In this document: piece by piece, positions 1 to 64,000 of the stretch
Layout: each line of letters opens with the position of its first letter
Numbering within the stretch: position 1 is the stretch's first letter
Assembly: GCF_902498065.1 (NCBI RefSeq)
Contig: NZ_CABVIR010000003.1
Location: 248,001-312,000, forward strand
Source: Pseudomonas fluorescens
GTDB lineage: Bacteria > Pseudomonadota > Gammaproteobacteria > Pseudomonadales > Pseudomonadaceae
Direction: 5' to 3'
Length of the DNA stretch: 64,000 nucleotides
The notes under the pieces: model-generated
What the model was told of the DNA's origin: nothing
The model's database searches: none
Seen by the model: the letters and a program-made list of their open reading frames with translations, nothing else
Made by a program: the position numbers and the translations under genes

Positions 1-14
1 ATCAGGCGCTTCAT
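1..14 (-). CDS. lptM: lptM/lppL lipoprotein, first codons only (partial)
   Basis: Read on the minus strand, the first 14 bases give ATG AAG CGC CTG AT, i.e. Met-Lys-Arg-Leu, preceded by an AAGGA ribosome-binding site with a 7-base gap. The small lipoprotein LptM (LppL), which stabilises the LPS translocon LptDE, starts this way and lies divergent from cyaY, just before lysA, in Pseudomonas. Only the start is inside the window, so the call rests on synteny plus four codons. Confidence 0.55.
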
Positions 15-48
15 GGCGAAATCCTTGAGAATGCGTTAATTGCGCCGG

Positions 49-54
49 AGTATA
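49..54 (-). promoter_or_regulatory. -10 box for lptM
   Basis: On the minus strand a TATACT hexamer, close to the sigma-70 -10 consensus, lies 34 bases before the lptM start codon. No good -35 hexamer is seen at the expected spacing, so the promoter call is tentative. Confidence 0.35.
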
Positions 55-135
55 CCGGCCACCCGGCAGCTTGCCTATGCGACCGGGCTCCCGTCCGGCG
101 GGGCTTGGCTCGATGCCGGCCAGCCGGATGCAATC

Positions 136-230
136 CCTGTGGGAGCGGGCTTGCCCGCGAAAGCGGCGGTTCAGTCAATAAAGATGTTGAATGTGCTGGC
201 CCCTTCGCGAGCAAGCCCGCTCGCACAGGG
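136..230. repeat. REP pair between lptM and cyaY
   Basis: Two inverted copies of the Pseudomonas GGGAGCGGGC-type palindrome face each other across about 45 bases: CCTGTGGGAGCGGGCTTGC at the left and its near reverse complement ending TCGCACAGGG at the right. This is the REP doublet arrangement common in P. fluorescens intergenic DNA. The remainder of 1-343 holds only the lptM promoter and the short cyaY leader. Confidence 0.8.
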
Positions 231-343
231 GCGGTGTTTGATGTACCTATATCGGTGCTTGGTCGTTATCCTTTGCAATCACCGGGGCTCGCCCGTATCT
301 TGCGGCGCTTGAGCGTGAACAGACACTTTTTGAGGTTGCCGCA

Positions 344-676
344 ATGAGTTTGACCGAAGCCCGTTTCCACGATCTGGTCGATGCCACCCAGCAATCGCTG
401 GAAGATATTTTCGACGAGAGTGACCTGGATATCGATCTGGAGAGCTCGGCCGGTGTGCTCACCGTCAAGTTCGAAAACGGCAGCCAGTTGATCTTCAGCC
501 GTCAGGAGCCACTGCGTCAGCTGTGGCTGGCGGCGGTGTCGGGTGGCTTCCACTTCGACTACGACGAAGAGAGCGAACGCTGGATGTGCGACAAGAGCGA
601 AGAGCAGCTCGGCGAGATGCTTGAGCGCATCGTCCAGCAACAGGCTGGCGTTGAATTAGACTTCGAAGGCCTGTGA
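344..676 (+). CDS. cyaY: CyaY, bacterial frataxin
   Basis: Iron-binding frataxin homologue of 110 aa, the usual family length. It modulates iron-sulfur cluster assembly on IscS/IscU and may hand over iron. The acidic first helix (EDIFDESDLDIDLE) supplies the iron-binding ridge, and the strand segments LTVKFENGSQLIFSRQ and LWLAAVSGGFHF are typical of the frataxin sheet. It stands divergent from lptM, as in other Pseudomonas genomes, and is followed after only four bases by the DUF1289 gene, so the two are probably cotranscribed. Confidence 0.95.
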   Translation: MSLTEARFHDLVDATQQSLEDIFDESDLDIDLESSAGVLTVKFENGSQLIFSRQEPLRQLWLAAVSGGFHFDYDEESERWMCDKSEEQLGEMLERIVQQQAGVELDFEGL

Positions 677-680
677 GATC

Positions 681-908
681 GTGACCCAGCCTGCACCCGT
701 TCGACCGCCAAAACCGCTCTACAGCAATGTCAGCCCGGCGGTGCCTTCGCCGTGCAGCGGTGTGTGTAGGCTGGACGAGCAGAAGGTCTGCCTGGGGTGT
801 TTTCGCCATGTCGAAGACATCCGCGAATGGCGCTCGGCCGATGATGATCGACGGCGCACGATTTGCGCCCAAGCCTCCAATCGCAAAGCCTGCGCCGATC
901 CTCTGTAG
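681..908 (+). CDS. DUF1289 family small protein
   Basis: A 75-aa protein starting at GTG four bases after cyaY. The conserved core CSGVCRLDEQKVCLGC (residues 25-40) with Cys pairs spaced C-x3-C and C-x2-C, followed by FRHVEDIREW, defines the DUF1289 family. The four cysteines suggest a metal or Fe-S site, but the function of the family is unknown. The stop codon TAG lies inside a REP palindrome (904-929), so the element may form the 3 prime end of this transcript. Confidence 0.85.
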   Translation: MTQPAPVRPPKPLYSNVSPAVPSPCSGVCRLDEQKVCLGCFRHVEDIREWRSADDDRRRTICAQASNRKACADPL

Positions 909-929
909 GGGCTGGCTTGCCAGCGATGG
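904..929. repeat. single REP palindrome at the DUF1289 stop codon
   Basis: TGTAGGGGCTGGCTTGCC followed by AGCGATGG is the GGCTGGC-type variant of the Pseudomonas REP element. The gene stop codon (906-908) is part of it. Confidence 0.65.
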
Positions 930-1019
930 CGGCCTTAAGGTCGCTGCAACGTTCAAGATCCTGTCGCCAGGTGCTACAGGGATTGCACGCCGTCCGCTTG
1001 CGGCTTGTATATTTTTTGA

Positions 1020-1129
1020 GCTGTGATAGTGTCCAGAAACGCCTCAACCCATCGAGGTTCGTGAAAACCCCGCCTTTTTCTGGCGGGGTTTTGCTTTTTC
1101 TGTGCAGAAGAAAGGAGTCTGCCTCTATC
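1020..1129 (+). promoter_or_regulatory. rnk leader RNA with intrinsic-terminator hairpin
   Basis: The space in front of rnk holds a perfect 11-bp stem, AAAACCCCGCC (1064-1074) pairing with GGCGGGGTTTT (1082-1092), followed by GCTTTTTC. It has the form of a rho-independent terminator placed about 40 bases before the start codon. A smaller CCTC/GAGG hairpin precedes it. A structured rnk leader ending in a terminator-like stem has been described in Pseudomonas by comparative genomics, and position and shape fit. Attenuation of rnk is the obvious inference. Alternatively the hairpin only terminates the cyaY-DUF1289 transcript. Confidence 0.65.
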
Positions 1130-1540
1130 ATGACCGCACCTTCCATCACCCTTACTCGTCTGGACGTTCAACGTCTGGAACGCCTGATCGACAGCCTGGA
1201 TGACTCGCTGCCGGGCGTTATCGCGCTGCAAACCGAACTGGATCGCGCCGATACGCTGGTCGGTCACGATGAAGTGCCCGCCGATGTCGTGACCATGAAT
1301 TCCCGTGTGCATTGCCGTGAAGAAAGCAGCGGCAAGGACTATCACCTGACGTTGGTCTATCCAAAGGATGCCAACGCTGACGAAGGCAAGATCTCCATTC
1401 TGGCGCCTGTCGGCAGCGCACTGCTGGGCCTGAAGGTTGGCCAGCACATCGACTGGCCCGCACCCGGTGGCAAGACCCTGAAACTGACCCTGCTTGAAGT
1501 CGAATCGCAGCCAGCCAATGGCGGCTCCTTCCCGGAATAA
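1130..1540 (+). CDS. rnk: Rnk, regulator of nucleoside diphosphate kinase
   Basis: A 136-aa protein of the GreA/GreB-like Rnk family: an N-terminal helical part (LTRLDVQRLERLIDSLDD) and a C-terminal FKBP-like domain containing LVYPKDANADEGKISILAPVG and ALLGLKVGQHIDWPAP. Rnk was first found as a regulator affecting nucleoside diphosphate kinase levels and alginate in Pseudomonas, and it binds RNA polymerase through the secondary channel region. The start is fixed by AAAGGAG (1111-1117) ahead of ATG. An upstream extension through the leader hairpin is not credible. It converges on cyaA with a six-base gap. Confidence 0.93.
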   Translation: MTAPSITLTRLDVQRLERLIDSLDDSLPGVIALQTELDRADTLVGHDEVPADVVTMNSRVHCREESSGKDYHLTLVYPKDANADEGKISILAPVGSALLGLKVGQHIDWPAPGGKTLKLTLLEVESQPANGGSFPE

Positions 1541-1546
1541 CTTTCC

Positions 1547-4393
1547 TCAGACCACCTCGAGCGCGTCATTCAATGCGCGCTCCAGATCGGCCTTGTAGCG
1601 CAAATACAAATTGCTTGAGCTCTGACCATCACCGAGCAGCCCCGACAGGTCGAGGTCGGTGATGTAGCAGCGATAGCGTTCGGTTTCACGGCGCTGCTCG
1701 ACGATTTCCCGGGCGACCACACTGAACAGTTGGTCGCCATGCTCCAGCTCTGAAAATTCCCGCTGATTGCAATACAACGTGACTTGCACTTCGCCCGGCG
1801 CGGCTTTGCCGACGATCGCCTGCACATCATAGAACGGCTTGTTGACCGGGGTTTGCGGCGCGATTCGGGCTTCGACCCGGCGCGCTCGTCCGGGGCCCGA
1901 CGGCAGCAATTGGTAATACAGCGTGTCCAGGCTCAGAGGTTGGGCGGCGTCCATCGGCAGCAAGGCATCGCGCCGGTACTGGATCGATAACAGGAAGCGT
2001 TGCAACGGCACCAGCAGGCTTTGTTCGTCGTGGTATGGCAAGCGCTGCTGCCACAAGGCATTGAACTCATCCAACACGTACAGATCGGCCTGGTCTTCGT
2101 GAATTCGGTAGAACACCTGAACGCACTCTGGCTGACCCATGGGCAGAATCAGCGCCAGGTCCTGATCCTCCAGCGCCATCGGGTCCAGGTGCAGCGGGCT
2201 GTAGCTCGCCAGCTCTTCGCCGAGGTAGTCGAACAGCGCCGGCAGGGTGGCGAGGGCGACGTGATTGACCTGCCCCGGCACCAATTCCAGCACGTGGTAA
2301 TGCTGCTGGACCTGAATCAGGTAGCGGTGATTGAGCTTGCTCAGCAGCAGGTTCTGCGCGGTGTCGATCACTTCCTCGACCCGTTGCGCGATGAACTGCG
2401 CGCGGTTATGGCAGAAGCAACGCACGCGTAATTTGGGTTGCTGTGGGCCGCTTGGCAGGTTGTTGAGGTAATCGCGCAGACAATTGAGCAGGGCGTGAGG
2501 GCCGTCGAAGCGATTGACCGACACCTCGTTCCAGCTGTTGAGCGTGACCTGATCGAGGGTCAGCACCAGGTTCTCTCGGACCCCGGCGTAACTCAGGGAG
2601 TCCGTGCGCTCGGTGGTCATCAGAATATTCAGGTCACGGTGATGCTTGAGCGGATCGACGCCGACATTCACCAGAATCAGCACCTCGCTCGGTACGCTGG
2701 CGCGCAGCAGCGGTTCTTCGGCGACCGTGGGCAAGGGCAGGGCGATGCTCTGTTGCAGGCTGCCGAGCAGGTTGAACAGTTCGAACTCGCTCAGGTCACT
2801 GTCGCCCGGGTGCAGCGCCAGGCGCGTGCTGCTGTCGATCACGCCGTTGCGGTGGCACCAGGTCAACAGTTGCAGTAGTTGGCGGCTGCGTTTGATCGGT
2901 GCGAAATGCTCCCACTCGAGAGCGGTGAGGCTGCCGTTGTATAAGCCCCACTGGGTTTGCCCCGATTCTTTCTTGTCAGGCGCATGCACCAGGGTCAGGG
3001 TGTCTTCGGCCAGATCCGGGGCGATGCCCGGGTTGATGAACTCGACTTTGTCGGCCTTGCGCTCGAACGCTGCGTACAGACGTCGCCCCAGCACGTTGAG
3101 GTCGCGCTTGTTGATCAGGCTGACGGTCTGTTCGCTGCGGGCGAACTCGGTGAGGAAGCGGTAGCTGTAATTCAGTTCGTTGACCAACGCCCTGCGTTCA
3201 GAACTGACCTGGCGGACTTTCCACTGACTGCGGCTATCCAGCAGCGCCAGTTGACGTTGATCCCAATGCCATTCCCGGGCCAGGCGTTCCAGCAGCGAGC
3301 GCTGCCAACTCTGGGTGCGACTGCTGCTGCCGGTGAGTTTGCGATTGACCTTCAGGTACAGCGCGCGCCGCACCAGCTCCAGGCGCTCCGGTTCGCCTCG
3401 GGCGGTGAGGTATTCCTCGATGCGCCGGTAGACCACGATGTACGGGTCGAGCTCATCGAGGTCGAGCCGGTTGGCGAACACCGCTTGCTTGAAACGCAGG
3501 CTCAGGCATTGAACCCTGGGGTGTTCGCTGGCGTAGACCTCGGTCAGCAACAGCTTGAGCACCGACTTGTAGGGTGACTCGATCCCTTTGAACAACTGCC
3601 AGAGCCCGGCGCCGATGAATTCGCCGGGCGGGATGTACGCCAGATGCCCCAGGTCCAGGGTTTCGTCGGCACGGATGAAGCGCTTGGACAGCAGCGTGTG
3701 GGTGTAGCGGTCGTAGGCGGCCTCTTCATATACGGGCACCAGCCACCAGATCGGCGTGCGGCCGGCCAGCCAGATCGCGGTGCGGTAGAACTCGTCCAGC
3801 AGCAGGTAATGCTGGGTGGTGCCGCAGTCTTCCGAACTCAATTGCGTGTCGCGTTCGCCGAGCACGAAGCGGGCGGGGTCGATCAGGAAAAAATGCGCCT
3901 CGGCGCCTTGGCTCGCGGCCCAGGTTTCGAGCAACTGGCATTTTTTGCGCAGCTCGTTGAGTTCGCTTTCGCTCAAGTCCGGCGCGTGACAGACCCACAC
4001 GTCCATGTCGCTTTGATCGGCCTGGGCGAGGGTGCCGAGGCTGCCCATCAGGAACAGGCCGTGAATCGGTCGGGGTGGATTGCTGCCGTGGCGCGGCTTG
4101 TAGGAAAACGAACGGGTCAGGCGTTGGGCTTCGGCCAGGGCGTTGGCGTCAGGCTCGAAGTTAGACAGCCCGGCGGGCGTGCTTCCGGAAACGTAACCCG
4201 GCAACAGCGGATGATTGACGTGGAAAAACAGCGGCAGCAGGGTCAGCACCCCTTGCTGGCGGGTCGACAGCCCTTCCATGGCCCGCGCCATGCGGCCCTC
4301 GTTGAGCTTTAGAAAGCGTGCGCGCAACTGGCCGAGAACCTTGCGGTCAATTCCCTCGTCCAGATCGGGGCGGATTTCATGGGTGCGGGTCAT
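1547..4393 (-). CDS. cyaA: CyaA, class I adenylate cyclase
   Basis: Converts ATP to cAMP in the cytoplasm, feeding the Vfr/CRP regulator. The 948-aa length is normal for the enterobacterial/Pseudomonas class I type. The nucleotidyl-transferase signature sits at residues 116-131: MGSLGT, then acidic SDMD (128-131) as metal ligands. The C-terminal half, containing LNLLLSKLNHRYLIQ-like segments, is the regulatory region. The gene converges on rnk. It is relevant here because a CRP/Vfr-type site lies in front of algR in the same window. Confidence 0.95.
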   Translation of the reverse strand: MTRTHEIRPDLDEGIDRKVLGQLRARFLKLNEGRMARAMEGLSTRQQGVLTLLPLFFHVNHPLLPGYVSGSTPAGLSNFEPDANALAEAQRLTRSFSYKPRHGSNPPRPIHGLFLMGSLGTLAQADQSDMDVWVCHAPDLSESELNELRKKCQLLETWAASQGAEAHFFLIDPARFVLGERDTQLSSEDCGTTQHYLLLDEFYRTAIWLAGRTPIWWLVPVYEEAAYDRYTHTLLSKRFIRADETLDLGHLAYIPPGEFIGAGLWQLFKGIESPYKSVLKLLLTEVYASEHPRVQCLSLRFKQAVFANRLDLDELDPYIVVYRRIEEYLTARGEPERLELVRRALYLKVNRKLTGSSSRTQSWQRSLLERLAREWHWDQRQLALLDSRSQWKVRQVSSERRALVNELNYSYRFLTEFARSEQTVSLINKRDLNVLGRRLYAAFERKADKVEFINPGIAPDLAEDTLTLVHAPDKKESGQTQWGLYNGSLTALEWEHFAPIKRSRQLLQLLTWCHRNGVIDSSTRLALHPGDSDLSEFELFNLLGSLQQSIALPLPTVAEEPLLRASVPSEVLILVNVGVDPLKHHRDLNILMTTERTDSLSYAGVRENLVLTLDQVTLNSWNEVSVNRFDGPHALLNCLRDYLNNLPSGPQQPKLRVRCFCHNRAQFIAQRVEEVIDTAQNLLLSKLNHRYLIQVQQHYHVLELVPGQVNHVALATLPALFDYLGEELASYSPLHLDPMALEDQDLALILPMGQPECVQVFYRIHEDQADLYVLDEFNALWQQRLPYHDEQSLLVPLQRFLLSIQYRRDALLPMDAAQPLSLDTLYYQLLPSGPGRARRVEARIAPQTPVNKPFYDVQAIVGKAAPGEVQVTLYCNQREFSELEHGDQLFSVVAREIVEQRRETERYRCYITDLDLSGLLGDGQSSSNLYLRYKADLERALNDALEVV

Positions 4394-4538
4394 GTCAGCT
4401 CAAACCGGCTCGCAGGGCTCGGACGTGGAGGGTCTCAGGATGAGGGGCAGTTTAGCGCCTCGGCTCCGGGACTATCAGGCTGATTTTGTTTTTTTGGCGT
4501 CAGATTTCTATCGTTGGGCGACAGTTTGTATCAGAGAG

Positions 4539-4576
4539 TGCCCGCGGAAATCCCATAGCAGGGGTTTCCGTGGGCG
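4539..4576. terminator. hairpin downstream of the TIGR02647 gene
   Basis: A roughly 15-bp near-perfect stem (GCCCGCGGAAATCCC against GGGGTTTCCGTGGGC, with two G-T positions) lies about ten bases beyond the stop of the minus-strand gene at 4587. There is no clear T tract, so it may be an mRNA-stabilising stem instead of a terminator. Confidence 0.4.
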
Positions 4577-4586
4577 ATACGGTGGC

Positions 4587-4832
4587 TCAGGCTGTTTCCT
4601 GGACGCTCAGAATGGTGAGAACGGTTTGCACACTTTGCGCGGCATCACGACCCAGGCTGGTCAGATAACCGCCATCGGGCTGGTCGATCAGTTCTTTTTC
4701 GTACAGGCGTTGAGCGGCAGCAATGGCTTTCGGGGCAGCGGTCTGATGAATTTTCAAACCTTCCTGGGAACTGTCCAGGTTGAAGAGTGCGAGGATTTCC
4801 AGTTCGGCAACCAACTCAGGGGTAAGCGACAT
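4587..4832 (-). CDS. TIGR02647 family small protein
   Basis: An 81-aa soluble protein beginning MSLTPELVAELEILALFN. The pattern, with the C-terminal LTSLGRDAAQSVQTVLTIL, matches the conserved gammaproteobacterial family TIGR02647. It reads like a small winged-helix-type fold (KAIAAAQRLYEKELIDQPDGGYLTSLG), but no function is established. The start is supported by GGAG five bases before ATG on the minus strand. It stands alone between cyaA and the acidic protein gene at 5059. Confidence 0.8.
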   Translation of the reverse strand: MSLTPELVAELEILALFNLDSSQEGLKIHQTAAPKAIAAAQRLYEKELIDQPDGGYLTSLGRDAAQSVQTVLTILSVQETA

Positions 4833-5024
4833 AAGGACTCCAGACTTTCTAGGAATTGGACGACAGCGCCCCTAAGGTGATCCCACTCGGGCGGCATGTC
4901 CAGTGCTCGCGACAGGGTTTTTTCACCTCGGGAAGCATTCCCCGGCGGGTGGTGCGGCAGCGGGGTGCGTACCAGTGTAGTCAGGGTCTGGGGGAAGGCA
5001 GGAATGATGGGTGACAATTTGTGT

Positions 5025-5045
5025 GGGAGCGGGCAAGCCGCTCCC
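5025..5045. repeat. REP-like stem, probable terminator of the 5059 gene
   Basis: GGGAGCGG (5025-5032) pairs perfectly with CCGCTCCC (5038-5045) across a five-base loop. It lies 14 bases past the stop of the minus-strand gene ending at 5059, which is a typical REP position. Confidence 0.6.
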
Positions 5046-5058
5046 GGAAGGTCTTCGC

Positions 5059-5343
5059 TTACTTCTTTTCCGGCGGCAATTCCGGCAGTGCGCGCAGCGC
5101 CGCTTCGTACCATTCGGTGTTGAACGCGCGGTCTTCTTCGAGGATCGCGTCGATTTCCACCGCTAATACGTGAGCCATCAGGTTGAGGATTTCCTCACGC
5201 TCATAACCCACCAGGGTCAGCTTGTTGAAGGTCGCCTTGGCCGCTGGCGGGTTGTCGCTTTCGATCTGGTTTTCGATCGCTTCGATCAGGGTGTTTTCAG
5301 TGAATTCTTCTTCGTCGCTGTCGATGTCGGTTGGCTCGCTCAT
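5059..5343 (-). CDS. acidic conserved hypothetical protein
   Basis: A 94-aa acidic protein not recognised as a named family. Residues 1-35 are strongly acidic (DIDSDEEEFTENTLIEAIENQIESD). The middle (KATFNKLTLVGYEREEILNLMAHVLAVEIDAIL) looks like two amphipathic helices, and the tail PELPPEKK is short and basic. GAGGAG six bases before ATG supports the start. Its position between the cyaA region and argH matches a small hypothetical gene seen in other pseudomonads. No function can be inferred from sequence alone. Confidence 0.75.
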   Translation of the reverse strand: MSEPTDIDSDEEEFTENTLIEAIENQIESDNPPAAKATFNKLTLVGYEREEILNLMAHVLAVEIDAILEEDRAFNTEWYEAALRALPELPPEKK

Positions 5344-5468
5344 GGCAGGCTCCTCAAGTTAAGGCGGGCAGTTTACCTGCATTCAGCGCCATGATGCTGC
5401 TGGCGAGAAACGCCTTGGCGTTCTATAAAGCAGGCACTGCCAACCCCGCACGGCCTGGAGGCTTTGTG

Positions 5469-6128
5469 ATGCTCAAGCTTTATGGATTTCCCGTCAGCAA
5501 CTACTACAACATGGTGAAACTGGCGCTGCTGGAGAAAGGACTGCCATTCGAGGAAGTCCCGTTTTACGCGGGCAAAAGCCCCGAGGCATTGGCGATCAGC
5601 CCGCGCGGCAAAGTGCCGGTGCTGCGCGTCGAGCAAGGGTTTGTCAACGAAACCGCGGTGATTCTCGAGTACATCGAACAGAGCCAGAAGGGCACGCCGC
5701 TGTTGCCGAGCGATCCCTTCGAGCGCGCACAGGTCCTGGCGCTGGCCAAGGAAATCGAGCTGTACATCGAGCTGCCGGGTCGCGCCTGTTACGGCGAGGC
5801 ATTTTTCGGCGCGCCGGTGCCGGACGCGATCAAGGACAAGACTAAAACCGAGTTGCTGCTGGGTTTTGCCTCGCTTGAACGGCACGGCAAGTTTGCCCCT
5901 TATGTCGCAGGCGACAGCCTGAGCATTGCGGATTTGTATTTCCTGTACAGCGTGCCGCTGGCCTGTGCGGTGGCGCACAAGCTGTTTGGTATTGATCTGT
6001 TGGCCGACATGCCGGCGGCCAAGGCGCTGCTCGAGCGTCTGGAGCAGAACCCCAACGTGCAGCGGATTGCGGCGGACAAGGACGCGGCGATGCCAGCGTT
6101 CCTGGCGATGGTCGCGTCCAAGAAGTAG
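5469..6128 (+). CDS. glutathione S-transferase family protein
   Basis: A 219-aa cytosolic GST: thioredoxin-like N-terminal domain (MLKLYGFPVSNYYNMVKLALLEKGLPFEEVPF) with the cis-Pro segment GKVPVL and the ETAVILEYIE glutathione-binding loop, then an all-helical C-terminal domain with the capping motif SIADLYF. Ser or Tyr at residues 10-12 (SNYY) is the candidate catalytic position. The substrate is unknown. ATG at 5469 is chosen because GGAG lies eight bases upstream. The longer frame back to 5331 has no ribosome-binding site and overlaps the start region of the divergent neighbour. Confidence 0.88.
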   Translation: MLKLYGFPVSNYYNMVKLALLEKGLPFEEVPFYAGKSPEALAISPRGKVPVLRVEQGFVNETAVILEYIEQSQKGTPLLPSDPFERAQVLALAKEIELYIELPGRACYGEAFFGAPVPDAIKDKTKTELLLGFASLERHGKFAPYVAGDSLSIADLYFLYSVPLACAVAHKLFGIDLLADMPAAKALLERLEQNPNVQRIAADKDAAMPAFLAMVASKK

Positions 6129-6152
6129 GTTTTGCAGTGCTCTGAAGTTAGC

Positions 6153-6245
6153 CTTCGCGAGCAGGCTCGCTCCCACGGGTTTCTCTGTATGCCACAGATT
6201 TTGGCCTGTCAGAGATCCTTGTAGGAGCGAGGTTTGTCCGCGAAG
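6153..6245. repeat. REP pair between the GST gene and argH
   Basis: CTTCGCGAGCAGGCTCGC plus CTCCCAC at the left and GTAGGAGCGAGGTTTGTCC plus GCGAAG at the right are inverted REP copies. They sit in the convergent space where both genes end, three bases short of the argH stop codon. Confidence 0.75.
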
Positions 6246-6248
6246 CTT

Positions 6249-7643
6249 TTAACGGCTGGCGAGCAGCGCCTGACCGCGAGCCACCGCTTGCTTGACCTGC
6301 GCCGGAGCTGTCCCGCCGATGTGGTCGCGGGCGTTCACCGAACCTTCGAGGGTCAGCACGGCGAACACGTCCTGATCGATCTGGTCGCTGAACTTGCGCA
6401 GTTCTTCCAGGCTCATTTCCGCCAGGTCTTTACCGCTTTCCACGCCGTACTTCACCGCATGGCCAACGATTTCGTGGCAGTCACGGAACGGCAGGCCACG
6501 ACGCACCAGGTAGTCCGCCAGGTCGGTGGCTGTGGAGAAACCGCGCAGGGCCGCTTCGCGCATCATCGCGTGCTTGGGTTTGATCGCCGGGATCATGTCG
6601 GCAAAGGCCCGCAGCGAGTCGCGCAGGGTGTCGGCAGCGTCGAACAGCGGTTCCTTGTCTTCCTGGTTGTCCTTGTTGTAGGCCAAAGGCTGGCCTTTCA
6701 TCAGGGTCAGCAGGCCCATCAGCGCGCCGAAGACGCGGCCGGTCTTGCCGCGAACCAGCTCCGGCACGTCCGGGTTTTTCTTTTGCGGCATGATCGAGCT
6801 GCCGGTGCAGAAGCGGTCCGGCAGATCGATGAACTGGAACTGGGCGCTGGTCCACAGCACCAGCTCTTCGGAGAAACGCGACAGGTGCATCATCGCGATG
6901 CTCGCGGCCGAGCAGAACTCGATGGCGAAGTCACGATCGGACACATTGTCCAGCGAGTTGCCGCCCACGGCGTCGAAGCCCAGCAGTTGCGCGGTGTATT
7001 CGCGGTCGATCGGGTACGTGGTGCCCGCCAGCGCGGCACTGCCCAATGGCATGCGGTTGGTGCGCTTGCGGCAGTCGACCAGGCGCTCGTAATCGCGACT
7101 GAGCATTTCGAACCAGGCCAGCATGTGGTGCCCGAAGGTCACTGGCTGCGCGGTTTGCAGGTGAGTGAAGCCGGGCATGATGCTGCCGGCTTCGCGCTCG
7201 GCCTGTTCCAGCAGGCCTTGTTGCAGGCGAGTGATTTCCGCCAGGATCAGGTCGATTTCGTCACGCAGCCACAGGCGAATGTCGGTGGCCACCTGGTCGT
7301 TACGGCTGCGACCCGTGTGCAGCTTTTTACCGGTCACGCCGATGCGGTCGGTCAGGCGCGCCTCGATGTTCATGTGCACGTCTTCGAGGTCGATGCGCCA
7401 GTCGAACTGGCCGGCCTCGATTTCACCCTGGATGGTCTTCAGGCCATCGGTGATGCTGTCGCGCTCGGCATCGGTCAGCACGCCGACCTTGGCCAGCATG
7501 GTAGCGTGGGCAATCGAGCCCATGATGTCGTGGCGATACAGGCGCTGGTCGAAAGTGACGGAGGCGGTGAAGCGGGCGACGAAGGCGTCGACGGGTTCAC
7601 TGAAGCGGCCGCCCCAGGACTGATTGGTCTTGTCAGTGCTCAT
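6249..7643 (-). CDS. argH: ArgH, argininosuccinate lyase
   Basis: Last step of arginine synthesis: argininosuccinate to arginine plus fumarate. The 464-aa length is normal. Fumarase/aspartase superfamily signatures are intact: HTGRSRNDQ (109-117), the catalytic THLQTAQP His at 161 and the signature [12 protein letters not shown] (281-292) carrying the catalytic Ser. The start at [14 protein letters not shown] is chosen. An in-frame upstream ATG would add 31 residues with no family match. In P. aeruginosa the sensor gene fimS lies next to it, but here it is followed only by a 448-bp gap and algR. Confidence 0.96.
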
Positions 7644-8091
7644 GAATTCGCTCGTATCGGCTGAAGAAAGATGGCGTTGAAAGCTGGCGCGGATAATAAC
7701 AGGGTTGCCAATCCTGTCGCTGACACTGGTCGACACGTTTTTTTCTCATACGTCGGCCCATACTCGAAGCAGGCATTGTGGAAATTGCGCAACGATATTT
7801 TTCAATTGAGCAATAACGTCCCGGCAACCGTCTACAGTTGGACAGTAGGATCAGCGCACTTCTCGGCGCTGCAGCGGACTAGTAAGAAGAGGGGGTGTTC
7901 ATATTGTGTATCAGCAAACCCTACGGCGACGCCTCGCCAACCGCCAATTGCCCGGCAAATAAAAATTTAGCGGTCGGACGGGCGGCACTTTTTGGCCCTC
8001 GCGCTAGTCTTAGCGTGGATCGCGGTGACGGACGTCACTTCACCTGTCTACGCTATCCTTGTGCGAGACTCACGCAGGAATCCAGCGCAAT
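7644..8091. other. argH-algR divergent intergenic region, no credible gene
   Basis: This 448-bp space separates divergent argH and algR. The only open frame (7671-7970, 99 codons, plus strand) has no family resemblance and no ribosome-binding site. The DNA between 7740 and 7820 is richer in A and T than its surroundings. The last part carries a CRP/Vfr-type palindrome. There is no trace of the roughly 1-kb fimS/algZ sensor kinase gene that occupies this place in P. aeruginosa. Confidence 0.7.
8024..8039. promoter_or_regulatory. candidate Vfr/CRP binding site upstream of algR
   Basis: GTGA (8025-8028), six bases, TCAC (8035-8038) is the exact core of the CRP/Vfr consensus TGTGA-N6-TCACA. The palindrome extends to GTGACG-GA-CGTCAC. 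It ends 53 bases before the algR start. Outer consensus positions (T and A flanks) are not matched, so binding is a prediction. Confidence 0.45.
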
Positions 8092-8838
8092 ATGAATGTC
8101 CTGATCGTTGATGACGAACCCCTTGCCCGCGAGCGCCTGAGCCGAATGGTCGGTGAACTCGAGGGATACAGTGTCCTGGAGCCGAGCGCCACGAACGGCG
8201 AAGAAGCGTTGGCACTGATCGACAGCCACAAACCGGATATCGTGCTGCTCGATATCCGCATGCCGGGCCTCGATGGCCTGCAAGTGGCCGCGCGATTGTG
8301 CGAACGCGAAACGCCGCCAGCCGTGGTGTTTTGCACAGGGCCCGATGAATTTGCCGTGGAAGCCTTGCAGGCTAGCGCCGTAGGCTATCTGGTGAAACCT
8401 GTGCGTACAGAACAATTGCATGAAGCGTTGAAGAAAGCCGAGCGCCCCAATCGCGTCCAGCTCGCGGCGTTGACCCGTCCCGCCGCCGAAACCGGCAGCG
8501 GCCCGCGCAGCCATATCAGCGCCCGCACCCGTAAAGGTATTGAACTGATCCCGTTGGGGCAGGTGGTCTACTTCATTGCGGATCACAAATACGTGACCTT
8601 GCGCCACGAAGGCGGCGAAGTGCTGCTGGATGAGCCGCTCAAGGCCCTTGAAGATGAATTCGGTGACCGATTCGTGCGCATTCACCGCAACGCTCTGGTT
8701 GCCCGCGAACGCATCGAACGCCTGCAACGCACGCCACTGGGGCATTTTCAGTTGTTCCTCAAAGGCCTGAACGGTGACGCCCTGATCGTCAGCCGACGCC
8801 ATGTGGCGGGTGTGCGCAAGATGATGCAACAGCTTTAA
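8092..8838 (+). CDS. algR: AlgR, LytTR-type response regulator
   Basis: A 248-aa regulator with a receiver domain (residues 1-120) and a LytTR DNA-binding domain (about 145-248, including GIELIPLGQVVYFIADHKYVTL and FVRIHRNALVAR). The phospho-acceptor is Asp54 in VLLDIRMPG, with the acidic pocket D7-D8. In P. aeruginosa AlgR, phosphorylated through FimS/AlgZ, controls alginate, type IV pili and virulence genes. No kinase gene is adjacent here, so its partner must be encoded elsewhere or be absent. The ATG at 8092 gives the standard family length. An upstream in-frame Met is dismissed. Confidence 0.95.
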   Translation: MNVLIVDDEPLARERLSRMVGELEGYSVLEPSATNGEEALALIDSHKPDIVLLDIRMPGLDGLQVAARLCERETPPAVVFCTGPDEFAVEALQASAVGYLVKPVRTEQLHEALKKAERPNRVQLAALTRPAAETGSGPRSHISARTRKGIELIPLGQVVYFIADHKYVTLRHEGGEVLLDEPLKALEDEFGDRFVRIHRNALVARERIERLQRTPLGHFQLFLKGLNGDALIVSRRHVAGVRKMMQQL

Positions 8839-8863
8839 CTCGCCACCCGCAGGCGAGTTTCTC
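8837..8863 (+). terminator. terminator after algR
   Basis: AACTCGCC (8837-8844) pairs with GGCGAGTT (8852-8859), followed by TTCTC. The stem begins within the algR stop codon and separates algR from the haem operon. Confidence 0.6.
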
Positions 8864-8976
8864 ACCCGATTGCCGGACGTCCGGGGCCAGGGAGGCCAGG
8901 CAATTCCTGATTCAAGTCAAAGCGGATTTGGCTGAGCTGTTATTATCTGCCGTATCTATTCAGTACGGATTGATCC

Positions 8977-9918
8977 ATGTCCTCTCGCGAAATCCGCATC
9001 GCCACCCGCAAAAGTGCTCTCGCCCTGTGGCAGGCCGAATACGTCAAAGCCCGTCTGGAAGAGGCCCATCCGGGTCTGCTCGTGACGTTGGTGCCCATGG
9101 TCAGTCGCGGTGACAAGCTGCTCGACTCGCCGCTGTCGAAAATCGGCGGCAAGGGGCTGTTCGTCAAGGAGCTGGAAACCGCGCTGCTGGAAAATGAAGC
9201 CGACATCGCCGTGCACTCCATGAAAGACGTACCGATGGACTTTCCGCAAGGCCTCGGTCTGTTCTGCATCTGCGAGCGAGAAGACCCGCGCGATGCCTTC
9301 GTCTCCAATACCTATGCCAGCCTGGACGAATTGCCGTCAGGCAGCATCGTCGGCACCTCCAGCCTGCGCCGTCAGGCGCAGTTGCTGACCCGTCGTCCGG
9401 ACCTGGAAATCCGCTTCCTGCGCGGTAATGTCAACACGCGCCTGGCCAAGCTTGATGCCGGCGAGTACGACGCCATCATCCTCGCGGCGGCCGGCCTGAT
9501 TCGCCTTGGCTTCGAAGATCGCATCACCTCTGCCATCAGCGTCGATGACAGCCTGCCGGCCGGTGGCCAAGGCGCCGTGGGCATCGAATGCCGCTCCGCC
9601 GACCGCGAAATTCACGCCTTGCTCGCGCCGCTGCACCATCAGGACACCGCCACCCGTGTCACTGCCGAACGTGCTCTCAACAAACATCTGAATGGCGGTT
9701 GCCAGGTGCCGATCGCCTGCTACGCCGTGCTGGAAGGCGAGCAGATCTGGTTGCGTGGTCTGGTGGGTGATCCGAGCGGCGGCCTGCTGCTCAGCGCCGA
9801 AGCCCGTGCGCCGCGCGGCGATGCCGAGGCGCTGGGTGTGCAAGTGGCCGAAGACCTTCTGAGCCAGGGTGCCAACGACATTCTGAAAGCGGTCTACGGT
9901 GAGGCAGGTCACGAGTGA
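8977..9918 (+). CDS. hemC: HemC, porphobilinogen deaminase
   Basis: Polymerises four porphobilinogens to hydroxymethylbilane using a covalently bound dipyrromethane cofactor. The 313-aa protein has the N-terminal [15 protein letters not shown] motif, catalytic Asp in VHSMKDVP (80-87), basic residues SSLRRQAQL (128-136) that hold the growing chain, and Cys242 in NGGCQVP as cofactor attachment site. It is the first gene of hemC-hemD-hemX-hemY. It overlaps hemD by four bases (GTGA), which implies translational coupling. Confidence 0.97.
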
Positions 9919-10682
9919 CGAGCTGGCGCCTGCTGCTGACGCGTCCGGCGGATGAGTCGGCGGCGCTGAGCGCTGTGTTGGCCGAAGCGGGGATTTTCAG
10001 CAGCCGTTTGCCGCTTTTGGAAATTGAACCGATTCCTGTCTTTGCCACAATGCGCCAGGTGATTCAGGATCTGGAGCGTTATTGCGCGGTGATCGTGGTC
10101 AGCAAGCCTGCCGCCAGAATCGCGGTGGAACTGGTCGACCAGTACTGGTCGCAACCACCGCGCCTGAAGTGGTTCAGCGTGGGCGCAGCGACGGCACAGA
10201 TCCTTGATGAACACGGGTTGGACGTGAGTTTCCCCGGCGAGGGTGATGACAGCGAAGCCTTGCTGGGGCTTGCGTCGTTGCGCGAGGCGGTCGCACGGCC
10301 CGATCCACGGGTATTGATCATGCGGGGAGAGGGCGGGCGCGAGTTGCTCGCTGAGCGTTTGCGCGAGCTTGGTGCTAGTGTCGAGTATCTGGAGTTGTAT
10401 CGCCGCGAGCTCCCACAGTATCCGCCGGCAGCATTGCCAGAGCGGATCAAAGTGGAACGCTTGAACGGGCTGGTGGTCAGCAGTGGACAGGGTTTTGAGC
10501 ACTTGTATCAATTGGCCGGCGATGCCTGGCCGCAATTGGCGCGGTTGCCGTTGTTTGTACCAAGCCCCAGGGTCGCTGAGCTGGCACGAGCCGCCGGGGC
10601 CCAAACAGTTGTGGATTGTCGTGGCGCCAGTGCCGCGGCTTTGCTGACGGCGTTACGGGAGCATCCCGAACCCGTTCTCTGA
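9915..10682 (+). CDS. hemD: HemD, uroporphyrinogen-III synthase
   Basis: Cyclises hydroxymethylbilane, inverting ring D, to uroporphyrinogen III. The 255-aa protein has the two-lobed HemD fold: [21 protein letters not shown] at the start, [11 protein letters not shown]-type segment around residue 90, and the C-terminal [15 protein letters not shown] and [15 protein letters not shown] lobe typical of the family, which is poorly conserved overall. The GTG start lies in the overlap with hemC. Confidence 0.93.
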
Positions 10683-10698
10683 TGCAAAGGATGGATAC

Positions 10699-11853
10699 GT
10701 GAACGAAACAGCCTTGCCTAAAGATGACGTGAAGCCAGTGCTTGATGCGCCGGCTGAAGCACCGGTTGAAAGTGCACCACCCGCTGCAGTGCAGCGCCGA
10801 GGCAATGGGCTGGCGATCGTCGCGTTGCTGCTGGGCGCCGCCGGTGTGGCGGTGGGCGGTTGGGGCGTCTGGCAGGTGCGTCACCTGCAAGCCAATACGC
10901 AGCAGCAGTTGAGTCAGGTGCAGGCGTTGAACGATCAGGCGCAAAGCCTGAAGCTCAACGAACAGCGCCTGAGTGCGCGGCTTGAGCAAATGCCTGCCGC
11001 CGAAGAGCTGGACGCTCGCAGCCGTCTGGTGATTCAACTGCAAGGCGATCAGCAGCGCTTGAACCAACGCCTGGAAACTGTCCTCGGTGCCAGCCGCAAG
11101 GATTGGCGTCTGGCCGAGGCCGAGCACCTGCTGCGCCTGGCTAGCCTGCGTCTTTCGGCGTTGCAGGACATCAGCAGCGCCCAGGCGCTGGTGCAGGGCG
11201 CCGACGAAATTCTTCGTGAACAGAACGATCCGGGTTCCTTTGCCGCTCGCGAGCAAGTGGCGAAAACCCTGGTCGCCTTGCGCAGTACCGAACAGCCGGA
11301 TCGCACCGGTCTGTTCCTGCGACTGGGTGCATTGCGCGATCAGGTGGTCAATCTCACCGAGTTGGCTCCCGAGTACAAGGACCGGGGCGATTCGCTGTTG
11401 GGCCTGACCGCCGATGGAGACGGCGCCAGTCGTTGGGCGCAGTGGTGGGATCAGATCTCGCGTTACATCCGCATCGATTTCAATGCCGATAAAAATGTCC
11501 GTCCGCTGCTGGCAGGGCAGAGCCTGAGCCAAGTGCGCCTGGCCCTGAGCCTGGCGCTGGAGCAGGCGCAGTGGGCTGCGCTCAATGGTCAGGCTGCGGT
11601 TTACACCCAGGCGTTGGCCGAGGCGCGGGACGTGCTCAAGGGTAATTTCAACCCGGACAACCCGCAGAGCAAAGTGATGCTCGAGCAGGTGGGTGAGTTG
11701 AGCAAGCAGCCAGTCACCGTGGTCACGCCGGATCTGACCGGCACGCTGAGCGCAGTTCAGGGCTATCTCGAGCGACGTAATGTCAACGCCGAGGACTCGA
11801 TCAAACCCATGGCCAAACCTGCCGCAAGCACCGCGCAGGAGGCCACGCCATGA
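10699..11853 (+). CDS. hemX: HemX, membrane-anchored haem-operon protein
   Basis: A 384-aa protein with a Pro/Ala-rich cytoplasmic head, one transmembrane helix (about residues 38-59, GLAIVALLLGAAGVAVGG) and a long periplasmic coiled-coil (QQQLSQVQALNDQAQSLKLNEQR onward). It belongs to the HemX/DUF513 family always found between hemD and hemY in gammaproteobacteria. A uroporphyrinogen-III methyltransferase role was suggested historically but no methyltransferase fold is visible here. A structural role is more likely. Its stop overlaps the hemY start (ATGA). Confidence 0.9.
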   Translation: MNETALPKDDVKPVLDAPAEAPVESAPPAAVQRRGNGLAIVALLLGAAGVAVGGWGVWQVRHLQANTQQQLSQVQALNDQAQSLKLNEQRLSARLEQMPAAEELDARSRLVIQLQGDQQRLNQRLETVLGASRKDWRLAEAEHLLRLASLRLSALQDISSAQALVQGADEILREQNDPGSFAAREQVAKTLVALRSTEQPDRTGLFLRLGALRDQVVNLTELAPEYKDRGDSLLGLTADGDGASRWAQWWDQISRYIRIDFNADKNVRPLLAGQSLSQVRLALSLALEQAQWAALNGQAAVYTQALAEARDVLKGNFNPDNPQSKVMLEQVGELSKQPVTVVTPDLTGTLSAVQGYLERRNVNAEDSIKPMAKPAASTAQEATP

Positions 11854-13088
11854 AACGCCTCTATGTGATCGTGTTTCTGGCCATCGCCGTTGCTGCCGCG
11901 CTGGGGCTGGCGATTGCCGAGCATTCCGGCTACGTGCTGATCGCCTACAAGAGCTTCCGTTTCGAATCGAGCCTGTGGGCCACCCTGGCGCTGGTGGCGG
12001 TGCTATGGCTGGTGTTCTGGGGTATCAAGGCGTTGATCGAATTGGTGATGACCTCCAGCGGCGTGGTCAATCCCTGGTCACGGCGCAATCGCAGTCGTCG
12101 GGTGCAAGTGGCAATCGAACACGGTCAGTTGGACTTGGCTGAAGGTCGCTGGGCCAGCGCTCAGCGTCATCTGCATCGCGCCGCCGAAGCCGAGCGCCAG
12201 CCGCTGCTTTACTACCTCGGCGCTGCCCGCGCGGCGAACGAACAAGGTCATTACGAGGAAAGTGACAACCTGCTGGAGCGCGCGCTGGAGCGACAGCCTC
12301 AGGCCGAGTTGGCGATTGCCCTGAGTCACGCCCAATTGCAGACCGACCGTGGCGACACCGACGGCGCCCTGGCGACGTTGCAGGCGATGCATGAGCGTCA
12401 TCCTCATAACGTACAGACCTTGCGCCAGTTGCAGCGCTTGCATCAACAGCGCGGTGACTGGTCAGCGGTGATTCGCCTGTTGCCGGAGCTGCGCAAGGAC
12501 AAGGTCTTGCCAGCGGCCGAGCTGGCCGAACTCGAGCGCCGGGCGTGGGGTGAAAACCTGTCCCTGGCAGCGCGTCAGGAAGAAGATGGAACGGTGGGTT
12601 TGCAATCGCTCAACCGCGCCTGGCAACAACTGACGTCGGCTCAGCGCCAGGAACCGCAGTTGGTATTGGCCTATGCCGAGCAACTTCGTCAACTGGGTGC
12701 GCAGGTTGAGGCCGAAGAGGTCCTGCGAACGGCGCTCAAGCGCAACTACGACAGCCATCTGGCACGCCTTTACGGGCTGGTTCGCGGCAGTGATTCTGCT
12801 CGTCAATTGCAGACCGCCGAGGGCTGGCTCAAGGATCATCCGGCTGACCCGAGCCTGCTGCTGACCCTCGGTCGCCTGTGCCTGCAAAGCAGTTTGTGGG
12901 GCAAGGCTCGGGACTATCTGGAAAGCAGCCTGCGTGTGCAGCGCAACCCGGAAGCCTGTGCCGAGCTGGCTCGACTGTTGGCGCAATTGGGCGACACCGA
13001 GCGCAGCAATCAACTGTTTCAGGAAGGCCTTGGCCTGCTGGACGAACGCTTGCTGGCAGCGCCGTTGCCGGTGCCGGTTCACGCTTGA
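11850..13088 (+). CDS. hemY: HemY, membrane TPR protein of haem synthesis
   Basis: A 412-aa protein with two N-terminal membrane helices (about residues 3-22 and 42-62) followed by a cytoplasmic array of tetratricopeptide repeats (GRWASAQRHLHRAAEAERQP, HYEESDNLLERALERQPQA and later copies). This is the gammaproteobacterial HemY family, linked to late protoporphyrin synthesis and distinct from the Bacillus oxidase of the same name. Its role is probably scaffolding. It is the last gene of the hemCDXY operon and is followed by a strong stem at 13093. Confidence 0.92.
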   Translation: MKRLYVIVFLAIAVAAALGLAIAEHSGYVLIAYKSFRFESSLWATLALVAVLWLVFWGIKALIELVMTSSGVVNPWSRRNRSRRVQVAIEHGQLDLAEGRWASAQRHLHRAAEAERQPLLYYLGAARAANEQGHYEESDNLLERALERQPQAELAIALSHAQLQTDRGDTDGALATLQAMHERHPHNVQTLRQLQRLHQQRGDWSAVIRLLPELRKDKVLPAAELAELERRAWGENLSLAARQEEDGTVGLQSLNRAWQQLTSAQRQEPQLVLAYAEQLRQLGAQVEAEEVLRTALKRNYDSHLARLYGLVRGSDSARQLQTAEGWLKDHPADPSLLLTLGRLCLQSSLWGKARDYLESSLRVQRNPEACAELARLLAQLGDTERSNQLFQEGLGLLDERLLAAPLPVPVHA

Positions 13089-13092
13089 TTGT

Positions 13093-13120
13093 GTGGCGAG
13101 GGAGCAAACGCCCTCGCCAC
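13093..13120 (+). terminator. stem after hemY
   Basis: GTGGCGAGGG (13093-13102) pairs perfectly with CCCTCGCCAC (13111-13120) across an eight-base loop, four bases after the hemY stop. The sequence resembles a P. fluorescens intergenic repeat and lacks a T tract, so it may stabilise the mRNA end instead of acting as a true terminator. Confidence 0.6.
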
Positions 13121-13171
13121 AAAGTAGGTGTTGCAACGACGTTTTCTTACTCTCGTAATGCCTCGACGGCA

Positions 13172-13189
13172 TAGTCCTACAGAGGACTA
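13172..13189 (+). other. hairpin in the dsbB leader region
   Basis: TAGTCCT and AGGACTA form a perfect 7-bp stem with an ACAG loop, about 130 bases before the dsbB start. It is too short and AT-balanced to be a clear terminator. It could be part of the 5 prime untranslated region or an operator. Confidence 0.35.
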
Positions 13190-13317
13190 CACCTGATCCT
13201 CTCGCTTCTGTCGGGAATTCCCTACACCTCTGTTGAAGTGTCCGTGCTGGCTTACCTTGAAAGGCTGGCGCGCTTTCCTCTACCGTAACCACTTGTCTCT
13301 ACTGGTACGGAAAAGCC

Positions 13318-13869
13318 ATGTCGTTGGCCCGCTCACGCTCCTTGTTCTTCATGGTTTTCATTGCCGGCACCCTGGCTTTGGGCGTTTCCTACTATCTGGA
13401 ATATGCAGTCGGTCTCAAGCCCTGCGGGCTGTGCCGTTTACAGCGGATTTGCCTGGCGATGCTCACGGGCGTCTGCCTGATGGCTTCGGTTCATGGTCCC
13501 GGCCGCTTCGGTTCGCTCCTGTATTGGCTGCTCGGTCTGCTGTGCAGTCTGGCAGGTACGGTGACAGCGTGGCGTCAGGTGTTGTTGCAAGGCGATCCGG
13601 TGCAACAGCTGTCAGCGTGTTCGCTCAATCTGGCGGATCCGTCCGCAAGCACTCCCTTGGTTTATGTGGTACAGCAGATGTTCAAAGGTGCGGCCGAATG
13701 CGCACAGATTTCCTGGACGCTGTTCGACCTGAGCATCCCCGAGTGGAGTCTGCTCTTCTTCATCGCCATGACGACCCTGAGTGTTTATCAGGTGCTGCGC
13801 GTTGTCTGGATAGCCTGTCAGCGACCGCTCAGCGGCACGTCGTCGCACCGGGTGCTGGCGGGCGATTAA
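13318..13869 (+). CDS. dsbH: DsbB/DsbH-type disulfide bond formation protein
   Basis: Inner-membrane oxidase that reoxidises DsbA and passes electrons to quinone. The 183-aa protein has four hydrophobic segments and both redox pairs: Cys36-Cys39 (PCGLC) in the first periplasmic loop and Cys101/Cys128 in the second (LSACSLN and AAECAQ). The conserved quinone-side Arg lies in CRLQRIC. Pseudomonas carries two such proteins. The copy beside algQ is called DsbH, so the symbol rests on synteny. Confidence 0.9.
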   Translation: MSLARSRSLFFMVFIAGTLALGVSYYLEYAVGLKPCGLCRLQRICLAMLTGVCLMASVHGPGRFGSLLYWLLGLLCSLAGTVTAWRQVLLQGDPVQQLSACSLNLADPSASTPLVYVVQQMFKGAAECAQISWTLFDLSIPEWSLLFFIAMTTLSVYQVLRVVWIACQRPLSGTSSHRVLAGD

Positions 13870-14047
13870 ACACTTGTATGAACTTTATCTCCTGCGTACC
13901 TTGAAGCCACAGTCGCGCGGGCATAATCTGGCCCGCACGTGTCATTGGAATTATGTTGCTCGAATGACGCTCTGCCTGGCCGATTCTTGATCTTCAAGTG
14001 TGCGACAGGTGTAGGGCAGCATGACCCACAAGGGAAGAGAGATCACC

Positions 14048-14506
14048 ATGCTCGAAAGTTGTCAGAATGCTCAGGAACGCTGGGGTGGAGTGCATCTGCT
14101 GATCGATCGCTGGTTGCAGGAGCGTCACGAACTGGTTCGGGCCTATGATGATCTCGGCGCCAAGCCTGAGGCTCTGGGTGAAAACCGCAAACCATTGCAG
14201 GAATTCTGCGGCGTGCTGGTCGATTATGTATCTGCCGGGCACTTCGAGATCTACGAACAGCTGACGGGGGAAGCCAAGGCTTTCAACGACAAGCGTGGTT
14301 TGGAGCTCGCCGAGACGATCTACCCGCGCATCGACGTCATCACCGAAAAGCTGCTCGCGTTCAACGACCTGTGTGATGCAGGCAAGTGCGTTGCAGAGAA
14401 ATTCAAGGAGCTGGGTGGCCTGTTGCACGAGCGCTTCGAACTGGAAGATTGCCTGATCGAAGTGCTGCACACCGCTCATAAGGAAGAGGATTCGGTTCAG
14501 GCCTGA
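14048..14506 (+). CDS. algQ: AlgQ/Rsd, anti-sigma-70 regulator
   Basis: A 152-aa all-helical protein of the Rsd/AlgQ family, which binds region 4 of sigma-70 and frees core RNA polymerase for alternative sigma factors. In Pseudomonas it influences alginate and siderophore genes. Family signatures: [22 protein letters not shown] at the start and [18 protein letters not shown] near the end. The inner ATG at 14048 is preferred, because the longer frame from 14021 begins with nine non-conserved residues and GAAGAGA precedes 14048. A bidirectional terminator separates it from the convergent FKBP gene. Confidence 0.94.
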
Positions 14507-14526
14507 TCCCTTTCCAGTCACACCTC

Positions 14527-14557
14527 AAAACGGTGCGCTATGCGCGCCGTTTTTCGT
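14527..14557. terminator. bidirectional terminator algQ / FKBP gene
   Basis: AAAACGGTGCGC (14527-14538) pairs with GCGCGCCGTTTT (14542-14553) with one G-T pair and a three-base loop, flanked by A and T runs on both sides. It serves the convergent algQ and FKBP genes. Confidence 0.85.
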
Positions 14558-14566
14558 TTGTGTCAT

Positions 14567-15232
14567 TCAGCTTGTGGCGCCGCGCAATTCGACTTCGAAT
14601 ACCAGCGGCGTGAACGGCTCGATCAAGTCGCCGGCCCCGTCGGCGCCATAGGCCTGGGCCGAAGGAATCACCAGTCGCCATTTCGCACCGACCGGCATGT
14701 TTTGCAGCGCGCTGCGCCATCCGCTGATCACGCTGTCGAGACTGAACCACTGCGGCTGAGTGTTCTGATCGAATACCGTGCCGTCGGGAAGGCGTCCGAT
14801 GTACAGCACCTGGACTTTGCCATTCGGGCCGGCTTTCGCGCCGGTGCCGGGTGTCAGCTCCGTCAGCAGTATTCCATCGGCCAATTCGCGAACGCCAGGT
14901 CGGGTTTTTTCTTCGGCGAGAAACCGGTGCTCTTTTTCGAGGGCGGCTTCGCTCTGCGGCGGAGTGGGCTGCAAGGCTGCCTGCGCTTCGTGCTCGGTAA
15001 GAATCTGTTCGATCTGCTCATCTTTCAGGGCCAGGGGTTTGCCTTGATAGGCTTGCTGCAAGCCTTCGACAAGCGCCTGCAGTTGCAGGTCGGGAACCTC
15101 CAGACGCAAGCGTTCGCCGAGACTCGCGCCGAGGCTGTAAGCGAGATCGTGAGCTTCGTTTTCCTTGGTTTTTTCGGCGGCTTGGGCGATGGAAAAAAAC
15201 ACGCACAGCGATAAAAAAAAGTAGCGCGACAT
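14567..15232 (-). CDS. FKBP-type peptidyl-prolyl cis-trans isomerase, periplasmic
   Basis: A 221-aa exported foldase of the FkpA/FklB type. A signal peptide (MSRYFFLSLCVFFSIAQA, cut after residue 18) precedes a helical dimerisation domain (about 25-110) and a C-terminal FKBP domain (about 120-218) with VQVLYIGRLPDGTVFDQN, VISGWRSALQNMPVGAKW and LVFEVEL. ATG at 15232 is chosen because GGAG is seven bases upstream. The GTG two codons earlier is poorly placed. It lies back to back with algP, a fixed arrangement in pseudomonads. Confidence 0.92.
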   Translation of the reverse strand: MSRYFFLSLCVFFSIAQAAEKTKENEAHDLAYSLGASLGERLRLEVPDLQLQALVEGLQQAYQGKPLALKDEQIEQILTEHEAQAALQPTPPQSEAALEKEHRFLAEEKTRPGVRELADGILLTELTPGTGAKAGPNGKVQVLYIGRLPDGTVFDQNTQPQWFSLDSVISGWRSALQNMPVGAKWRLVIPSAQAYGADGAGDLIEPFTPLVFEVELRGATS

Positions 15233-15424
15233 GGGCACTCTCCGACCTGAGATGCGGCAGATTATGCCAGTGTGAATGCGTTCGACAGTGAACTTGTTTT
15301 GCGCAAGCGCAGGAGATTTTCAATCCATTGCAACGCAGCGCTTTCGATACTGTCAACATGCCCTAGCGGCGGTCCCTGCAGAGGTCTAGTATGAGCCGCA
15401 CCCACGTCAGCCAGGAGGTAAACC

Positions 15425-16594
15425 ATGTCGGCCACCAAGAAGCCTGTAAATACCCCGTTGCACTTACTCCAACAACTCTCGGGCAGCCTGCTTGAGCATT
15501 TGGAAACCGCTTGTTCCCAAGCCTTGGCTGATGCTGAAAAACTGCTCGCCAAACTGGAAAAACAGCGCGGAAAAGCGCAGGAAAAATTGCACAAATCCCG
15601 CACCAAATTGCAGGACGCTGCGGCAGCCGGCAAAGCCAAGGCACAAGCCAAGGCGAAGGACGGCGTGCAGCAACTCGAAGACGTACTCGATGCCCTCAAG
15701 GATCGTCAGTCCGACACTCGGGCCTACATTCTGCAACTCAAGCGCGATGCTCAAGAAAGCCTGAAACTGGCCCAGGGCGTCGGTCGCGTACAAGAGGCTG
15801 TCGGCAAGGCGTTGTCCCTGCGTTCGGCCAAGTCTGCTGCAGCCCCTGCCAAGAAAGTCGCTGCCAAACCGGCTGCTGCAAAAGCACCGGCCAAGCCTGC
15901 CGCCAAGGCACCTGTGAAAGCAGCGGCGAAACCTGCAGCTAAACCTGCTGCGAAAAAACCGGTTGCGGCCAGTGCTGCAAAACCGGCTGCGAAAACTGCA
16001 GCTGCCAAACCTGCCGCCAAGCCAGCCGCTGCGAAATCTGCTGCCAAAACCGCTGCTGCCAAGCCTACTGTTGCGAAAACTGCAGCTGCTAAACCGGCCG
16101 CCAGAACGGCTGCCGCCAAACCTGCTGCGACGAAAACTGCAGCTGCCAAACCTGCGGCAAAACCAGCCGCTAAAACCGCCGCTGCGAAACCTGCCGCCAA
16201 GCCTGCTGCAAAACCAGTCGCGGCAAAAACCGCTGCCAAGTCAGCCGCAAAACCAGCTGCTAAAACGGCCGCAAAACCAGCTGCAAAACCAGCCGCAAAA
16301 ACTGCTGCTGCCAAACCTGCTGCCAAGCCAGCCGTTGCCAAACCAGCAACAGCAGCCAAACCTGCCGCTGCTAAACCGGCCGCAAAACCAGCCGCCAAGC
16401 CGGCGGCCAAACCCGCCGTGAAAAAGCCGGTTGCCGTTGCCAAGCCGACCCCGGCTCCTGCTGCCAAACCAGCGACGCCAGCGCCATCCGCTTCGGCCGC
16501 TCCAGCGCCAGCAGTCTCCACTTCGACAGCTACCACTGCGCCAACGCCGGTAGTGCCGTCGAGCTCCAGCTCCACCCCAACCAGCGCTTCCTAA
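15425..16594 (+). CDS. algP: AlgP, histone H1-like repeat regulator
   Basis: A 389-aa protein with a helical N-terminal part (about 1-135, ending ALSLRSAKSA) and a C-terminal tail of some 210 residues built from Lys-Pro-Ala-Ala and Ala-Ala-Lys units, then a Pro/Ala/Ser/Thr end. AlgP (AlgR3) is a DNA-binding activator of alginate genes in P. aeruginosa, and its tail resembles eukaryotic histone H1. The DNA at 15840-16440 is a mass of imperfect short repeats and is expected to vary in length between strains. Its end overlaps the convergent gene at 16591 by four bases. Confidence 0.93.
   Translation: MSATKKPVNTPLHLLQQLSGSLLEHLETACSQALADAEKLLAKLEKQRGKAQEKLHKSRTKLQDAAAAGKAKAQAKAKDGVQQLEDVLDALKDRQSDTRAYILQLKRDAQESLKLAQGVGRVQEAVGKALSLRSAKSAAAPAKKVAAKPAAAKAPAKPAAKAPVKAAAKPAAKPAAKKPVAASAAKPAAKTAAAKPAAKPAAAKSAAKTAAAKPTVAKTAAAKPAARTAAAKPAATKTAAAKPAAKPAAKTAAAKPAAKPAAKPVAAKTAAKSAAKPAAKTAAKPAAKPAAKTAAAKPAAKPAVAKPATAAKPAAAKPAAKPAAKPAAKPAVKKPVAVAKPTPAPAAKPATPAPSASAAPAPAVSTSTATTAPTPVVPSSSSSTPTSAS
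15840..16440 (+). repeat. algP imperfect short tandem repeats
   Basis: About 600 bases of GCTGCCAAACCTGCC-like units encoding Lys-Pro-Ala-Ala and related tetrapeptides. Units are degenerate at third positions, which shows long selection on the protein instead of a recent expansion. Rearrangement in the corresponding region of P. aeruginosa algP has been reported. Confidence 0.85.
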
Positions 16595-17055
16595 GTGCCG
16601 GTTGCCGCGACGCGCAGCTGATGCAGCGCGTCGCGGTCCAGGTGGGCGGCGCCCGCCGCCACACCCTCCAGCCAGGCCGATGAATCGGTCGCTTCATACT
16701 GCGGCCAACTTTGCGCCAGACGCTCCAGTCGCAACAACAGATGCCGTTCGGCTTCCATCTCCAGCGCCTTGACTTCCTGGCGCAAACTATTCAGCTCGGT
16801 ATCCACGCTCGCGGCGGCTTTCCATTGCAGTCGCAAGGTGCGTAACGGTTGCACGACATCCGCGTCCCAGGGCCCGGCTAGATCACGCAGCAGCTGTAAG
16901 CGTTGTTCGTTGCAGGTAACGCCACGCTCTCCCAGCCATAGCCCACACAGCAACAGGCACACATTCACCCCCGCCGACTGCAAGGTCAGGCACGCGGCTT
17001 CAACGCCGGGACGGGCGTAAGTGCCAAGGGAAAAGCTCCACAGGTCAGAGGACAT
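16591..17055 (-). CDS. TIGR02444 family protein
   Basis: A 154-aa cytoplasmic protein starting MSSDLWSFSLGTYARPGVEAACLTLQ, the hallmark of family TIGR02444 (DUF2390), conserved in pseudomonads between algP and the ABC-F gene. The sequence is largely helical with Leu-rich segments (LTLQSAGVNVCLLLCGLWLGERG). Function is unknown. It converges on algP, sharing four bases, and diverges from the ABC-F gene with a 50-base gap holding both promoters. Confidence 0.85.
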   Translation of the reverse strand: MSSDLWSFSLGTYARPGVEAACLTLQSAGVNVCLLLCGLWLGERGVTCNEQRLQLLRDLAGPWDADVVQPLRTLRLQWKAAASVDTELNSLRQEVKALEMEAERHLLLRLERLAQSWPQYEATDSSAWLEGVAAGAAHLDRDALHQLRVAATGT

Positions 17056-17105
17056 AGTGCTACTCGCGCCAGTTGCGAGCGAAGCTGGTAGACTCCGCCG
17101 CCATT

Positions 17106-19016
17106 ATGATTCGACTTCAGAACCTGACTTTACAGCGTGGCCCGCAACGTCTGCTAGAAGACGCCGAGCTGACCCTGCACGCCGGCCACAAAGCCGGCCT
17201 CATCGGTGCCAACGGCGCCGGCAAATCGAGCCTGTTCGCCTTGATTCGGGGCGAGCTGCACCCGGACTCGGGTGACTGCTTCCTGCCGGCCGACTGGCGC
17301 ATCGCCCACATGCGCCAGGAAATCGAGACGCTCGAACGCCTGGCGGTCGACTACGTGCTCGACGGCGACCTGCGCCTGCGCGAGGTGCAACGTGACCTCG
17401 CCGCAGCCGAAGCGGCCCATGACGGTGCTGCCCAGGCCCGCCTGCACTCGGAACTCGACAGCGCCGACGGTTACACCGCCGACGCTCGCGCTCGCAAGCT
17501 GCTGGCCGGCCTTGGGTTCACCAACGAGCAGATGGATCGGCAGGTAGGAGATTTCTCTGGTGGCTGGCGGATGCGTCTGAACCTGGCGCAGGCATTGATG
17601 TGCCCCTCGGACCTGTTGCTGCTCGACGAACCGACCAACCACTTGGACCTCGACGCCATCATCTGGCTCGAAGAGTGGCTGAAAAGCTATCCTGGTACCT
17701 TGCTGCTGATTTCCCACGACCGGGACTTCCTCGACGCCGTGGTCGATCACGTGGCCCACGTCGATCAACGCAAGATCACCTTGTATCGCGGTGGCTACAG
17801 CGCCTTCGAGCGTGCCCGCGCCGAACGTCTGGCCCAGCAGCAACAGGCCTACGAGAAGCAGCAGGCGCAACGTGCGCACATGGAAAGCTACATCGCTCGT
17901 TTCAAGGCCCAGGCCACCAAGGCCCGCCAGGCCCAGAGCCGGATCAAGGCGCTGGAGCGGATGGAAGAGTTGTCCGCCGCTCACGTCGATTCGCCGTTCG
18001 ACTTTGTCTTCCGCGAGTCGACGAAGATTTCCAGCCCGTTGATCGACCTGTCCGACGCCCGTTTGGGCTACGGCGACAAAGCCGTGCTGGAGAAGGTCAA
18101 GCTGCAACTGACGCCCGGCGCGCGCATCGGTTTGCTCGGCCCTAATGGCGCCGGTAAATCGACCCTGATCAAAAACCTCGCCGGTGAACTCTCGCCGCTG
18201 GCCGGTCGCTTGACCCGTGGCGAGAACACCGTCGTCGGTTACTTCGCCCAGCATCAGCTCGATTCCCTCGACTCGAAGGCCAGCCCGTTGCTGCACTTGC
18301 AGCGTCTGGCGCCGACCGAGCGCGAACAGACTCTGCGCGACTTCCTTGGCGGCTTCGACTTCCGCGGCGCGCGCATCGATGAGCCTGTGCTGAATTTCTC
18401 CGGTGGCGAGAAAGCTCGCCTGGCCCTGGCGTTGATCGCCTGGGAGCGGCCGAACCTGTTGCTGCTCGATGAACCGACCAACCACCTGGACCTGGAAATG
18501 CGCCTGGCGCTGACCATGGCCCTGCAGGAATTCAGTGGTGCAGTACTGGTGGTCTCTCACGATCGTCATTTGCTTAAAAGCACCACTGACAATTTCTATC
18601 TGGTGGCGGACGGTAAGGTCGAAGAGTTTGACGGTGACCTGGAAGACTACGCCCGTTGGCTGGTCGACTACCGTCAGCGCAATGCCCCGGTCAGCAACAC
18701 GCCGGTCAACCCGGACAAGACTGACAAGAAGGCCCAGCGTCAGGCGGCGGCAGCCTTGCGTCAGCAACTGGCGCCGCACAAGCGTGAGGCTGACAAGCTC
18801 GAAGCCGAGCTCGGCAAGCTCCACGAGAAGCTGGCGAAGATCGACGCCAGCCTGGGTGACAGCGACATTTACGAACCGGCACGCAAGAACGACTTGCGTG
18901 ATCTGCTGGCCGACCAGGCCAAGCTGAAGGTGCGTGAAGCCGAATTGGAAGAAGCCTGGATGGAAGCCCTGGAATTGCTGGAAAGCATGCAGGCGGAGCT
19001 GGAGGCGCTGTCCTGA
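17106..19016 (+). CDS. yheS: ABC-F family ATPase, YheS type
   Basis: A 636-aa soluble twin-ATPase protein. Walker A motifs are GANGAGKSS (34-42) and GPNGAGKST in the second half; signatures are FSGGWRMR and FSGGEKAR; both Walker B regions read LLLDEPTNHLDL. The linker between domains is rich in Arg/Gln (AQRAHMESYIARFKAQATKARQ) and the C-terminal 90 residues form a coiled coil. ABC-F proteins act on the ribosome as translation factors rather than as transporters. ATG at 17106 is the family start. It overlaps the mscS-type gene by one base (TGATG). Confidence 0.93.
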   Translation: MIRLQNLTLQRGPQRLLEDAELTLHAGHKAGLIGANGAGKSSLFALIRGELHPDSGDCFLPADWRIAHMRQEIETLERLAVDYVLDGDLRLREVQRDLAAAEAAHDGAAQARLHSELDSADGYTADARARKLLAGLGFTNEQMDRQVGDFSGGWRMRLNLAQALMCPSDLLLLDEPTNHLDLDAIIWLEEWLKSYPGTLLLISHDRDFLDAVVDHVAHVDQRKITLYRGGYSAFERARAERLAQQQQAYEKQQAQRAHMESYIARFKAQATKARQAQSRIKALERMEELSAAHVDSPFDFVFRESTKISSPLIDLSDARLGYGDKAVLEKVKLQLTPGARIGLLGPNGAGKSTLIKNLAGELSPLAGRLTRGENTVVGYFAQHQLDSLDSKASPLLHLQRLAPTEREQTLRDFLGGFDFRGARIDEPVLNFSGGEKARLALALIAWERPNLLLLDEPTNHLDLEMRLALTMALQEFSGAVLVVSHDRHLLKSTTDNFYLVADGKVEEFDGDLEDYARWLVDYRQRNAPVSNTPVNPDKTDKKAQRQAAAALRQQLAPHKREADKLEAELGKLHEKLAKIDASLGDSDIYEPARKNDLRDLLADQAKLKVREAELEEAWMEALELLESMQAELEALS

Positions 19017-19597
19017 TGGAAGCCTTCAAGCTACCGTTGCCGGCGATGTGGGTCGAGCCGATCTGGCTGGTCGTGCAAATTCTGCTGATCCTGCTGGCCG
19101 GTTATATCGCTCAGCGCGTCGTCGCTAAATGCCTGACTCGATTGGGCGAGCGTTACCCGTTTCCGCCACAGTTCTTGATGCCGCTGCGCGGCGGTCTGCG
19201 CTGGCTGATCATGGGCAGTGCGCTGATTTTTGTGCTGGAACGCCTCGGGGTGTCGGCGACGGTGCTCTGGACCGCGTTGTCCGGTTTCGTCGCGGTGGCG
19301 GCGGTGGCGTTTTTCGCCATGTGGAGCGTGCTTTCCAATCTGCTCTGCGCGATCCTGATCTTTACCGTCGGCCCTTTCCGTATCGGTGACGTGGTCGAGT
19401 TGGTGGACACCACTGACAAGCCTGGCGTCAAAGGTCGGGTAGTGGCGATCAATCTGCTCTACACCACGCTGATCGAAGCGGAAGAACTCGGCACCGGCAG
19501 CGCGATGGTGCAGGTGCCGAATAGCCTGTTCTTCCAGCGCTCGGTTCGACGCTGGCGTGGCAGCGATGTATTCCCTGTGAGCGGCTTCGAGAAATAA
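19016..19597 (+). CDS. small MscS-family mechanosensitive channel
   Basis: A 193-aa protein with a hydrophobic segment at 15-37, a second at 60-80 and the conserved pore helix region around 85-115 (GFVAVAAVAFFAMWSVLSNLLC), followed by a beta domain (FRIGDVVELVDTTDKPGVKGRVVAINLLYTTL). This is the minimal MscS core without the large C-terminal vestibule, shorter than E. coli MscS (286 aa). Start and ABC-F stop share one base, so the pair is translationally coupled. A 14-bp stem follows. Confidence 0.88.
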   Translation: MEAFKLPLPAMWVEPIWLVVQILLILLAGYIAQRVVAKCLTRLGERYPFPPQFLMPLRGGLRWLIMGSALIFVLERLGVSATVLWTALSGFVAVAAVAFFAMWSVLSNLLCAILIFTVGPFRIGDVVELVDTTDKPGVKGRVVAINLLYTTLIEAEELGTGSAMVQVPNSLFFQRSVRRWRGSDVFPVSGFEK

Positions 19598-19617
19598 GTC
19601 TTCTACTGCCTGACACG

Positions 19618-19663
19618 CCGCTATCGCGGGCAAGTCGAATCGTCGCACCGCCCGCGATAGCGG
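19618..19663 (+). terminator. long stem after the MscS-type gene
   Basis: CCGCTATCGCGGGC (19618-19631) and GCCCGCGATAGCGG (19650-19663) are perfect 14-bp arms around an 18-base loop. There is no T tract, so it is either a REP-derived transcript end or a weak terminator. Confidence 0.6.
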
Positions 19664-19795
19664 TCTGTCTGATGACGAACTCTTCAAGCCCTAATCGCTG
19701 GTCGGCAGTCGCAACATCCGGTAAAAAATCGGTAGTCATCGGCCCCAAGTCGCATTAGTTTAGACGTCTGTCACGAGTCTGAGTCGAGGTGTGCG

Positions 19796-20428
19796 ATGGA
19801 GCTTCAAACATGGCTGGCGTTTTTTGCCGCCTGCTGGGTGATCAGCCTGTCTCCCGGTGCCGGCGCCATTGCGTCGATGTCCAGCGGTCTGCAATACGGT
19901 TTCTGGCGCGGTTACTGGAACGCGCTGGGCCTGCAATTGGGGCTGGCGGTGCAGATCGCGATTGTCGGTGCGGGTGTTGGCGCGATTCTCACGGCATCGG
20001 CCACCGCGTTCTACGCAATCAAATGGTTCGGCGTGGCGTACCTGGTTTACCTCGCGATCAAGCAATGGCGCGCGCTGCCCAGCGACATGAGCGACGACGC
20101 GGCGGTGCGTCAGATCGGCAAGCCGATGGCCCTGGTGTTCCGCGGTTTCCTGGTCAACATCAGCAACCCCAAGGCCCTGGTGTTCATGCTGGCGGTGTTG
20201 CCGCAGTTCATTGACCCCCATGCGCCGCTGTTGGCTCAGTACCTGATCATCGGCGTGACCATGGTCTGCGTTGACCTGATCGTCATGGCCGGTTACACCG
20301 GGTTGGCGTCCAAGGTGCTGCGCTTGTTGCGCACGCCCAAACAGCAAAAACGCATGAACCGCACGTTTGCCGGGCTGTTCATCGGTGCGGCGGCGTTCAT
20401 GGCGACGCTGCGTAAAGCCGCGGTGTAA
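19796..20428 (+). CDS. LysE/RhtB family exporter
   Basis: A 210-aa inner-membrane protein with six hydrophobic segments and the family motif near the start (WVISLSPGAGAIASMSSGLQYG), followed by GFLVNISNPKALVFMLAVLP in the middle. RhtB-type proteins export amino acids such as homoserine, threonine or lysine, or quorum-related lactones. The substrate cannot be told from sequence. It is a single gene ended by the compound terminator at 20443. Confidence 0.9.
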   Translation: MELQTWLAFFAACWVISLSPGAGAIASMSSGLQYGFWRGYWNALGLQLGLAVQIAIVGAGVGAILTASATAFYAIKWFGVAYLVYLAIKQWRALPSDMSDDAAVRQIGKPMALVFRGFLVNISNPKALVFMLAVLPQFIDPHAPLLAQYLIIGVTMVCVDLIVMAGYTGLASKVLRLLRTPKQQKRMNRTFAGLFIGAAAFMATLRKAAV

Positions 20429-20442
20429 ACCGCCCAGCCACA

Positions 20443-20500
20443 AAAAAGGCGCCCCCCTGTAGTAGCGAGCAAGCTCGCTCCTGCAGGGGGGCGCCTTTTT
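20443..20500. terminator. bidirectional terminator with a REP palindrome in its loop
   Basis: Arms AAAAAGGCGCCCCCCTG (20443-20459) and CAGGGGGGCGCCTTTTT (20484-20500) are perfect over 17 bp. Between them lies a second palindrome, AGCGAGC-AA-GCTCGCT (20464-20479), of REP type. It ends both the LysE gene and the convergent envelope operon. Confidence 0.9.
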
Positions 20501-20511
20501 CGTTCAAGGGA

Positions 20512-21255
20512 TCAGCGCAAAATCACCGGCGCGGTATCCCGTGGCAGGTTATTGCGCAACGGGGCTTGCCCCGGCTGCTCGTAACCACCTCCACCGAGTT
20601 GTTGACTCAACTGCGTGGCCACGTCTTCACCCAGCGCCTTGGACACGTCACGAACCACCCGTGGCCGGTTCAGTGAAACCTTGATGTCCCGGCCATTCAC
20701 CAGTTTGGTGTCCTGACCTTCGCCCATCGCCGTGAAGGCCGAGGTGATTTCAAAAGTCCGGGTGTTGATCAGGCTGAAGTCAGCCACCAGGGTCAGTCCC
20801 AACACGGCCGAATGGCTGTCGGTGTTGGCCAGCTCGGTCACGTCGCGGGTGAAATCAATGTCCGACACGGTGCCGAACAGCACATAGTCGGCACCCTTGA
20901 AGTTGCCGGCCTTGATCCGCTTGATCACGTCGTAGACGTCACCCTTGGACGAGGCGGTATACGGCGTGCCTTGCACCAGCTGAAACATGCCGGTGCGCAA
21001 TATTTCGCCCTTGATGTCGCCGGTGAATTTACGCAATTCACCTTGTTCGATGTAGCTGTAGGTGGCCTCGATTTCGTTGTAGCTCGAAGAACCACTGGCG
21101 CTGTAGTAACCCTCGCGATAATTGTTCTTGGCGGAAACGATGTGGATGTATTGCTCCACCCGCTCCTGATACGCCAGGTCCGTCACCGCGACTTTCGGGG
21201 CTGCCTGCGCGCTGAACGCGCAAGCCAGGGCCATCATGCCAATCCATGCGCGCAT
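20512..21255 (-). CDS. periplasmic CsgG/LpoB-like protein of the envelope operon
   Basis: A 247-aa exported protein. The signal peptide MRAWIGMMALACAFSAQA is cut by signal peptidase I, with no lipobox Cys. Mature residues begin APKVAVTDLAYQ, the opening strand pattern of CsgG- and LpoB-like periplasmic domains, and continue with GADYVLFGTVSDIDF and LVADFSLINTRTFEITSAF, which match the same fold. It is the last gene of a four-gene operon, three bases after the LpoB-like gene. Membership of the CsgG/LpoB/FlgO superfamily is inferred from pattern, and the role is unknown. Confidence 0.75.
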   Translation of the reverse strand: MRAWIGMMALACAFSAQAAPKVAVTDLAYQERVEQYIHIVSAKNNYREGYYSASGSSSYNEIEATYSYIEQGELRKFTGDIKGEILRTGMFQLVQGTPYTASSKGDVYDVIKRIKAGNFKGADYVLFGTVSDIDFTRDVTELANTDSHSAVLGLTLVADFSLINTRTFEITSAFTAMGEGQDTKLVNGRDIKVSLNRPRVVRDVSKALGEDVATQLSQQLGGGGYEQPGQAPLRNNLPRDTAPVILR

Positions 21256-21258
21256 TGA

Positions 21259-21846
21259 TTAACGCTCCGTGGTCTTGCGGATCTCTTTCTCGTCCATCCA
21301 CTCGGCCAGACCGCTTTCAACGTCGATCAATTGCAGGCTGAATTTGTAGAAGACGTCCTTGTAGTCGCTGCTGCGCTTGACGATCGAGCTGATCGAACCT
21401 TCAAGACGGTATTTGGCGGCGATCATGTTGCCGGTCTTGGCCACGGTGGCTTTCTTGTACAGGCCGCTCTGGTTTTGCAGCTTCAGCTGGTCGACCTGGC
21501 TCTGCATGGCAGTGTTGTCGCTGGCGAAGCGGGCGGTGCCGGATTTCATCAGCTGGGTCTTGATGCTGGTGGTGATTTCGCGGGTGTCGATGTACTCGCT
21601 GGTCTTGTTCTTCACGTCGTAGACCTGAACCACCGGACGGCCCTGCAGAATGCCGGACTGTGCCAGGGAGCGGGTCATGGACTCGGCAATCATCTGCAGG
21701 TCGGTGGAACCGAACTCGTTGGTCACGGTTTCCACGGCCTTGGTGTCGCCGTAGCTGATGTTTTTGCTGCCCAGAGTAGGCGAAGTATTGGCGCAACCGC
21801 TGGCCAGCAGGGCGATAACGGCGATGAACGAAAAACGTGCAAACAT
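21259..21846 (-). CDS. lpoB: LpoB-like lipoprotein (penicillin-binding protein activator)
   Basis: A 195-aa outer-membrane lipoprotein: signal and lipobox ALLASGC with Cys18, then a short linker and a domain with RPVVQVYDVKNKTSEYIDTREITTSIKTQL and YRLEGSISSIVKRSSDYKDVFYKFSLQLIDVESGLAEWMDEKEIRK, close to E. coli LpoB, which activates PBP1B from the outer membrane. In pseudomonads the established PBP1B activator is LpoP, so this LpoB relative may have another partner. It sits between a YcfL-like and a CsgG-like gene, all on one transcript. Confidence 0.82.
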   Translation of the reverse strand: MFARFSFIAVIALLASGCANTSPTLGSKNISYGDTKAVETVTNEFGSTDLQMIAESMTRSLAQSGILQGRPVVQVYDVKNKTSEYIDTREITTSIKTQLMKSGTARFASDNTAMQSQVDQLKLQNQSGLYKKATVAKTGNMIAAKYRLEGSISSIVKRSSDYKDVFYKFSLQLIDVESGLAEWMDEKEIRKTTER

Positions 21847-21879
21847 GGGAATGCTCTCTAAAACTGATCGAATTGGGTG

Positions 21880-22251
21880 TTAAGGCGTTTTGATTTCGAG
21901 GCGGAAATCCACGGCTTTGGCGGTGGGCGCGATGGCCTGGATGAAACTGGTCTGCTCGCCGTACATCATCTGGCTTTTCCAGGTTTCTTCTTCGGCAATC
22001 GGAAAGCCTTCAGGGCCGAGCCAGGCAAAGCGGTAGTAGAAGGTCTTGTTGTTGAAGCTGGTGTTGCTCAGCTGCACATTGACCGTCATGAAGCCGTTTT
22101 CCCGGGCGACGCGCATGGCGCCCACCACAATGTTCTTCAGCTTGCCCATGGCCACGACTTTGCTGGCGGCGCTGCCTGGCTCAGGTGGCGGCGGTGTGGC
22201 GCAACCGGCCAGCAAGGCCAGGGCGACGACAGCGATGAGTTTGAAACGCAT
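21880..22251 (-). CDS. YcfL-like lipoprotein (DUF1425)
   Basis: A 123-aa lipoprotein: signal and lipobox ALLAGC with Cys17, then an immunoglobulin-like YcfL domain containing VNVQLSNTSFNNKTFYYRFAWLGPEGF and a C-terminal DFRLEIKTP strand. In E. coli ycfL is the neighbour of lpoB, and the same pairing here supports functional linkage. Its role is unknown. It lies 28 bases downstream of the COG3014 gene stop (minus strand order) and 33 bases upstream of the LpoB-like gene. Confidence 0.85.
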   Translation of the reverse strand: MRFKLIAVVALALLAGCATPPPPEPGSAASKVVAMGKLKNIVVGAMRVARENGFMTVNVQLSNTSFNNKTFYYRFAWLGPEGFPIAEEETWKSQMMYGEQTSFIQAIAPTAKAVDFRLEIKTP

Positions 22252-22266
22252 GTAAAGACTCCGTTC

Positions 22267-23664
22267 TTAAGGTTGTTTGAGGCTGGCCACAGCCGTCGGG
22301 CTGCTGCTCGAGACGACGTGAGCCGCGAGGCCGCTGGCAAACACCTGGTTGCCCACGGCACGCAGGCTGATGACCTGATAGCGTTGATCGACGGTGACCT
22401 TGACCACCGAACCACCGACCGCACTTGGCAACGTGACCTGGTGCTCACCTTTCTTCAGGCGCAGGCGTACCACCTGGGTGTTGTCCGGCAGGGTGCGCCA
22501 CGTACGGGTATCGGCACCTTCGAGCACGGCTGAAGTGATACCGACCGCCAGGCCCGCGAGCGGGTTGGTTTCGTTGATTTTCTTCTGCGCGATGCCTTTG
22601 GTGACGGCCCGTACGGTGGTGCGCACGATGATGCCCGGCATGTCGTCACGCAGCGCGCGGCGGGACATGGCGGTGATGCTGTTGAGTTGCGTCAGATTGA
22701 GCTGCTGGCCGTCCACGCCGATCTGGGCAAGCGTGGCGGTGGAGGTATCAGGCTTGATGATCGGGAACGACAGCGGGGTGATCACCACATTGCCGCTGAT
22801 CGGCAACGGCAGGGGCACGCGGATCGAATCCCGGGCCGGCGCCAGGCCGCTTTGCACGACGATCAGGATATCGCTGTCCTCGTCCTTGGCACTTTTCTTG
22901 TCGAGGTCTTTCAGTGCCTGTTCCAGCAGCGGGGTGTTCGGGCGCAGTTCGGCGGCTTTGCGATAACCCGGCGCGGCCAGGTCTTTTTCACCCAGGGCTT
23001 CGTAAACGAAGCCGGCCAGGTAATGGCTGAACGCACTCTGGTAGCTGTTTTTCAGGCCGACTACTTCCGGCGCATCGAGGCTGGCGACCGGGTAACCCTG
23101 CAGGTCTTTGTATTCGGTCTTGACGCCTTCTTTCTCGGCTTCCTCTTCGCTCTTGAGGTATTCCTTGTCGCGCAGGTCCGCGATCACCGCTTCACGTTCG
23201 TGGGTTTTCTTGATCGCGGTGCGCGCGCCGTCGAAGTCATTCACGGCCAGCAGGTTCAGGGCCATTTGGGTGGTCAGCATGACTTTTTCGTAGTCGTAGC
23301 CTTCGTAGCGACGGACCTTGTCGTTCACCAGGAAGCTGCCGAACTGGGCGAGGTACTTGCCGGTATCCAGCTTGACGGCGTCTTCCCACTTGCCGACCAC
23401 TGCATCGGCGCTGGTCCAGGCGTTCTGGCTGCCGGACAGGTCGCCCTTGGCGCGCAGCAGTTCACCTTTCTCGAAGTAATACAGCAGGTCTTTGTCTTCG
23501 CCGGTGTTGTTCTTTTCCAGCAGGGTCAGAGCGGCGTCGACATTGCCGGAAGCCAGCTGCTGGTTGGTTTGTGCGAGTTCCGAGTCGTAGTTGCGGAATG
23601 CCGAACAGCCGGAGAGCAAAGTGACAGCGCTGAGCGCGATCAAGGTTAAGGCGCGGGAGGCCAT
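22267..23664 (-). CDS. COG3014 family TPR-containing lipoprotein
   Basis: A 465-aa lipoprotein, first gene of the four-gene operon. Signal and lipobox are LLSGC with Cys20. The N-terminal half holds TPR-like helices (QLASGNVDAALTLLEKNN, YYFEKGELLRAKGDLSGSQNAW, LAGFVYEALGEKDLAAPGYRKA), the C-terminal half beta-rich segments (NVVITPLSFPIIKP and LRLKKGEHQVTLPSAVGGSV). It matches the conserved but uncharacterised COG3014 group, which travels with ycfL and lpoB in several gammaproteobacteria. Its promoter lies in the 313-bp divergent space facing the FTR1 gene. Confidence 0.85.
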   Translation of the reverse strand: MASRALTLIALSAVTLLSGCSAFRNYDSELAQTNQQLASGNVDAALTLLEKNNTGEDKDLLYYFEKGELLRAKGDLSGSQNAWTSADAVVGKWEDAVKLDTGKYLAQFGSFLVNDKVRRYEGYDYEKVMLTTQMALNLLAVNDFDGARTAIKKTHEREAVIADLRDKEYLKSEEEAEKEGVKTEYKDLQGYPVASLDAPEVVGLKNSYQSAFSHYLAGFVYEALGEKDLAAPGYRKAAELRPNTPLLEQALKDLDKKSAKDEDSDILIVVQSGLAPARDSIRVPLPLPISGNVVITPLSFPIIKPDTSTATLAQIGVDGQQLNLTQLNSITAMSRRALRDDMPGIIVRTTVRAVTKGIAQKKINETNPLAGLAVGITSAVLEGADTRTWRTLPDNTQVVRLRLKKGEHQVTLPSAVGGSVVKVTVDQRYQVISLRAVGNQVFASGLAAHVVSSSSPTAVASLKQP

Positions 23665-23977
23665 AGTACTTCTTCCCTGAATGTATGCAGCCGTGCTTGC
23701 TGGTCGGGCTGTTGAGACCTATCGGCGCAGACGGGCGTCCTGCCAATTCCTCATGAGCAGAGGAGCTTGAGTGCCATGTCGATCAATTGCAGGCGCGACA
23801 TTATAAGCAGGGGCGATAGCTAAGTAATGGCTTTTTAATTCCATTTTTATAGAAAGTGCCATCATGAAGTCAGCGCGTAAATCGAGGCGTGATGCCGCAT
23901 TTCACACAACAAAGCTTGAGTGAAACTCATTCGAAGTGAACAATGTGTTACTTCGTATTTCCAATTGAGATTCATTC
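23665..23977. other. divergent promoter region, envelope operon / FTR1 gene
   Basis: This 313-bp space is AT-rich from about 23800 to 23977. No gene is seen. Runs such as AATTGAGATTCATTC (23953-23967) just before the FTR1 start resemble half of a Fur box, which would suit an iron permease, but the match is partial. Confidence 0.5.
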
Positions 23978-25876
23978 ATGACTGCCCCGTCCCGTTTCCT
24001 GGCCTGGCTGGTATTGCCGCTGTTTGCCTTGTGCAGTTCCAATCTGCTGGCCGACACCGTGGAAGGTGCGCCGCAAGCGCTGCATTTGCTCGATTACATT
24101 GGCGCGGACTACCCGCAATCTGTGCAAGCGGGCAAGGTCATCAGTGAGTCCGAGTACCGCGAGCAGCTGGAATTTACCAAGGTGCTGCAAGGCTTGATCG
24201 CGGCCATGCCGGACAAGCCGGAAAAGGCAGGGTTGGAGCAGGGCGTCAGCACACTGCACAGCGCCATCGCTGCTCGTCAGGACGGTGCGGACGTCGCCCG
24301 TCAGGCTCGGCAGCTTGGAGCGAAGCTGGCCGTGGCTTATGAAGTCAGTCAGGCACCGATCATTACGCCGGACCCGACCCGGGGCGCGCCGCTGTACGCC
24401 CAGCATTGTTCGGTCTGCCATGGCGATGCGGGTGCCGGCGATGGCCCGGCCGGTGTCGGTCTGACGCCGCCGCCGGCCAATCTGCGCGATGTTGCGCGCC
24501 AGGATCGATTGAGCCTTTACGCGATCTACAACACCTTGGGGATGGGCGTAGAAGGCACTGACATGCCGGCCTTCGCCGATCAGCTGGATGACCGTCAGCG
24601 TTGGGACTTGGCGACCTACATCGCCAGTTTCAGTGCCGATCCGGCCGCGGCAACATCCGAAAAAACCTACAACATCGCCGACCTGGCTCGACAGACCCCG
24701 GCCGAAGTGCTGGCCGCCGAAGGCCCGCAAGCGGCAGCGACCTTCCGCGCCCAGCGTGCGCAACCGCCGCAGGTCAAGCGTGGCCCGGCGCAATTGCTCG
24801 ACTACACCGCTGCAACCCTGGACAAAAGCGTCGCGGCCTATCGCGCCGGCGATCACGATCAGGCTTATGACTTGTCGGTAGCGGCTTACCTGGAAGGCTT
24901 TGAACTGGTTGAAAGCTCCCTGGACAACGTCGACGCCAACGTGCGCAAAGATACAGAAAAATCCCTGATGGCTTACCGTCAGTCGTTGCAGGACGGCTTG
25001 CCGGTGGCCGAGGTCCAGAAACGTCTGGATGCAGCCAAAGCCAGGTTGAAGGCGTCTGCCGGCCTGCTCGGCAGTGATGGTTTGAGCTGGTCCCTGAGCT
25101 ACATCTCCGGGTTGCTGATACTGCTGCGCGAAGGTCTGGAAGCGATCCTGGTGCTGGCGGCGATCCTCGCGTTCCTGCGCAACACCGGCCAGCAATCGGC
25201 GGTGCGCGGTGTCAACGTCGGTTGGGGCCTGGCGCTGGTGGCCGGTCTGGCGACATGGGCGCTGGCGGCGTTTGTGATCGATGTCAGTGGCTCGCAGCGT
25301 GAATTGCTGGAAGGCGCGACGGCGTTGTTCGCGGCGGTCATGGTGCTCTGGCTCGGCGTGTGGATGCACGACCGTCGCCATGCAGCGGCCTGGCAGGATT
25401 ACATCAAGAGCAGCCTGGTGGGCGGCGGCGGGCGTTTCGGCTTTGCGACGCTGGCATTCTTCTCGGTGTATCGCGAACTGTTTGAAGTGATCCTGTTCTA
25501 CGAGACTTTGTGGTTGCAGGCCGGGCCAGCGGGGCATAACGCGGTGTTGGCCGGCGGGGCGACGGCGCTGGTGCTGTTGGTTGGTCTGGCGTGGGTGATC
25601 CTGCGGGGCTCGGCGAAACTGCCGCTGTCACTGTTTTTCAGCATCAATGCCGGGTTGTTGTGCGCTCTGTCGGTGGTGTTTGCCGGTCATGGCGTGAAGG
25701 CGTTGCAGGAAGCCGGGATCTTCGGCACGCGGCCGGTGCCGTTCTTTGACTTCGACTGGCTGGGCATTCACGCCGATGCGTATTCGCTGAGTGCTCAGGC
25801 GGTGGCGATCATTGCGATCATTGTGTTGTATGGGCGTAGCTGGATGGCGGAGAAGCGGCGGGTGCAGGTTTCTTAA
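23978..25876 (+). CDS. cytochrome c - FTR1 family iron permease fusion
   Basis: A 632-aa protein joining a periplasmic c-type haem domain to an FTR1/EfeU-type permease. Order: signal region (about 1-25), helical domain, haem site CSVCH (Cys144, Cys147, His148) with likely axial Met196 in GTDMPAF, helical spacer (240-360), then seven membrane segments. The first carries the iron-binding motif REGLE (384-388) and a later one YRELFEVILFY, a second R-E-x-x-E motif. The predicted role is coupling Fe(II) oxidation to Fe(III) import, by analogy with oxidase-dependent FTR1 systems. Monocistronic, ended by a REP-pair terminator. Confidence 0.9.
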   Translation: MTAPSRFLAWLVLPLFALCSSNLLADTVEGAPQALHLLDYIGADYPQSVQAGKVISESEYREQLEFTKVLQGLIAAMPDKPEKAGLEQGVSTLHSAIAARQDGADVARQARQLGAKLAVAYEVSQAPIITPDPTRGAPLYAQHCSVCHGDAGAGDGPAGVGLTPPPANLRDVARQDRLSLYAIYNTLGMGVEGTDMPAFADQLDDRQRWDLATYIASFSADPAAATSEKTYNIADLARQTPAEVLAAEGPQAAATFRAQRAQPPQVKRGPAQLLDYTAATLDKSVAAYRAGDHDQAYDLSVAAYLEGFELVESSLDNVDANVRKDTEKSLMAYRQSLQDGLPVAEVQKRLDAAKARLKASAGLLGSDGLSWSLSYISGLLILLREGLEAILVLAAILAFLRNTGQQSAVRGVNVGWGLALVAGLATWALAAFVIDVSGSQRELLEGATALFAAVMVLWLGVWMHDRRHAAAWQDYIKSSLVGGGGRFGFATLAFFSVYRELFEVILFYETLWLQAGPAGHNAVLAGGATALVLLVGLAWVILRGSAKLPLSLFFSINAGLLCALSVVFAGHGVKALQEAGIFGTRPVPFFDFDWLGIHADAYSLSAQAVAIIAIIVLYGRSWMAEKRRVQVS

Positions 25877-25895
25877 AGGCATTCGCTGCGCTCAC

Positions 25896-25966
25896 AATCG
25901 CGAGCAGGCTCGCTCCCACAGGATGGCGTATAACCTGTGGAAGCGAGCCTGCTCGCGATTTTTTTT
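25896..25966 (+). terminator. terminator formed by a REP pair after the FTR1 gene
   Basis: The 27-base arms 25896-25922 and 25934-25960 are inverted REP copies with a single mismatch and an 11-base loop, followed directly by six T. The start AATCGCGAGCAGGCTCGCT and end CTGCTCGCGATT show the REP core. A strong rho-independent terminator is predicted. Confidence 0.85.
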
Positions 25967-25981
25967 GAGAGGTAAAACCTA

Positions 25982-26437
25982 ATGCGTGTTTGGATCGATG
26001 CCGACGCCTGCCCTCGGGCAGCCAAGGATCTGGTGGTGAAGTTTGCCCTCAAGCGCCAGTTCGAAGTGGTGTTGGTGGCGGGGCAGCCGCAGATCAAGCC
26101 TGGGCTGGCGCTGGTGAAGTTGATCGTGGTGCCGAGTGGCCCGGACGCGGCGGACGATTATCTGGTCGAGCACGCGGTGCCCGGTGAACTGGTGATCTGC
26201 AGCGACGTGCCACTGGCTGACCGGCTGGTGAAGAAAGGCGTTGCAGCGCTGGACCCGAGGGGCAAGGAGTTCGACGCGCAGAACATGGGCGATCGGCTGG
26301 CGGTGCGCAACCTGTTCACCGATTTGCGTGAACAGGGGCAGATGAGCGGCGGCCCGGCCCCGTTTGGCGAGCGTGAGAAGCAGGCGTTTGCCAATGCGCT
26401 GGACCGGATTCTTACGCGGCTCACACGTAAAGCCTGA
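25982..26437 (+). CDS. yaiI: YaiI/YqxD family protein (UPF0178, DUF188)
   Basis: A 151-aa cytoplasmic protein opening MRVWIDADACPRAAKDLVV, the acidic PIN-like motif of the UPF0178 family, and continuing VICSDVPLADRLVKKGVAALDPRG and KEFDAQNMGDRLAVRNL, equally typical. Conserved acidic residues suggest a metal-dependent nuclease fold, but no activity is established. It is preceded by GAGAGG and flanked on both sides by REP pairs. Confidence 0.9.
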   Translation: MRVWIDADACPRAAKDLVVKFALKRQFEVVLVAGQPQIKPGLALVKLIVVPSGPDAADDYLVEHAVPGELVICSDVPLADRLVKKGVAALDPRGKEFDAQNMGDRLAVRNLFTDLREQGQMSGGPAPFGEREKQAFANALDRILTRLTRKA

Positions 26438-26451
26438 GCACGACGCTGAAC

Positions 26452-26543
26452 CCTGTGGGAGCGAGCTTGCTCGCGATGGGGCCGGCACATTCAACATTTA
26501 TGTCGATGGATAGACCGCAATCGCGAGCAAGCTCGCTCCCACA
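26452..26543. repeat. REP pair between yaiI and elbB
   Basis: CCTGTGGGAGCGAGCTTGCT at the left and AGCAAGCTCGCTCCCACA at the right are inverted copies separated by about 45 bases, in the convergent space of yaiI and elbB. Confidence 0.8.
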
Positions 26544-26554
26544 TTTTGACTGTG

Positions 26555-27223
26555 TCAGGCGTCGTTTTCGTGGGTCAGTTCGAGCACGCGATCGACCAGT
26601 TTGTTGATGCCGGACGCGGCTTCGCTGATGCTCTGTGCCAGCATGTAAGCCGGAGTGCTCACCAGTTTGCGGGCTCTGTCTTCAACGATGTCAGTGACTG
26701 CGCAATCCGTGTGAGTGGCGCCCATCTTGTTCATCGCAGCGGCGGTGTCTGCGTCGTTGCCGATGGTGCAGGTCACGCCCGGACCATAAATCTTTGCAGC
26801 CAATGCCGGCGAGATGCAGATCAGCCCGACCGGTTTTCCCGCTTCGGCAAACGCCTCGGTCAGGGCGAGCACATCGGGCTGCACGGTGCAGCCAGCGCCT
26901 TCGATGGCGAAGTTCGACAGGTTCTTGGCCGCGCCAAAACCACCGGGCACGATCAGCGCGTCGAAATCCTCGACGTCAGCCTCACGCAGATCCTTGATGT
27001 TGCCCCGGGCAATCCGCGCCGATTCCACCAGTACATTGCGTGACTCGGGCATTTCTTCGCCGGTCAGGTGGTTGATCACGTGCAACTGCGCGATGTTTGG
27101 CGCAAAACACTGCACCTGCGCGCCACGCTGATCGAGTCGCAGCAAGGTAATCACGCTTTCGTGGATCTCGGCGCCGTCGTAGACGCCACAGCCGGAAAGG
27201 ATCACTGCAATTTTTTTGCTCAT
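26555..27223 (-). CDS. elbB: ElbB, DJ-1/PfpI superfamily isoprenoid-linked protein
   Basis: A 222-aa protein of the DJ-1/PfpI superfamily. Signatures: KIAVILSGCGVYDGAEIHE, DALIVPGGFGAAKNLSNFA and the nucleophile elbow GLICISPA with Cys136. ElbB (also called ElbA or enhancing lycopene biosynthesis protein 2) has glyoxalase III activity in E. coli. It neutralises reactive aldehydes without glutathione. It diverges from the membrane hydroxylase gene at 27339, sharing a 115-bp promoter space. Confidence 0.92.
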   Translation of the reverse strand: MSKKIAVILSGCGVYDGAEIHESVITLLRLDQRGAQVQCFAPNIAQLHVINHLTGEEMPESRNVLVESARIARGNIKDLREADVEDFDALIVPGGFGAAKNLSNFAIEGAGCTVQPDVLALTEAFAEAGKPVGLICISPALAAKIYGPGVTCTIGNDADTAAAMNKMGATHTDCAVTDIVEDRARKLVSTPAYMLAQSISEAASGINKLVDRVLELTHENDA

Positions 27224-27338
27224 GGGCTTTTCTCCAGATTCATGGCGTTAAATGTCCACTAATTTGTCACTCGTTGCCATAGGGTTAATTCGCGGCTACA
27301 CCTAGCATCTGTCCTCAAGATTCCGACCGGGGCGCGTC

Positions 27339-28574
27339 ATGGACTTCATTCTGTATGCGGTGCCGTTTTTCTTTGTGCTGATTGCCGTCGAACTGCTGGC
27401 CGACCGTTGGCGCGGGGTGAGCAATTATCGGGTGGCCGACGCGATCAACAGCATCAGCACCGGGGTGTTGTCCACCACCACCGGCCTGCTGACCAAAGGC
27501 GTGGGGCTGGTGACCTATGCCTTTGCCCTCAAGCATCTGGCACTTTTCGAACTCGCGGCCAACAGCGTCTGGGTCTGGGTGTTCGCCTTCGTTCTCTACG
27601 ACTTCTGCTACTACTGGCTGCATCGCATGGGCCACGAACGCAACATCCTCTGGGCGGCGCATTCGGTGCATCACCAGAGCGAGGACTACAACCTCTCCAC
27701 GGCGTTGCGCCAGACCAGCACCGGGTTCCTGCTGAGCTGGATTTTCTACCTGCCGATGGCCGTGCTTGGCGTGCCGCTGCTGGTGTTTGTCAGTGTCGCC
27801 GCGCTTAACTTGCTGTATCAATTCTGGGTGCATACCCGGCACATTCCCAAGCTCGGCTGGTTCGAGTGGTTCTTCGTTACGCCATCCAATCATCGGGCCC
27901 ACCATGCACAGAACGCTCTCTACATGGATCGCAACTACGGCGGGGTGTTCATTATTTGGGACCGTCTATTTGGCTCGTTCCAGGAAGAGGACGACAACGA
28001 GCCGGTGATTTTCGGCGTGACCACGCCACTGGCGAGCTGGAATCCGTTGTGGGCAAACGTGCAGTTTTACGCGCAGCTCTGGGATGACGCGCGGCGGGCT
28101 GAAAGCAACTGGGACAAACTGCGGATCTGGTTTATGCGCACCGGTTGGCGGCCGGCGGATGTGGCGGCCAAGTACCCGATGAACAAGCCGGACCTGAGCC
28201 AGTTCCGCAAATTCGAGGTGCCGCTGGACGGGCGCCAGCAGATTTACGTCCTGTTGCAGTTCTGCGCCTATATCGCGCTGGGCAGTTACTTGATGAACTT
28301 CGAGCCGCATCTGCCGACCCCTGCGTTGGTGCTCGGCTGGAGTGCGGTGGCGTTGGGGTTGTTTACGTTGGGCGTGGCCCTGGAGAATCGCCCGTGGGCG
28401 TTGAAGCTGGAGTTGCTGCGGCTGGCATCGAATGTGCCGCTGGTGTGGCTCGCGCCGATGGTCGGGCTGTGGCCGGCCAGCGCGGTGGGCTGGGTCGGCC
28501 TGCTGAGTTACAGCCTGCTCAGCGGAATCGGTCTCTACTGTTGCAGAAACCGTTTCACTCGTTTGGCGTCTTGA
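27339..28574 (+). CDS. fatty acid hydroxylase / sterol desaturase superfamily membrane protein
   Basis: A 411-aa membrane protein with the three histidine clusters of the di-iron hydroxylase superfamily: HRMGH (95-99), HSVHH (108-112) and HRAHH (185-189), plus HTRH (165-168). Several membrane helices precede and follow, including an extra C-terminal hydrophobic region (about 310-405). The layout resembles alkylglycerol monooxygenase-like proteins, so a lipid substrate is likely, yet unproven. It overlaps the convergent DedA gene by 20 bases. Confidence 0.87.
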   Translation: MDFILYAVPFFFVLIAVELLADRWRGVSNYRVADAINSISTGVLSTTTGLLTKGVGLVTYAFALKHLALFELAANSVWVWVFAFVLYDFCYYWLHRMGHERNILWAAHSVHHQSEDYNLSTALRQTSTGFLLSWIFYLPMAVLGVPLLVFVSVAALNLLYQFWVHTRHIPKLGWFEWFFVTPSNHRAHHAQNALYMDRNYGGVFIIWDRLFGSFQEEDDNEPVIFGVTTPLASWNPLWANVQFYAQLWDDARRAESNWDKLRIWFMRTGWRPADVAAKYPMNKPDLSQFRKFEVPLDGRQQIYVLLQFCAYIALGSYLMNFEPHLPTPALVLGWSAVALGLFTLGVALENRPWALKLELLRLASNVPLVWLAPMVGLWPASAVGWVGLLSYSLLSGIGLYCCRNRFTRLAS

Positions 28575-29187
28575 CTTCGGCGGCCTTGGCCTGCTCCGCC
28601 TTCAAGGCCTGCTCGTCGGCGTAGACCTGCTTCGCCAGGCGCGCATTCTTGAAGCGCCGGCGCAGCCACAGTACGACGCCCAGCACCAGCAGGGCGCCCA
28701 GCACCCATAGCTCGTACTTCTTGACGCTGCCCAGCATGCCTTCGAGCACCGCGCCGAAGTGATAGGCCGCTGCGGCCAAGGCGCTTGCCCAGATCGCGGC
28801 ACCAATCCCGTTCAGCAGCAAGTAACGTCCCGGCGGGTAGCCTGACAGGCCGATCGCCACTGGCATCACCGTGCGCAAACCGTAGACAAAGCGGAAGCTC
28901 AGCACCCAGATGTCCGGGTGCCTGCGAATGTGTTCCAGTGCCCGGTCGCCCATCATCTGCCAGCGGGGTTTGCGCGCCAGCAACTTGCGGCCGTGCTTGC
29001 GCCCCAGGAAATACCACAGCTGGTCGCCGGCATAGCTGCCGAAAAACGCCACGACCACCACCACGTTGATGTCCATGTATCCACGGAACGCGAGGAAGCC
29101 TGCGAGTACCAAGATGGTTTCGCCTTCGAAGAACGTGCCGAGAAAAAGGGCAAAGTAGCCGAAGTCATGCAGAAATTGTTGGAGCAT
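28555..29187 (-). CDS. DedA/SNARE-associated family membrane protein
   Basis: A 210-aa inner-membrane protein of the DedA family, now viewed as polyprenyl- or phospholipid transporters (flippases) needed for envelope integrity. Motifs: FFEGETILVLAGFLAFRGYM, FFGSYAGDQLWYFLGRKHGRK, RFVYGLRTVMPVAIGLSGYPPGRYLLLN with the conserved Arg pair, and a C-terminal helix followed by a Lys/Ala-rich cytoplasmic tail. The last seven codons overlap the end of the hydroxylase gene on the other strand. It diverges from hemB. Confidence 0.9.
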   Translation of the reverse strand: MLQQFLHDFGYFALFLGTFFEGETILVLAGFLAFRGYMDINVVVVVAFFGSYAGDQLWYFLGRKHGRKLLARKPRWQMMGDRALEHIRRHPDIWVLSFRFVYGLRTVMPVAIGLSGYPPGRYLLLNGIGAAIWASALAAAAYHFGAVLEGMLGSVKKYELWVLGALLVLGVVLWLRRRFKNARLAKQVYADEQALKAEQAKAAEVKTPNE

Positions 29188-29242
29188 TGTCTGGGTGCTG
29201 GCGAAATGAACGCGCAGCCTACGCCTTCGTGCACATTCATGA

Positions 29243-30409
<1,167 letters not shown>

Positions 30410-30427
30410 CCCTCCCAGGAACATTCG

Positions 30428-32650
30428 ATGAATACCGAAGGACTCACTGAAGTTGCAGTACAAGAGGCTCAACCTGTGGTGGAGCAGATCGCTGAAACCC
30501 CGCCGGTGCTGGAGCCTGCTCCACCCGCGGCGGTGGTCGAAACTGCGCCGGCGGCGCCAGCGATTGTGGTTCCGGGCCTGGATGACAGCAGCCTGTACAT
30601 TCATCGCGAGCTCTCGCAACTGCAGTTCAATATCCGGGTGCTGGAACAGGCGCTGGACGAGTCCTACCCGTTGCTGGAGCGGCTGAAGTTCCTGCTGATT
30701 TTTTCCAGCAACCTGGATGAGTTCTTCGAAATTCGTGTGGCCGGCCTCAAGAAGCAGATCACCTTCGCCCGTGAACAGGCCGGCGCCGATGGTCTGCAAC
30801 CGCACCAGGCCCTGGCCCGGATCAGCGAGCTGGTGCACGGTTACGTAGACCGCCAGTACGCGATCCTCAACGACATTCTGTTGCCGGAACTGGAGAAGCA
30901 TCAGGTCCGCTTCATCCGTCGCCGTTACTGGACCACCAAGCTCAAGACTTGGGTTCGCCGTTATTTCCGCGACGAGATCGCGCCGATCATCACCCCGATC
31001 GGCCTCGACCCGACGCACCCGTTCCCGTTGCTGGTAAACAAGAGCCTGAACTTCATCGTCGAGCTCGAAGGCATCGACGCCTTCGGTCGCGATTCCGGTC
31101 TGGCGATCATCCCGGCGCCGCGTCTGTTGCCGCGCGTCATCAAGGTTCCGGAAGAAGTCGGTGGCCCTGGCGACAACTATGTCTTCCTGTCGTCGATGAT
31201 CCACGCGCACGCCGATGACTTGTTCCAGGGCATGAAGGTCAAGGGCTGCTACCAGTTCCGCCTGACCCGTAACGCCGACCTCGCGGTCGACACCGAAGAC
31301 GTGGAAGACCTGGCCCGCGCTCTGCGCGGCGAGTTGTTCTCCCGTCGCTACGGTGACGCGGTGCGTCTGGAAGTGGCCGACACCTGTCCTAAACACCTGT
31401 CCGACTACTTGCTCAAGCAGTTCAACCTGCACGAGACCGAGTTGTATCAGGTCAACGGTCCGGTCAACCTGACCCGTCTGTTCAGCATCACCGGCCTCGA
31501 CAGTCAGCGCGAGCTGCAATACCTGCCGTTCACCCCGCAGATCCCGAAACTGCTGCAGAACAGCGAAAACATTTTCAGCGTGATCAGCAAGCAGGACATT
31601 CTGCTGCTGCACCCATTCGAATCGTTTACGCCGGTGGTCGATCTGCTGCGCCAGGCTGCCAAGGACCCGCATGTATTGGCGGTCCGTCAGACGCTGTACC
31701 GTTCCGGCGCCAACTCGGAAATCGTTGATGCGCTGGTGGATGCGGCGCGTAACGGCAAGGAAGTCACGGCGGTGATCGAATTGCGTGCGCGGTTCGACGA
31801 AGAGTCCAACCTGCAACTGGCCAGTCGTCTGCAAGCGGCCGGTGCGGTAGTGATTTACGGCGTGGTCGGCTTCAAGACCCACGCCAAGATGATGCTGATT
31901 CTGCGCCGCGAGGCCGGTGAGATTGTGCGTTACGCCCACTTGGGGACCGGCAACTACCACGCCGCCAACGCCCGTTTGTACACCGACTACAGCTTGCTGA
32001 CCTCGGACGACGCCTTGTGCGAAGACGTCGGCAAACTGTTCAGCCAGCTGATCGGCATGGGCAAGACCCTGCGCATGAAGAAGCTGCTGCACGCGCCGTT
32101 CACGTTGAAGAAGGGCATGCTCGACATGATTGCCCGCGAAACGCAGTTCGCGCTCGACGGCAAACCGGCGCACATCATTGCCAAGTTCAACTCGCTGACC
32201 GATCCGAAGATCATCCGCGCGCTGTACAAGGCCAGCCAGTCCGGCGTGCGTATTGATCTGGTGGTGCGCGGCATGTGCTGCCTGCGTCCGGGCATCGCCG
32301 GGGTTTCGCACAACATCCACGTGCGTTCGATCATCGGTCGCTTCCTGGAACATACCCGAGTCTTCTACTTCCTCAATGGCGGCGAAGAGCAGATGTACCT
32401 CTCCAGTGCCGACTGGATGGAGCGCAACCTCGACAAACGCGTCGAGACTTGCTTCCCGGTGGAAGGCAAGAAGCTGATCATGCGGGTCAAGAAAGAGCTG
32501 GAGCTGTATCTCACCGATAACACTCACAGCTGGAGCTTGCAGGCAGACGGTCGTTACATCCGCAACACACCGACCGGCAACCAGAACCCGCGCAGTGCGC
32601 AGGCGACGTTGCTGGAGCGGTTGGGCAGCCCGATTCTGGCTGTGCGTTAG
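30428..32650 (+). CDS. ppk: Ppk, polyphosphate kinase 1
   Basis: Makes inorganic polyphosphate from ATP at the membrane. The 740-aa protein begins with an Ala/Pro/Glu-rich stretch of about 50 residues before the conserved N domain ([23 protein letters not shown]). PLD-like catalytic halves carry [13 protein letters not shown] with a His and HLGTGNYH, which contains the other conserved catalytic histidine region, then [14 protein letters not shown]. It lies 18 bases after hemB and opposite ppx, so synthesis and breakdown genes converge on one terminator. Confidence 0.96.
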
Positions 32651-32665
32651 CCCACACGCGGCATA

Positions 32666-32700
32666 AAAAATGGCGATCCCTGCGGATCGCCATTTTTGTT
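32666..32700. terminator. bidirectional terminator ppk / ppx
   Basis: AAAAATGGCGATCC (32666-32679) pairs perfectly with GGATCGCCATTTTT (32684-32697) around a four-base loop, with A and T runs serving both directions. Confidence 0.9.
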
Positions 32701-32722
32701 TCCACTATCCCTTGCAGGTCAC

Positions 32723-32804
32723 TGTGGGAGCTGGCCTGCCAGCGATGACGATCGTGCAATCACCGCAAGGCTCAGATCCTGTCGCCGGCAAACCGGCTCC
32801 AACA
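32723..32804. repeat. REP pair (GGCTGGC variant) between ppk and ppx
   Basis: TGTGGGAGCTGGCCTGCCAG and a second, diverged copy CGCCGGCAAACCGGCTCCAA in inverse orientation occupy the space between the terminator and the ppx stop. Confidence 0.65.
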
Positions 32805-32835
32805 GGACCGTGTTTTCCGAGCGGTTATCGGTGGT

Positions 32836-34338
32836 TTATCGAACGCTGAGCACGAAACCAACCCGCGTCAGCCATTCCGCTTCGAGCGCGAAGTCAGCTT
32901 GGGTCAGCTGGTTTTCGTCCAGCCAGTTTTCCGGGAACTGCACATCCAGGCTGTGGCCATTGGCGTGCAACACCACCTGAGGCATTTCCTGGGTGCCGCG
33001 GATGTGATGGAACAGGATCGCAAAGCGCAGCAGCACGCACAGGCGAATCAGCTTGATGCCGTCGTCGCCAAAATCGGCAAACCGGTCCTTGGGAATATTG
33101 CGACGGTGGCCACGCACCAGCAGCGCGAGCATCAATTGGTCTTCGCGAGAGAACCCGGCCAGGTCCGAATGCTCGATCAGGTAGGAACCGTGTTTGTGGT
33201 ACTGATAGTGAGCGATGTCCAGGCCCACTTCATGGACCTTGGCGGCCCAGCCCAGCAACTCGCGCCAGACGCCGTCATCCAGATCCCAGTCCGCCGCCAC
33301 CTGATCGAAGGCATGCAGCGCTTTGCGCTCGACCCGTGCCGCTTGTTCCAGGTCGACGTGGTAACGCTCCATCAGCGAGCTGAGCGTGCGCTCCCGGACG
33401 TCTTCATGATGATGACGGCCCAACAGGTCATAGAGCACGCCTTCGCGCAGAGCGCCTTCACAGTGATCCATGCGTTGCAGTTCGAGGGCATCGAAGATTG
33501 CTTCGAGAATCGCCAGGCCCGCCGGGAAGATTGCCCGGCGGTCAGGCTTGATGCCTTCGAAATCGATTTTCTCGACGTCACCAAGTTTGATCAGCTTGCG
33601 CTTGAGCCAGGCCACGCCCTCGGCGTTGACCTCCCCCGTGCCGTGCCCGCCGGCCTTCAGCGCCAGGCCGATGGCGCGAATGGTGCCCGAAGAGCCGATG
33701 GCTTCATCCCAGGTCAGGCGATGCAGGGCGTGTTCGATGCTCATGATCTCCAGCCGCGCCGCCGTGTAAGCCTGGGCGTAGCGGGCCGGGGTGATCTTGC
33801 CGTCCTTGAAATAGCGCTGGGTGTAGCTGACGCAGCCCATTTGCAGACTTTCACGCAGCAGCGGCTCAAAGCGCTGGCCGATAATGAATTCGGTACTGCC
33901 GCCGCCGATGTCGGCCACCAGGCGCTTGCCCGGCGTATCGGCGAGGGTGTGGGACACGCCGAGGTAGATCAGGCGCGCTTCTTCACGGCCGGAGATGACT
34001 TCCACCGGGTGGCCGAGGATTTCTTCGGCGCGGTGGATGAATTCGTTGCGGTTACGGGCTTCACGCAGGGCGTTGGTGCCGACGATCCGCACGGCGCCCG
34101 TGGGCATACCGTTGATCAGTTGGGCGAAGCGCTTGAGGCAATCGAGCCCGCGCTGCATGGATTCTTCGCTGAGCTTGCGCTCTTCGTCGATGCCCGCGGC
34201 CAGCTGAACCTTCTCCCCGAGACGCTCGAGAATACGGATTTCGCCGTTCTGGGCCTTGGCCACGACCATGTGAAAGCTGTTGGAGCCCAGGTCGATTGCG
34301 GCGATCAGGGACAGATTCTTGGCTTGGGATTGCGGCAT
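32836..34338 (-). CDS. ppx: Ppx, exopolyphosphatase
   Basis: Hydrolyses terminal phosphate from polyphosphate, and the family also cleaves pppGpp. The 500-aa protein has the ASKHA ATPase-like motifs [14 protein letters not shown] near the start and [14 protein letters not shown] around residue 145, with the linking phosphate loop [14 protein letters not shown]-like segment. The C-terminal HD-like half ([27 protein letters not shown]) is typical. Convergent with ppk. Confidence 0.96.
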
Positions 34339-34454
34339 GGTCAGGGGGTCTCGGTCGATAACCCAGACATCGTGCCACGATCAAACGCTGACGCCAACGC
34401 GCAGTGTTCAAACCCTTGATCCTGCGCAGTAATGCCAGTGACCGCTGCGCGGTC

Positions 34455-34519
34455 AATCGCTAGCAGGCTAGCTCCCACATTGGAATGCATATCCCTGTGG
34501 GAGCTAGCCTGCTAGCGAT
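34455..34519. repeat. REP pair between the ABC transporter and ppx promoter
   Basis: AATCGCTAGCAGGCTAGCTC and its inverse GAGCTAGCCTGCTAGCGAT form a long inverted doublet. In this copy the usual GCGAGC core has become GCTAGC on both arms, so the two arms have changed together. Confidence 0.8.
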
Positions 34520-34546
34520 GAGGGCATTAAAGACACTGAGGTTCTT

Positions 34547-35284
34547 TCAGGCTGTCGCTTCCACCGTCCCGATAAAGTTTGCCAGCTCCGCCGTCCGAGG
34601 ATTCGCGAACAAAATCTTCGGATCCCCCACCTCATGCACCTTCCCCAGATGCATGAACACCAACTTATCCCCAACCTCCCGGGCGAAACGCATTTCATGG
34701 GTGACCATAATCAGCGTCATGCCCTCCTTGGCCAGTTGCCGAACCACGCTCAGCACCTCATTGACCAGTTCCGGGTCCAGCGCCGAAGTGATCTCATCGC
34801 ATAGCAAGACCTTGGGCGACATCGCCAGCGCACGGGCAATCGCCACGCGCTGTTGTTGCCCGCCGGACAGCCGGTCCGGGAAGGCATCAAACTTCTCCCC
34901 GAGCCCGACCCGTTCCAGCATCTCCCGCGCCAGCTCCTTGGCTCTGGCCTTGGGCACTTTCTGCACCACCTGGGGCGCGAGCATGACGTTCTCGCCCACC
35001 GTCAGGTGCGGGAACAGGTTGAACTGCTGAAACACCATCCCGACCTTCTGTCGCAGGCTGCGCAGATCGGCGCGGGCGGCATCGAGGTATTCGCCGTCGA
35101 CTTCGATCACGCCGTCGTTGATCGACTCCAGGCCATTCAACGTGCGCAGCAAGGTCGATTTGCCCGAGCCGCTGCGGCCGATGATCGCCACCACCTGGCC
35201 TTCCTCGACGCTCAGGTCGATGCCTTTGAGCACATGGTGATCGCCGTAATATTTATGCAGGGCGGAAATTCTAAGCAGAGGCAT
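34547..35284 (-). CDS. polar amino-acid ABC transporter, ATP-binding subunit
   Basis: A 245-aa ATPase of the GlnQ/ArtP type that powers uptake of amino acids with the two permeases upstream. Walker A GRSGSGKST (36-44), signature LSGGQQQR, Walker B VLLCDEITSALD and switch TLIMVTHEMRFA are all intact. The Met at MPLLRISALHKYYG is chosen because AGGAG lies five bases before it. Its start overlaps the end of the second permease gene by 14 bases, so the four genes form one operon. Confidence 0.93.
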   Translation of the reverse strand: MPLLRISALHKYYGDHHVLKGIDLSVEEGQVVAIIGRSGSGKSTLLRTLNGLESINDGVIEVDGEYLDAARADLRSLRQKVGMVFQQFNLFPHLTVGENVMLAPQVVQKVPKARAKELAREMLERVGLGEKFDAFPDRLSGGQQQRVAIARALAMSPKVLLCDEITSALDPELVNEVLSVVRQLAKEGMTLIMVTHEMRFAREVGDKLVFMHLGKVHEVGDPKILFANPRTAELANFIGTVEATA

Positions 35285-35921
35285 GCAGTCTCCTTTCCAG
35301 GTAGCGCGCACTGAGGGACAAGGGGTAGCAGAGCAGGAAGTAACCGAGGGCGACGAGGCCGTAGACCATGAACGGTTCGAAGGTCGCGTTGGCGAGCATC
35401 CCGCCGGTCTTGGTCAATTCGGTGAAGCCGATGATCGAGGTCACAGCGGTGCCTTTGACCACTTGCACCGAGAACCCCACGGTCGGCGCCACGGCGATGC
35501 GCAGCGCTTGCGGCAGGATCACGTAGCGCAGTTGCTCGAGTGGATTGAGCGCCAGACTCGATGAGGCTTCCCACTGGCCGTTGGGGATCGAATCGACGCA
35601 ACCGCGCCAGATCTCTGCCAGGTAAGCGCTGGTAAACAGGGTCAGGGCAATCGCCGCAGCCATCCACGCGGATATTTCCACCCCGGCCAGCGCCACCCCG
35701 AAGAACACCAGGAACAGCTGCATCAGCAGCGGCGTGCCCTGGAACAGCTCGATGTAGGTGCGTGCAACGTTGCGCGGCAGGGCTTTTTTCGAAATGCGCA
35801 TGACCATGATCAACAAACCGATCAACCCGCCGCCGATAAACGCCACCAGCGACAGCGCCAGCGTCCATTGCAGCCCCGTGAGCAAGTTGCGCACGATGTC
35901 CCAAAAGGTGAAATCGCTCAT
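35271..35921 (-). CDS. amino-acid ABC transporter permease 2
   Basis: A 216-aa HisM/GlnP-type permease. The N-terminal part MSDFTFWDIVRNLLTGLQWTLALS, the LFQGTPLLMQLFLVFFG segment and the EAA loop with SSLALNPLEQLRYVILPQALR are family hallmarks. There are about five membrane helices. The start overlaps the stop of permease 1 by four bases. Neighbouring out-of-frame extensions upstream are not coding. Confidence 0.93.
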   Translation of the reverse strand: MSDFTFWDIVRNLLTGLQWTLALSLVAFIGGGLIGLLIMVMRISKKALPRNVARTYIELFQGTPLLMQLFLVFFGVALAGVEISAWMAAAIALTLFTSAYLAEIWRGCVDSIPNGQWEASSSLALNPLEQLRYVILPQALRIAVAPTVGFSVQVVKGTAVTSIIGFTELTKTGGMLANATFEPFMVYGLVALGYFLLCYPLSLSARYLERRLHASA

Positions 35922-36586
35922 TGGCCGCTCCTCGCTATGTATCGACGGCCGATCCAGTTCAGCAACTGACGGATCAATAAAGCCATGCACAGATAGAGCA
36001 ACGTGGTCAGGGCGTAGGTTTCGAAGGCGCGGAAGTTGCGCGACTGAATGAAGTTGGCAGCAAAGCTCAGCTCTTCGGTGGCGATTTGCGAACAGACTGC
36101 CGAGCCGAGCATGACGATGATGATCTGGCTGCTCAGCGCCGGCCACACCTTGCCCAGCGCTGGCAGCAGCACCACGTGGCGGAAGGCTTCGAACCGGGTC
36201 ATCGCCAGCGCCGCTGCGGCTTCCAGCTGTCCTCGCGGAATCGCTTGAATGCCGGCGCGGATGATCTCGGTGGAATAAGCGCCGAGGTTGATCACCATCG
36301 CCAGCACCGCCGCCTGCCATTCAGAGATCTGCAGGCCCAGCGACGGCAAACCGAAGAAGATGAAAAACAGCTGCACCAGAAACGGCGTGTTGCGGATCAA
36401 CTCGACGTAAACCCCGAAGATCGCCGAGAACGGGCGGATGTTCCACGCCCGCACCAGCGCACCGATGATGCCCAGACCGACGCCGAGCACTGCGCCGATG
36501 GCCGTCAGTTCAAGGGTGAACAGCGCACCGCGCAGCAGCAGGTCGGTGTTTTGCACCACCGGCAGAAAGTCGAACTGATAGGCCAT
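35918..36586 (-). CDS. amino-acid ABC transporter permease 1
   Basis: A 222-aa HisQ/GlnP-type permease with the same plan as its neighbour: YVELIRNTPFLVQLFFIFFGLP, then the EAA motif in EAAAALAMTRFEAFRHVVLLPALGK. Pairing of two different permeases is typical of polar amino-acid importers (PAAT family). Located 21 bases after the binding-protein gene. Confidence 0.93.
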   Translation of the reverse strand: MAYQFDFLPVVQNTDLLLRGALFTLELTAIGAVLGVGLGIIGALVRAWNIRPFSAIFGVYVELIRNTPFLVQLFFIFFGLPSLGLQISEWQAAVLAMVINLGAYSTEIIRAGIQAIPRGQLEAAAALAMTRFEAFRHVVLLPALGKVWPALSSQIIIVMLGSAVCSQIATEELSFAANFIQSRNFRAFETYALTTLLYLCMALLIRQLLNWIGRRYIARSGQ

Positions 36587-36607
36587 ATCAAATCTCCCGA
36601 GCGACGA

Positions 36608-37393
36608 TCAGAGATCGGCCGGCAGCGGCTCTTTCAGCCAGGTCTGTGAGTTTTTTTCCAGTGCACCCTCAGTCTTGGCGGTGGCGAGAATCTGGTTGAC
36701 CTTGCCCAGCAACGCCGGCTCGTTCTTGTTCACGCCGACGTAGACCGGCGAGTCCTTGAGCTTCACTTTCAGTGCCGGCACGCGTTTCGGGTTTTTCTCG
36801 CTGATCGCGATCATTACCACGTTGCCGCTGGCGATCAGGTCGACCTGGCCGGCGAGGTAGGCGGCGATGGTCGAGTTGTTGTCTTCGAAGCGCTTGATGG
36901 TTACGCCTTCGGGGGCGACTTTGGTCAGTTCGATGTCTTCGATGGCACCGCGAGTGACGCTAATGGTTTTGCCCTTGAGGTCGTCCAGGCCTTTGATGGC
37001 GGCATCCGGCGGGCCGAACACCGCGAGGTAGAAAGGCGCGTAGGCGCTGGAGAAATCGATGACCTTCTCGCGCTCGGGGTTCTTGCCGAGGCTGGAAATC
37101 ACCAGATCCACCTTGCCGGTGGTCAGGAACGGGATACGGTTGGTGCTGTTGACGGGCGTCAGCTCGAGTTTGACCTTGAGCTGGTCGGCCAGCAGTTTGG
37201 CGGTGTCGATATCGAGGCCGCGGGGTTTCATGTCCGGGCCGACCGAGCCGAACGGCGGAAAGTCTTGAGGCACGGCAACCTTGAGGACGCCGCGTTTGAC
37301 CACATCCTCCAGACCGTCGGCGTGGGCGGGCGCCTGGCTCAGCAACAGGCTGGCAAACAGGGCGGCGAGGAGGGCGCTGTAACGCTGGGTCAT
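36608..37393 (-). CDS. amino-acid ABC transporter, periplasmic binding protein
   Basis: A 261-aa solute-binding protein (family 3, SBP_bac_3) and first gene of the transporter operon. The signal peptide ends APAHA at residue 25. The mature part has GVLKVAVPQDFPPFGSVGPDMKPRG, the domain signature DIDTAKLLADQLKVKLEL and RIPFLTTGKVDLVISSLG with the Arg and Asp expected to grip the amino-acid backbone. The ligand is unknown. It diverges from a FadR-family regulator, which is a candidate controller. Confidence 0.92.
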   Translation of the reverse strand: MTQRYSALLAALFASLLLSQAPAHADGLEDVVKRGVLKVAVPQDFPPFGSVGPDMKPRGLDIDTAKLLADQLKVKLELTPVNSTNRIPFLTTGKVDLVISSLGKNPEREKVIDFSSAYAPFYLAVFGPPDAAIKGLDDLKGKTISVTRGAIEDIELTKVAPEGVTIKRFEDNNSTIAAYLAGQVDLIASGNVVMIAISEKNPKRVPALKVKLKDSPVYVGVNKNEPALLGKVNQILATAKTEGALEKNSQTWLKEPLPADL

Positions 37394-37506
37394 GGCAAAT
37401 CTCCGGATCGGCGAGGAATGATTTCTGCGGATCGACAGAGCACGGGCCATGCCAACATCGGTTTTATGGGCGCGAAGCCGCGGATTTGCTGGTGTTTCTC
37501 GGTCTT

Positions 37507-37521
37507 ACTGGTCTGAACAGT
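37507..37521. promoter_or_regulatory. candidate operator in the regulator-transporter space
   Basis: ACTG (37507-37510), seven bases, CAGT (37518-37521) is an inverted repeat with the spacing seen in FadR-type operators, in the 254-bp divergent space between the binding-protein gene and the GntR gene. The match is short, so the call is weak. Confidence 0.25.
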
Positions 37522-37647
37522 CGAGCGGCGTTTTGCACTCCCATAGCGCATCCTCGCCAATCACCGAACCCCGGTGGGGCACGACTTGCCGGGCGCCGCG
37601 AATAGCTTTAAAACTAACCGCTCATTTGCCTGGTTCGTCCGAAAACC

Positions 37648-38355
37648 ATGAATTCGATCTCCCGAGCTGTACCTGAAGTGGCACTGCAAGCCATCCGCAA
37701 ATTGATCGCCGAACACGGTTTCGGGCCGGGGGATGCCTTGCCTTCGCAACGGGATCTGGCGGTGCAATTGGGGGTCAGTCGGGCGTCGTTGCGGGAGGCG
37801 TTGTCGTCGCTGAGTGCATTGGGCGTGATCAGCATTCAACCAGGCAAAGGCGTTTTCGTGCAGGCGCCGGTAGACCTGCCGCGCGCCGATGCGTCATTGA
37901 GCTGGCCATTCGCGGCACAGGCGTCGCCGCTGGATATTTTCCAGTTGCGCTATGCCCTGGAAGGTTTTGCCGCCGGGCTGGCCGCCGTGACGTTGAGCAC
38001 CGATGACCTCGATACGCTGGAGGATAATGTCGCCGCCATGCGTAATGAGTTGAAGGTTGGCGACTTCGAGGCGGCGGCGCGCCTGGACTTCGAGTTTCAC
38101 CGGCGCATCCTGCTGGCCAGCGGTAATCAGGCGATGCTGAGCATCCTGACGGCCAGTGCCGACATTTTTCTGGAGAGCCAGAAGCTACCGTTCATCCGGG
38201 CCGAACGGGCCATGGAAACCTGGCACGAACACCGCAAAATCCTCCGTGCACTGGCCCGGCGCTCGTCCGGCGCGGCGCAGAAGGCGATGCACGAACATGT
38301 GCGCAACGCCGCCCTGCGTACCGGAATTGCCTTCGTCGCTCCCGCCACATCCTGA
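37648..38355 (+). CDS. FadR/GntR family transcriptional regulator
   Basis: A 235-aa regulator: winged helix (about 1-70, with GDALPSQRDLAVQLGVSRASLREALSSL) and a C-terminal FCD domain (about 90-225) with LRYALEGFAAGLAA and metal ligand candidates in DFEFHRRILLASGN and WHEHRKILRAL. FCD regulators sense organic acids or amino acids. The divergent amino-acid transporter next door is the likely target. Monocistronic. Confidence 0.9.
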   Translation: MNSISRAVPEVALQAIRKLIAEHGFGPGDALPSQRDLAVQLGVSRASLREALSSLSALGVISIQPGKGVFVQAPVDLPRADASLSWPFAAQASPLDIFQLRYALEGFAAGLAAVTLSTDDLDTLEDNVAAMRNELKVGDFEAAARLDFEFHRRILLASGNQAMLSILTASADIFLESQKLPFIRAERAMETWHEHRKILRALARRSSGAAQKAMHEHVRNAALRTGIAFVAPATS

Positions 38356-38475
38356 CTTGAGCTATACCCAAACTCATGTACCACCATAGCGAGACTCAAT
38401 CATCTGCACCTTCCTGAACGAGGGAAGGGCGGCTATGATGGGCCACGTTTTTTTGCTTACAACCTGGAGACTTCC

Positions 38476-38805
38476 ATGAGCAGCGATCTTATCAAACACG
38501 TTAGCGACGCTAGCTTCGAGGCCGACGTACTCAAGGCCGAAGGCGCTGTACTGGTCGACTACTGGGCTGAATGGTGCGGCCCTTGCAAAATGATCGCTCC
38601 TGTTCTGGACGAAATTGCTGAAACCTACAAAGGCAAGCTGACCGTTGCCAAACTGAACATCGACGAAAACCAGGAAACCCCGGCCAAGCATGGCGTGCGT
38701 GGTATCCCGACCCTGATGCTGTTCAAGAACGGCAACGTTGAAGCGACCAAGGTCGGCGCACTGTCGAAGTCGCAACTGGCTGCTTTCCTCGACGCCAACA
38801 TCTAA
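38476..38805 (+). CDS. trxA: TrxA, thioredoxin 1
   Basis: A 109-aa thioredoxin with active site WCGPC (Cys34, Cys37), Asp27 in the VDYWAEWCG strand, and cis-Pro in [12 protein letters not shown] general cytoplasmic disulfide reductase. GGAG is eight bases before ATG, and a -10-like TATGAT lies at 38434-38439. Its terminator is at 38826. rho follows in the same orientation from its own promoter, as in E. coli. Confidence 0.97.
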
Positions 38806-38825
38806 GCGTCGCAGTAAAGTGTCCG

Positions 38826-38857
38826 AAAAAAGGCCCCGCATATTGCGGGGCTTTTTC
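38826..38857 (+). terminator. trxA terminator
   Basis: GCCCCGC (38833-38839) pairs with GCGGGGC (38845-38851) within a longer AAAAAG/CTTTTT-flanked stem, followed by T run. Typical rho-independent terminator. Confidence 0.88.
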
Positions 38858-38860
38858 GTT

Positions 38861-39054
38861 ATTGAGGGCTAGACGCTCCGAAATTCAGGTGTTACATTCG
38901 GCCCCGCACTGGTTTCTCCACTGCCCCCTGCTAGCCGTCGCCGACGCACTCCTTTTCGAATAAGTACGCGATCCTGTCGCCTTCTCTGCGGCGCGGCCTC
39001 ATTAAGCCAAAAGCTTAATTTCCCCCCCTCCATAAATGATTACGTCATTCCTAT
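38861..39054 (+). promoter_or_regulatory. rho 5 prime leader, Pseudomon-Rho RNA candidate
   Basis: The 194 bases between the trxA terminator and rho are free of genes and full of small inverted repeats: ATTAAGC-caaaa-GCTTAAT (39001-39019) and AATGA-ttacg-TCATT (39035-39049). No Shine-Dalgarno sequence precedes the rho ATG. A conserved structured RNA, Pseudomon-Rho, is known upstream of rho in pseudomonads, and this region is in the right place. It may serve autoregulation by Rho. Confidence 0.6.
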
Positions 39055-40314
<1,260 letters not shown>

Positions 40315-40330
40315 CACGCAGTCCGCTGCA

Positions 40331-40362
40331 AAAAAAGCGCCCCGAACAGGGCGCTTTTTTTT
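40331..40362 (+). terminator. rho gene terminator
   Basis: AAAAAAGCGCCC (40331-40342) pairs perfectly with GGGCGCTTTTTT (40349-40360), with a T run following. Strong intrinsic terminator. Confidence 0.92.
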
Positions 40363-40453
40363 GTGCGTGAGATTTGTGTCTTGATTGATAACTTTCATGC
40401 CGCCACGATGTCCCTTTCTGATCGTTTTTGTATCGGATACGACAAGGGACGTT

Positions 40454-42409
40454 ATGCATACATTTGGCAGTCGCCGTGACATTGACGGCTTGCGGGCTTT
40501 GGCCGTCATTCCGGTCGTGCTCTTTCACTTTGGTTTCAGTACGTTTAGCGGTGGCTTCGTCGGTGTTGATGTTTTCTTTGTCATTTCCGGGTTCCTGATT
40601 ACCAGCATCCTGTTCCGCGAGATCAGCGCGCAGCGTTTCAGCTTCGTCGATTTCTGGGCGCGCCGTGCACGACGCATCCTTCCGGCACTGAGCGTGGTGC
40701 TATTGGTCACGTTGGCACTGGGCTGGTTATTGCTGACGGCCAAGGACTTCTCCGAGCTGGGAAGGACGGTTCGTTATCAGTCGCTGTTCATTTCAAACAT
40801 TCTGTTCATGCGCGAAGACGGTTACTTCCAGCCGGCGTCGGATTTGAAACCGTTGCTTCATACCTGGTCGCTGGCCGTTGAAGAGCAGTACTACATCTTC
40901 TTTCCACTGTTGATGGTGGTGTTGATGCGCCATGTTCGCCATTGGCGCTGGATGCTGTTTGCGGTGCTGTTGATCTCTTTCGGACTGAACATCGCTTATA
41001 TCGATCGTAAACCCGACTTCACTTTCTTTTCGCTGCCGACGCGTGCCTGGGAGCTGTTATGCGGCGCAATGCTCGCGGTGCTGCCTGCGCGCAAACACGC
41101 TGTTCGACCCTGGCTCGCTCAGTCTGTCGGTGCTGCCGGGTTGGCGGCTGTTCTACTGGCGGTGTTCACGTTTGACCGGGGGACGGTGTTTCCAGGCTGG
41201 GCAGCGTTGTTGCCGGTACTCGGTGCCACGGCGCTGATCTGGTCGGGCGGACAGGGTTCTACCTGGGCCGGCCAGCTGTTGAGTGCGCGTGTTTTTGTCT
41301 GGATCGGCTTACTCTCCTATTCTTTTTATCTGTGGCACTGGCCGGTCTTTGTCTATGCCAATGCCATTTCGATCGACGGCGTTCAGCGTTGGGAGGCGGT
41401 CGGCTGGATTCTGCTGGCGCTGGGCCTGGCCTGGTTGAGCTGGCGCTTCGTCGAATTGCCGTTCCGTGAAAAACGCCTGCTGGCCGGACGCAAGCACGTG
41501 CTGGTCGGCGGCTTGATGGCGATGGCTGTCCTCGCGGTGACGGGCTCCGTCGTGCGTTCTCAGGAGGGCTTTCCTCAGCGTCTGACCGGCAAAGCGCTGG
41601 AGTATGCGCAGGCCAGGGAATGGCGCGCCGGGCAGATGAAATGCATGCTGGTGACCAAGGACAAGAAGCTCGACAAGGCCTGTCTGCTTGGTGGCAACCA
41701 AGAGGTCCCTGCGACCCGATTGGTCTGGGGCGATAGCCATGCCGCGGCTTTGATGCCGGCCATTGAAAGTGGCGCCAGGCGCGAGGGCCGCCCGGTGTGG
41801 CTTTACAGCATGAGCGCCTGTCCGTCGATCCTCAGCGATGACCCGCGCCAACGCTGCAAGGACTTCAACGAACAGACCATGGAGCAGGTTCGTCGGTTGC
41901 AGATCAAGGACGTGGTGCTGGCCTCCAACTGGAGTCTTTACGTTTACGGTCGTGAAGACGGCGACAAAAAAGTCTTGCTCAACGCCCGCGACAATACGGC
42001 TCAGTCTGAGGCGCGCATGGCCTCGGCGATCGAAGCACGGGTGGCGGCGATCAGGGCTACGGGGGCGCAAGTCTGGCTGTTCAAGGAAGTGCCGCTGCAG
42101 CGCAAGGGTGCAATCAGCCGGCTGACGAGTCTCGCCCGGATCGGGCGTTCGGCCGAGGGGCTGGGGCGGCCGCTCGATGAGCACCTGGCTCGCCAGCATT
42201 TTCTCAGCGGCTTGTTCGATTCGATGAGCGCCGCCGACCCGGGCGTGCATGTCATTGATCCAACGCCGCTGATGTGTGCGGACGAGGTCTGCAGCATCGA
42301 AGTCAACGGCCATTCGAAGTACAAGGATGAGGATCATCTCTCGGACACTGGCAGCGCCTGGCTGAGCCCGCTGTTTACGCCGATGCTGCTGGGCGCAAAT
42401 CACAATTGA
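40454..42409 (+). CDS. OafA-type acyltransferase with SGNH domain
   Basis: A 651-aa membrane O-acyltransferase (acyltransferase 3 family) fused to a periplasmic SGNH domain. The N-terminal half (about ten membrane segments) starts [20 protein letters not shown], including the catalytic-type His/Asp motif, and holds [13 protein letters not shown] and [12 protein letters not shown]. The C-terminal SGNH part has [12 protein letters not shown] and [13 protein letters not shown]. Such proteins O-acetylate LPS O-antigen, peptidoglycan or exopolysaccharide. The substrate is unknown. ATG at 40454 is chosen because the family begins just there and AAGGGA precedes it. Confidence 0.9.
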
Positions 42410-42470
42410 CCGTGCTGTTTTAACGCCAGAGCAGGTAGGATGTACGCCTATTTTCGGGGTGGCATCTTCA

Positions 42471-43937
42471 ATGAAATTCAAGGACCTTCGGGATTTCGTG
42501 CAGCAACTTGAGCAGCGCGGAGAGTTGAAACGCATCCAGATTCCCGTCTCTCCAGTGCTGGAGATGACGGAAGTCTGCGACCGCACGCTACGGGCCAAAG
42601 GCCCGGCACTGTTGTTCGAGAACCCCACCGGCTACGACATCCCGGTTCTGGGCAACCTGTTCGGGACCCCCGAGCGGGTGGCCATGGGCATGGGCGCCGA
42701 AGCGGTGAGCGAACTGCGCGAGATCGGCAAGCTGCTGGCGTTCCTCAAGGAGCCCGAGCCGCCGAAAGGCTTGAAGGACGCCTGGTCGAAGCTGCCGATC
42801 TTCCGCAAGATCATTGCCATGGCACCTAAAGTGGTCAAAGACGCGGTGTGCCAGGAAGTGGTCATCGAAGGCGATGACGTCGACCTCGCGATGCTGCCGG
42901 TGCAGACCTGCTGGCCCGGCGACGTGGCCCCGCTGATCACTTGGGGCCTGACCGTCACCAAGGGTCCGAACAAGGACCGCCAGAACCTCGGCATCTACCG
43001 TCAGCAAGTGATCGGCCGCAACAAGGTCATCATGCGCTGGCTGAGCCACCGTGGCGGCGCGCTGGATTACCGCGAGTGGTGCGAGAAGCATCCGGGCCAG
43101 CCGTTCCCGGTCTCCGTGGCGCTCGGTGCTGACCCGGCGACCATCCTCGGTGCCGTGACGCCAGTGCCGGACAGCCTCTCCGAATACGCCTTTGCCGGTC
43201 TTCTACGCGGTAACCGCACCGAACTGGTGAAGTGCCGCGGCAATGACCTGCAAGTCCCGGCCACCGCCGAGATCATCCTTGAAGGCGTGATCCATCCGGG
43301 CGAAATGGCCGACGAAGGCCCGTACGGCGACCACACCGGTTATTACAACGAAGTCGACAGCTTCCCGGTGTTCACCGTCGAGCGCATTACCCACCGGATC
43401 AAGCCGATCTACCACAGCACCTACACCGGTCGTCCGCCGGATGAGCCGGCGATTCTCGGCGTCGCGCTGAACGAAGTGTTCGTGCCGATCCTGCAGAAGC
43501 AGTTCCCGGAGATCACCGACTTCTACCTGCCGCCGGAAGGTTGCTCGTACCGCATGGCCATCGTGACCATGAAGAAGTCGTATCCCGGCCATGCCAAGCG
43601 GGTAATGCTCGGTGTCTGGTCGTTTTTGCGACAGTTCATGTATACCAAGTTCGTTATCGTCACTGACGACGATATCAACGCACGGGACTGGAACGACGTG
43701 ATCTGGGCCATCACTACGCGCATGGACCCCAAGCGCGACACGGTGATGATCGACAACACGCCGATCGACTACCTCGATTTCGCCTCGCCGGTATCCGGCC
43801 TGGGGTCGAAAATGGGACTCGATGCCACGCATAAATGGCCCGGCGAAACCACGCGCGAGTGGGGCCGGGTAATCGTCAAGGATGATGCCGTGACCCAACG
43901 GATCGATGCCATCTGGAATCAGTTAGGAATAGATTGA
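42471..43937 (+). CDS. ubiD: UbiD, 3-octaprenyl-4-hydroxybenzoate decarboxylase
   Basis: Decarboxylates the polyprenylated 4-hydroxybenzoate in ubiquinone synthesis with prenylated FMN supplied by UbiX. The 488-aa length is standard. Motifs: [20 protein letters not shown] at the start, [22 protein letters not shown], and the catalytic stretch with Glu-Arg-Glu type residues in [21 protein letters not shown] at 42471 is chosen over one four codons earlier because it gives the canonical N-terminus. Its stop shares one base with the downstream reductase start. Confidence 0.95.
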
Positions 43938-44905
43938 TGCGTGTAACCTTGCAGCCCTCCGGAGCAGTGCTTGAGATTCTGCCCGGCGAGCGGATTCTCG
44001 ATGGCGCACGCCGTCTGGGCTATGAATGCCCGCAAAGCTGTCGTAATGGCAACTGCCATGTGTGCGCCGCGCTGCTGGTGGAAGGGCGAGTCGAGCAGGC
44101 AGGTGGTGTGCGCGACCATGGCGAGTTCTACACTTGCATAGCAGAGCCGCTGGAAGACTGCATCGTGCTGTGGGATGGCGTGCTCGCGCTGGGAGAATTG
44201 CCGGTGCGCAGCGTTTCGTGTCAGGTCATTGAATGCAAGGATGTCGGCGGCGATACCTGGCGTGTGAGCCTGCGCACGCCGGCCGGCAAACCCCCGCGTT
44301 ATCACGCCGGTCAGTATTTGATGATCGAGCGGGAGAACGGCGAAAAATCCGCATTTTCCCTGGCTTCGGCGCCGCATGCGGGGCGTGACCTGCAAATTCA
44401 CGTACTGGCGCGCGAAAGCAGTGCACTGAGCCTGATCGAGCAACTGCAACGCAATCCGCTGGTGCGGATCGAAATGCCCTTCGGTGATACCCACCTGGCG
44501 GAATTGCCGGACGGGCCGTTGGTGCTGATCGCTGCGGGTACGGGCATGGGTCAGATCCACAGCCTGATCGAACATTGCCGAGCCTCCGGTTTCAAGCATC
44601 CGGTGCATCTGTATTGGGGCGTACGTCGTCCCGAAGACTTTTATGAAATCGAGCATTGGGACGAGTGGCTGAAACTGCCCAATCTGTTCTTGCATAAAGT
44701 CGTCAGCGATCAATGTGGCTGGCCGGGGCGTTGCGGGATGTTGCATGAGGCGGTGTGCGAGGATTTTTCGGACCTCAAAGCGCTGCATGTCTATGCCAGC
44801 GGTTCTCCTGCCATGGTCTATGGCACGCTGGATGCTCTGGTTGACGCCGGGATGGATGCTCATCAGATGCGTGCGGATGTGTTTGCGTACGCGCCGCGCT
44901 CTTGA
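43937..44905 (+). CDS. 2Fe-2S ferredoxin-NAD(P)H reductase fused protein
   Basis: A 322-aa iron-sulfur flavoprotein of the ferredoxin/oxidoreductase class, often annotated CDP-6-deoxy-delta-3,4-glucoseen reductase. The N-terminal plant-type 2Fe-2S domain has CRNGNCHVC (C-x4-C-x2-C) and a later FYTCIA Cys. An FAD domain with RYHAGQYLM and an NAD domain (LVLIAAGTGMGQIHSL, VYASGSPAMVYGTL) follow. No sugar-dehydratase gene is nearby, so a deoxysugar role is unlikely. Tight coupling to ubiD suggests it delivers electrons, perhaps reduced flavin, to that pathway. This is inference. Confidence 0.82.
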   Translation: MRVTLQPSGAVLEILPGERILDGARRLGYECPQSCRNGNCHVCAALLVEGRVEQAGGVRDHGEFYTCIAEPLEDCIVLWDGVLALGELPVRSVSCQVIECKDVGGDTWRVSLRTPAGKPPRYHAGQYLMIERENGEKSAFSLASAPHAGRDLQIHVLARESSALSLIEQLQRNPLVRIEMPFGDTHLAELPDGPLVLIAAGTGMGQIHSLIEHCRASGFKHPVHLYWGVRRPEDFYEIEHWDEWLKLPNLFLHKVVSDQCGWPGRCGMLHEAVCEDFSDLKALHVYASGSPAMVYGTLDALVDAGMDAHQMRADVFAYAPRS

Positions 44906-44918
44906 GCCGCGCTCTTGA
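44893..44918 (+). repeat. 13-bp tandem duplication across the reductase stop codon
   Basis: GCCGCGCTCTTGA occurs at 44893-44905, where it contains the stop codon TGA, and again immediately at 44906-44918. The second copy is non-coding. A recent slippage duplication is likely. Confidence 0.8.
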
Positions 44919-44926
44919 TCGTTATA

Positions 44927-45020
44927 ACTCCATATATAGCCGATCGGTATTTATAGAATTATATAAATACCGGTAGGTTATATATCGCTCCGGCATTTAT
45001 CTAAAACTGTGCCATGGCAC
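44927..45020. promoter_or_regulatory. AT-rich palindromic region before chaC
   Basis: Contains the perfect inverted repeat CGGTATTTATA (44945-44955) / TATAAATACCG (44962-44972) and the palindrome GTGCCATGGCAC (45009-45020), in DNA much richer in A and T than its neighbours. An imperfect direct copy of the left part recurs near 44977-45000 (TATATATCGCTCCGG then CATTTAT). The look is that of an operator cluster. Confidence 0.5.
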
Positions 45021-45111
45021 TTAAATTGCCTTAAAACATATGTGCCTTATTGTTACAGCGGTGCGTTCTATTAAGTAATCATCACCCGCGGGGAGCTGAA
45101 CGCTATTCGCC

Positions 45112-45780
45112 ATGAGCGCCATTGAATCTGCTTTCATGAATCTGGCTTATCCTCCGCAGCTCGATCTGGGGCCGCAGCTTACACACGAACAATTGCTCAG
45201 CTCGATGCAGTCGACCATGGCGCGCCACAAGGGTGGGCCGGTCTGGCTGTTTGCGTATGGCTCGCTGATCTGGCGTCCAGAATGTGCGGCGGTCGAACGC
45301 GTTCGCGGCCGGGTGCATGGCTACCATCGCGGTTTGTACTTGTGGTCTCACGAACATCGCGGCACGCCGGAAGTGCCAGGGCTGGTGTTTGGCCTGGATC
45401 GCGGCGGTTCTTGCAGCGGCTTCGCATATCGCTTGCCGGAAGAACAACTCGAAGCCTCTCTTTACGCGTTGTGGCAGCGCGAAATGCCATTCCCTTCATA
45501 TCGCCCACACTGGCTCAACTGCCGTCTCGAAGACGGAAGCCAGGTTCAGGCGTTGGGGTTTGTGTTGGAGCGACACTTGCCCAGCTATGCCGGTAACTTG
45601 CCGGATCACGTGCTGAGCCATGTGTTTGAAAACGCTCGCGGGCGTTACGGTACCACTCGCGATTATGTCGAGCAGACCGCCAACGCCCTGCGTAGCCACG
45701 CCATGCCAGACCGGAATCTGGAGGCGCGGCTCAAGCGCTGCAAATCAAAGGTCGATCAAGCGATGGCTTCGCGGGACTGA
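45112..45780 (+). CDS. chaC: ChaC-type gamma-glutamylcyclotransferase
   Basis: A 222-aa enzyme of the ChaC/GCG family that cleaves glutathione to 5-oxoproline and Cys-Gly. The substrate loop YGSLIWRPE (residues 49-57) and the [21 protein letters not shown] strand are diagnostic; WQREM near residue 123 contains the conserved Glu region. The gene overlaps the end of glpT (opposite strand) by 25 bases. Upstream lies the AT-rich palindromic region, which may regulate it. Confidence 0.9.
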
Positions 45781-47105
45781 CTGGCGACCTGTTTGTGCCA
45801 CAAGGTTGGTGCAAGGAACGCCATCGCCAGCAGGCACGCGCCGATCAGCAGGACGAAACCGCCGTCCCAGCCGAAATGGTCCACGGTGTAGCCCATGGCT
45901 GCACTGGCCGCGACTGAACCACCCAGGTAACCGAACAGACCCGTGAAGCCCGCTGCGGTACCGGCGGCTTTCTTCGGTGCCAGTTCCAGCGCCTGCAAGC
46001 CGATCAGCATCACCGGACCGTAGATCAGGAAACCAATCGAGATCAGCGCGATCATGTCGACCGTCGGGTTACCGGCCGGGTTGAGCCAATACACCAACGT
46101 CGCTACGGTCACCAACGCCATGAACACCATGCCGGTCAGGCCACGGTTGCCACGGAAGATCTTGTCCGACATCCAGCCGCACAACAGCGTCCCGGGAATA
46201 CCTGCCCACTCGTAGAGGAAATACGCCCACGAGGTTTTATCCACGCTGAAGCCTTTGGCTTCCTTGAGGTAGGTCGGTGCCCAGTCCAGCACGCCGTAGC
46301 GCAGCAGGTAGACAAAGACGTTAGCCATGGCGATGTACCAGAGCATTTTGTTGCGAAGCACGTATTTGACGAAGATTTCCTTGGCGCTGAATTCCTCTTC
46401 GTGACTGGCGTCGTAGCCTTCCGGGTAGTCGTTCTTGTACTTCTCGATCGGCGGCAGGCCGACCGATTGGGGCGTATCGCGCATCGTGGCGAAGGCAAAC
46501 ACCGCCACGGCCATGGCCACTGCAGCAGGCACGTAAAACGCCGCGTGCCAGTCATTGAACAGGCCCATGCCGAGCAGGAACAGCGGGCCGATCAAGCCGC
46601 CGCCGACGTTGTGCGCCACGTTCCACAAGGACACCACGCCCCCGCGTTCCTTCTGCGACCACCAGTGGACCATGGTCCGGCCACTCGGCGGCCAACCCAT
46701 GCCCTGCGCCCAGCCATTGATAAACAGCAGGATGAACATGATGGTCACGCTGGACGTCGCCCAGGGCGCGAAACCGAAAATGAACATCACGCCGGCAGAA
46801 ACCAGCAGGCCGAACGGCAGGAAGAAGCGCGGGTTGGAACGGTCGGAAACAATGCCCATCAGGAACTTGGACAGGCCGTAGGCGATAGCAATCGCCGACA
46901 ACGCCAGGCCCAGCTCGCCGCGGGTATAGCCCTCTTCGATCAGGTAGGGCATGGCGAGGGAGAAGTTTTTGCGCAGCAGGTAATAACCCGCATAGCCGAT
47001 GAAGATGCCGGCGAAGATCTGCCAGCGATGGCGTCGGTAGGCGCTGTCTATTTTTTCTTCAGGCAATGGAGCCTGATGTGCGGCAGGACGAAAGAAAGCA
47101 AACAT
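45756..47105 (-). CDS. glpT: GlpT, glycerol-3-phosphate/phosphate antiporter
   Basis: A 449-aa member of the major facilitator superfamily (OPA family) with 12 membrane helices, importing glycerol-3-phosphate in exchange for phosphate; it is also a fosfomycin entry route in pseudomonads. The substrate-binding residues known in E. coli GlpT appear at the same positions: Arg45 (YYLLRKN), His165 (WNVAHNVGG) and Arg269 ([10 protein letters not shown]). The leader carries a concentric inverted repeat around a GlpR-like palindrome. Confidence 0.96.
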
Positions 47106-47434
47106 TCAAGAGCTCCAGTTTTCTTGTTTTGACTGCGGATGCGAATGTTACAGTTTCGTTACCGAAAATAGCACTGGTTCGCATCCTCAAAACAGCGGAA
47201 ATGTTGGAGATCGCATGTTCTTTTACGAACATGTCGCTCAGGTATAAGTGAAGGGCGCTGTGGGAATTGTTACCTGACGATCCTTTATGACGCGGTTTTG
47301 TCCAGAGTAGGGCGGGGCTTTGGGAAATGTCCTGCGTCTAAAGGGGAAGCCATGGCGTTATGCAAAAAATCATCGAGCCTTAACCTTTGTGCTGTTGCCA
47401 GATTTGGCTTTTCAGTCGCGAAGGAGTGGGAGTT
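47106..47434. other. glpT / TonB-like gene divergent intergenic region
   Basis: This 329-bp space holds the glpT control region at its left end (47126-47193). From 47200 to 47434 it contains no gene; a purine-rich AAGGAG at 47420-47425 serves the TonB-like gene. Confidence 0.6.
47126..47193. promoter_or_regulatory. concentric inverted repeat / GlpR-like operator before glpT
   Basis: Inner palindrome TTTCGTTACCGAAA (47154-47167) resembles the TTTCG/CGAAA glycerol-3-phosphate repressor sites of Pseudomonas. Around it lie the arms GGATGCGAA (47137-47145) and TTCGCATCC (47178-47186), extended by GTTTTGA (47126-47132) and TCAAAAC (47187-47193) with four extra bases on the left. The two palindromes share a centre within a base. 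Confidence 0.5.
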
Positions 47435-48049
47435 ATGCGGTGGTTGTTGTGTGTGCTTTTGCTGGTTTTGTCCATCGAAGTCAGGGCTGGCGAGGTGTTC
47501 CTGATTCCGGAGAACAATCCCAAGCCGGTTTACCCTGTAGCACTTTCCCGAAGCGGTATAACCGGCGCGCTGAATGTCAGTTTTACCGTCCATGCCGACG
47601 GATCGGTGAATCAGGTAGAGGCTTCAAAGGACGCTCATCCCGACTTTGTCGAAGCCTCCCGAACGGCGGTGAGCCAATGGCGATACAAGCCCTGGGAGAT
47701 TTCCATCGAGCGACCCGCGCAAATCCAGGTGGTCGCGCCAATGGTGTTCAGGCTGGACGACAAGATGCCGATTCATGCCAACGAGGAGTTGAAAAAGTTG
47801 AGTTGTGGTGAGGTCGCCAAGGCAGCACTGCGGCTTGCAAACTACTCGTGGGTGGACATGCCGGTGTTCAGCTGGACGCGCAGTTACCTCACCCACTCCC
47901 TTGCCCCCACGCAATTGCCGGAGGCGAGACGTCTGGAACTCATCGCTAAACTCAACAAGAGCGTGCCTTCGATTATTCGGCGTTGTAATACGCATCAGGC
48001 GTCACGGTATGTGCGTTTTCTTCCGAAGGAAATTCGTGAGTTACTTTGA
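47435..48049 (+). CDS. periplasmic protein with a TonB-like C-terminal-type domain
   Basis: A 204-aa exported protein. The signal peptide MRWLLCVLLLVLSIEVRA is cut near residue 18. The TonB-type domain follows: NPKPVYPVALSRSGITGALNVSFTVHADGSV with EASRTAVSQWRYKPW, the pattern of energy-transducer C-termini. The last 100 residues are a separate helical segment with Cys pairs (LSCGEV and RRCNTH). It has no membrane anchor, so it is not a functional TonB. A substrate- or partner-binding role is possible. AAGGAG supports the start. Confidence 0.75.
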   Translation: MRWLLCVLLLVLSIEVRAGEVFLIPENNPKPVYPVALSRSGITGALNVSFTVHADGSVNQVEASKDAHPDFVEASRTAVSQWRYKPWEISIERPAQIQVVAPMVFRLDDKMPIHANEELKKLSCGEVAKAALRLANYSWVDMPVFSWTRSYLTHSLAPTQLPEARRLELIAKLNKSVPSIIRRCNTHQASRYVRFLPKEIRELL

Positions 48050-48090
48050 TTGAAAACATGCAGCGATGTCTGTTTTCCAGTCATGTATCG

Positions 48091-48130
48091 AAAAGGCCAG
48101 AACAACCTCATCAGTTGTCCTGGCCTTTTT
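48091..48130. terminator. bidirectional terminator after the TonB-like gene
   Basis: AAAAGGCCAG-A-ACAAC pairs with GTTGT-C-CTGGCCTTTT (48091-48106 with 48114-48129), one internal mismatch and T/A runs on both sides. It separates the convergent TonB-like and quinone oxidoreductase genes. Confidence 0.88.
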
Positions 48131-48145
48131 GCATCCTGCTGCGAT

Positions 48146-49123
48146 TCAGCGAACCTGCACCACCACTTTCCCAACCGCCTTGCGCTGGCCAAGATCATTG
48201 ATCGCCTGCGCCGCATTGCTCAGCGGATACACCTGCGACACCAGCGGCTTCAGCTTGCCTTCGGCGAACCAGCCAAACAATTGCTGGAAGTTCGCCGCGT
48301 TGTCTTGCGGTTGGCGCTGGGCGAACGAACCCCAAAACACGCCAACCACTGCGGCGCCTTTAAGCAGGGCGAGGTTGACTGGCAGTTCCGGAATGCGTCC
48401 GCTGGCGAAGCCGACCACCAGCAGGCGGCCGTTCCAGGCGATGGCGCGGATGGCTTGGTCGAACAGGTCGCCGCCGACCGGATCGTAGATCACGTCCGCG
48501 CCCTGGCCATCGGTCAGGCGTTTGATTTCGTCTTTGAGGCTGGTTTCGCTGTAGTTGATCAGTTCATCGGCGCCGGCAGCCTTGGCCACGGCGAGTTTTT
48601 CGGCGCTGCTGGCGGCGGCGATCACGCGGGCGCCCATGGCTTTGCCGATTTCCACGGCGGCCAGGCCGACACCGCCGGACGCACCGAGCACCAGCAGGGT
48701 TTCACCCGGTTGCAGGTTGCCGCGTTGCTTGAGCGCGTGCATCGAGGTGCCGTAAGTCATGCTGAAAGCAGCGGCGGTGTTGAAGTCCATGGACGGCGGG
48801 ATCGGTAGCACGTTGTAACCCGGAACGGCGACCTGCTCGGCGAAACTGCCCCAGCCAGTGAGGGCCATGACCCGATCGCCGACTTTCAGGTGACTGACTT
48901 TCTCACCCACGGCGCTGACCACGCCAGCCGCTTCGCCGCCCGGAGAAAACGGGAAGGGTGGCTTGAACTGGTATTTGCCCTCGATGATCAGCGTGTCCGG
49001 GAAATTCACCCCGGCGGCGTGCACGTCCAGCAGGATTTCGTTCTTCTTCTCGACAGGGCTGGCGACGTCTTCCAGCACCAGCGATTCGGCAGGGCCGAAG
49101 GCTTTGCACAGCACGGCTTTCAT
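48146..49123 (-). CDS. NADPH:quinone oxidoreductase, zinc-less MDR family
   Basis: A 325-aa medium-chain dehydrogenase/reductase. N-terminal catalytic fold MKAVLCKAFGPAESLVLEDV, conserved VNFPDTLIIEGKY, and Rossmann motif GASGGVGLAAVEIGKAMG. No zinc ligands are seen, so it belongs to the quinone reductase (QOR) branch; FWGSFAQRQP near the end is common in that branch. It likely reduces quinones or reactive enals with NADPH. The inner Met at 49123 is chosen because the 30-residue extension is not conserved. Confidence 0.9.
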   Translation of the reverse strand: MKAVLCKAFGPAESLVLEDVASPVEKKNEILLDVHAAGVNFPDTLIIEGKYQFKPPFPFSPGGEAAGVVSAVGEKVSHLKVGDRVMALTGWGSFAEQVAVPGYNVLPIPPSMDFNTAAAFSMTYGTSMHALKQRGNLQPGETLLVLGASGGVGLAAVEIGKAMGARVIAAASSAEKLAVAKAAGADELINYSETSLKDEIKRLTDGQGADVIYDPVGGDLFDQAIRAIAWNGRLLVVGFASGRIPELPVNLALLKGAAVVGVFWGSFAQRQPQDNAANFQQLFGWFAEGKLKPLVSQVYPLSNAAQAINDLGQRKAVGKVVVQVR

Positions 49124-49273
49124 CAGGGCTATTCCTTTGGGAGTGATGGCCGATAAGTGTAGGTGTGTGAGTCGACGGGTCAACGAGCATGCCCCGCCCT
49201 GATAGTCAGCCATAAGCTTGTGCTTGCGCGGCGGGTCGTTATGCTAGGCCGCAAACCGGATAAGGAGCGAATT

Positions 49274-49684
49274 GTGAAAGCGTGGATCATGTTGTTGCTG
49301 GCCCTGTCTCTGCCTGTGGCAGCAGTGGCTGAAGAAGCCGCCAAAGAAGGTGAAGCCCCGAAAGTCAGCTACCTGACCCTGAGCCCGCCATTCGTGGGTA
49401 ACTACGGGTTGGATGGCACGCCGAAGTTGAAGGTCTTCAAGGCTGATGTGGCGTTGCGGGTCACCGGTGATGAGGCGGCCAAACTGGTGAAGGCCAATGA
49501 ACCGTTGATTCGCAATCAACTGGTGGCGTTGTTCACCCAGCAAACCACCGAGGCGATGAACAGCATCGAGGGAAAGGAAAAGCTGCGTCAGGAAGCCTTG
49601 AAGCAGACCCAGCAAATCATGAGCGATGAAACCGGCAAGCCGGTGGTTGAGGATCTGTTGTTCAACAACCTGATTATTCAGTAA
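49274..49684 (+). CDS. FliL family protein, exported
   Basis: A 136-aa protein starting at GTG six bases after AAGGAG. The signal peptide MKAWIMLLLALSLPVAAVA is cut at residue 19. The remainder SYLTLSPPFVGNY, LKVFKADVALRVTGDEAAKLVKANEPLIRNQLVALF and DLLFNNLIIQ matches the FliL domain. No flagellar gene is near, and the protein is secreted rather than anchored, so it is a stand-alone FliL relative with unknown function. Confidence 0.85.
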   Translation: MKAWIMLLLALSLPVAAVAEEAAKEGEAPKVSYLTLSPPFVGNYGLDGTPKLKVFKADVALRVTGDEAAKLVKANEPLIRNQLVALFTQQTTEAMNSIEGKEKLRQEALKQTQQIMSDETGKPVVEDLLFNNLIIQ

Positions 49685-49699
49685 GTCCGGATCTCAAGG

Positions 49700-49743
49700 G
49701 TGCTGGCCTGCCAGCGATGGTGCCTTCAGAGCGCCATCGCTGG
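49700..49743. repeat. REP-type inverted repeat after the FliL-like gene
   Basis: CCAGCGATGG (49711-49720) and CCATCGCTGG (49734-49743) are perfect inverted arms in a GGCTGGC-type REP context, in the convergent space with the ABC-2 permease gene. Confidence 0.6.
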
Positions 49744-49771
49744 AAGCCATGCGGCGCCAATGATCAATGCT

Positions 49772-50890
49772 TCAGGACGTCAGGCTGCGGCGAAACCGCA
49801 GCAATGCAATCGCGAAGAACAGCAGGCCGATCACTGTGAGCGCCAACAGGTCCGGCCACACCACGCTCAGCCCGGCATCACGAAACAATATCGCGGCGCT
49901 CAGGCTGACAAAGTGCGTTGACGGCGAGCCTTGCATCACCCATTGCAGCCATTGCGGCATGCTGTCGAGCGGTGTGCTGCCACCGGACAACAGCAGCATC
50001 GGAATGATCACCGGAATGGCCAGCAGGCCGAACTGTGGGGTGGACCGGGCAAGGGTCGCGAGGAAAATTCCCAGTGCTGTACTGGCGAACAGATAAACCG
50101 CGGTGACCAGCAAAAACAGACTCATCGAGCCGGCCAGCGGCACGCCCAGCGCACCTTTGACAATCACTTCCAGCGATAGCCACGTGCACAGCACCACCAC
50201 TAGCATGTTGCTCCAGATTTTCGCCAGCATGATTTCCAGTGCCGTCAGCGGCAGCACCAATAAATGGTCGAGGGTGCCGTGCTCGCGTTCACGCAGCAAC
50301 GCCGTGCCGGTCAGGATGATGGCGAGGATGGTGATGTTGTTGACGATTTGAATCACCGCCAGGAACCAGCCGCCTTCCAGATTGGTATTGAACAGCGAGC
50401 GGGTTGTAAGCAGCACCGGGGACTGGCTGGCGGCATTGCTCTGGCCGCTATAGTTCAGCAGTTCGCGCTGAAAAATCCGCCCGATGTAACCTGCGCCCAT
50501 GAACGCCTGGCTCATGGCTGTGGCATCGACGTTGACTTGCAGCGCCGGCTGGCGGCCGGCCAACAAGTCCGTCTGGAAACCGGCCGGTACGTTGATCACG
50601 AACGTATACCGACCACTGTCCATGACTTGATCGAGTTGCCCGTAAGGCAGCAACACCGGCGGCTGGAACTCCGGTGGTAGCAGGGCCTGGGCCAGTTGTC
50701 GCGACAGGTGACTGTGGTCTTCGTCCACGATGGCCACGCTGGCATTGTGTACACCGATCACCGAGCCGGCGGCGGGCATGTAGATCGCTACGGTGAAGGC
50801 GTAGAACAGGAACAGCAGCAACACGCTGTCGTGTCGCAGGCTGGTCAGTTCCTTGAGACCCAGTCGCAGGATATGCGCACACTTATGCAT
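49772..50890 (-). CDS. ABC-2 type permease, YhhJ family
   Basis: A 372-aa ABC exporter membrane subunit. One N-terminal helix (SVLLLFLFYAFTVAIYM), a periplasmic domain of about 130 residues with YTFVINVPAGFQTDLLAGRQ, then five C-terminal helices. It ends GLLFFAIALLRFRRS. The first base of its start is the last base of the ATPase-permease stop, so the genes are coupled. Start at 50890 from MHKCAHILRLGLKEL; the longer frame is rejected. Confidence 0.9.
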   Translation of the reverse strand: MHKCAHILRLGLKELTSLRHDSVLLLFLFYAFTVAIYMPAAGSVIGVHNASVAIVDEDHSHLSRQLAQALLPPEFQPPVLLPYGQLDQVMDSGRYTFVINVPAGFQTDLLAGRQPALQVNVDATAMSQAFMGAGYIGRIFQRELLNYSGQSNAASQSPVLLTTRSLFNTNLEGGWFLAVIQIVNNITILAIILTGTALLREREHGTLDHLLVLPLTALEIMLAKIWSNMLVVVLCTWLSLEVIVKGALGVPLAGSMSLFLLVTAVYLFASTALGIFLATLARSTPQFGLLAIPVIIPMLLLSGGSTPLDSMPQWLQWVMQGSPSTHFVSLSAAILFRDAGLSVVWPDLLALTVIGLLFFAIALLRFRRSLTS

Positions 50891-53613
50891 CAGGCCTCCT
50901 GCTTTTTCAGCATGATCAGACTGAGCCCGGTGAACCCCAGAAAGAACCCGAACAATGCCAGGCATTGTGGCCATAACTGGCGCAGGTCCAGGGCTTTGGT
51001 GAAGGTACCGACGGCAAGATCAAGGAAGTAGCCGGCTGGAAACAACATCCCCATGATCGCTGCAGCACCGTCGAGCGATGAGCGTGGCACGATCAACCCG
51101 GAAAACTGGATAGTCGGCAGGCTGGTGATGATCATCGTGCCGAGGATTGCGGCAATCTGGGTTCGGGTAAACGATGAAATCAGCAGGCCCATGCTGGTGG
51201 TTGCCAACACATAGAGCAGCCCGCCCAATGCCAGGGTCAGGCCGCTGCCCTTGAACGGCACGCCGAACAGCCAGCGGTTCATGGCGACCAGTACCGCGAG
51301 GTTGATCAGGCTGATGGCCAGATAAGGGGCCTGCTTGCCCAGCAGGAACTCCAGCCGGGTCAGCGGCGTGGCGTAAAAATTGGTGATCGACCCCAGTTCT
51401 TTCTCCCGGACAATACCCAACGCCGTCAGCATGGCGGGGATGAACGCCAGGATCAGTGCCATGACTCCCGGGCCGATGGCATTGACGCTCACGACATCCT
51501 GGTTGTAACGGAAACGGGTTTCCAGTTTGGCTGCCGCCTGCCCTTTCAACGCCGGGCTGCTCTGTTCGGCCAGTTGTTCAATGTTGGCCTGGTGCACCGC
51601 TTCCACGTAATTGCGGCTGGTCTCGGCTCGAAAAGGCATGCCGCCATCGAGCCAGGCCGCCACGACGGGCTGTCGAGCGGCGTACAAATCCCGGCCGAAT
51701 CCCGGTGGAATTTCCAGCGCCAATTTGATTTCCGAGCGTTGAAGGCGGCGGTGCAATTCTTTCGCGTCGCGAATGGGCGGTTGTTCGTCGAAGTAACGAG
51801 AACCGCGAAATGCTTCCAGATACGCGCGACTCTGGGGTGTCTGGTCTTGATCGAAGACCGCGAAGGCGAGCTTTTCCACGTCCAGGGAGATGCCGTAGCC
51901 GAAGATCACCATCATGAAAATGGCGCCGAGAAAGGCAAATGCCATCCGCACTTTATCGCGCAGCAACTCCTTGCCTTCGCGACGGGCCACCGCTATCAGG
52001 CGCCCGACACTGAAGCGACGTTCCTTAAGAGGCGTGGTGCGCTTGACCGGTGAGTCGTCGGACGCTACCGGCGTCGGGGTTTCCATGGGGGCTTGGACCT
52101 GTTCCAGGCACGTGACAAACGCCGCTTCCAGGGTCTCGCCCTTGAACTGCTGTTGCAGTGCCGCAGGGGTGTCGCAGGCAAGCACCTGGCCGGCGTGCAT
52201 CAGCGAGATACGGTCACACCGCTGGGCTTCGTTCATGAAATGCGTGGAAAGAAAGATTGTTACGCCTTGCTCGCGCGAAAGCTCGACCAGCAATCGCCAA
52301 AAATCATCGCGCGCCGCCGGGTCTACGCCGGAGGTCGGTTCGTCGAGTATCAGCACTTCCGGACGATGCAGCACGGCCACGGCCAGTGACAGTCTTTGGC
52401 GCAGACCCAAGGGCAGGGCGCCGGACTGTTGATCGGCGACGCTGCCCAGATTGAAACGCTGGATCAGTTCGTTGATGCGTTGAATGCTGTCCGTTTTGGG
52501 CAAATCGAACAGCCGGGCATGCAAGTCAAGGTTCTGCCGGACACTGAGTTCTCCGTACAGGGAAAAGCTCTGGGACATGAAACCGACGCGTTTGCGAGTC
52601 GCCAGGTCCTTGGCATTCACCGGGTTGCCCAGCAATGTGGCGCTGCCTTCACTGGCCGGAATAAGCCCGGTTAAAACTTTCATGGTGGTGGTTTTGCCGC
52701 AGCCGTTGGAGCCGAGAAAACCGAAAATTTCGCCTCGGCCAATGGCAAAACTGACCTTGTTGACGGCGGTGAAATCGCCGAAGCGCAAGGTCAGTTCGTG
52801 GGCTTCGATGGCGATGTCCGCGTTGTCGCCGGTTCTGGATGGAATCACCAATGCCGGTTTGTCTTGGCTGCCGTCGCCCTGAAAGTGGGTGAAGGCAGCG
52901 TCAAGTTTGCCGCTCGGCGTTGCTGCCGCCAGTTCGCCGGTCAGCCCTGTGGCAATCAGCTTGCCGCCGTCGAGCATCAGGCAGTGCTCGAACTGCTCGG
53001 CCTCTTCCATATAAGCCGTGGCCACCAGCAATGTCAGTTGCGGGCGTTGTCGACGGACGTCGTCCACCAGTTCCCAGAAGTGCCGGCGAGACAAGGGATC
53101 GACCCCGGTGGTCGGCTCGTCGAGGATCAGCAGGTCTGGCTCATGGATCAGCGCGCAACAGAGTCCGAGTTTTTGTTTCATGCCGCCGGAGAGTTTGCCC
53201 GCCGGACGATCGGAGAATCGCAAAAGATCGGTGGCCAGCAACAGGTTGTGCATACGTTGATTGCATTCAGCTTTCGACAGGCCGAACAGGGTGGCAAAAA
53301 ACTGAATATTCTCGCTGATAGACAATTCGGGATACAGGTTGCCGCCCAGACCTTGGGGCATAAACGCAATTCGGGCATAAAGACTGCTGCGATGGCGGCG
53401 ATCCTGGATTGAGCCACCAAGCACTTCCAGCTGACCCTCCTGCAGGATTTTCACCCCCGCGATCAACCCCAGCAGACTGGACTTGCCGGCGCCATCGGGC
53501 CCGATGAGCCCGCAGCGGGTTCCTGCGGGCAGACTGAAATGGATATCGCTCAGCGCCTGCTGTTGGCCGTAGCGGTGATTGATGCCGGTCGCTTGCAGCG
53601 CCAGGCTGGTCAT
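50890..53613 (-). CDS. rbbA: RbbA-type ABC protein: two ATPase domains fused to a permease
   Basis: A 907-aa fusion. The first ATPase has GPDGAGKSS (38-46) and LSGGMKQK with LLILDEPTTGVDPLSRRHFW. The second has GSNGCGKTTTM and Walker B VLILDEPTSGVDP. The last 370 residues form an ABC-2 permease with a hydrophobic helix, a periplasmic domain and five helices. The second domain signature reads LPLGLRQR instead of LSGGQ, common in this group. In E. coli YhiH/RbbA was reported ribosome-associated, but the context here (HlyD protein and second permease) is that of an export pump. Confidence 0.9.
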   Translation of the reverse strand: MTSLALQATGINHRYGQQQALSDIHFSLPAGTRCGLIGPDGAGKSSLLGLIAGVKILQEGQLEVLGGSIQDRRHRSSLYARIAFMPQGLGGNLYPELSISENIQFFATLFGLSKAECNQRMHNLLLATDLLRFSDRPAGKLSGGMKQKLGLCCALIHEPDLLILDEPTTGVDPLSRRHFWELVDDVRRQRPQLTLLVATAYMEEAEQFEHCLMLDGGKLIATGLTGELAAATPSGKLDAAFTHFQGDGSQDKPALVIPSRTGDNADIAIEAHELTLRFGDFTAVNKVSFAIGRGEIFGFLGSNGCGKTTTMKVLTGLIPASEGSATLLGNPVNAKDLATRKRVGFMSQSFSLYGELSVRQNLDLHARLFDLPKTDSIQRINELIQRFNLGSVADQQSGALPLGLRQRLSLAVAVLHRPEVLILDEPTSGVDPAARDDFWRLLVELSREQGVTIFLSTHFMNEAQRCDRISLMHAGQVLACDTPAALQQQFKGETLEAAFVTCLEQVQAPMETPTPVASDDSPVKRTTPLKERRFSVGRLIAVARREGKELLRDKVRMAFAFLGAIFMMVIFGYGISLDVEKLAFAVFDQDQTPQSRAYLEAFRGSRYFDEQPPIRDAKELHRRLQRSEIKLALEIPPGFGRDLYAARQPVVAAWLDGGMPFRAETSRNYVEAVHQANIEQLAEQSSPALKGQAAAKLETRFRYNQDVVSVNAIGPGVMALILAFIPAMLTALGIVREKELGSITNFYATPLTRLEFLLGKQAPYLAISLINLAVLVAMNRWLFGVPFKGSGLTLALGGLLYVLATTSMGLLISSFTRTQIAAILGTMIITSLPTIQFSGLIVPRSSLDGAAAIMGMLFPAGYFLDLAVGTFTKALDLRQLWPQCLALFGFFLGFTGLSLIMLKKQEA

Positions 53614-54575
53614 TGCAGATTGGCCGGCCAGTCAGTCGGCGCGGTGCGCACATAACCGGCACCTGGCATACCCGGTTTGACCTGAGGCAGGGCGCTCGGA
53701 TCGGTCAGGCGCAGCTTGACGCGGAACACCAGTTTTTGCCGCTCATCGCGGGTCTCGACTTCTTTGGGGGTGAACTGCGACTTGCCTGCGACGAAGCTGA
53801 TTTTTGCCGGCAGTGGGTGGTCGGGCAGGGCGTCGAGCAGGATTCGCGCATCGTCGCCGACCGCCAGGCGACCTGTCACCGAGGTGGGGAGATAGAGGTT
53901 CATGTACTGGTCGTTGGGGTCGATCAGCAGCAGAACCCGTCCGCCCGCGCCGAGCACTTCGCCGGGTTCGGCCATGCGCAGCTGGATGACCCCGTCGATA
54001 GGCGCCCGCAGGCTGCTGTCCTCTATTTCGCTGGTCAACATCGCGACCTGTGCCTGTGCTGCACCAATCGCCGCGCCGACGGCCGACACCTGCGCCCGGG
54101 ACGCTGCAACCGCGGCACTGCCAGTGTCCAGGCGGGCCTTTTGTTGATCAATGATCTGGCCACTCACGAAACCGTGCTTGAACAGCTCCTGTGAGCGGTT
54201 GAGTTCCTGTTGGGCCAGCAGATGTTCGCTCTGGCGCAGTTGGACATTGGCCTGAGCGGCGGAAAGATTTTCCCGGGCGCGCAGCACCTCGGCTTCGGCC
54301 TGGCTGCGCTGGGCTTCGAGGGTGCGGGTGTCCATGCGTGCCAGCAGCTGGCCCTTGGTCACCTTGTCGCCTTCATCGACAAGCACCTCGGCCAAGCGCC
54401 CCGGTGTCTTGCTGGCGATCTGTACTTCGGTGGCTTCGAGGCGACCGTTACCGACATACAAACCTTCGGGTAAACGGTCATGCATGGACTTCCAATATCC
54501 GAAACCACCGGCAGCCAATAACAGGGCCATCAAGGCACTGGCGAAAACGATCGAAGAGCGGCTATGGGTAGACAT
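53610..54575 (-). CDS. HlyD-type periplasmic adaptor subunit
   Basis: A 321-aa membrane fusion protein: one N-terminal membrane helix (about 9-26), lipoyl/beta-barrel segments (GRLEATEVQIASKTPGRLAEVLVDEGDKVTKGQLLARMD) and a long coiled coil between 85 and 190, then a beta-barrel end. First gene of a three-gene operon (adaptor, ATPase-permease, permease), overlapping the next by four bases. Start at 54575; an upstream in-frame Met would add 23 non-matching residues. The exported substrate is unknown. Confidence 0.9.
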   Translation of the reverse strand: MSTHSRSSIVFASALMALLLAAGGFGYWKSMHDRLPEGLYVGNGRLEATEVQIASKTPGRLAEVLVDEGDKVTKGQLLARMDTRTLEAQRSQAEAEVLRARENLSAAQANVQLRQSEHLLAQQELNRSQELFKHGFVSGQIIDQQKARLDTGSAAVAASRAQVSAVGAAIGAAQAQVAMLTSEIEDSSLRAPIDGVIQLRMAEPGEVLGAGGRVLLLIDPNDQYMNLYLPTSVTGRLAVGDDARILLDALPDHPLPAKISFVAGKSQFTPKEVETRDERQKLVFRVKLRLTDPSALPQVKPGMPGAGYVRTAPTDWPANLQ

Positions 54576-54713
54576 GCGGGCATCCTGCGGCTGTTGCGTC
54601 CTAGTCTGGCGTATTTGACACCAAGACGATTTGATACCAGTCAATTCAAGTCAAGAGGCAAGCCTACGCGATCGGGTGACTAAAAAGAGGATGACTGGGT
54701 AGTTCTCGTTCAA

Positions 54714-55163
54714 TTAGCGCAAATCGAGCACTGCGGCCCATTGCTCGGCAGTCACCGGCATCACCGACAACCGCGAACCTTTCTGCACCAAGGGCATTTC
54801 CGCCAGCGCCGTCTGCTGTTTCAAATAATCCAGTTTGAGCACTTTGGCAAACGTCTCGACATGCGCGACATCAATCGCGCTCCAGGCGTTTTTCTCCAGG
54901 GTGGCCTTGGGATCGTAGTAATGACTCTCCGGCTCCAGCGCCGTCGGGTCGGGATACGCGGCTTCGACTATTTTCCCGATTCCGGCGATTCCTGGTTCGG
55001 GGCAGCTGGAGTGATAGAAGAAAAACTCATCCCCCACCGCCATGGCCCGCAAAAAGTTACGCGCCTGGTAGTTGCGAACCCCGTCCCAGCGCGCTTTGCC
55101 AAGCTTCTCCAGACCCTTGATCGAGAGTTCGTCGGGCTCGGATTTCATCAGCCAATAGGCCAT
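54714..55163 (-). CDS. EVE domain protein
   Basis: A 149-aa EVE (PUA-like) domain protein opening MAYWLMKSEPDELSIKGLEKLG, with the aromatic cage region DEFFFYHSSCPEPGIAGIGKIVEAAYPDP and C-terminal LVQKGSRLSVMPVTAEQWAAVLDL. EVE proteins bind modified nucleobases in RNA or DNA. Stand-alone copies near the zapA/fau region are conserved in Pseudomonas and are thought to act in RNA-related housekeeping. The neighbourhood gives no defence-island context. Confidence 0.93.
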   Translation of the reverse strand: MAYWLMKSEPDELSIKGLEKLGKARWDGVRNYQARNFLRAMAVGDEFFFYHSSCPEPGIAGIGKIVEAAYPDPTALEPESHYYDPKATLEKNAWSAIDVAHVETFAKVLKLDYLKQQTALAEMPLVQKGSRLSVMPVTAEQWAAVLDLR

Positions 55164-55364
55164 GGTTTTTGCTCCTTGCGAGTCAGGTGGGCAAGTTGTC
55201 GGGCAATTTTATGACAAACCGACAGTCGGTTGACGCCAGCGTTTGCGTGTCGGTTCACGTTGTCGCAAAATGCCGGCCTTCTAAGCTTGACGCTGCTGCA
55301 CGGCCTACACCTACAACGGAAACCGCTGCTGTCATCGTGTTGATGTGCCTTTGGGGGGCAATCG

Positions 55365-55517
55365 ATGAAACGCAAACCGGATTTACTATGGATATTGGTT
55401 ATTTTGTTCGGCCTCGGCGTCGTGACCACTGGCTATGCCCAAAGCCTGTGGAGCAACAAGACCGATGCGCCGGTTGAAATCGCGCAGCAACAACAGCCGT
55501 CGGCCTTCAAGCGCTGA
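55365..55517 (+). CDS. small single-pass membrane protein (50 aa)
   Basis: A 50-aa open frame from ATG to TGA on the plus strand between two minus-strand genes. A hydrophobic stretch LLWILVILFGLGVVTTGYA (7-25) is preceded by three Lys/Arg residues, giving an N-in membrane anchor, followed by a polar tail QSLWSNKTDAPVEIAQQQQ. GGGGGG precedes the start by seven bases. Small membrane proteins of this sort are conserved in Pseudomonas at this place. Function unknown; the protein is too short for longer-ORF filters. Confidence 0.6.
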   Translation: MKRKPDLLWILVILFGLGVVTTGYAQSLWSNKTDAPVEIAQQQQPSAFKR

Positions 55518-55551
55518 CCTGTCTTTTCGACGCCGCTGATTCCAGTGGCGT

Positions 55552-56157
55552 CTAGTCTGCGAAATACCACGCCTTGTCTGTCACCGTTCCTTGCAACGGC
55601 ACATCCCAGCTCGCTTGAGCCAGTCGTTCGACCTTCTGACATTCATGGGCCAGCCCCAACAGCGTCGGCTTGCGCCAGTTTTTGCGCCGCGCCAGGTACG
55701 CCAGGCTCCGGTCGTAGAAACCACCGCCCATGCCGAGTCGGCCACCGACATCGTCGAACCCCACAAGCGGCAACAGCACCAGATCGAGCGCCCAGACTTT
55801 GCGTTGTCGGGCGAGGTTGTGCCTGGGTTCGAGAATACGGAAGCGATTGAGTTGGAGTTTTTCGCCGGGGCGAATCCGCTGGAACACCATTTTGGTTCGC
55901 GGCCAGGCGCTGAGCACTGGTAGGTAAGTCGCCTTGCCCCGGCGTTGCGCGGCGCGCAGCAACAGGCGCGGATCGATTTCACCGTCGGTGGGCAGGTACA
56001 GGGCGATATGTTTTGCGCGGCGAAACAACGGCTGCTGGGCCAGTTGCTTGTACAGCCCGCGAGCGGCCTGGCGCTGCTGGCTGGCTGTCAGTGCGCGGCG
56101 GGCCTTGCGCAGCATGCGTCGAAGTTGCGGGCGGGGCAGCAGCGCAGGTTCGGTCAT
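55552..56157 (-). CDS. 5-formyltetrahydrofolate cyclo-ligase
   Basis: A 201-aa YgfA/Fau-type enzyme that converts 5-formyl-THF to 5,10-methenyl-THF with ATP. Motifs: RRMLRKARRALTASQQRQAA, LYLPTDGEIDPRLLL and the ATP/folate-binding GFDDVGGRLGMGGGFYDRSLAYL. It is downstream of 6S RNA and zapA on the same strand, the conserved zapA-ssrS-ygfA order of gammaproteobacteria. Confidence 0.93.
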   Translation of the reverse strand: MTEPALLPRPQLRRMLRKARRALTASQQRQAARGLYKQLAQQPLFRRAKHIALYLPTDGEIDPRLLLRAAQRRGKATYLPVLSAWPRTKMVFQRIRPGEKLQLNRFRILEPRHNLARQRKVWALDLVLLPLVGFDDVGGRLGMGGGFYDRSLAYLARRKNWRKPTLLGLAHECQKVERLAQASWDVPLQGTVTDKAWYFAD

Positions 56158-56241
56158 GGATTCGGGCTTCGGCAGTGCGGGTACACAAAGCGTACCCGTA
56201 AAAAAGCCGATGCCGGTATTGAACCGGCATCGGACTGGAAT

Positions 56242-56420
56242 CAGGCTCCCCGGATGAACCGCTGCTGACTTAGCCCTTGAACCCGAAAGTTCAAGGTGGA
56301 AGATGCAGTAGGCTTTAAGGCTTTCCGTCTAGCGGACATGCACACCAGCCCAACGTGCAGCCTCCAGGGTAGTGCGAATCGGCTCAGGGACGTGGTCAAC
56401 TGGCAAGCACCCCAGGGAGT
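56242..56420 (-). ncRNA. ssrS: 6S RNA
   Basis: About 179 bases between zapA and the cyclo-ligase gene, minus strand. It starts near ACTCCCTGGGGTGCTTGCC and ends with the pairing GGGGAGCC. Internal segments TGCACGTTGGGC, GTCCGCTAGACGGAAAGCC and CACCTTGAACTTTCGGGTTC are the recognisable core of Pseudomonas 6S RNA, which binds RNA polymerase holoenzyme. A -10 box TATACT (56427-56432 on plus) lies just upstream. Ends are approximate, within about ten bases. Confidence 0.9.
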
Positions 56421-56451
56421 GTTGCGAGTATAACCCAAGCGGTTCGGCGAA

Positions 56452-56769
56452 TCAGCCCTTGGTGACGTCCGGATCGGTGGCGAGCACCAGATCGACGCGA
56501 TCCAGCAGGTCGCGAACCTGCTCACGGGTCGAGCCGCTGACCTGCACATCCGGACTTTCCTGCTTGTGCAGAAGGTCGTGCGTGATGTTCAGCGCGGCCA
56601 TTACGGCGATGCGATCGGCGCCGATGACTTTGCCGCTGCTGCGGATTTCACGCATCTTGCCGTCCAGGTAACGGGCAGCGCTCACCAGGTTGCTGCGCTC
56701 TTCCTGGGGGCAGATGATCGAATACTCTTTGTCGAGGATCTGCACGGTTACGCTATTGCTTGAACTCAT
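56452..56769 (-). CDS. zapA: ZapA, FtsZ-ring-associated protein
   Basis: A 105-aa cell-division protein that cross-links FtsZ filaments. Start MSSSNSVTVQILDKEYSIICP, conserved VSAARYLDGKMREIRSSGKVIGADRIAVMAALNITHDLL, and a C-terminal coiled coil. The 56766 gene ends four bases into its start, so the two are coupled. 6S RNA follows directly on the same strand. Confidence 0.95.
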   Translation of the reverse strand: MSSSNSVTVQILDKEYSIICPQEERSNLVSAARYLDGKMREIRSSGKVIGADRIAVMAALNITHDLLHKQESPDVQVSGSTREQVRDLLDRVDLVLATDPDVTKG

Positions 56770-56975
56770 GAGTCTTGCTCCAGGGCCTTGAGGCGCGAAA
56801 TCATCGATTCGACCTTACGCCGGGCGATTTCGTTCTTTTCAATGAGGTGAGCGCGTTCCTCGCGCCAGGTCTTTTCCTGAGCTAGTAGGAGTCCATTTTG
56901 ACTCTTAAGTTGCTCGACTCGGCTAATTAACAATTCGAGTCTGGCCATCAGCGCTTGCAGGTCGGTGTCTTCCAT
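56766..56975 (-). CDS. small coiled-coil protein, TIGR02449 family
   Basis: A 69-aa coiled-coil protein: MEDTDLQALMARLELLISRVEQLKSQ followed by heptads to the end. It matches the TIGR02449 family upstream of zapA in pseudomonads, resembling ZapB in size and design, so a cell-division role is plausible. The longer in-frame start upstream lies within the REP zone and is rejected. Last base pairs overlap the zapA start. Confidence 0.85.
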   Translation of the reverse strand: MEDTDLQALMARLELLISRVEQLKSQNGLLLAQEKTWREERAHLIEKNEIARRKVESMISRLKALEQDS

Positions 56976-57003
56976 TGTCTTCACTGTCTGATGGATGTCG
57001 GAC

Positions 57004-57103
57004 TGTAGGAGCGAGCTTGCTCGCGATGGTCGCCAACGATAACGCTGGGTCCCTGACACCCCGCGGTGTTCTGGGGTTCATCGCGAGCAAGCTCGCTCCT
57101 ACA
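57004..57103. repeat. REP pair between the zapA operon and ygfB
   Basis: TGTAGGAGCGAGCTTGCTCG and CGAGCAAGCTCGCTCCTACA are inverted copies, with a third small palindrome (ACACC/GGTGT) in the middle. It lies between divergent promoters. Confidence 0.8.
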
Positions 57104-57168
57104 GAGGAGTCGATGTAGGATACAAGGCCTTCATTCTAGACATAGCGCCGTCTGGCGCCTAGCTGCCC

Positions 57169-57729
57169 ATGCCCATTCAGAATTCTCCGTACCAAGCCTT
57201 CGCCACGCTGCTGACTTCCAGCGGTCATAACGTCTCGCCTGCCGAACTGCATGGCCTGCTGCTCGGTCGCAGTTGCGCCGGTGCCGGTTTCACTGCCGAA
57301 GAGTGGCTTATCGATGCTGCCGAGCTGCTCGAAGGCGAGCCGCAAGACAACGTTCGCAATGCCTTGATCGGCCTGCAAGAGATGGTCAAGGGCGAGCTCA
57401 CCGGCGACGACGTGACCGTCGTTTTGCTGCTGCCGACCGATGACGAGCCGCTGGCCGACCGTGCTGCCGCACTCGGCCAATGGTGCCAGGGCTTCCTCAG
57501 CGGTTTTGGCCTGAACTGCCGCGACAGCAGCATGCTCAGCACCGAGGCCACCGAAGTGTTGCAGGATCTGGCGGCCATCTCCCAGGTGCAAGACGCGCTG
57601 GAAGAGTCCGACGACGGCGAAAGCGACTACATGGAAGTCATGGAATACCTGCGTGTCGCGCCGCTGCTGCTGTTCTCCGAGACCCGGAAGCCGGACGCAC
57701 AGGCCGCCGCCAAACCGTCGTTGCATTAA
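57169..57729 (+). CDS. ygfB: YgfB/UPF0149 family protein
   Basis: A 186-aa helical protein of the YgfB/YecA family (no C-terminal SEC-C zinc motif). Motifs: [26 protein letters not shown] and [17 protein letters not shown]. In P. aeruginosa YgfB has been reported to repress the amidase gene ampDh3 and so affect beta-lactam resistance. First gene of an operon with pepP, ubiH, a thioesterase-like gene and ubiI. Confidence 0.93.
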
Positions 57730-57756
57730 TCGCGAGCCAGGAAAAGCCATCTGCCC

Positions 57757-59091
57757 ATGATTCATATCCCGAAATCGGAATACAGCCGTCGCCGCAAGGC
57801 CTTGATGGCGCAGATGGAACCCAACAGCATCGCCATCCTGCCCGCCGCCGCGGTAGCCATCCGCAACCGCGACGTCGAGCATGTTTACCGCCAGGACAGC
57901 GACTTCCAGTACCTCAGCGGTTTCCCCGAGCCTCAGGCCGTCATCGTATTGATGCCTGGCCGTGAGCACGGCGAATACCTGTTGTTCTGCCGTGAGCGCA
58001 ACGCCGAACGGGAACTCTGGGACGGCCTGCGTGCCGGCCAGGAAGGCGCGATCCGCGACTTCGGTGCCGACGACGCTTTTCCCATCACGGACATCGACGA
58101 CATCCTGCCGGGCCTGATAGAAGGCCGCGACCGGGTGTATTCGGCCATGGGCAGCAATCCGGAATTCGATCGCCACCTGATGGACTGGATCAACGTGATC
58201 CGCTCCAAGGCGCACCTGGGCGCCCAGCCGCCGAACGAATTCGTTGCGCTGGATCATCTGCTGCACGACATGCGCCTGTATAAATCGGCGGCAGAAGTGA
58301 AGGTGATGCGCGAAGCCGCGCGGATTTCCGCTCAGGCGCATATACGTGCGATGCAGGCCAGCCGGGCCGGTTTGCACGAGTTCAGCCTTGAAGCCGAGCT
58401 CGATTATGAGTTCCGCAAGGGCGGGGCGAAGATGCCGGCGTATGGTTCGATTGTGGCGGCGGGGCGCAACAGCTGCATCCTGCACTACCAGCAGAATGAC
58501 GCGGTGCTCAAGGATGGTGACCTGGTGTTGATCGACGCCGGTTGCGAGATCGACTGCTACGCCAGCGACATCACGCGCACCTGGCCGGTCAACGGCAAGT
58601 ATTCCGCGGAACAGAAGGCGATCTACGAATTGGTGCTGGCTTCACAAGAAGCAGCCTTTGCCGAAATCGCCCCGAACAAACACTGGAACCAGGCGCACGA
58701 AGCCACGGTCCGGGTGATTACCACCGGCCTTGTGAAGTTGGGCCTGTTGCAGGGCGACGTCGACGAGCTGATCGCCAGCGAAGCCTATAAAGCGTTTTAC
58801 ATGCACCGCGCCGGCCACTGGCTGGGCATGGATGTGCATGATGTCGGCGAGTACAAGGTCGGCGGCGAATGGCGCGTGCTGGAAGTCGGCATGGCGCTGA
58901 CCGTGGAACCGGGGATCTACATTGCCCCGGACAACCAGAACGTAGCGAAGAAATGGCGCGGCATTGGCGTGCGCATCGAGGACGACGTCGTGGTGACCAA
59001 AACCGGCTGTGAAATCCTGACCAGTGGCGTACCGAAAACGGTCGCCGAGATCGAGGCCTTGATGGCCGAAGCGCGGACAAAAGCGGCATGA
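57757..59091 (+). CDS. pepP: PepP, Xaa-Pro aminopeptidase
   Basis: A 444-aa M24 family metalloprotease cleaving N-terminal residues before proline. The N-terminal domain is followed by the pita-bread domain with metal ligands: LIDAGCEIDCYASDITRTWP (two Asp), HRAGHWLGMDVHDVG (His), VEPGIYI (Glu) and GIGVRIEDD (Glu). Its last four bases overlap the ubiH start, an arrangement widely conserved in gammaproteobacteria. Confidence 0.96.
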   Translation: MIHIPKSEYSRRRKALMAQMEPNSIAILPAAAVAIRNRDVEHVYRQDSDFQYLSGFPEPQAVIVLMPGREHGEYLLFCRERNAERELWDGLRAGQEGAIRDFGADDAFPITDIDDILPGLIEGRDRVYSAMGSNPEFDRHLMDWINVIRSKAHLGAQPPNEFVALDHLLHDMRLYKSAAEVKVMREAARISAQAHIRAMQASRAGLHEFSLEAELDYEFRKGGAKMPAYGSIVAAGRNSCILHYQQNDAVLKDGDLVLIDAGCEIDCYASDITRTWPVNGKYSAEQKAIYELVLASQEAAFAEIAPNKHWNQAHEATVRVITTGLVKLGLLQGDVDELIASEAYKAFYMHRAGHWLGMDVHDVGEYKVGGEWRVLEVGMALTVEPGIYIAPDNQNVAKKWRGIGVRIEDDVVVTKTGCEILTSGVPKTVAEIEALMAEARTKAA

Positions 59092-60275
59092 GTCGAGTCA
59101 ATCTGGCAATTATCGGTGGCGGTCTGGTCGGCGCCAGCCTGGCGTTGGCCCTGCAAGCCGGGGCCAAGGCGCGCGGCTGGAAGATTGTGCTGATCGAACC
59201 GTTTGCCCCCGGCGACAGCTATCAACCGAGTTACGACGCCCGTTCTTCGGCGTTGTCCTATGGTGCCAAGCAGATTTATCAACGGTTGGGCGTGTGGCAG
59301 GACATTTCCCGCCGGGCCGAACCGATCAAGCAGATTCACGTTTCCGACCGTGGCCGTTTCTCCACCGCGCGTTTGTCGGCGATGGAAGAAGGCGTACCGG
59401 CGCTGGGCTATGTGGTGGAAAATGCCTGGCTCGGCCAATGCCTCTGGCAAGGTCTGGACAAGGACGTGGTCACCTGGCGCTGCCCGGCGGAAGTCACGCG
59501 CATGGAGCCGCTGACCGACGGCTATCGCCTGACCCTCAACGACGAAACCACCTTGGAATGCGACCTCGCGGTGCTCGCTGATGGCGGCCGTTCCGGCCTG
59601 CGCGAGCAACTGGGAATCGGCATCAAAACGCGCCCGTACAACCAGAGCGCGCTGATCGCCAACGTCACCCCGAGCGAAGCGCACAACGGCATGGCGTTCG
59701 AACGTTTCACCGACGATGGCCCGATGGCGTTGTTGCCGTTGCCGGAAAACCGCTGCGCCCTGGTCTGGACCCGTCTGGGCATGGACGCGCAACGGTTGGC
59801 GGCCCTTGATGAACGCAGTTTCCTCAGCGAATTGCAGGGCGTGTTCGGTTACCGCCTAGGCACGTTGAAACAAGTGGGCGCACGGCATCTGTATCCGTTG
59901 ACGCTGATCGAAGCCGAAGAGCAGGTGCGTCCGCATCTGGCGATTCTCGGCAACGCCGCCCACAGCCTGCATCCCATCGCCGGCCAGGGGTTCAACCTGT
60001 CGCTGCGTGATGCGCAAGCGTTGGCGGATGCGCTGCTGGGGAGCGAGACTTCGCCCGGCGACTTCGCGACCTTGCAGGCTTATCGCGAACGCCAGCGGAT
60101 GGACCAGAACCTGACCGTGGGTTTTTCCGATCAAGTCACGCGCCTGTTCGGCAGCACTCAACCGCTGGTGTCGCTGGGTCGCAACCTCGGCCTGCTTGGC
60201 CTCGATCTGCTGCCGCCGGCCAAGCGCTGGTTCGCCCGACAGGCCATGGGCCTGGGTACGCGTCCCGATGCTTAA
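59088..60275 (+). CDS. ubiH: UbiH, 2-octaprenyl-6-methoxyphenol hydroxylase
   Basis: A 395-aa FAD monooxygenase of ubiquinone synthesis (C-4 hydroxylation). FAD-binding GGGLVGASLALAL, the middle ADGGRSGLRE motif and the C-terminal LGNAAHSLHPIAGQGFNLSL, where GN replaces the usual GD, as normal for UbiH. It overlaps pepP by four bases and the following thioesterase-like gene by eight. Confidence 0.94.
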   Translation: MSRVNLAIIGGGLVGASLALALQAGAKARGWKIVLIEPFAPGDSYQPSYDARSSALSYGAKQIYQRLGVWQDISRRAEPIKQIHVSDRGRFSTARLSAMEEGVPALGYVVENAWLGQCLWQGLDKDVVTWRCPAEVTRMEPLTDGYRLTLNDETTLECDLAVLADGGRSGLREQLGIGIKTRPYNQSALIANVTPSEAHNGMAFERFTDDGPMALLPLPENRCALVWTRLGMDAQRLAALDERSFLSELQGVFGYRLGTLKQVGARHLYPLTLIEAEEQVRPHLAILGNAAHSLHPIAGQGFNLSLRDAQALADALLGSETSPGDFATLQAYRERQRMDQNLTVGFSDQVTRLFGSTQPLVSLGRNLGLLGLDLLPPAKRWFARQAMGLGTRPDA

Positions 60276-60753
60276 GTGGTTGACGAGCAGGTTCGGCAAA
60301 GCGCGGTTGATGCGTTGGTTCATGACCTTCTACCCGCCGTACCTTGGCGCCGGGGTTCGCGTGCGTCACATCAGCGATGATTTTCGCGACATCAAGGTGT
60401 CCATGGGATTGGGCTGGTACAACCGCAATTACGTCGGCACACAGTTCGGTGGCAGCCTGTATTCGATGGTCGACCCGTTCTACATGCTGATGCTGATGGA
60501 GAACCTCGGACGCCATTACATTGTCTGGGACAAAGCGGCAGACATCGATTTCATCTCGCCGGGCAAAGGCCCGGTGTTCGCCAACTTCAGGATCGACGAG
60601 ACCTTGCTCGACGAGGTCCGCCGGCAAACGGCGAACGGCGAAAAATACCTGCCGCAGTTGCAGGTCGATATCCACGACGGCGCCGGCACCTTGGTGGCGC
60701 GGGTCCAGAAAACCCTTTACGTGCGGCTCAAGCCGCAAGCGAGACAGGCTTAA
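60268..60753 (+). CDS. DUF4442 / PaaI-like hotdog thioesterase family protein
   Basis: A 161-aa protein with a hotdog-type fold, DUF4442: GVRVRHISDDFRDIKVSMGLGWYNRNYVGTQFGGSLYSMVDPFYMLMLM with GTQFGGSLYSM as the central helix motif, then IDFISPGKGPVFANF. Its ATG lies within the last codons of ubiH and the ubiI start follows after three bases, so it is locked into the ubiquinone operon. A role in quinone or acyl metabolism is plausible but unproven. Confidence 0.85.
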   Translation: MLKWLTSRFGKARLMRWFMTFYPPYLGAGVRVRHISDDFRDIKVSMGLGWYNRNYVGTQFGGSLYSMVDPFYMLMLMENLGRHYIVWDKAADIDFISPGKGPVFANFRIDETLLDEVRRQTANGEKYLPQLQVDIHDGAGTLVARVQKTLYVRLKPQARQA

Positions 60754-60756
60754 AGC

Positions 60757-61980
60757 ATGGACATGCGCGCAGATCTGCTGATTGTCGGGGCCGGAATGGT
60801 CGGCAGCGCCCTGGCGCTGGCGTTACAGGACAGCGGGCTGGAAGTCCTGCTGCTGGATGGCAGCCCGATGAGCGTCAAACCCTTCGACGGGCAAGCGCCG
60901 TTCGAACCGCGCGTGAGCGCGTTATCGGCAGCGAGCCAGCGGATTCTTGAACGCCTCGGCGTGTGGGATGGCATCGCCAGTCGACGCAGCAGCCCGTACA
61001 CCGACATGCACGTCTGGGATGGCAGCGGGACCGGGCAGATCCACTTTTCCGCCAGCAGCGTACATGCCGACGTGCTTGGACATATCGTCGAGAACCGCGT
61101 GGTTCAGGACGCCTTGCTCGACCGCTTGCACGACTGCGACCTCGGGATGCTGGCCAATGCGCGCCTGGAGCAGCTGCGCCGCTCCGGTGATGACTGGCTG
61201 CTGACGCTCGCCGATGGCCGCACCTTGCGTGCGCCGCTGGTGATTGCGGCGGATGGCGCCAACTCGGCCGTTCGACGCCTGGCCGGAGTGGCCACGCGCG
61301 AGTGGGATTATCTGCACCACGCGATCGTTACCAGTGTGCGCAGCGCCAAGCCTCATCAAATGACGGCCTGGCAACGCTTCACCGACAACGGCCCCTTGGC
61401 GTTTCTCCCGCTGGAACGCGACGGTCAGCAGGATTGGTGTTCGATCGTCTGGTCGACCACGCCGAGCGAAGCCGAACGGCTGATGGCGCTGGACGACGCA
61501 GCGTTCTGCCTGGAGCTGGAACGCGCCTTTGAAGGCCGGCTCGGCACGGTGCTGAGCGCTGATCCGCGTCTGTGCGTGCCGCTGCGTCAGCGTCATGCCA
61601 AGCGTTATGTGGCCGAAGGTCTGGCGCTGATCGGCGACGCAGCGCACACCATTCACCCGTTGGCCGGGCAGGGGGTGAACCTCGGTTTCCTTGATGCTGC
61701 GGTGCTCGCCGAAGTGCTGTTGCAAGCGGCAGGACGGGGCGAGCGGCTGGCGGACGTGAAAGTGCTGAGCCGCTACGAGCGTCGGCGCATGCCGCACAAC
61801 CTGGCATTGATGGCGGCGATGGAAGGCTTCGAGCGGTTGTTCCAGGCCGATCCGCTGCCGGTGCGCTGGTTGCGTAATGCCGGGTTGAAAATGGTTGATC
61901 AGATGCCGGAGGCCAAGGCGTTGTTTGTGCGTGAGGCGCTGGGGTTGATCGGGGATCTGCCGGCACTTGCCAAGGCCTGA
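60757..61980 (+). CDS. ubiI: UbiI/VisC-type ubiquinone hydroxylase
   Basis: A 407-aa FAD monooxygenase paralogous to UbiH: LLIVGAGMVGSALALALQDSG at the start, VIAADGANSAVRRLAG and LIGDAAHTIHPLAGQGVNLGFLDA. It probably hydroxylates the ring at C-5 or C-6. The exact position (UbiI, UbiF or a broader enzyme) cannot be fixed from sequence. Last gene of the operon, followed by a REP pair. Confidence 0.88.
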   Translation: MDMRADLLIVGAGMVGSALALALQDSGLEVLLLDGSPMSVKPFDGQAPFEPRVSALSAASQRILERLGVWDGIASRRSSPYTDMHVWDGSGTGQIHFSASSVHADVLGHIVENRVVQDALLDRLHDCDLGMLANARLEQLRRSGDDWLLTLADGRTLRAPLVIAADGANSAVRRLAGVATREWDYLHHAIVTSVRSAKPHQMTAWQRFTDNGPLAFLPLERDGQQDWCSIVWSTTPSEAERLMALDDAAFCLELERAFEGRLGTVLSADPRLCVPLRQRHAKRYVAEGLALIGDAAHTIHPLAGQGVNLGFLDAAVLAEVLLQAAGRGERLADVKVLSRYERRRMPHNLALMAAMEGFERLFQADPLPVRWLRNAGLKMVDQMPEAKALFVREALGLIGDLPALAKA

Positions 61981-62004
61981 GATTTTCACTGCGGCCGATG
62001 GCCT

Positions 62005-62072
62005 CATCGCGGGCAAGCCCGCTCCCACAGTTGAAATGCATTCCATTGTGGGAGCGAGCCTGCTCGCGATGG
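62005..62072. repeat. REP pair after ubiI
   Basis: CATCGCGGGCAAGCCCGCTC and GAGCGAGCCTGCTCGCGATG are inverted copies with about 17 bases between them. A transcript end or pausing site for the ubi operon is likely. Confidence 0.8.
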
Positions 62073-62149
62073 CGTCGGCACAACCACCGCGCATTTCAAA
62101 CCGTGCAACATCTGGTAACTCCTCCGCTAACTGATCGATTGAGAAGCTA

Positions 62150-62169
62150 AATGTGAGTCCTTATCATTT
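62150..62169. promoter_or_regulatory. candidate Fur box before the iron-binding protein gene
   Basis: AATGTGAGTCCTTATCATTT: the right half TTATCATT is a good Fur half-site, the left half is weak. It lies about 34 bases before the start of an iron(III) binding-protein gene, as expected for Fur control. A matrix score would be needed. Confidence 0.35.
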
Positions 62170-62202
62170 GCCCTCCCTTTTCCAAATCGAGAGATCGCTC
62201 CC

Positions 62203-63207
62203 ATGTTGGCACCGAAGCGTCTATTGACCGCACTCGCCCTGACCCTGATTGGCAGCACCGCCGCCCAGGCCGCCGACGAGGTGGTGGTTTACTCCTCGCG
62301 TATCGACGAGCTGATCAAACCGGTCTTCGATGCCTACACTGCGAAAACCGGTGTGCAGGTGAAGTTCATCACTGACAAGGAAGCGCCGCTGATGCAGCGC
62401 ATCAAGGCTGAGGGAGAAAACGCCACTGCCGACCTGCTGCTGACCGTCGATGCCGGCAACCTCTGGCAGGCCGAGCAGATGGGCATCCTGCAACCTTTCA
62501 CCTCGAAAACCATCGACGCCAACATCCCGTTGCAATACCGCGCGGCTTCTCATGCCTGGACCGGCCTGAGCCTGCGGGCGCGAACCATCGCGTACTCCAC
62601 GGACCGGGTGAAGCCGGGCGAGTTGAGCACTTACGAAGGTCTGGCCGACAAGAACTGGGAAGGCCGCCTGTGCCTGCGTACGGCGAAGAAGGTCTACAAC
62701 CAGTCCCTGACTGCCACCATGATCGAAGTGCATGGCGCCGAGAAAACCGAGAAGATCCTCAAGGGCTGGGTCAACAACCTGTCCACCGACGTGTTCTCCG
62801 ATGATGTCGCGGTATTGGAAGCGATCAACGCCGGCCAATGCGACGTCGGCATCGTCAACACTTATTACTACGGACGTTTGCACAAACAGAAGCCTGACCT
62901 GGCGGTGAAGCTGTTCTGGCCGAATCAGGGCGATCGTGGCGTGCACGTGAACCTGTCGGGCATCGGCCTGACCAAACACGCGCCGCACCCGGAAGCGGCC
63001 AAGGCGTTGGTGGAATGGATGACGACGCCGGAAGCACAGAAGATCTTCGCTGATGTGAATCAGGAATTCCCGGCCAACCCTACAGTGGCGCCGTCCGCGG
63101 AAGTCGCCGCCTGGGGCAAGTTCGTGGCCGATACCTTGCCGGTAGAAGTTGCTGGCAAGCGTCAGGCCGAAGCGATTCGCATGATGGATCGGGCTGGCTG
63201 GAACTGA
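62203..63207 (+). CDS. iron(III) ABC transporter, periplasmic binding protein
   Basis: A 334-aa FbpA/FutA/HitA-type ferric binding protein. The signal peptide is cut after AQA (residue 23). [24 protein letters not shown] and [18 protein letters not shown] are typical. Tyr221-223 in NTYYYGRL are the likely iron ligands. It is followed by a terminator-like stem and a repeat, then the permease gene, an arrangement that would lower permease expression relative to the binding protein. Confidence 0.93.
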
Positions 63208-63222
63208 GTCTGTCGATATACT

Positions 63223-63243
63223 GCGCCCCGCTTACGCGGGGCG
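63223..63243 (+). terminator. stem after the iron-binding protein gene
   Basis: CGCCCCG (63224-63230) and CGGGGCG (63237-63243) form a perfect 7-bp stem with a six-base loop, 16 bases beyond the stop codon. No T tract; probably an mRNA-stabilising or attenuating stem inside the operon. Confidence 0.55.
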
Positions 63244-63251
63244 TGCTGATC

Positions 63252-63349
63252 GTTCCCATGCTCCGCGTGGGAATGCATCCACCGACGCTCGGCGTCGAAG
63301 CGTGACGCAGAGCGTCACAAGATGTGTGCCCACGCAGAGCGTGGGCATA
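63252..63349. repeat. four-hairpin intergenic repeat element
   Basis: Four consecutive stems: TTCCCATGC/GCGTGGGAA (63253-63273), CGACGC/GCGTCG (63283-63297), GTGACGC/GCGTCAC (63302-63318), TGCCCACGC/GCGTGGGCA (63328-63348). This matches the shape of a Pseudomonas interspersed repeat with CGCAGAGCG loops. It lies between the binding-protein and permease genes. Confidence 0.7.
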
Positions 63350-63372
63350 ATCATTTAAACGAGAGCTTTTCC

Positions 63373-64000
63373 TTGGCCCACCCCGCCCAACGTCGCTGGT
63401 ATCCCTTGGTCTTCGCCATTGCTGCGTTGGTCTTGCTGCCCCTCAGCGTTCTGTTGCTCTCCTGGCAAATCATCGATCATCAAATCTGGTCCCACCTCTG
63501 GGACACGCAGATGCCGCGGCTGCTGGGCAACACGCTGACCCTGGTGCTCGGCGTCGGTGTCGGTGTAACGCTGTTGGGCGTCAGTCTCGCCTGGCTGACC
63601 AGCCTCTGCGAGTTTCCCGGTCGGCGCTGGCTGGATTGGGCGTTGATGCTGCCGTTCGCGATTCCCGCCTATGTGTTGGCTTTCGTCTTCGTCGGGCTGC
63701 TGGATTTTGCCGGTCCCGTTCAAACGTTGATGCGCGAATGGTTCGGCACGGGTCTGCGATTACCGCGAGTCCGCTCGACCGGCGGCGTCATCCTCGTTCT
63801 GGTGCTGGTTTTTTATCCCTACGTTTATTTGCTGGCGCGCACCGCGTTTCTGGCACAGGGCAAAGGCCTGATGGAAGCGGCGCGAGTCCTGGGGCAGTCG
63901 CCGTGGCAAGCATTCTGGCGAGTGGCCTTGCCAATGGCGCGCCCGGCCATCGGCGCGGGTGTGGCATTGGCGCTGATGGAAACCCTGGCGGATTTCGGTG
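63373..64000 (+). CDS. iron(III) ABC transporter permease (partial, 3 prime end outside)
   Basis: An open frame from a TTG start at 63373 to the end of the window (209 codons and one base), preceded by GAGAG. The protein starts MAHPAQRRWYPLVFAIAALV if TTG is the start. It has several membrane segments, and EAARVLGQSPWQAFWRVALP is the EAA motif of an FbpB/HitB permease, which normally has two such halves (about 530 aa). No nearby in-frame ATG exists upstream. Confidence 0.88.
   Translation, partial: MAHPAQRRWYPLVFAIAALVLLPLSVLLLSWQIIDHQIWSHLWDTQMPRLLGNTLTLVLGVGVGVTLLGVSLAWLTSLCEFPGRRWLDWALMLPFAIPAYVLAFVFVGLLDFAGPVQTLMREWFGTGLRLPRVRSTGGVILVLVLVFYPYVYLLARTAFLAQGKGLMEAARVLGQSPWQAFWRVALPMARPAIGAGVALALMETLADFG

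Follow-up and report, generated by a model that had tools for sequence, protein, structure and literature searches.

Two candidate GlpR operators and a probably incidental outer repeat in the glpT leader of Pseudomonas

The leader of glpT in Pseudomonas fluorescens most probably contains a promoter in which a GlpR-like operator (O1) adjoins the -10 region, a second one (O2) lies 63 bp upstream and repression is exerted through the two of them, the outer inverted repeat around O1 being incidental. The observations behind this reading are conservation, drift, operator matches and spacing, as seen in the window (the whole stretch of 64,000 nucleotides that was analysed) and in related leaders. 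In such an arrangement, GlpR on O1 would block RNA polymerase at the -10 region until released by glycerol-3-phosphate, and O2, located about six helical turns upstream, would probably raise the occupancy of O1, either by cooperative binding or via a short loop. The 5’ arm of the outer repeat would be drifting DNA that is partly similar across a clade and matches in full in the window alone. Two-operator repression by GlpR is a known kind of system, and this pair, so read, is a further example of it. The features of the leader are as follows.

45756-47105, minus strand: glpT, a glycerol-3-phosphate transporter of 449 aa (NCBIfam NF008433, 868.2 bits; TIGR00712, 781 bits; both above the cut-off).
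47121-47128, minus strand: AACAAGAA, an A-rich motif of the AANAANAA (Crc/Hfq) type in the predicted 31-nt 5’ UTR; frequent in leaders.
47126-47145, minus strand: 3’ (downstream) half of the outer repeat, TTCGCATCC followed by GCAG and TCAAAAC; conserved, with 2.2, 2.2 and 2.7 changes per site.
47136, minus strand: predicted transcription start, a G (97% G in the column) placed by homology with the P. aeruginosa glpT start.
47145-47150, minus strand: probable -10 hexamer TAACAT (TAATAT or TAAAAT in relatives), placed relative to the homologous start; columns 76-100% conserved.
47154-47167 (20-bp site 47151-47170), minus strand: O1, the inner palindrome TTTCGGTAACGAAA, GlpR-like by consensus match and conservation, adjoining the probable -10 hexamer.
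47178-47193, minus strand: 5’ (upstream) half of the outer repeat, GTTTTGA and GGATGCGAA; not conserved as a whole, with 18.4 and 13.0 changes per site.
47214-47233, minus strand: O2, the GlpR-like palindrome CATGTTCGTAAAAGAACATG, centred 63 bp upstream of O1; at 16/20, the best match in the window to the E. coli GlpR consensus.

The closest named GlpT, from P. migulae, is 100% identical to the window protein. As expected for a GlpR operator, glpT is a glp regulon gene and the genome encodes a GlpR, within a glpF-glpK-glpR-glpD cluster (glpK was identified by eye); this GlpR narrowly passes the NF008154 cut-off (331.9 bits against 331). The neighbour that is divergent from glpT (47435-48049) matches the TonB-type C-terminal domain TIGR01352 at 27 bits, against a curated cut-off of 27.1.

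For comparison, 176 glpT leaders were gathered, namely, the window, 80 loci from named genomes and 95 loci from further relatives, some genomes being present in both sources. After leaving out L175 and L176, 174 leaders were anchored at the GlpT start, and removal of redundancy yielded 159 distinct leaders of 203 nt. Arm pairing was counted in 127 distinct in-register segments; a subset of 100 rows, including the window, has 3’ arms that are letter-identical to those of the window. Change rates are parsimony counts, averaged over sites, from a gene tree of glpT with 117 tips (rows with the whole gene). At one locus in this set (G108:C1:5615006-5616354, L176 and L177), two overlapping GlpT matches indicate that the gene is likely frameshifted. 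In the genus to which the P. aeruginosa-like genome G414 belongs, a close GlpT (E at most 1e-120) was detected in just 1 of 25 genomes.

Potential GlpR sites were sought by scoring 20-mers against the E. coli GlpR consensus; as a control, the E. coli glpD operator scores 20/20. On this scale O1 scores 15/20, and only three 20-mers in the 64-kb window reach at least 15/20, all of them within the glpT leader, so that the palindrome matches well above background. It is also conserved in orthologous promoters: the TTTC-N6-GAAA core is retained in 157 of the 159 distinct Pseudomonas leaders, 117 of which are identical to the window, and the inner core averages 1.0 change per site. The core is missing from L108, where a substitution has altered the first arm, and from L174, a divergent leader. 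The suggestion of the first-pass annotation that this palindrome is a GlpR-like repressor site thus gains sequence support from the consensus match and the near-invariant core in the genus; binding of GlpR to O1 and O2 is putative. In the literature searched, mainly open-access papers, we met no report of a GlpR operator mapped at glpT in any Pseudomonas; in the accessible part of PMC12519775, P. aeruginosa glpT has positive values (1.42 and 2.31) in the table that belongs to the section on GlpR loss. The 20-mer scan also finds GlpR-like sites upstream of glpD in this genome. A P. aeruginosa GlpR consensus has reportedly been published. Genome-wide, the pattern TTTCGNNAAYGAAM has five matches, including glpT and glpD, against two for the reversed control, and the O2 pattern has a single match (glpT), as does its reversed control. 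Because the reversed controls also match, the patterns by themselves do not prove a regulon, and this weighs against the two-operator reading.

O2, which the first-pass annotation did not include, is a better candidate for the second operator than the outer arms, judging by its match and its recurrence. A site scoring at least 11/16 against the O2 of the window is present in 149 of 157 leaders, compared to 64 of 3000 shuffled upstream regions, although these are not 149 independent observations, the rows being related and having been aligned by their best match with the window’s own O2. The core GTTC-N6-GAAC is found in 119 of the 157. O1 and O2 are 61-65 bp apart in 138 of the 157, and when O2 is self-aligned in these rows, GTTC and GAAC are 92-100% conserved. 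In O1-anchored columns, the O2 stretch appears as variable as the spacer (19.2 changes per site), an effect of shifts of 1-2 bp in the spacing. The remaining 19 leaders lack O2 at that distance: divergent rows have weaker upstream candidates at 51 bp (5 rows) or 40 bp (10 rows), which score 9-13/16, and four rows have theirs at other spacings; the upstream sites were picked by best score. A third GlpR-like 20-mer (47200-47219, 15/20), between the repeat and O2, is probably due to chance, given the poor conservation of its columns. No O2-like site was seen by eye upstream in the P. aeruginosa-type leader L182.

At 10.5 bp per turn, distances of 40, 51, 63 and 84 bp correspond to 3.8, 4.9, 6.0 and 8.0 helical turns, which hints at placement of the paired sites on the same face of the DNA; for looping, the spacings are no more than suggestive. 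In a single row (L112), the upstream site (score 13) is at 71 bp, or 6.8 turns. The glpD layout resembles that of glpT. Among 30 glpD loci sampled from the 39 genomes having glpD, all 30 carry an O1-like TTTTCGNAAATGAACAT site, after which glpD leaders have a TTCG (L181:1775-1920 and L192-L221). In 24 of them, one of the two best upstream matches is a half-match at 83-84 bp, with scores of 7-12/16 that are mostly no better than those of shuffles. A broader and distinctly more tentative scheme, which we rate as possible but on balance doubtful, is that glpT and glpD of Pseudomonas are both repressed through same-face pairs of GlpR operators, with GlpR and the activator ANR competing for the palindrome in P. 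aeruginosa. Under that scheme, the spacings of 61-65 bp in most glpT leaders (51 or 40 bp in the divergent ones) and of 83-84 bp in glpD, being close to whole turns, would point to a short repression loop.

The position of O1 within the promoter follows from homology. In P. aeruginosa, as described in the available portion of PMC6110920, 5’-RACE placed the glpT start at a G that precedes the start codon by 39 bases and follows a proposed ANR site by 18; both distances, counted by hand, lead to the same base in L182, and the window base aligned with it is G47136. The resulting leader would be 31 nt long and would include neither O1 nor the 5’ arm. No good candidate for a -35 element was seen at the glpT promoter, and a simple sigma-70 scan found no promoter at this place. 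Within the predicted leader, 144 of the 157 sequences have AANAANAA ahead of the ribosome-binding site of glpT, compared to 6.5% of shuffles, as expected of a Crc/Hfq-type motif, at which binding is putative. An indirect effect of Hfq was suggested, in the accessible text of PMC6237836, from a P. aeruginosa fusion ending at -27; by its position in L182, this fusion would exclude the AANAANAA motif.

The P. aeruginosa data also raise the alternative that O1 is an activator site for ANR, an FNR-type protein, instead of a GlpR operator, which we consider unlikely. According to the available part of PMC6110920, the ANR footprint at P. aeruginosa glpT extends from 47 to 73 bp upstream of the gene, and the protected TTCAT-ttac-GAAAA, which agrees with TTGAT-N4-ATCAA at 6 of 10 positions (counted by hand), aligns with O1; this footprint on the homologous palindrome counts against our preferred explanation. 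In L182 (1440-1482), the same published footprint spans the O1 homologue, so that a single site may serve both GlpR and ANR. However, the corresponding TTTCG-gtaa-CGAAA in the window agrees with the FNR-type consensus at only 4 of 10 positions (by hand), below what would be expected of an ANR site, compared to 15/20 for the GlpR consensus. Furthermore, relative to the predicted start, the palindrome occupies about -18 to -31, a position that is typical of a repressor.

The repeat itself is as first described, with the palindrome TTTCGTTACCGAAA (47154-47167, self-complementary in 6 of 7 pairs) enclosed by GTTTTGA (47126-47132), which pairs with TCAAAAC (47187-47193), and by GGATGCGAA (47137-47145), which pairs with TTCGCATCC (47178-47186). 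The arms of 7 and 9 bases, the 16 matched bases and the four-base insertion on one side (CTGC, 47133-47136) are all present. The assertion that the palindromes share exactly the same centre holds to within one base, but the centres are not identical (47159.5 for the outermost arms, 47161.5 for the second arms and 47160.5 for the inner palindrome). At one pre-chosen site, the outer-arm score is equalled by composition-matched random flanks once in 4000 trials (Gumbel p 1.3e-4). Of 3988 centres sampled over the window, 11 score as high, and among 143 comparable 14-base palindromes, 5, at four places including this one, are enclosed by a concentric outer repeat of equal or greater strength. Thus, the original statement that such a coincidence is unlikely by chance was overstated, and the concentric repeat is mildly unusual, not striking. 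Higher-scoring concentric outer repeats surround palindromes at 20465, 57056 and 62032, and some of the other concentric repeats in the window may be real hairpins.

The two halves of the outer repeat evolve at very different rates. The 5’ arm changes at a rate comparable to that of the adjoining spacer (15.8 changes per site, 117 tips), whereas the 3’ arm is fixed, probably conserved as promoter and leader because it covers the -10/start region together with the A-rich motif of the leader. The TTCGCATCC arm fills the interval from the -10 hexamer, with which it has one base in common, to the predicted start, and the TCAAAAC arm extends into AACAAGAA. All 16 outer pairs occur only in the window among the 127 distinct rows, the next best being 14 pairs, in six rows; likewise, among the 100 rows with identical 3’ arms, which range from 6 to 16 matches, the full 5’ arm is present in the window alone. 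The nearest relative, L004, has GTTTTGTCGATGCGAA in place of GTTTTGAGGATGCGAA and differs at two arm sites, 47186 and 47187, at which the window’s base is shared by 4% and 13% of the rows; here, we infer rather than observe the direction of change. Since only two arm sites differ from this relative, an origin of the 5’ arm by template switching is unneeded.

Several observations nevertheless stand against an incidental outer repeat. Across the 100 rows, the 5’ arm matches the 3’ arm in register at 73%, compared to 13-36% for slid controls. Total arm pairing in the in-register segments (1195) exceeds the maximum in 500 column shuffles (1152; none reaches the observed value). GATGCGAA is present in 42 of the 100 rows, the TTCG within the 3’ arm shows 93-99% conservation, and the CGAA/TTCG contained in the second arms is the core of a GlpR half-site. 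These features could reflect additional weak GlpR half-sites on either side of O1, of which the 3’ one would be general and the 5’ one clade-specific, an arrangement that we view as unlikely, even though glpD leaders carry a further TTCG at a similar place. No 20-mer centred on the arms reaches 12/20 against the GlpR consensus, the GTTTTGA/TCAAAAC arms contain no half-site, and a 5’ arm that changes at the spacer rate opposite a fixed 3’ arm is not the pattern of paired operators; the proposal that the outer arms are flanking second operators is accordingly not sustained. The excess pairing over column shuffles was not taken as covariation, since both arms have diverged between distant clades through descent; with GATGCGAA common in one clade and the 5’ arm mutating at the spacer rate, the residual similarity of the arms is explicable by shared descent as well. 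A weak role of the 5’ arm in one clade may exist. The outer repeat was rejected as a covarying structure: one arm varies, the other is fixed, and the compensatory changes expected of an RNA leader are not found. Related leaders keep the inner palindrome while the 5’ arm drifts, the very outcome named beforehand as evidence against a function. On these comparisons, the outer repeat is a strain-specific near-coincidence with no supported function.

Also unlikely is an RNA hairpin, in which a longer transcript from an upstream promoter would allow the outer and inner arms to form a stem, either masking the A-rich motif or terminating transcription. An 81-nt stretch of the window does fold to -26.7 kcal/mol (z -4.1; none of 200 shuffles folds as well), and the 3’ arm overlaps the AANAANAA motif, but the 31-nt RNA from the homologous start (known from the available part of PMC6110920) has no such stem (z +0.7), the 5’ arm drifts, and the stretches of four relatives, which start at the second arm and differ in extent from that of the window, fold weakly (z -0.25 to -1.7; L004, with the locus in the wrong orientation, was left out of this comparison). 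Because the P. aeruginosa start aligns with G47136, O1 and the whole 5’ arm should be untranscribed, which removes one side of the hairpin that had been proposed for the 5’ leader.

The preferred arrangement, two GlpR operators at the glpT promoter, resembles the E. coli glp regulon (glpD, glpTQ, glpACB and glpFK), in which the glpT and glpD promoters likewise carry GlpR-consensus palindromes, more than one per promoter. It differs in the number of sites: the window leader has two clear sites about 63 bp apart and one doubtful site, compared to 4-8 sites per operon in the four E. coli operons known earlier to be under GlpR control (as stated in the accessible part of PMC7567609). In our scan, the E. 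coli glpT-glpA intergenic region yields matches of only 13-15/20. The P. aeruginosa PAO1 glpT promoter, as far as it is covered by the available portion of PMC6110920, shares the homologous palindrome, the -10 element, the start site and the A-rich leader, but there the palindrome region is assigned to ANR, and L182 shows no counterpart of O2 by eye. The A-rich AANAANAA targets of Pseudomonas Crc/Hfq (PMC3003667, available part) are similar to the glpT leader in that the motif lies immediately upstream of the ribosome-binding site; the main text of that paper contains no occurrence of glpT, and Crc/Hfq control of the gene is putative.

With the unsupported secondary structure removed, the elements of interest in this leader are O1, O2 and the A-rich leader. 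GlpT is a route of glycerol-3-phosphate uptake and, in P. aeruginosa, the sole known fosfomycin transporter (as cited in the accessible parts of PMC6237836 and PMC6110920), so the logic of the glpT promoter bears on drug uptake.
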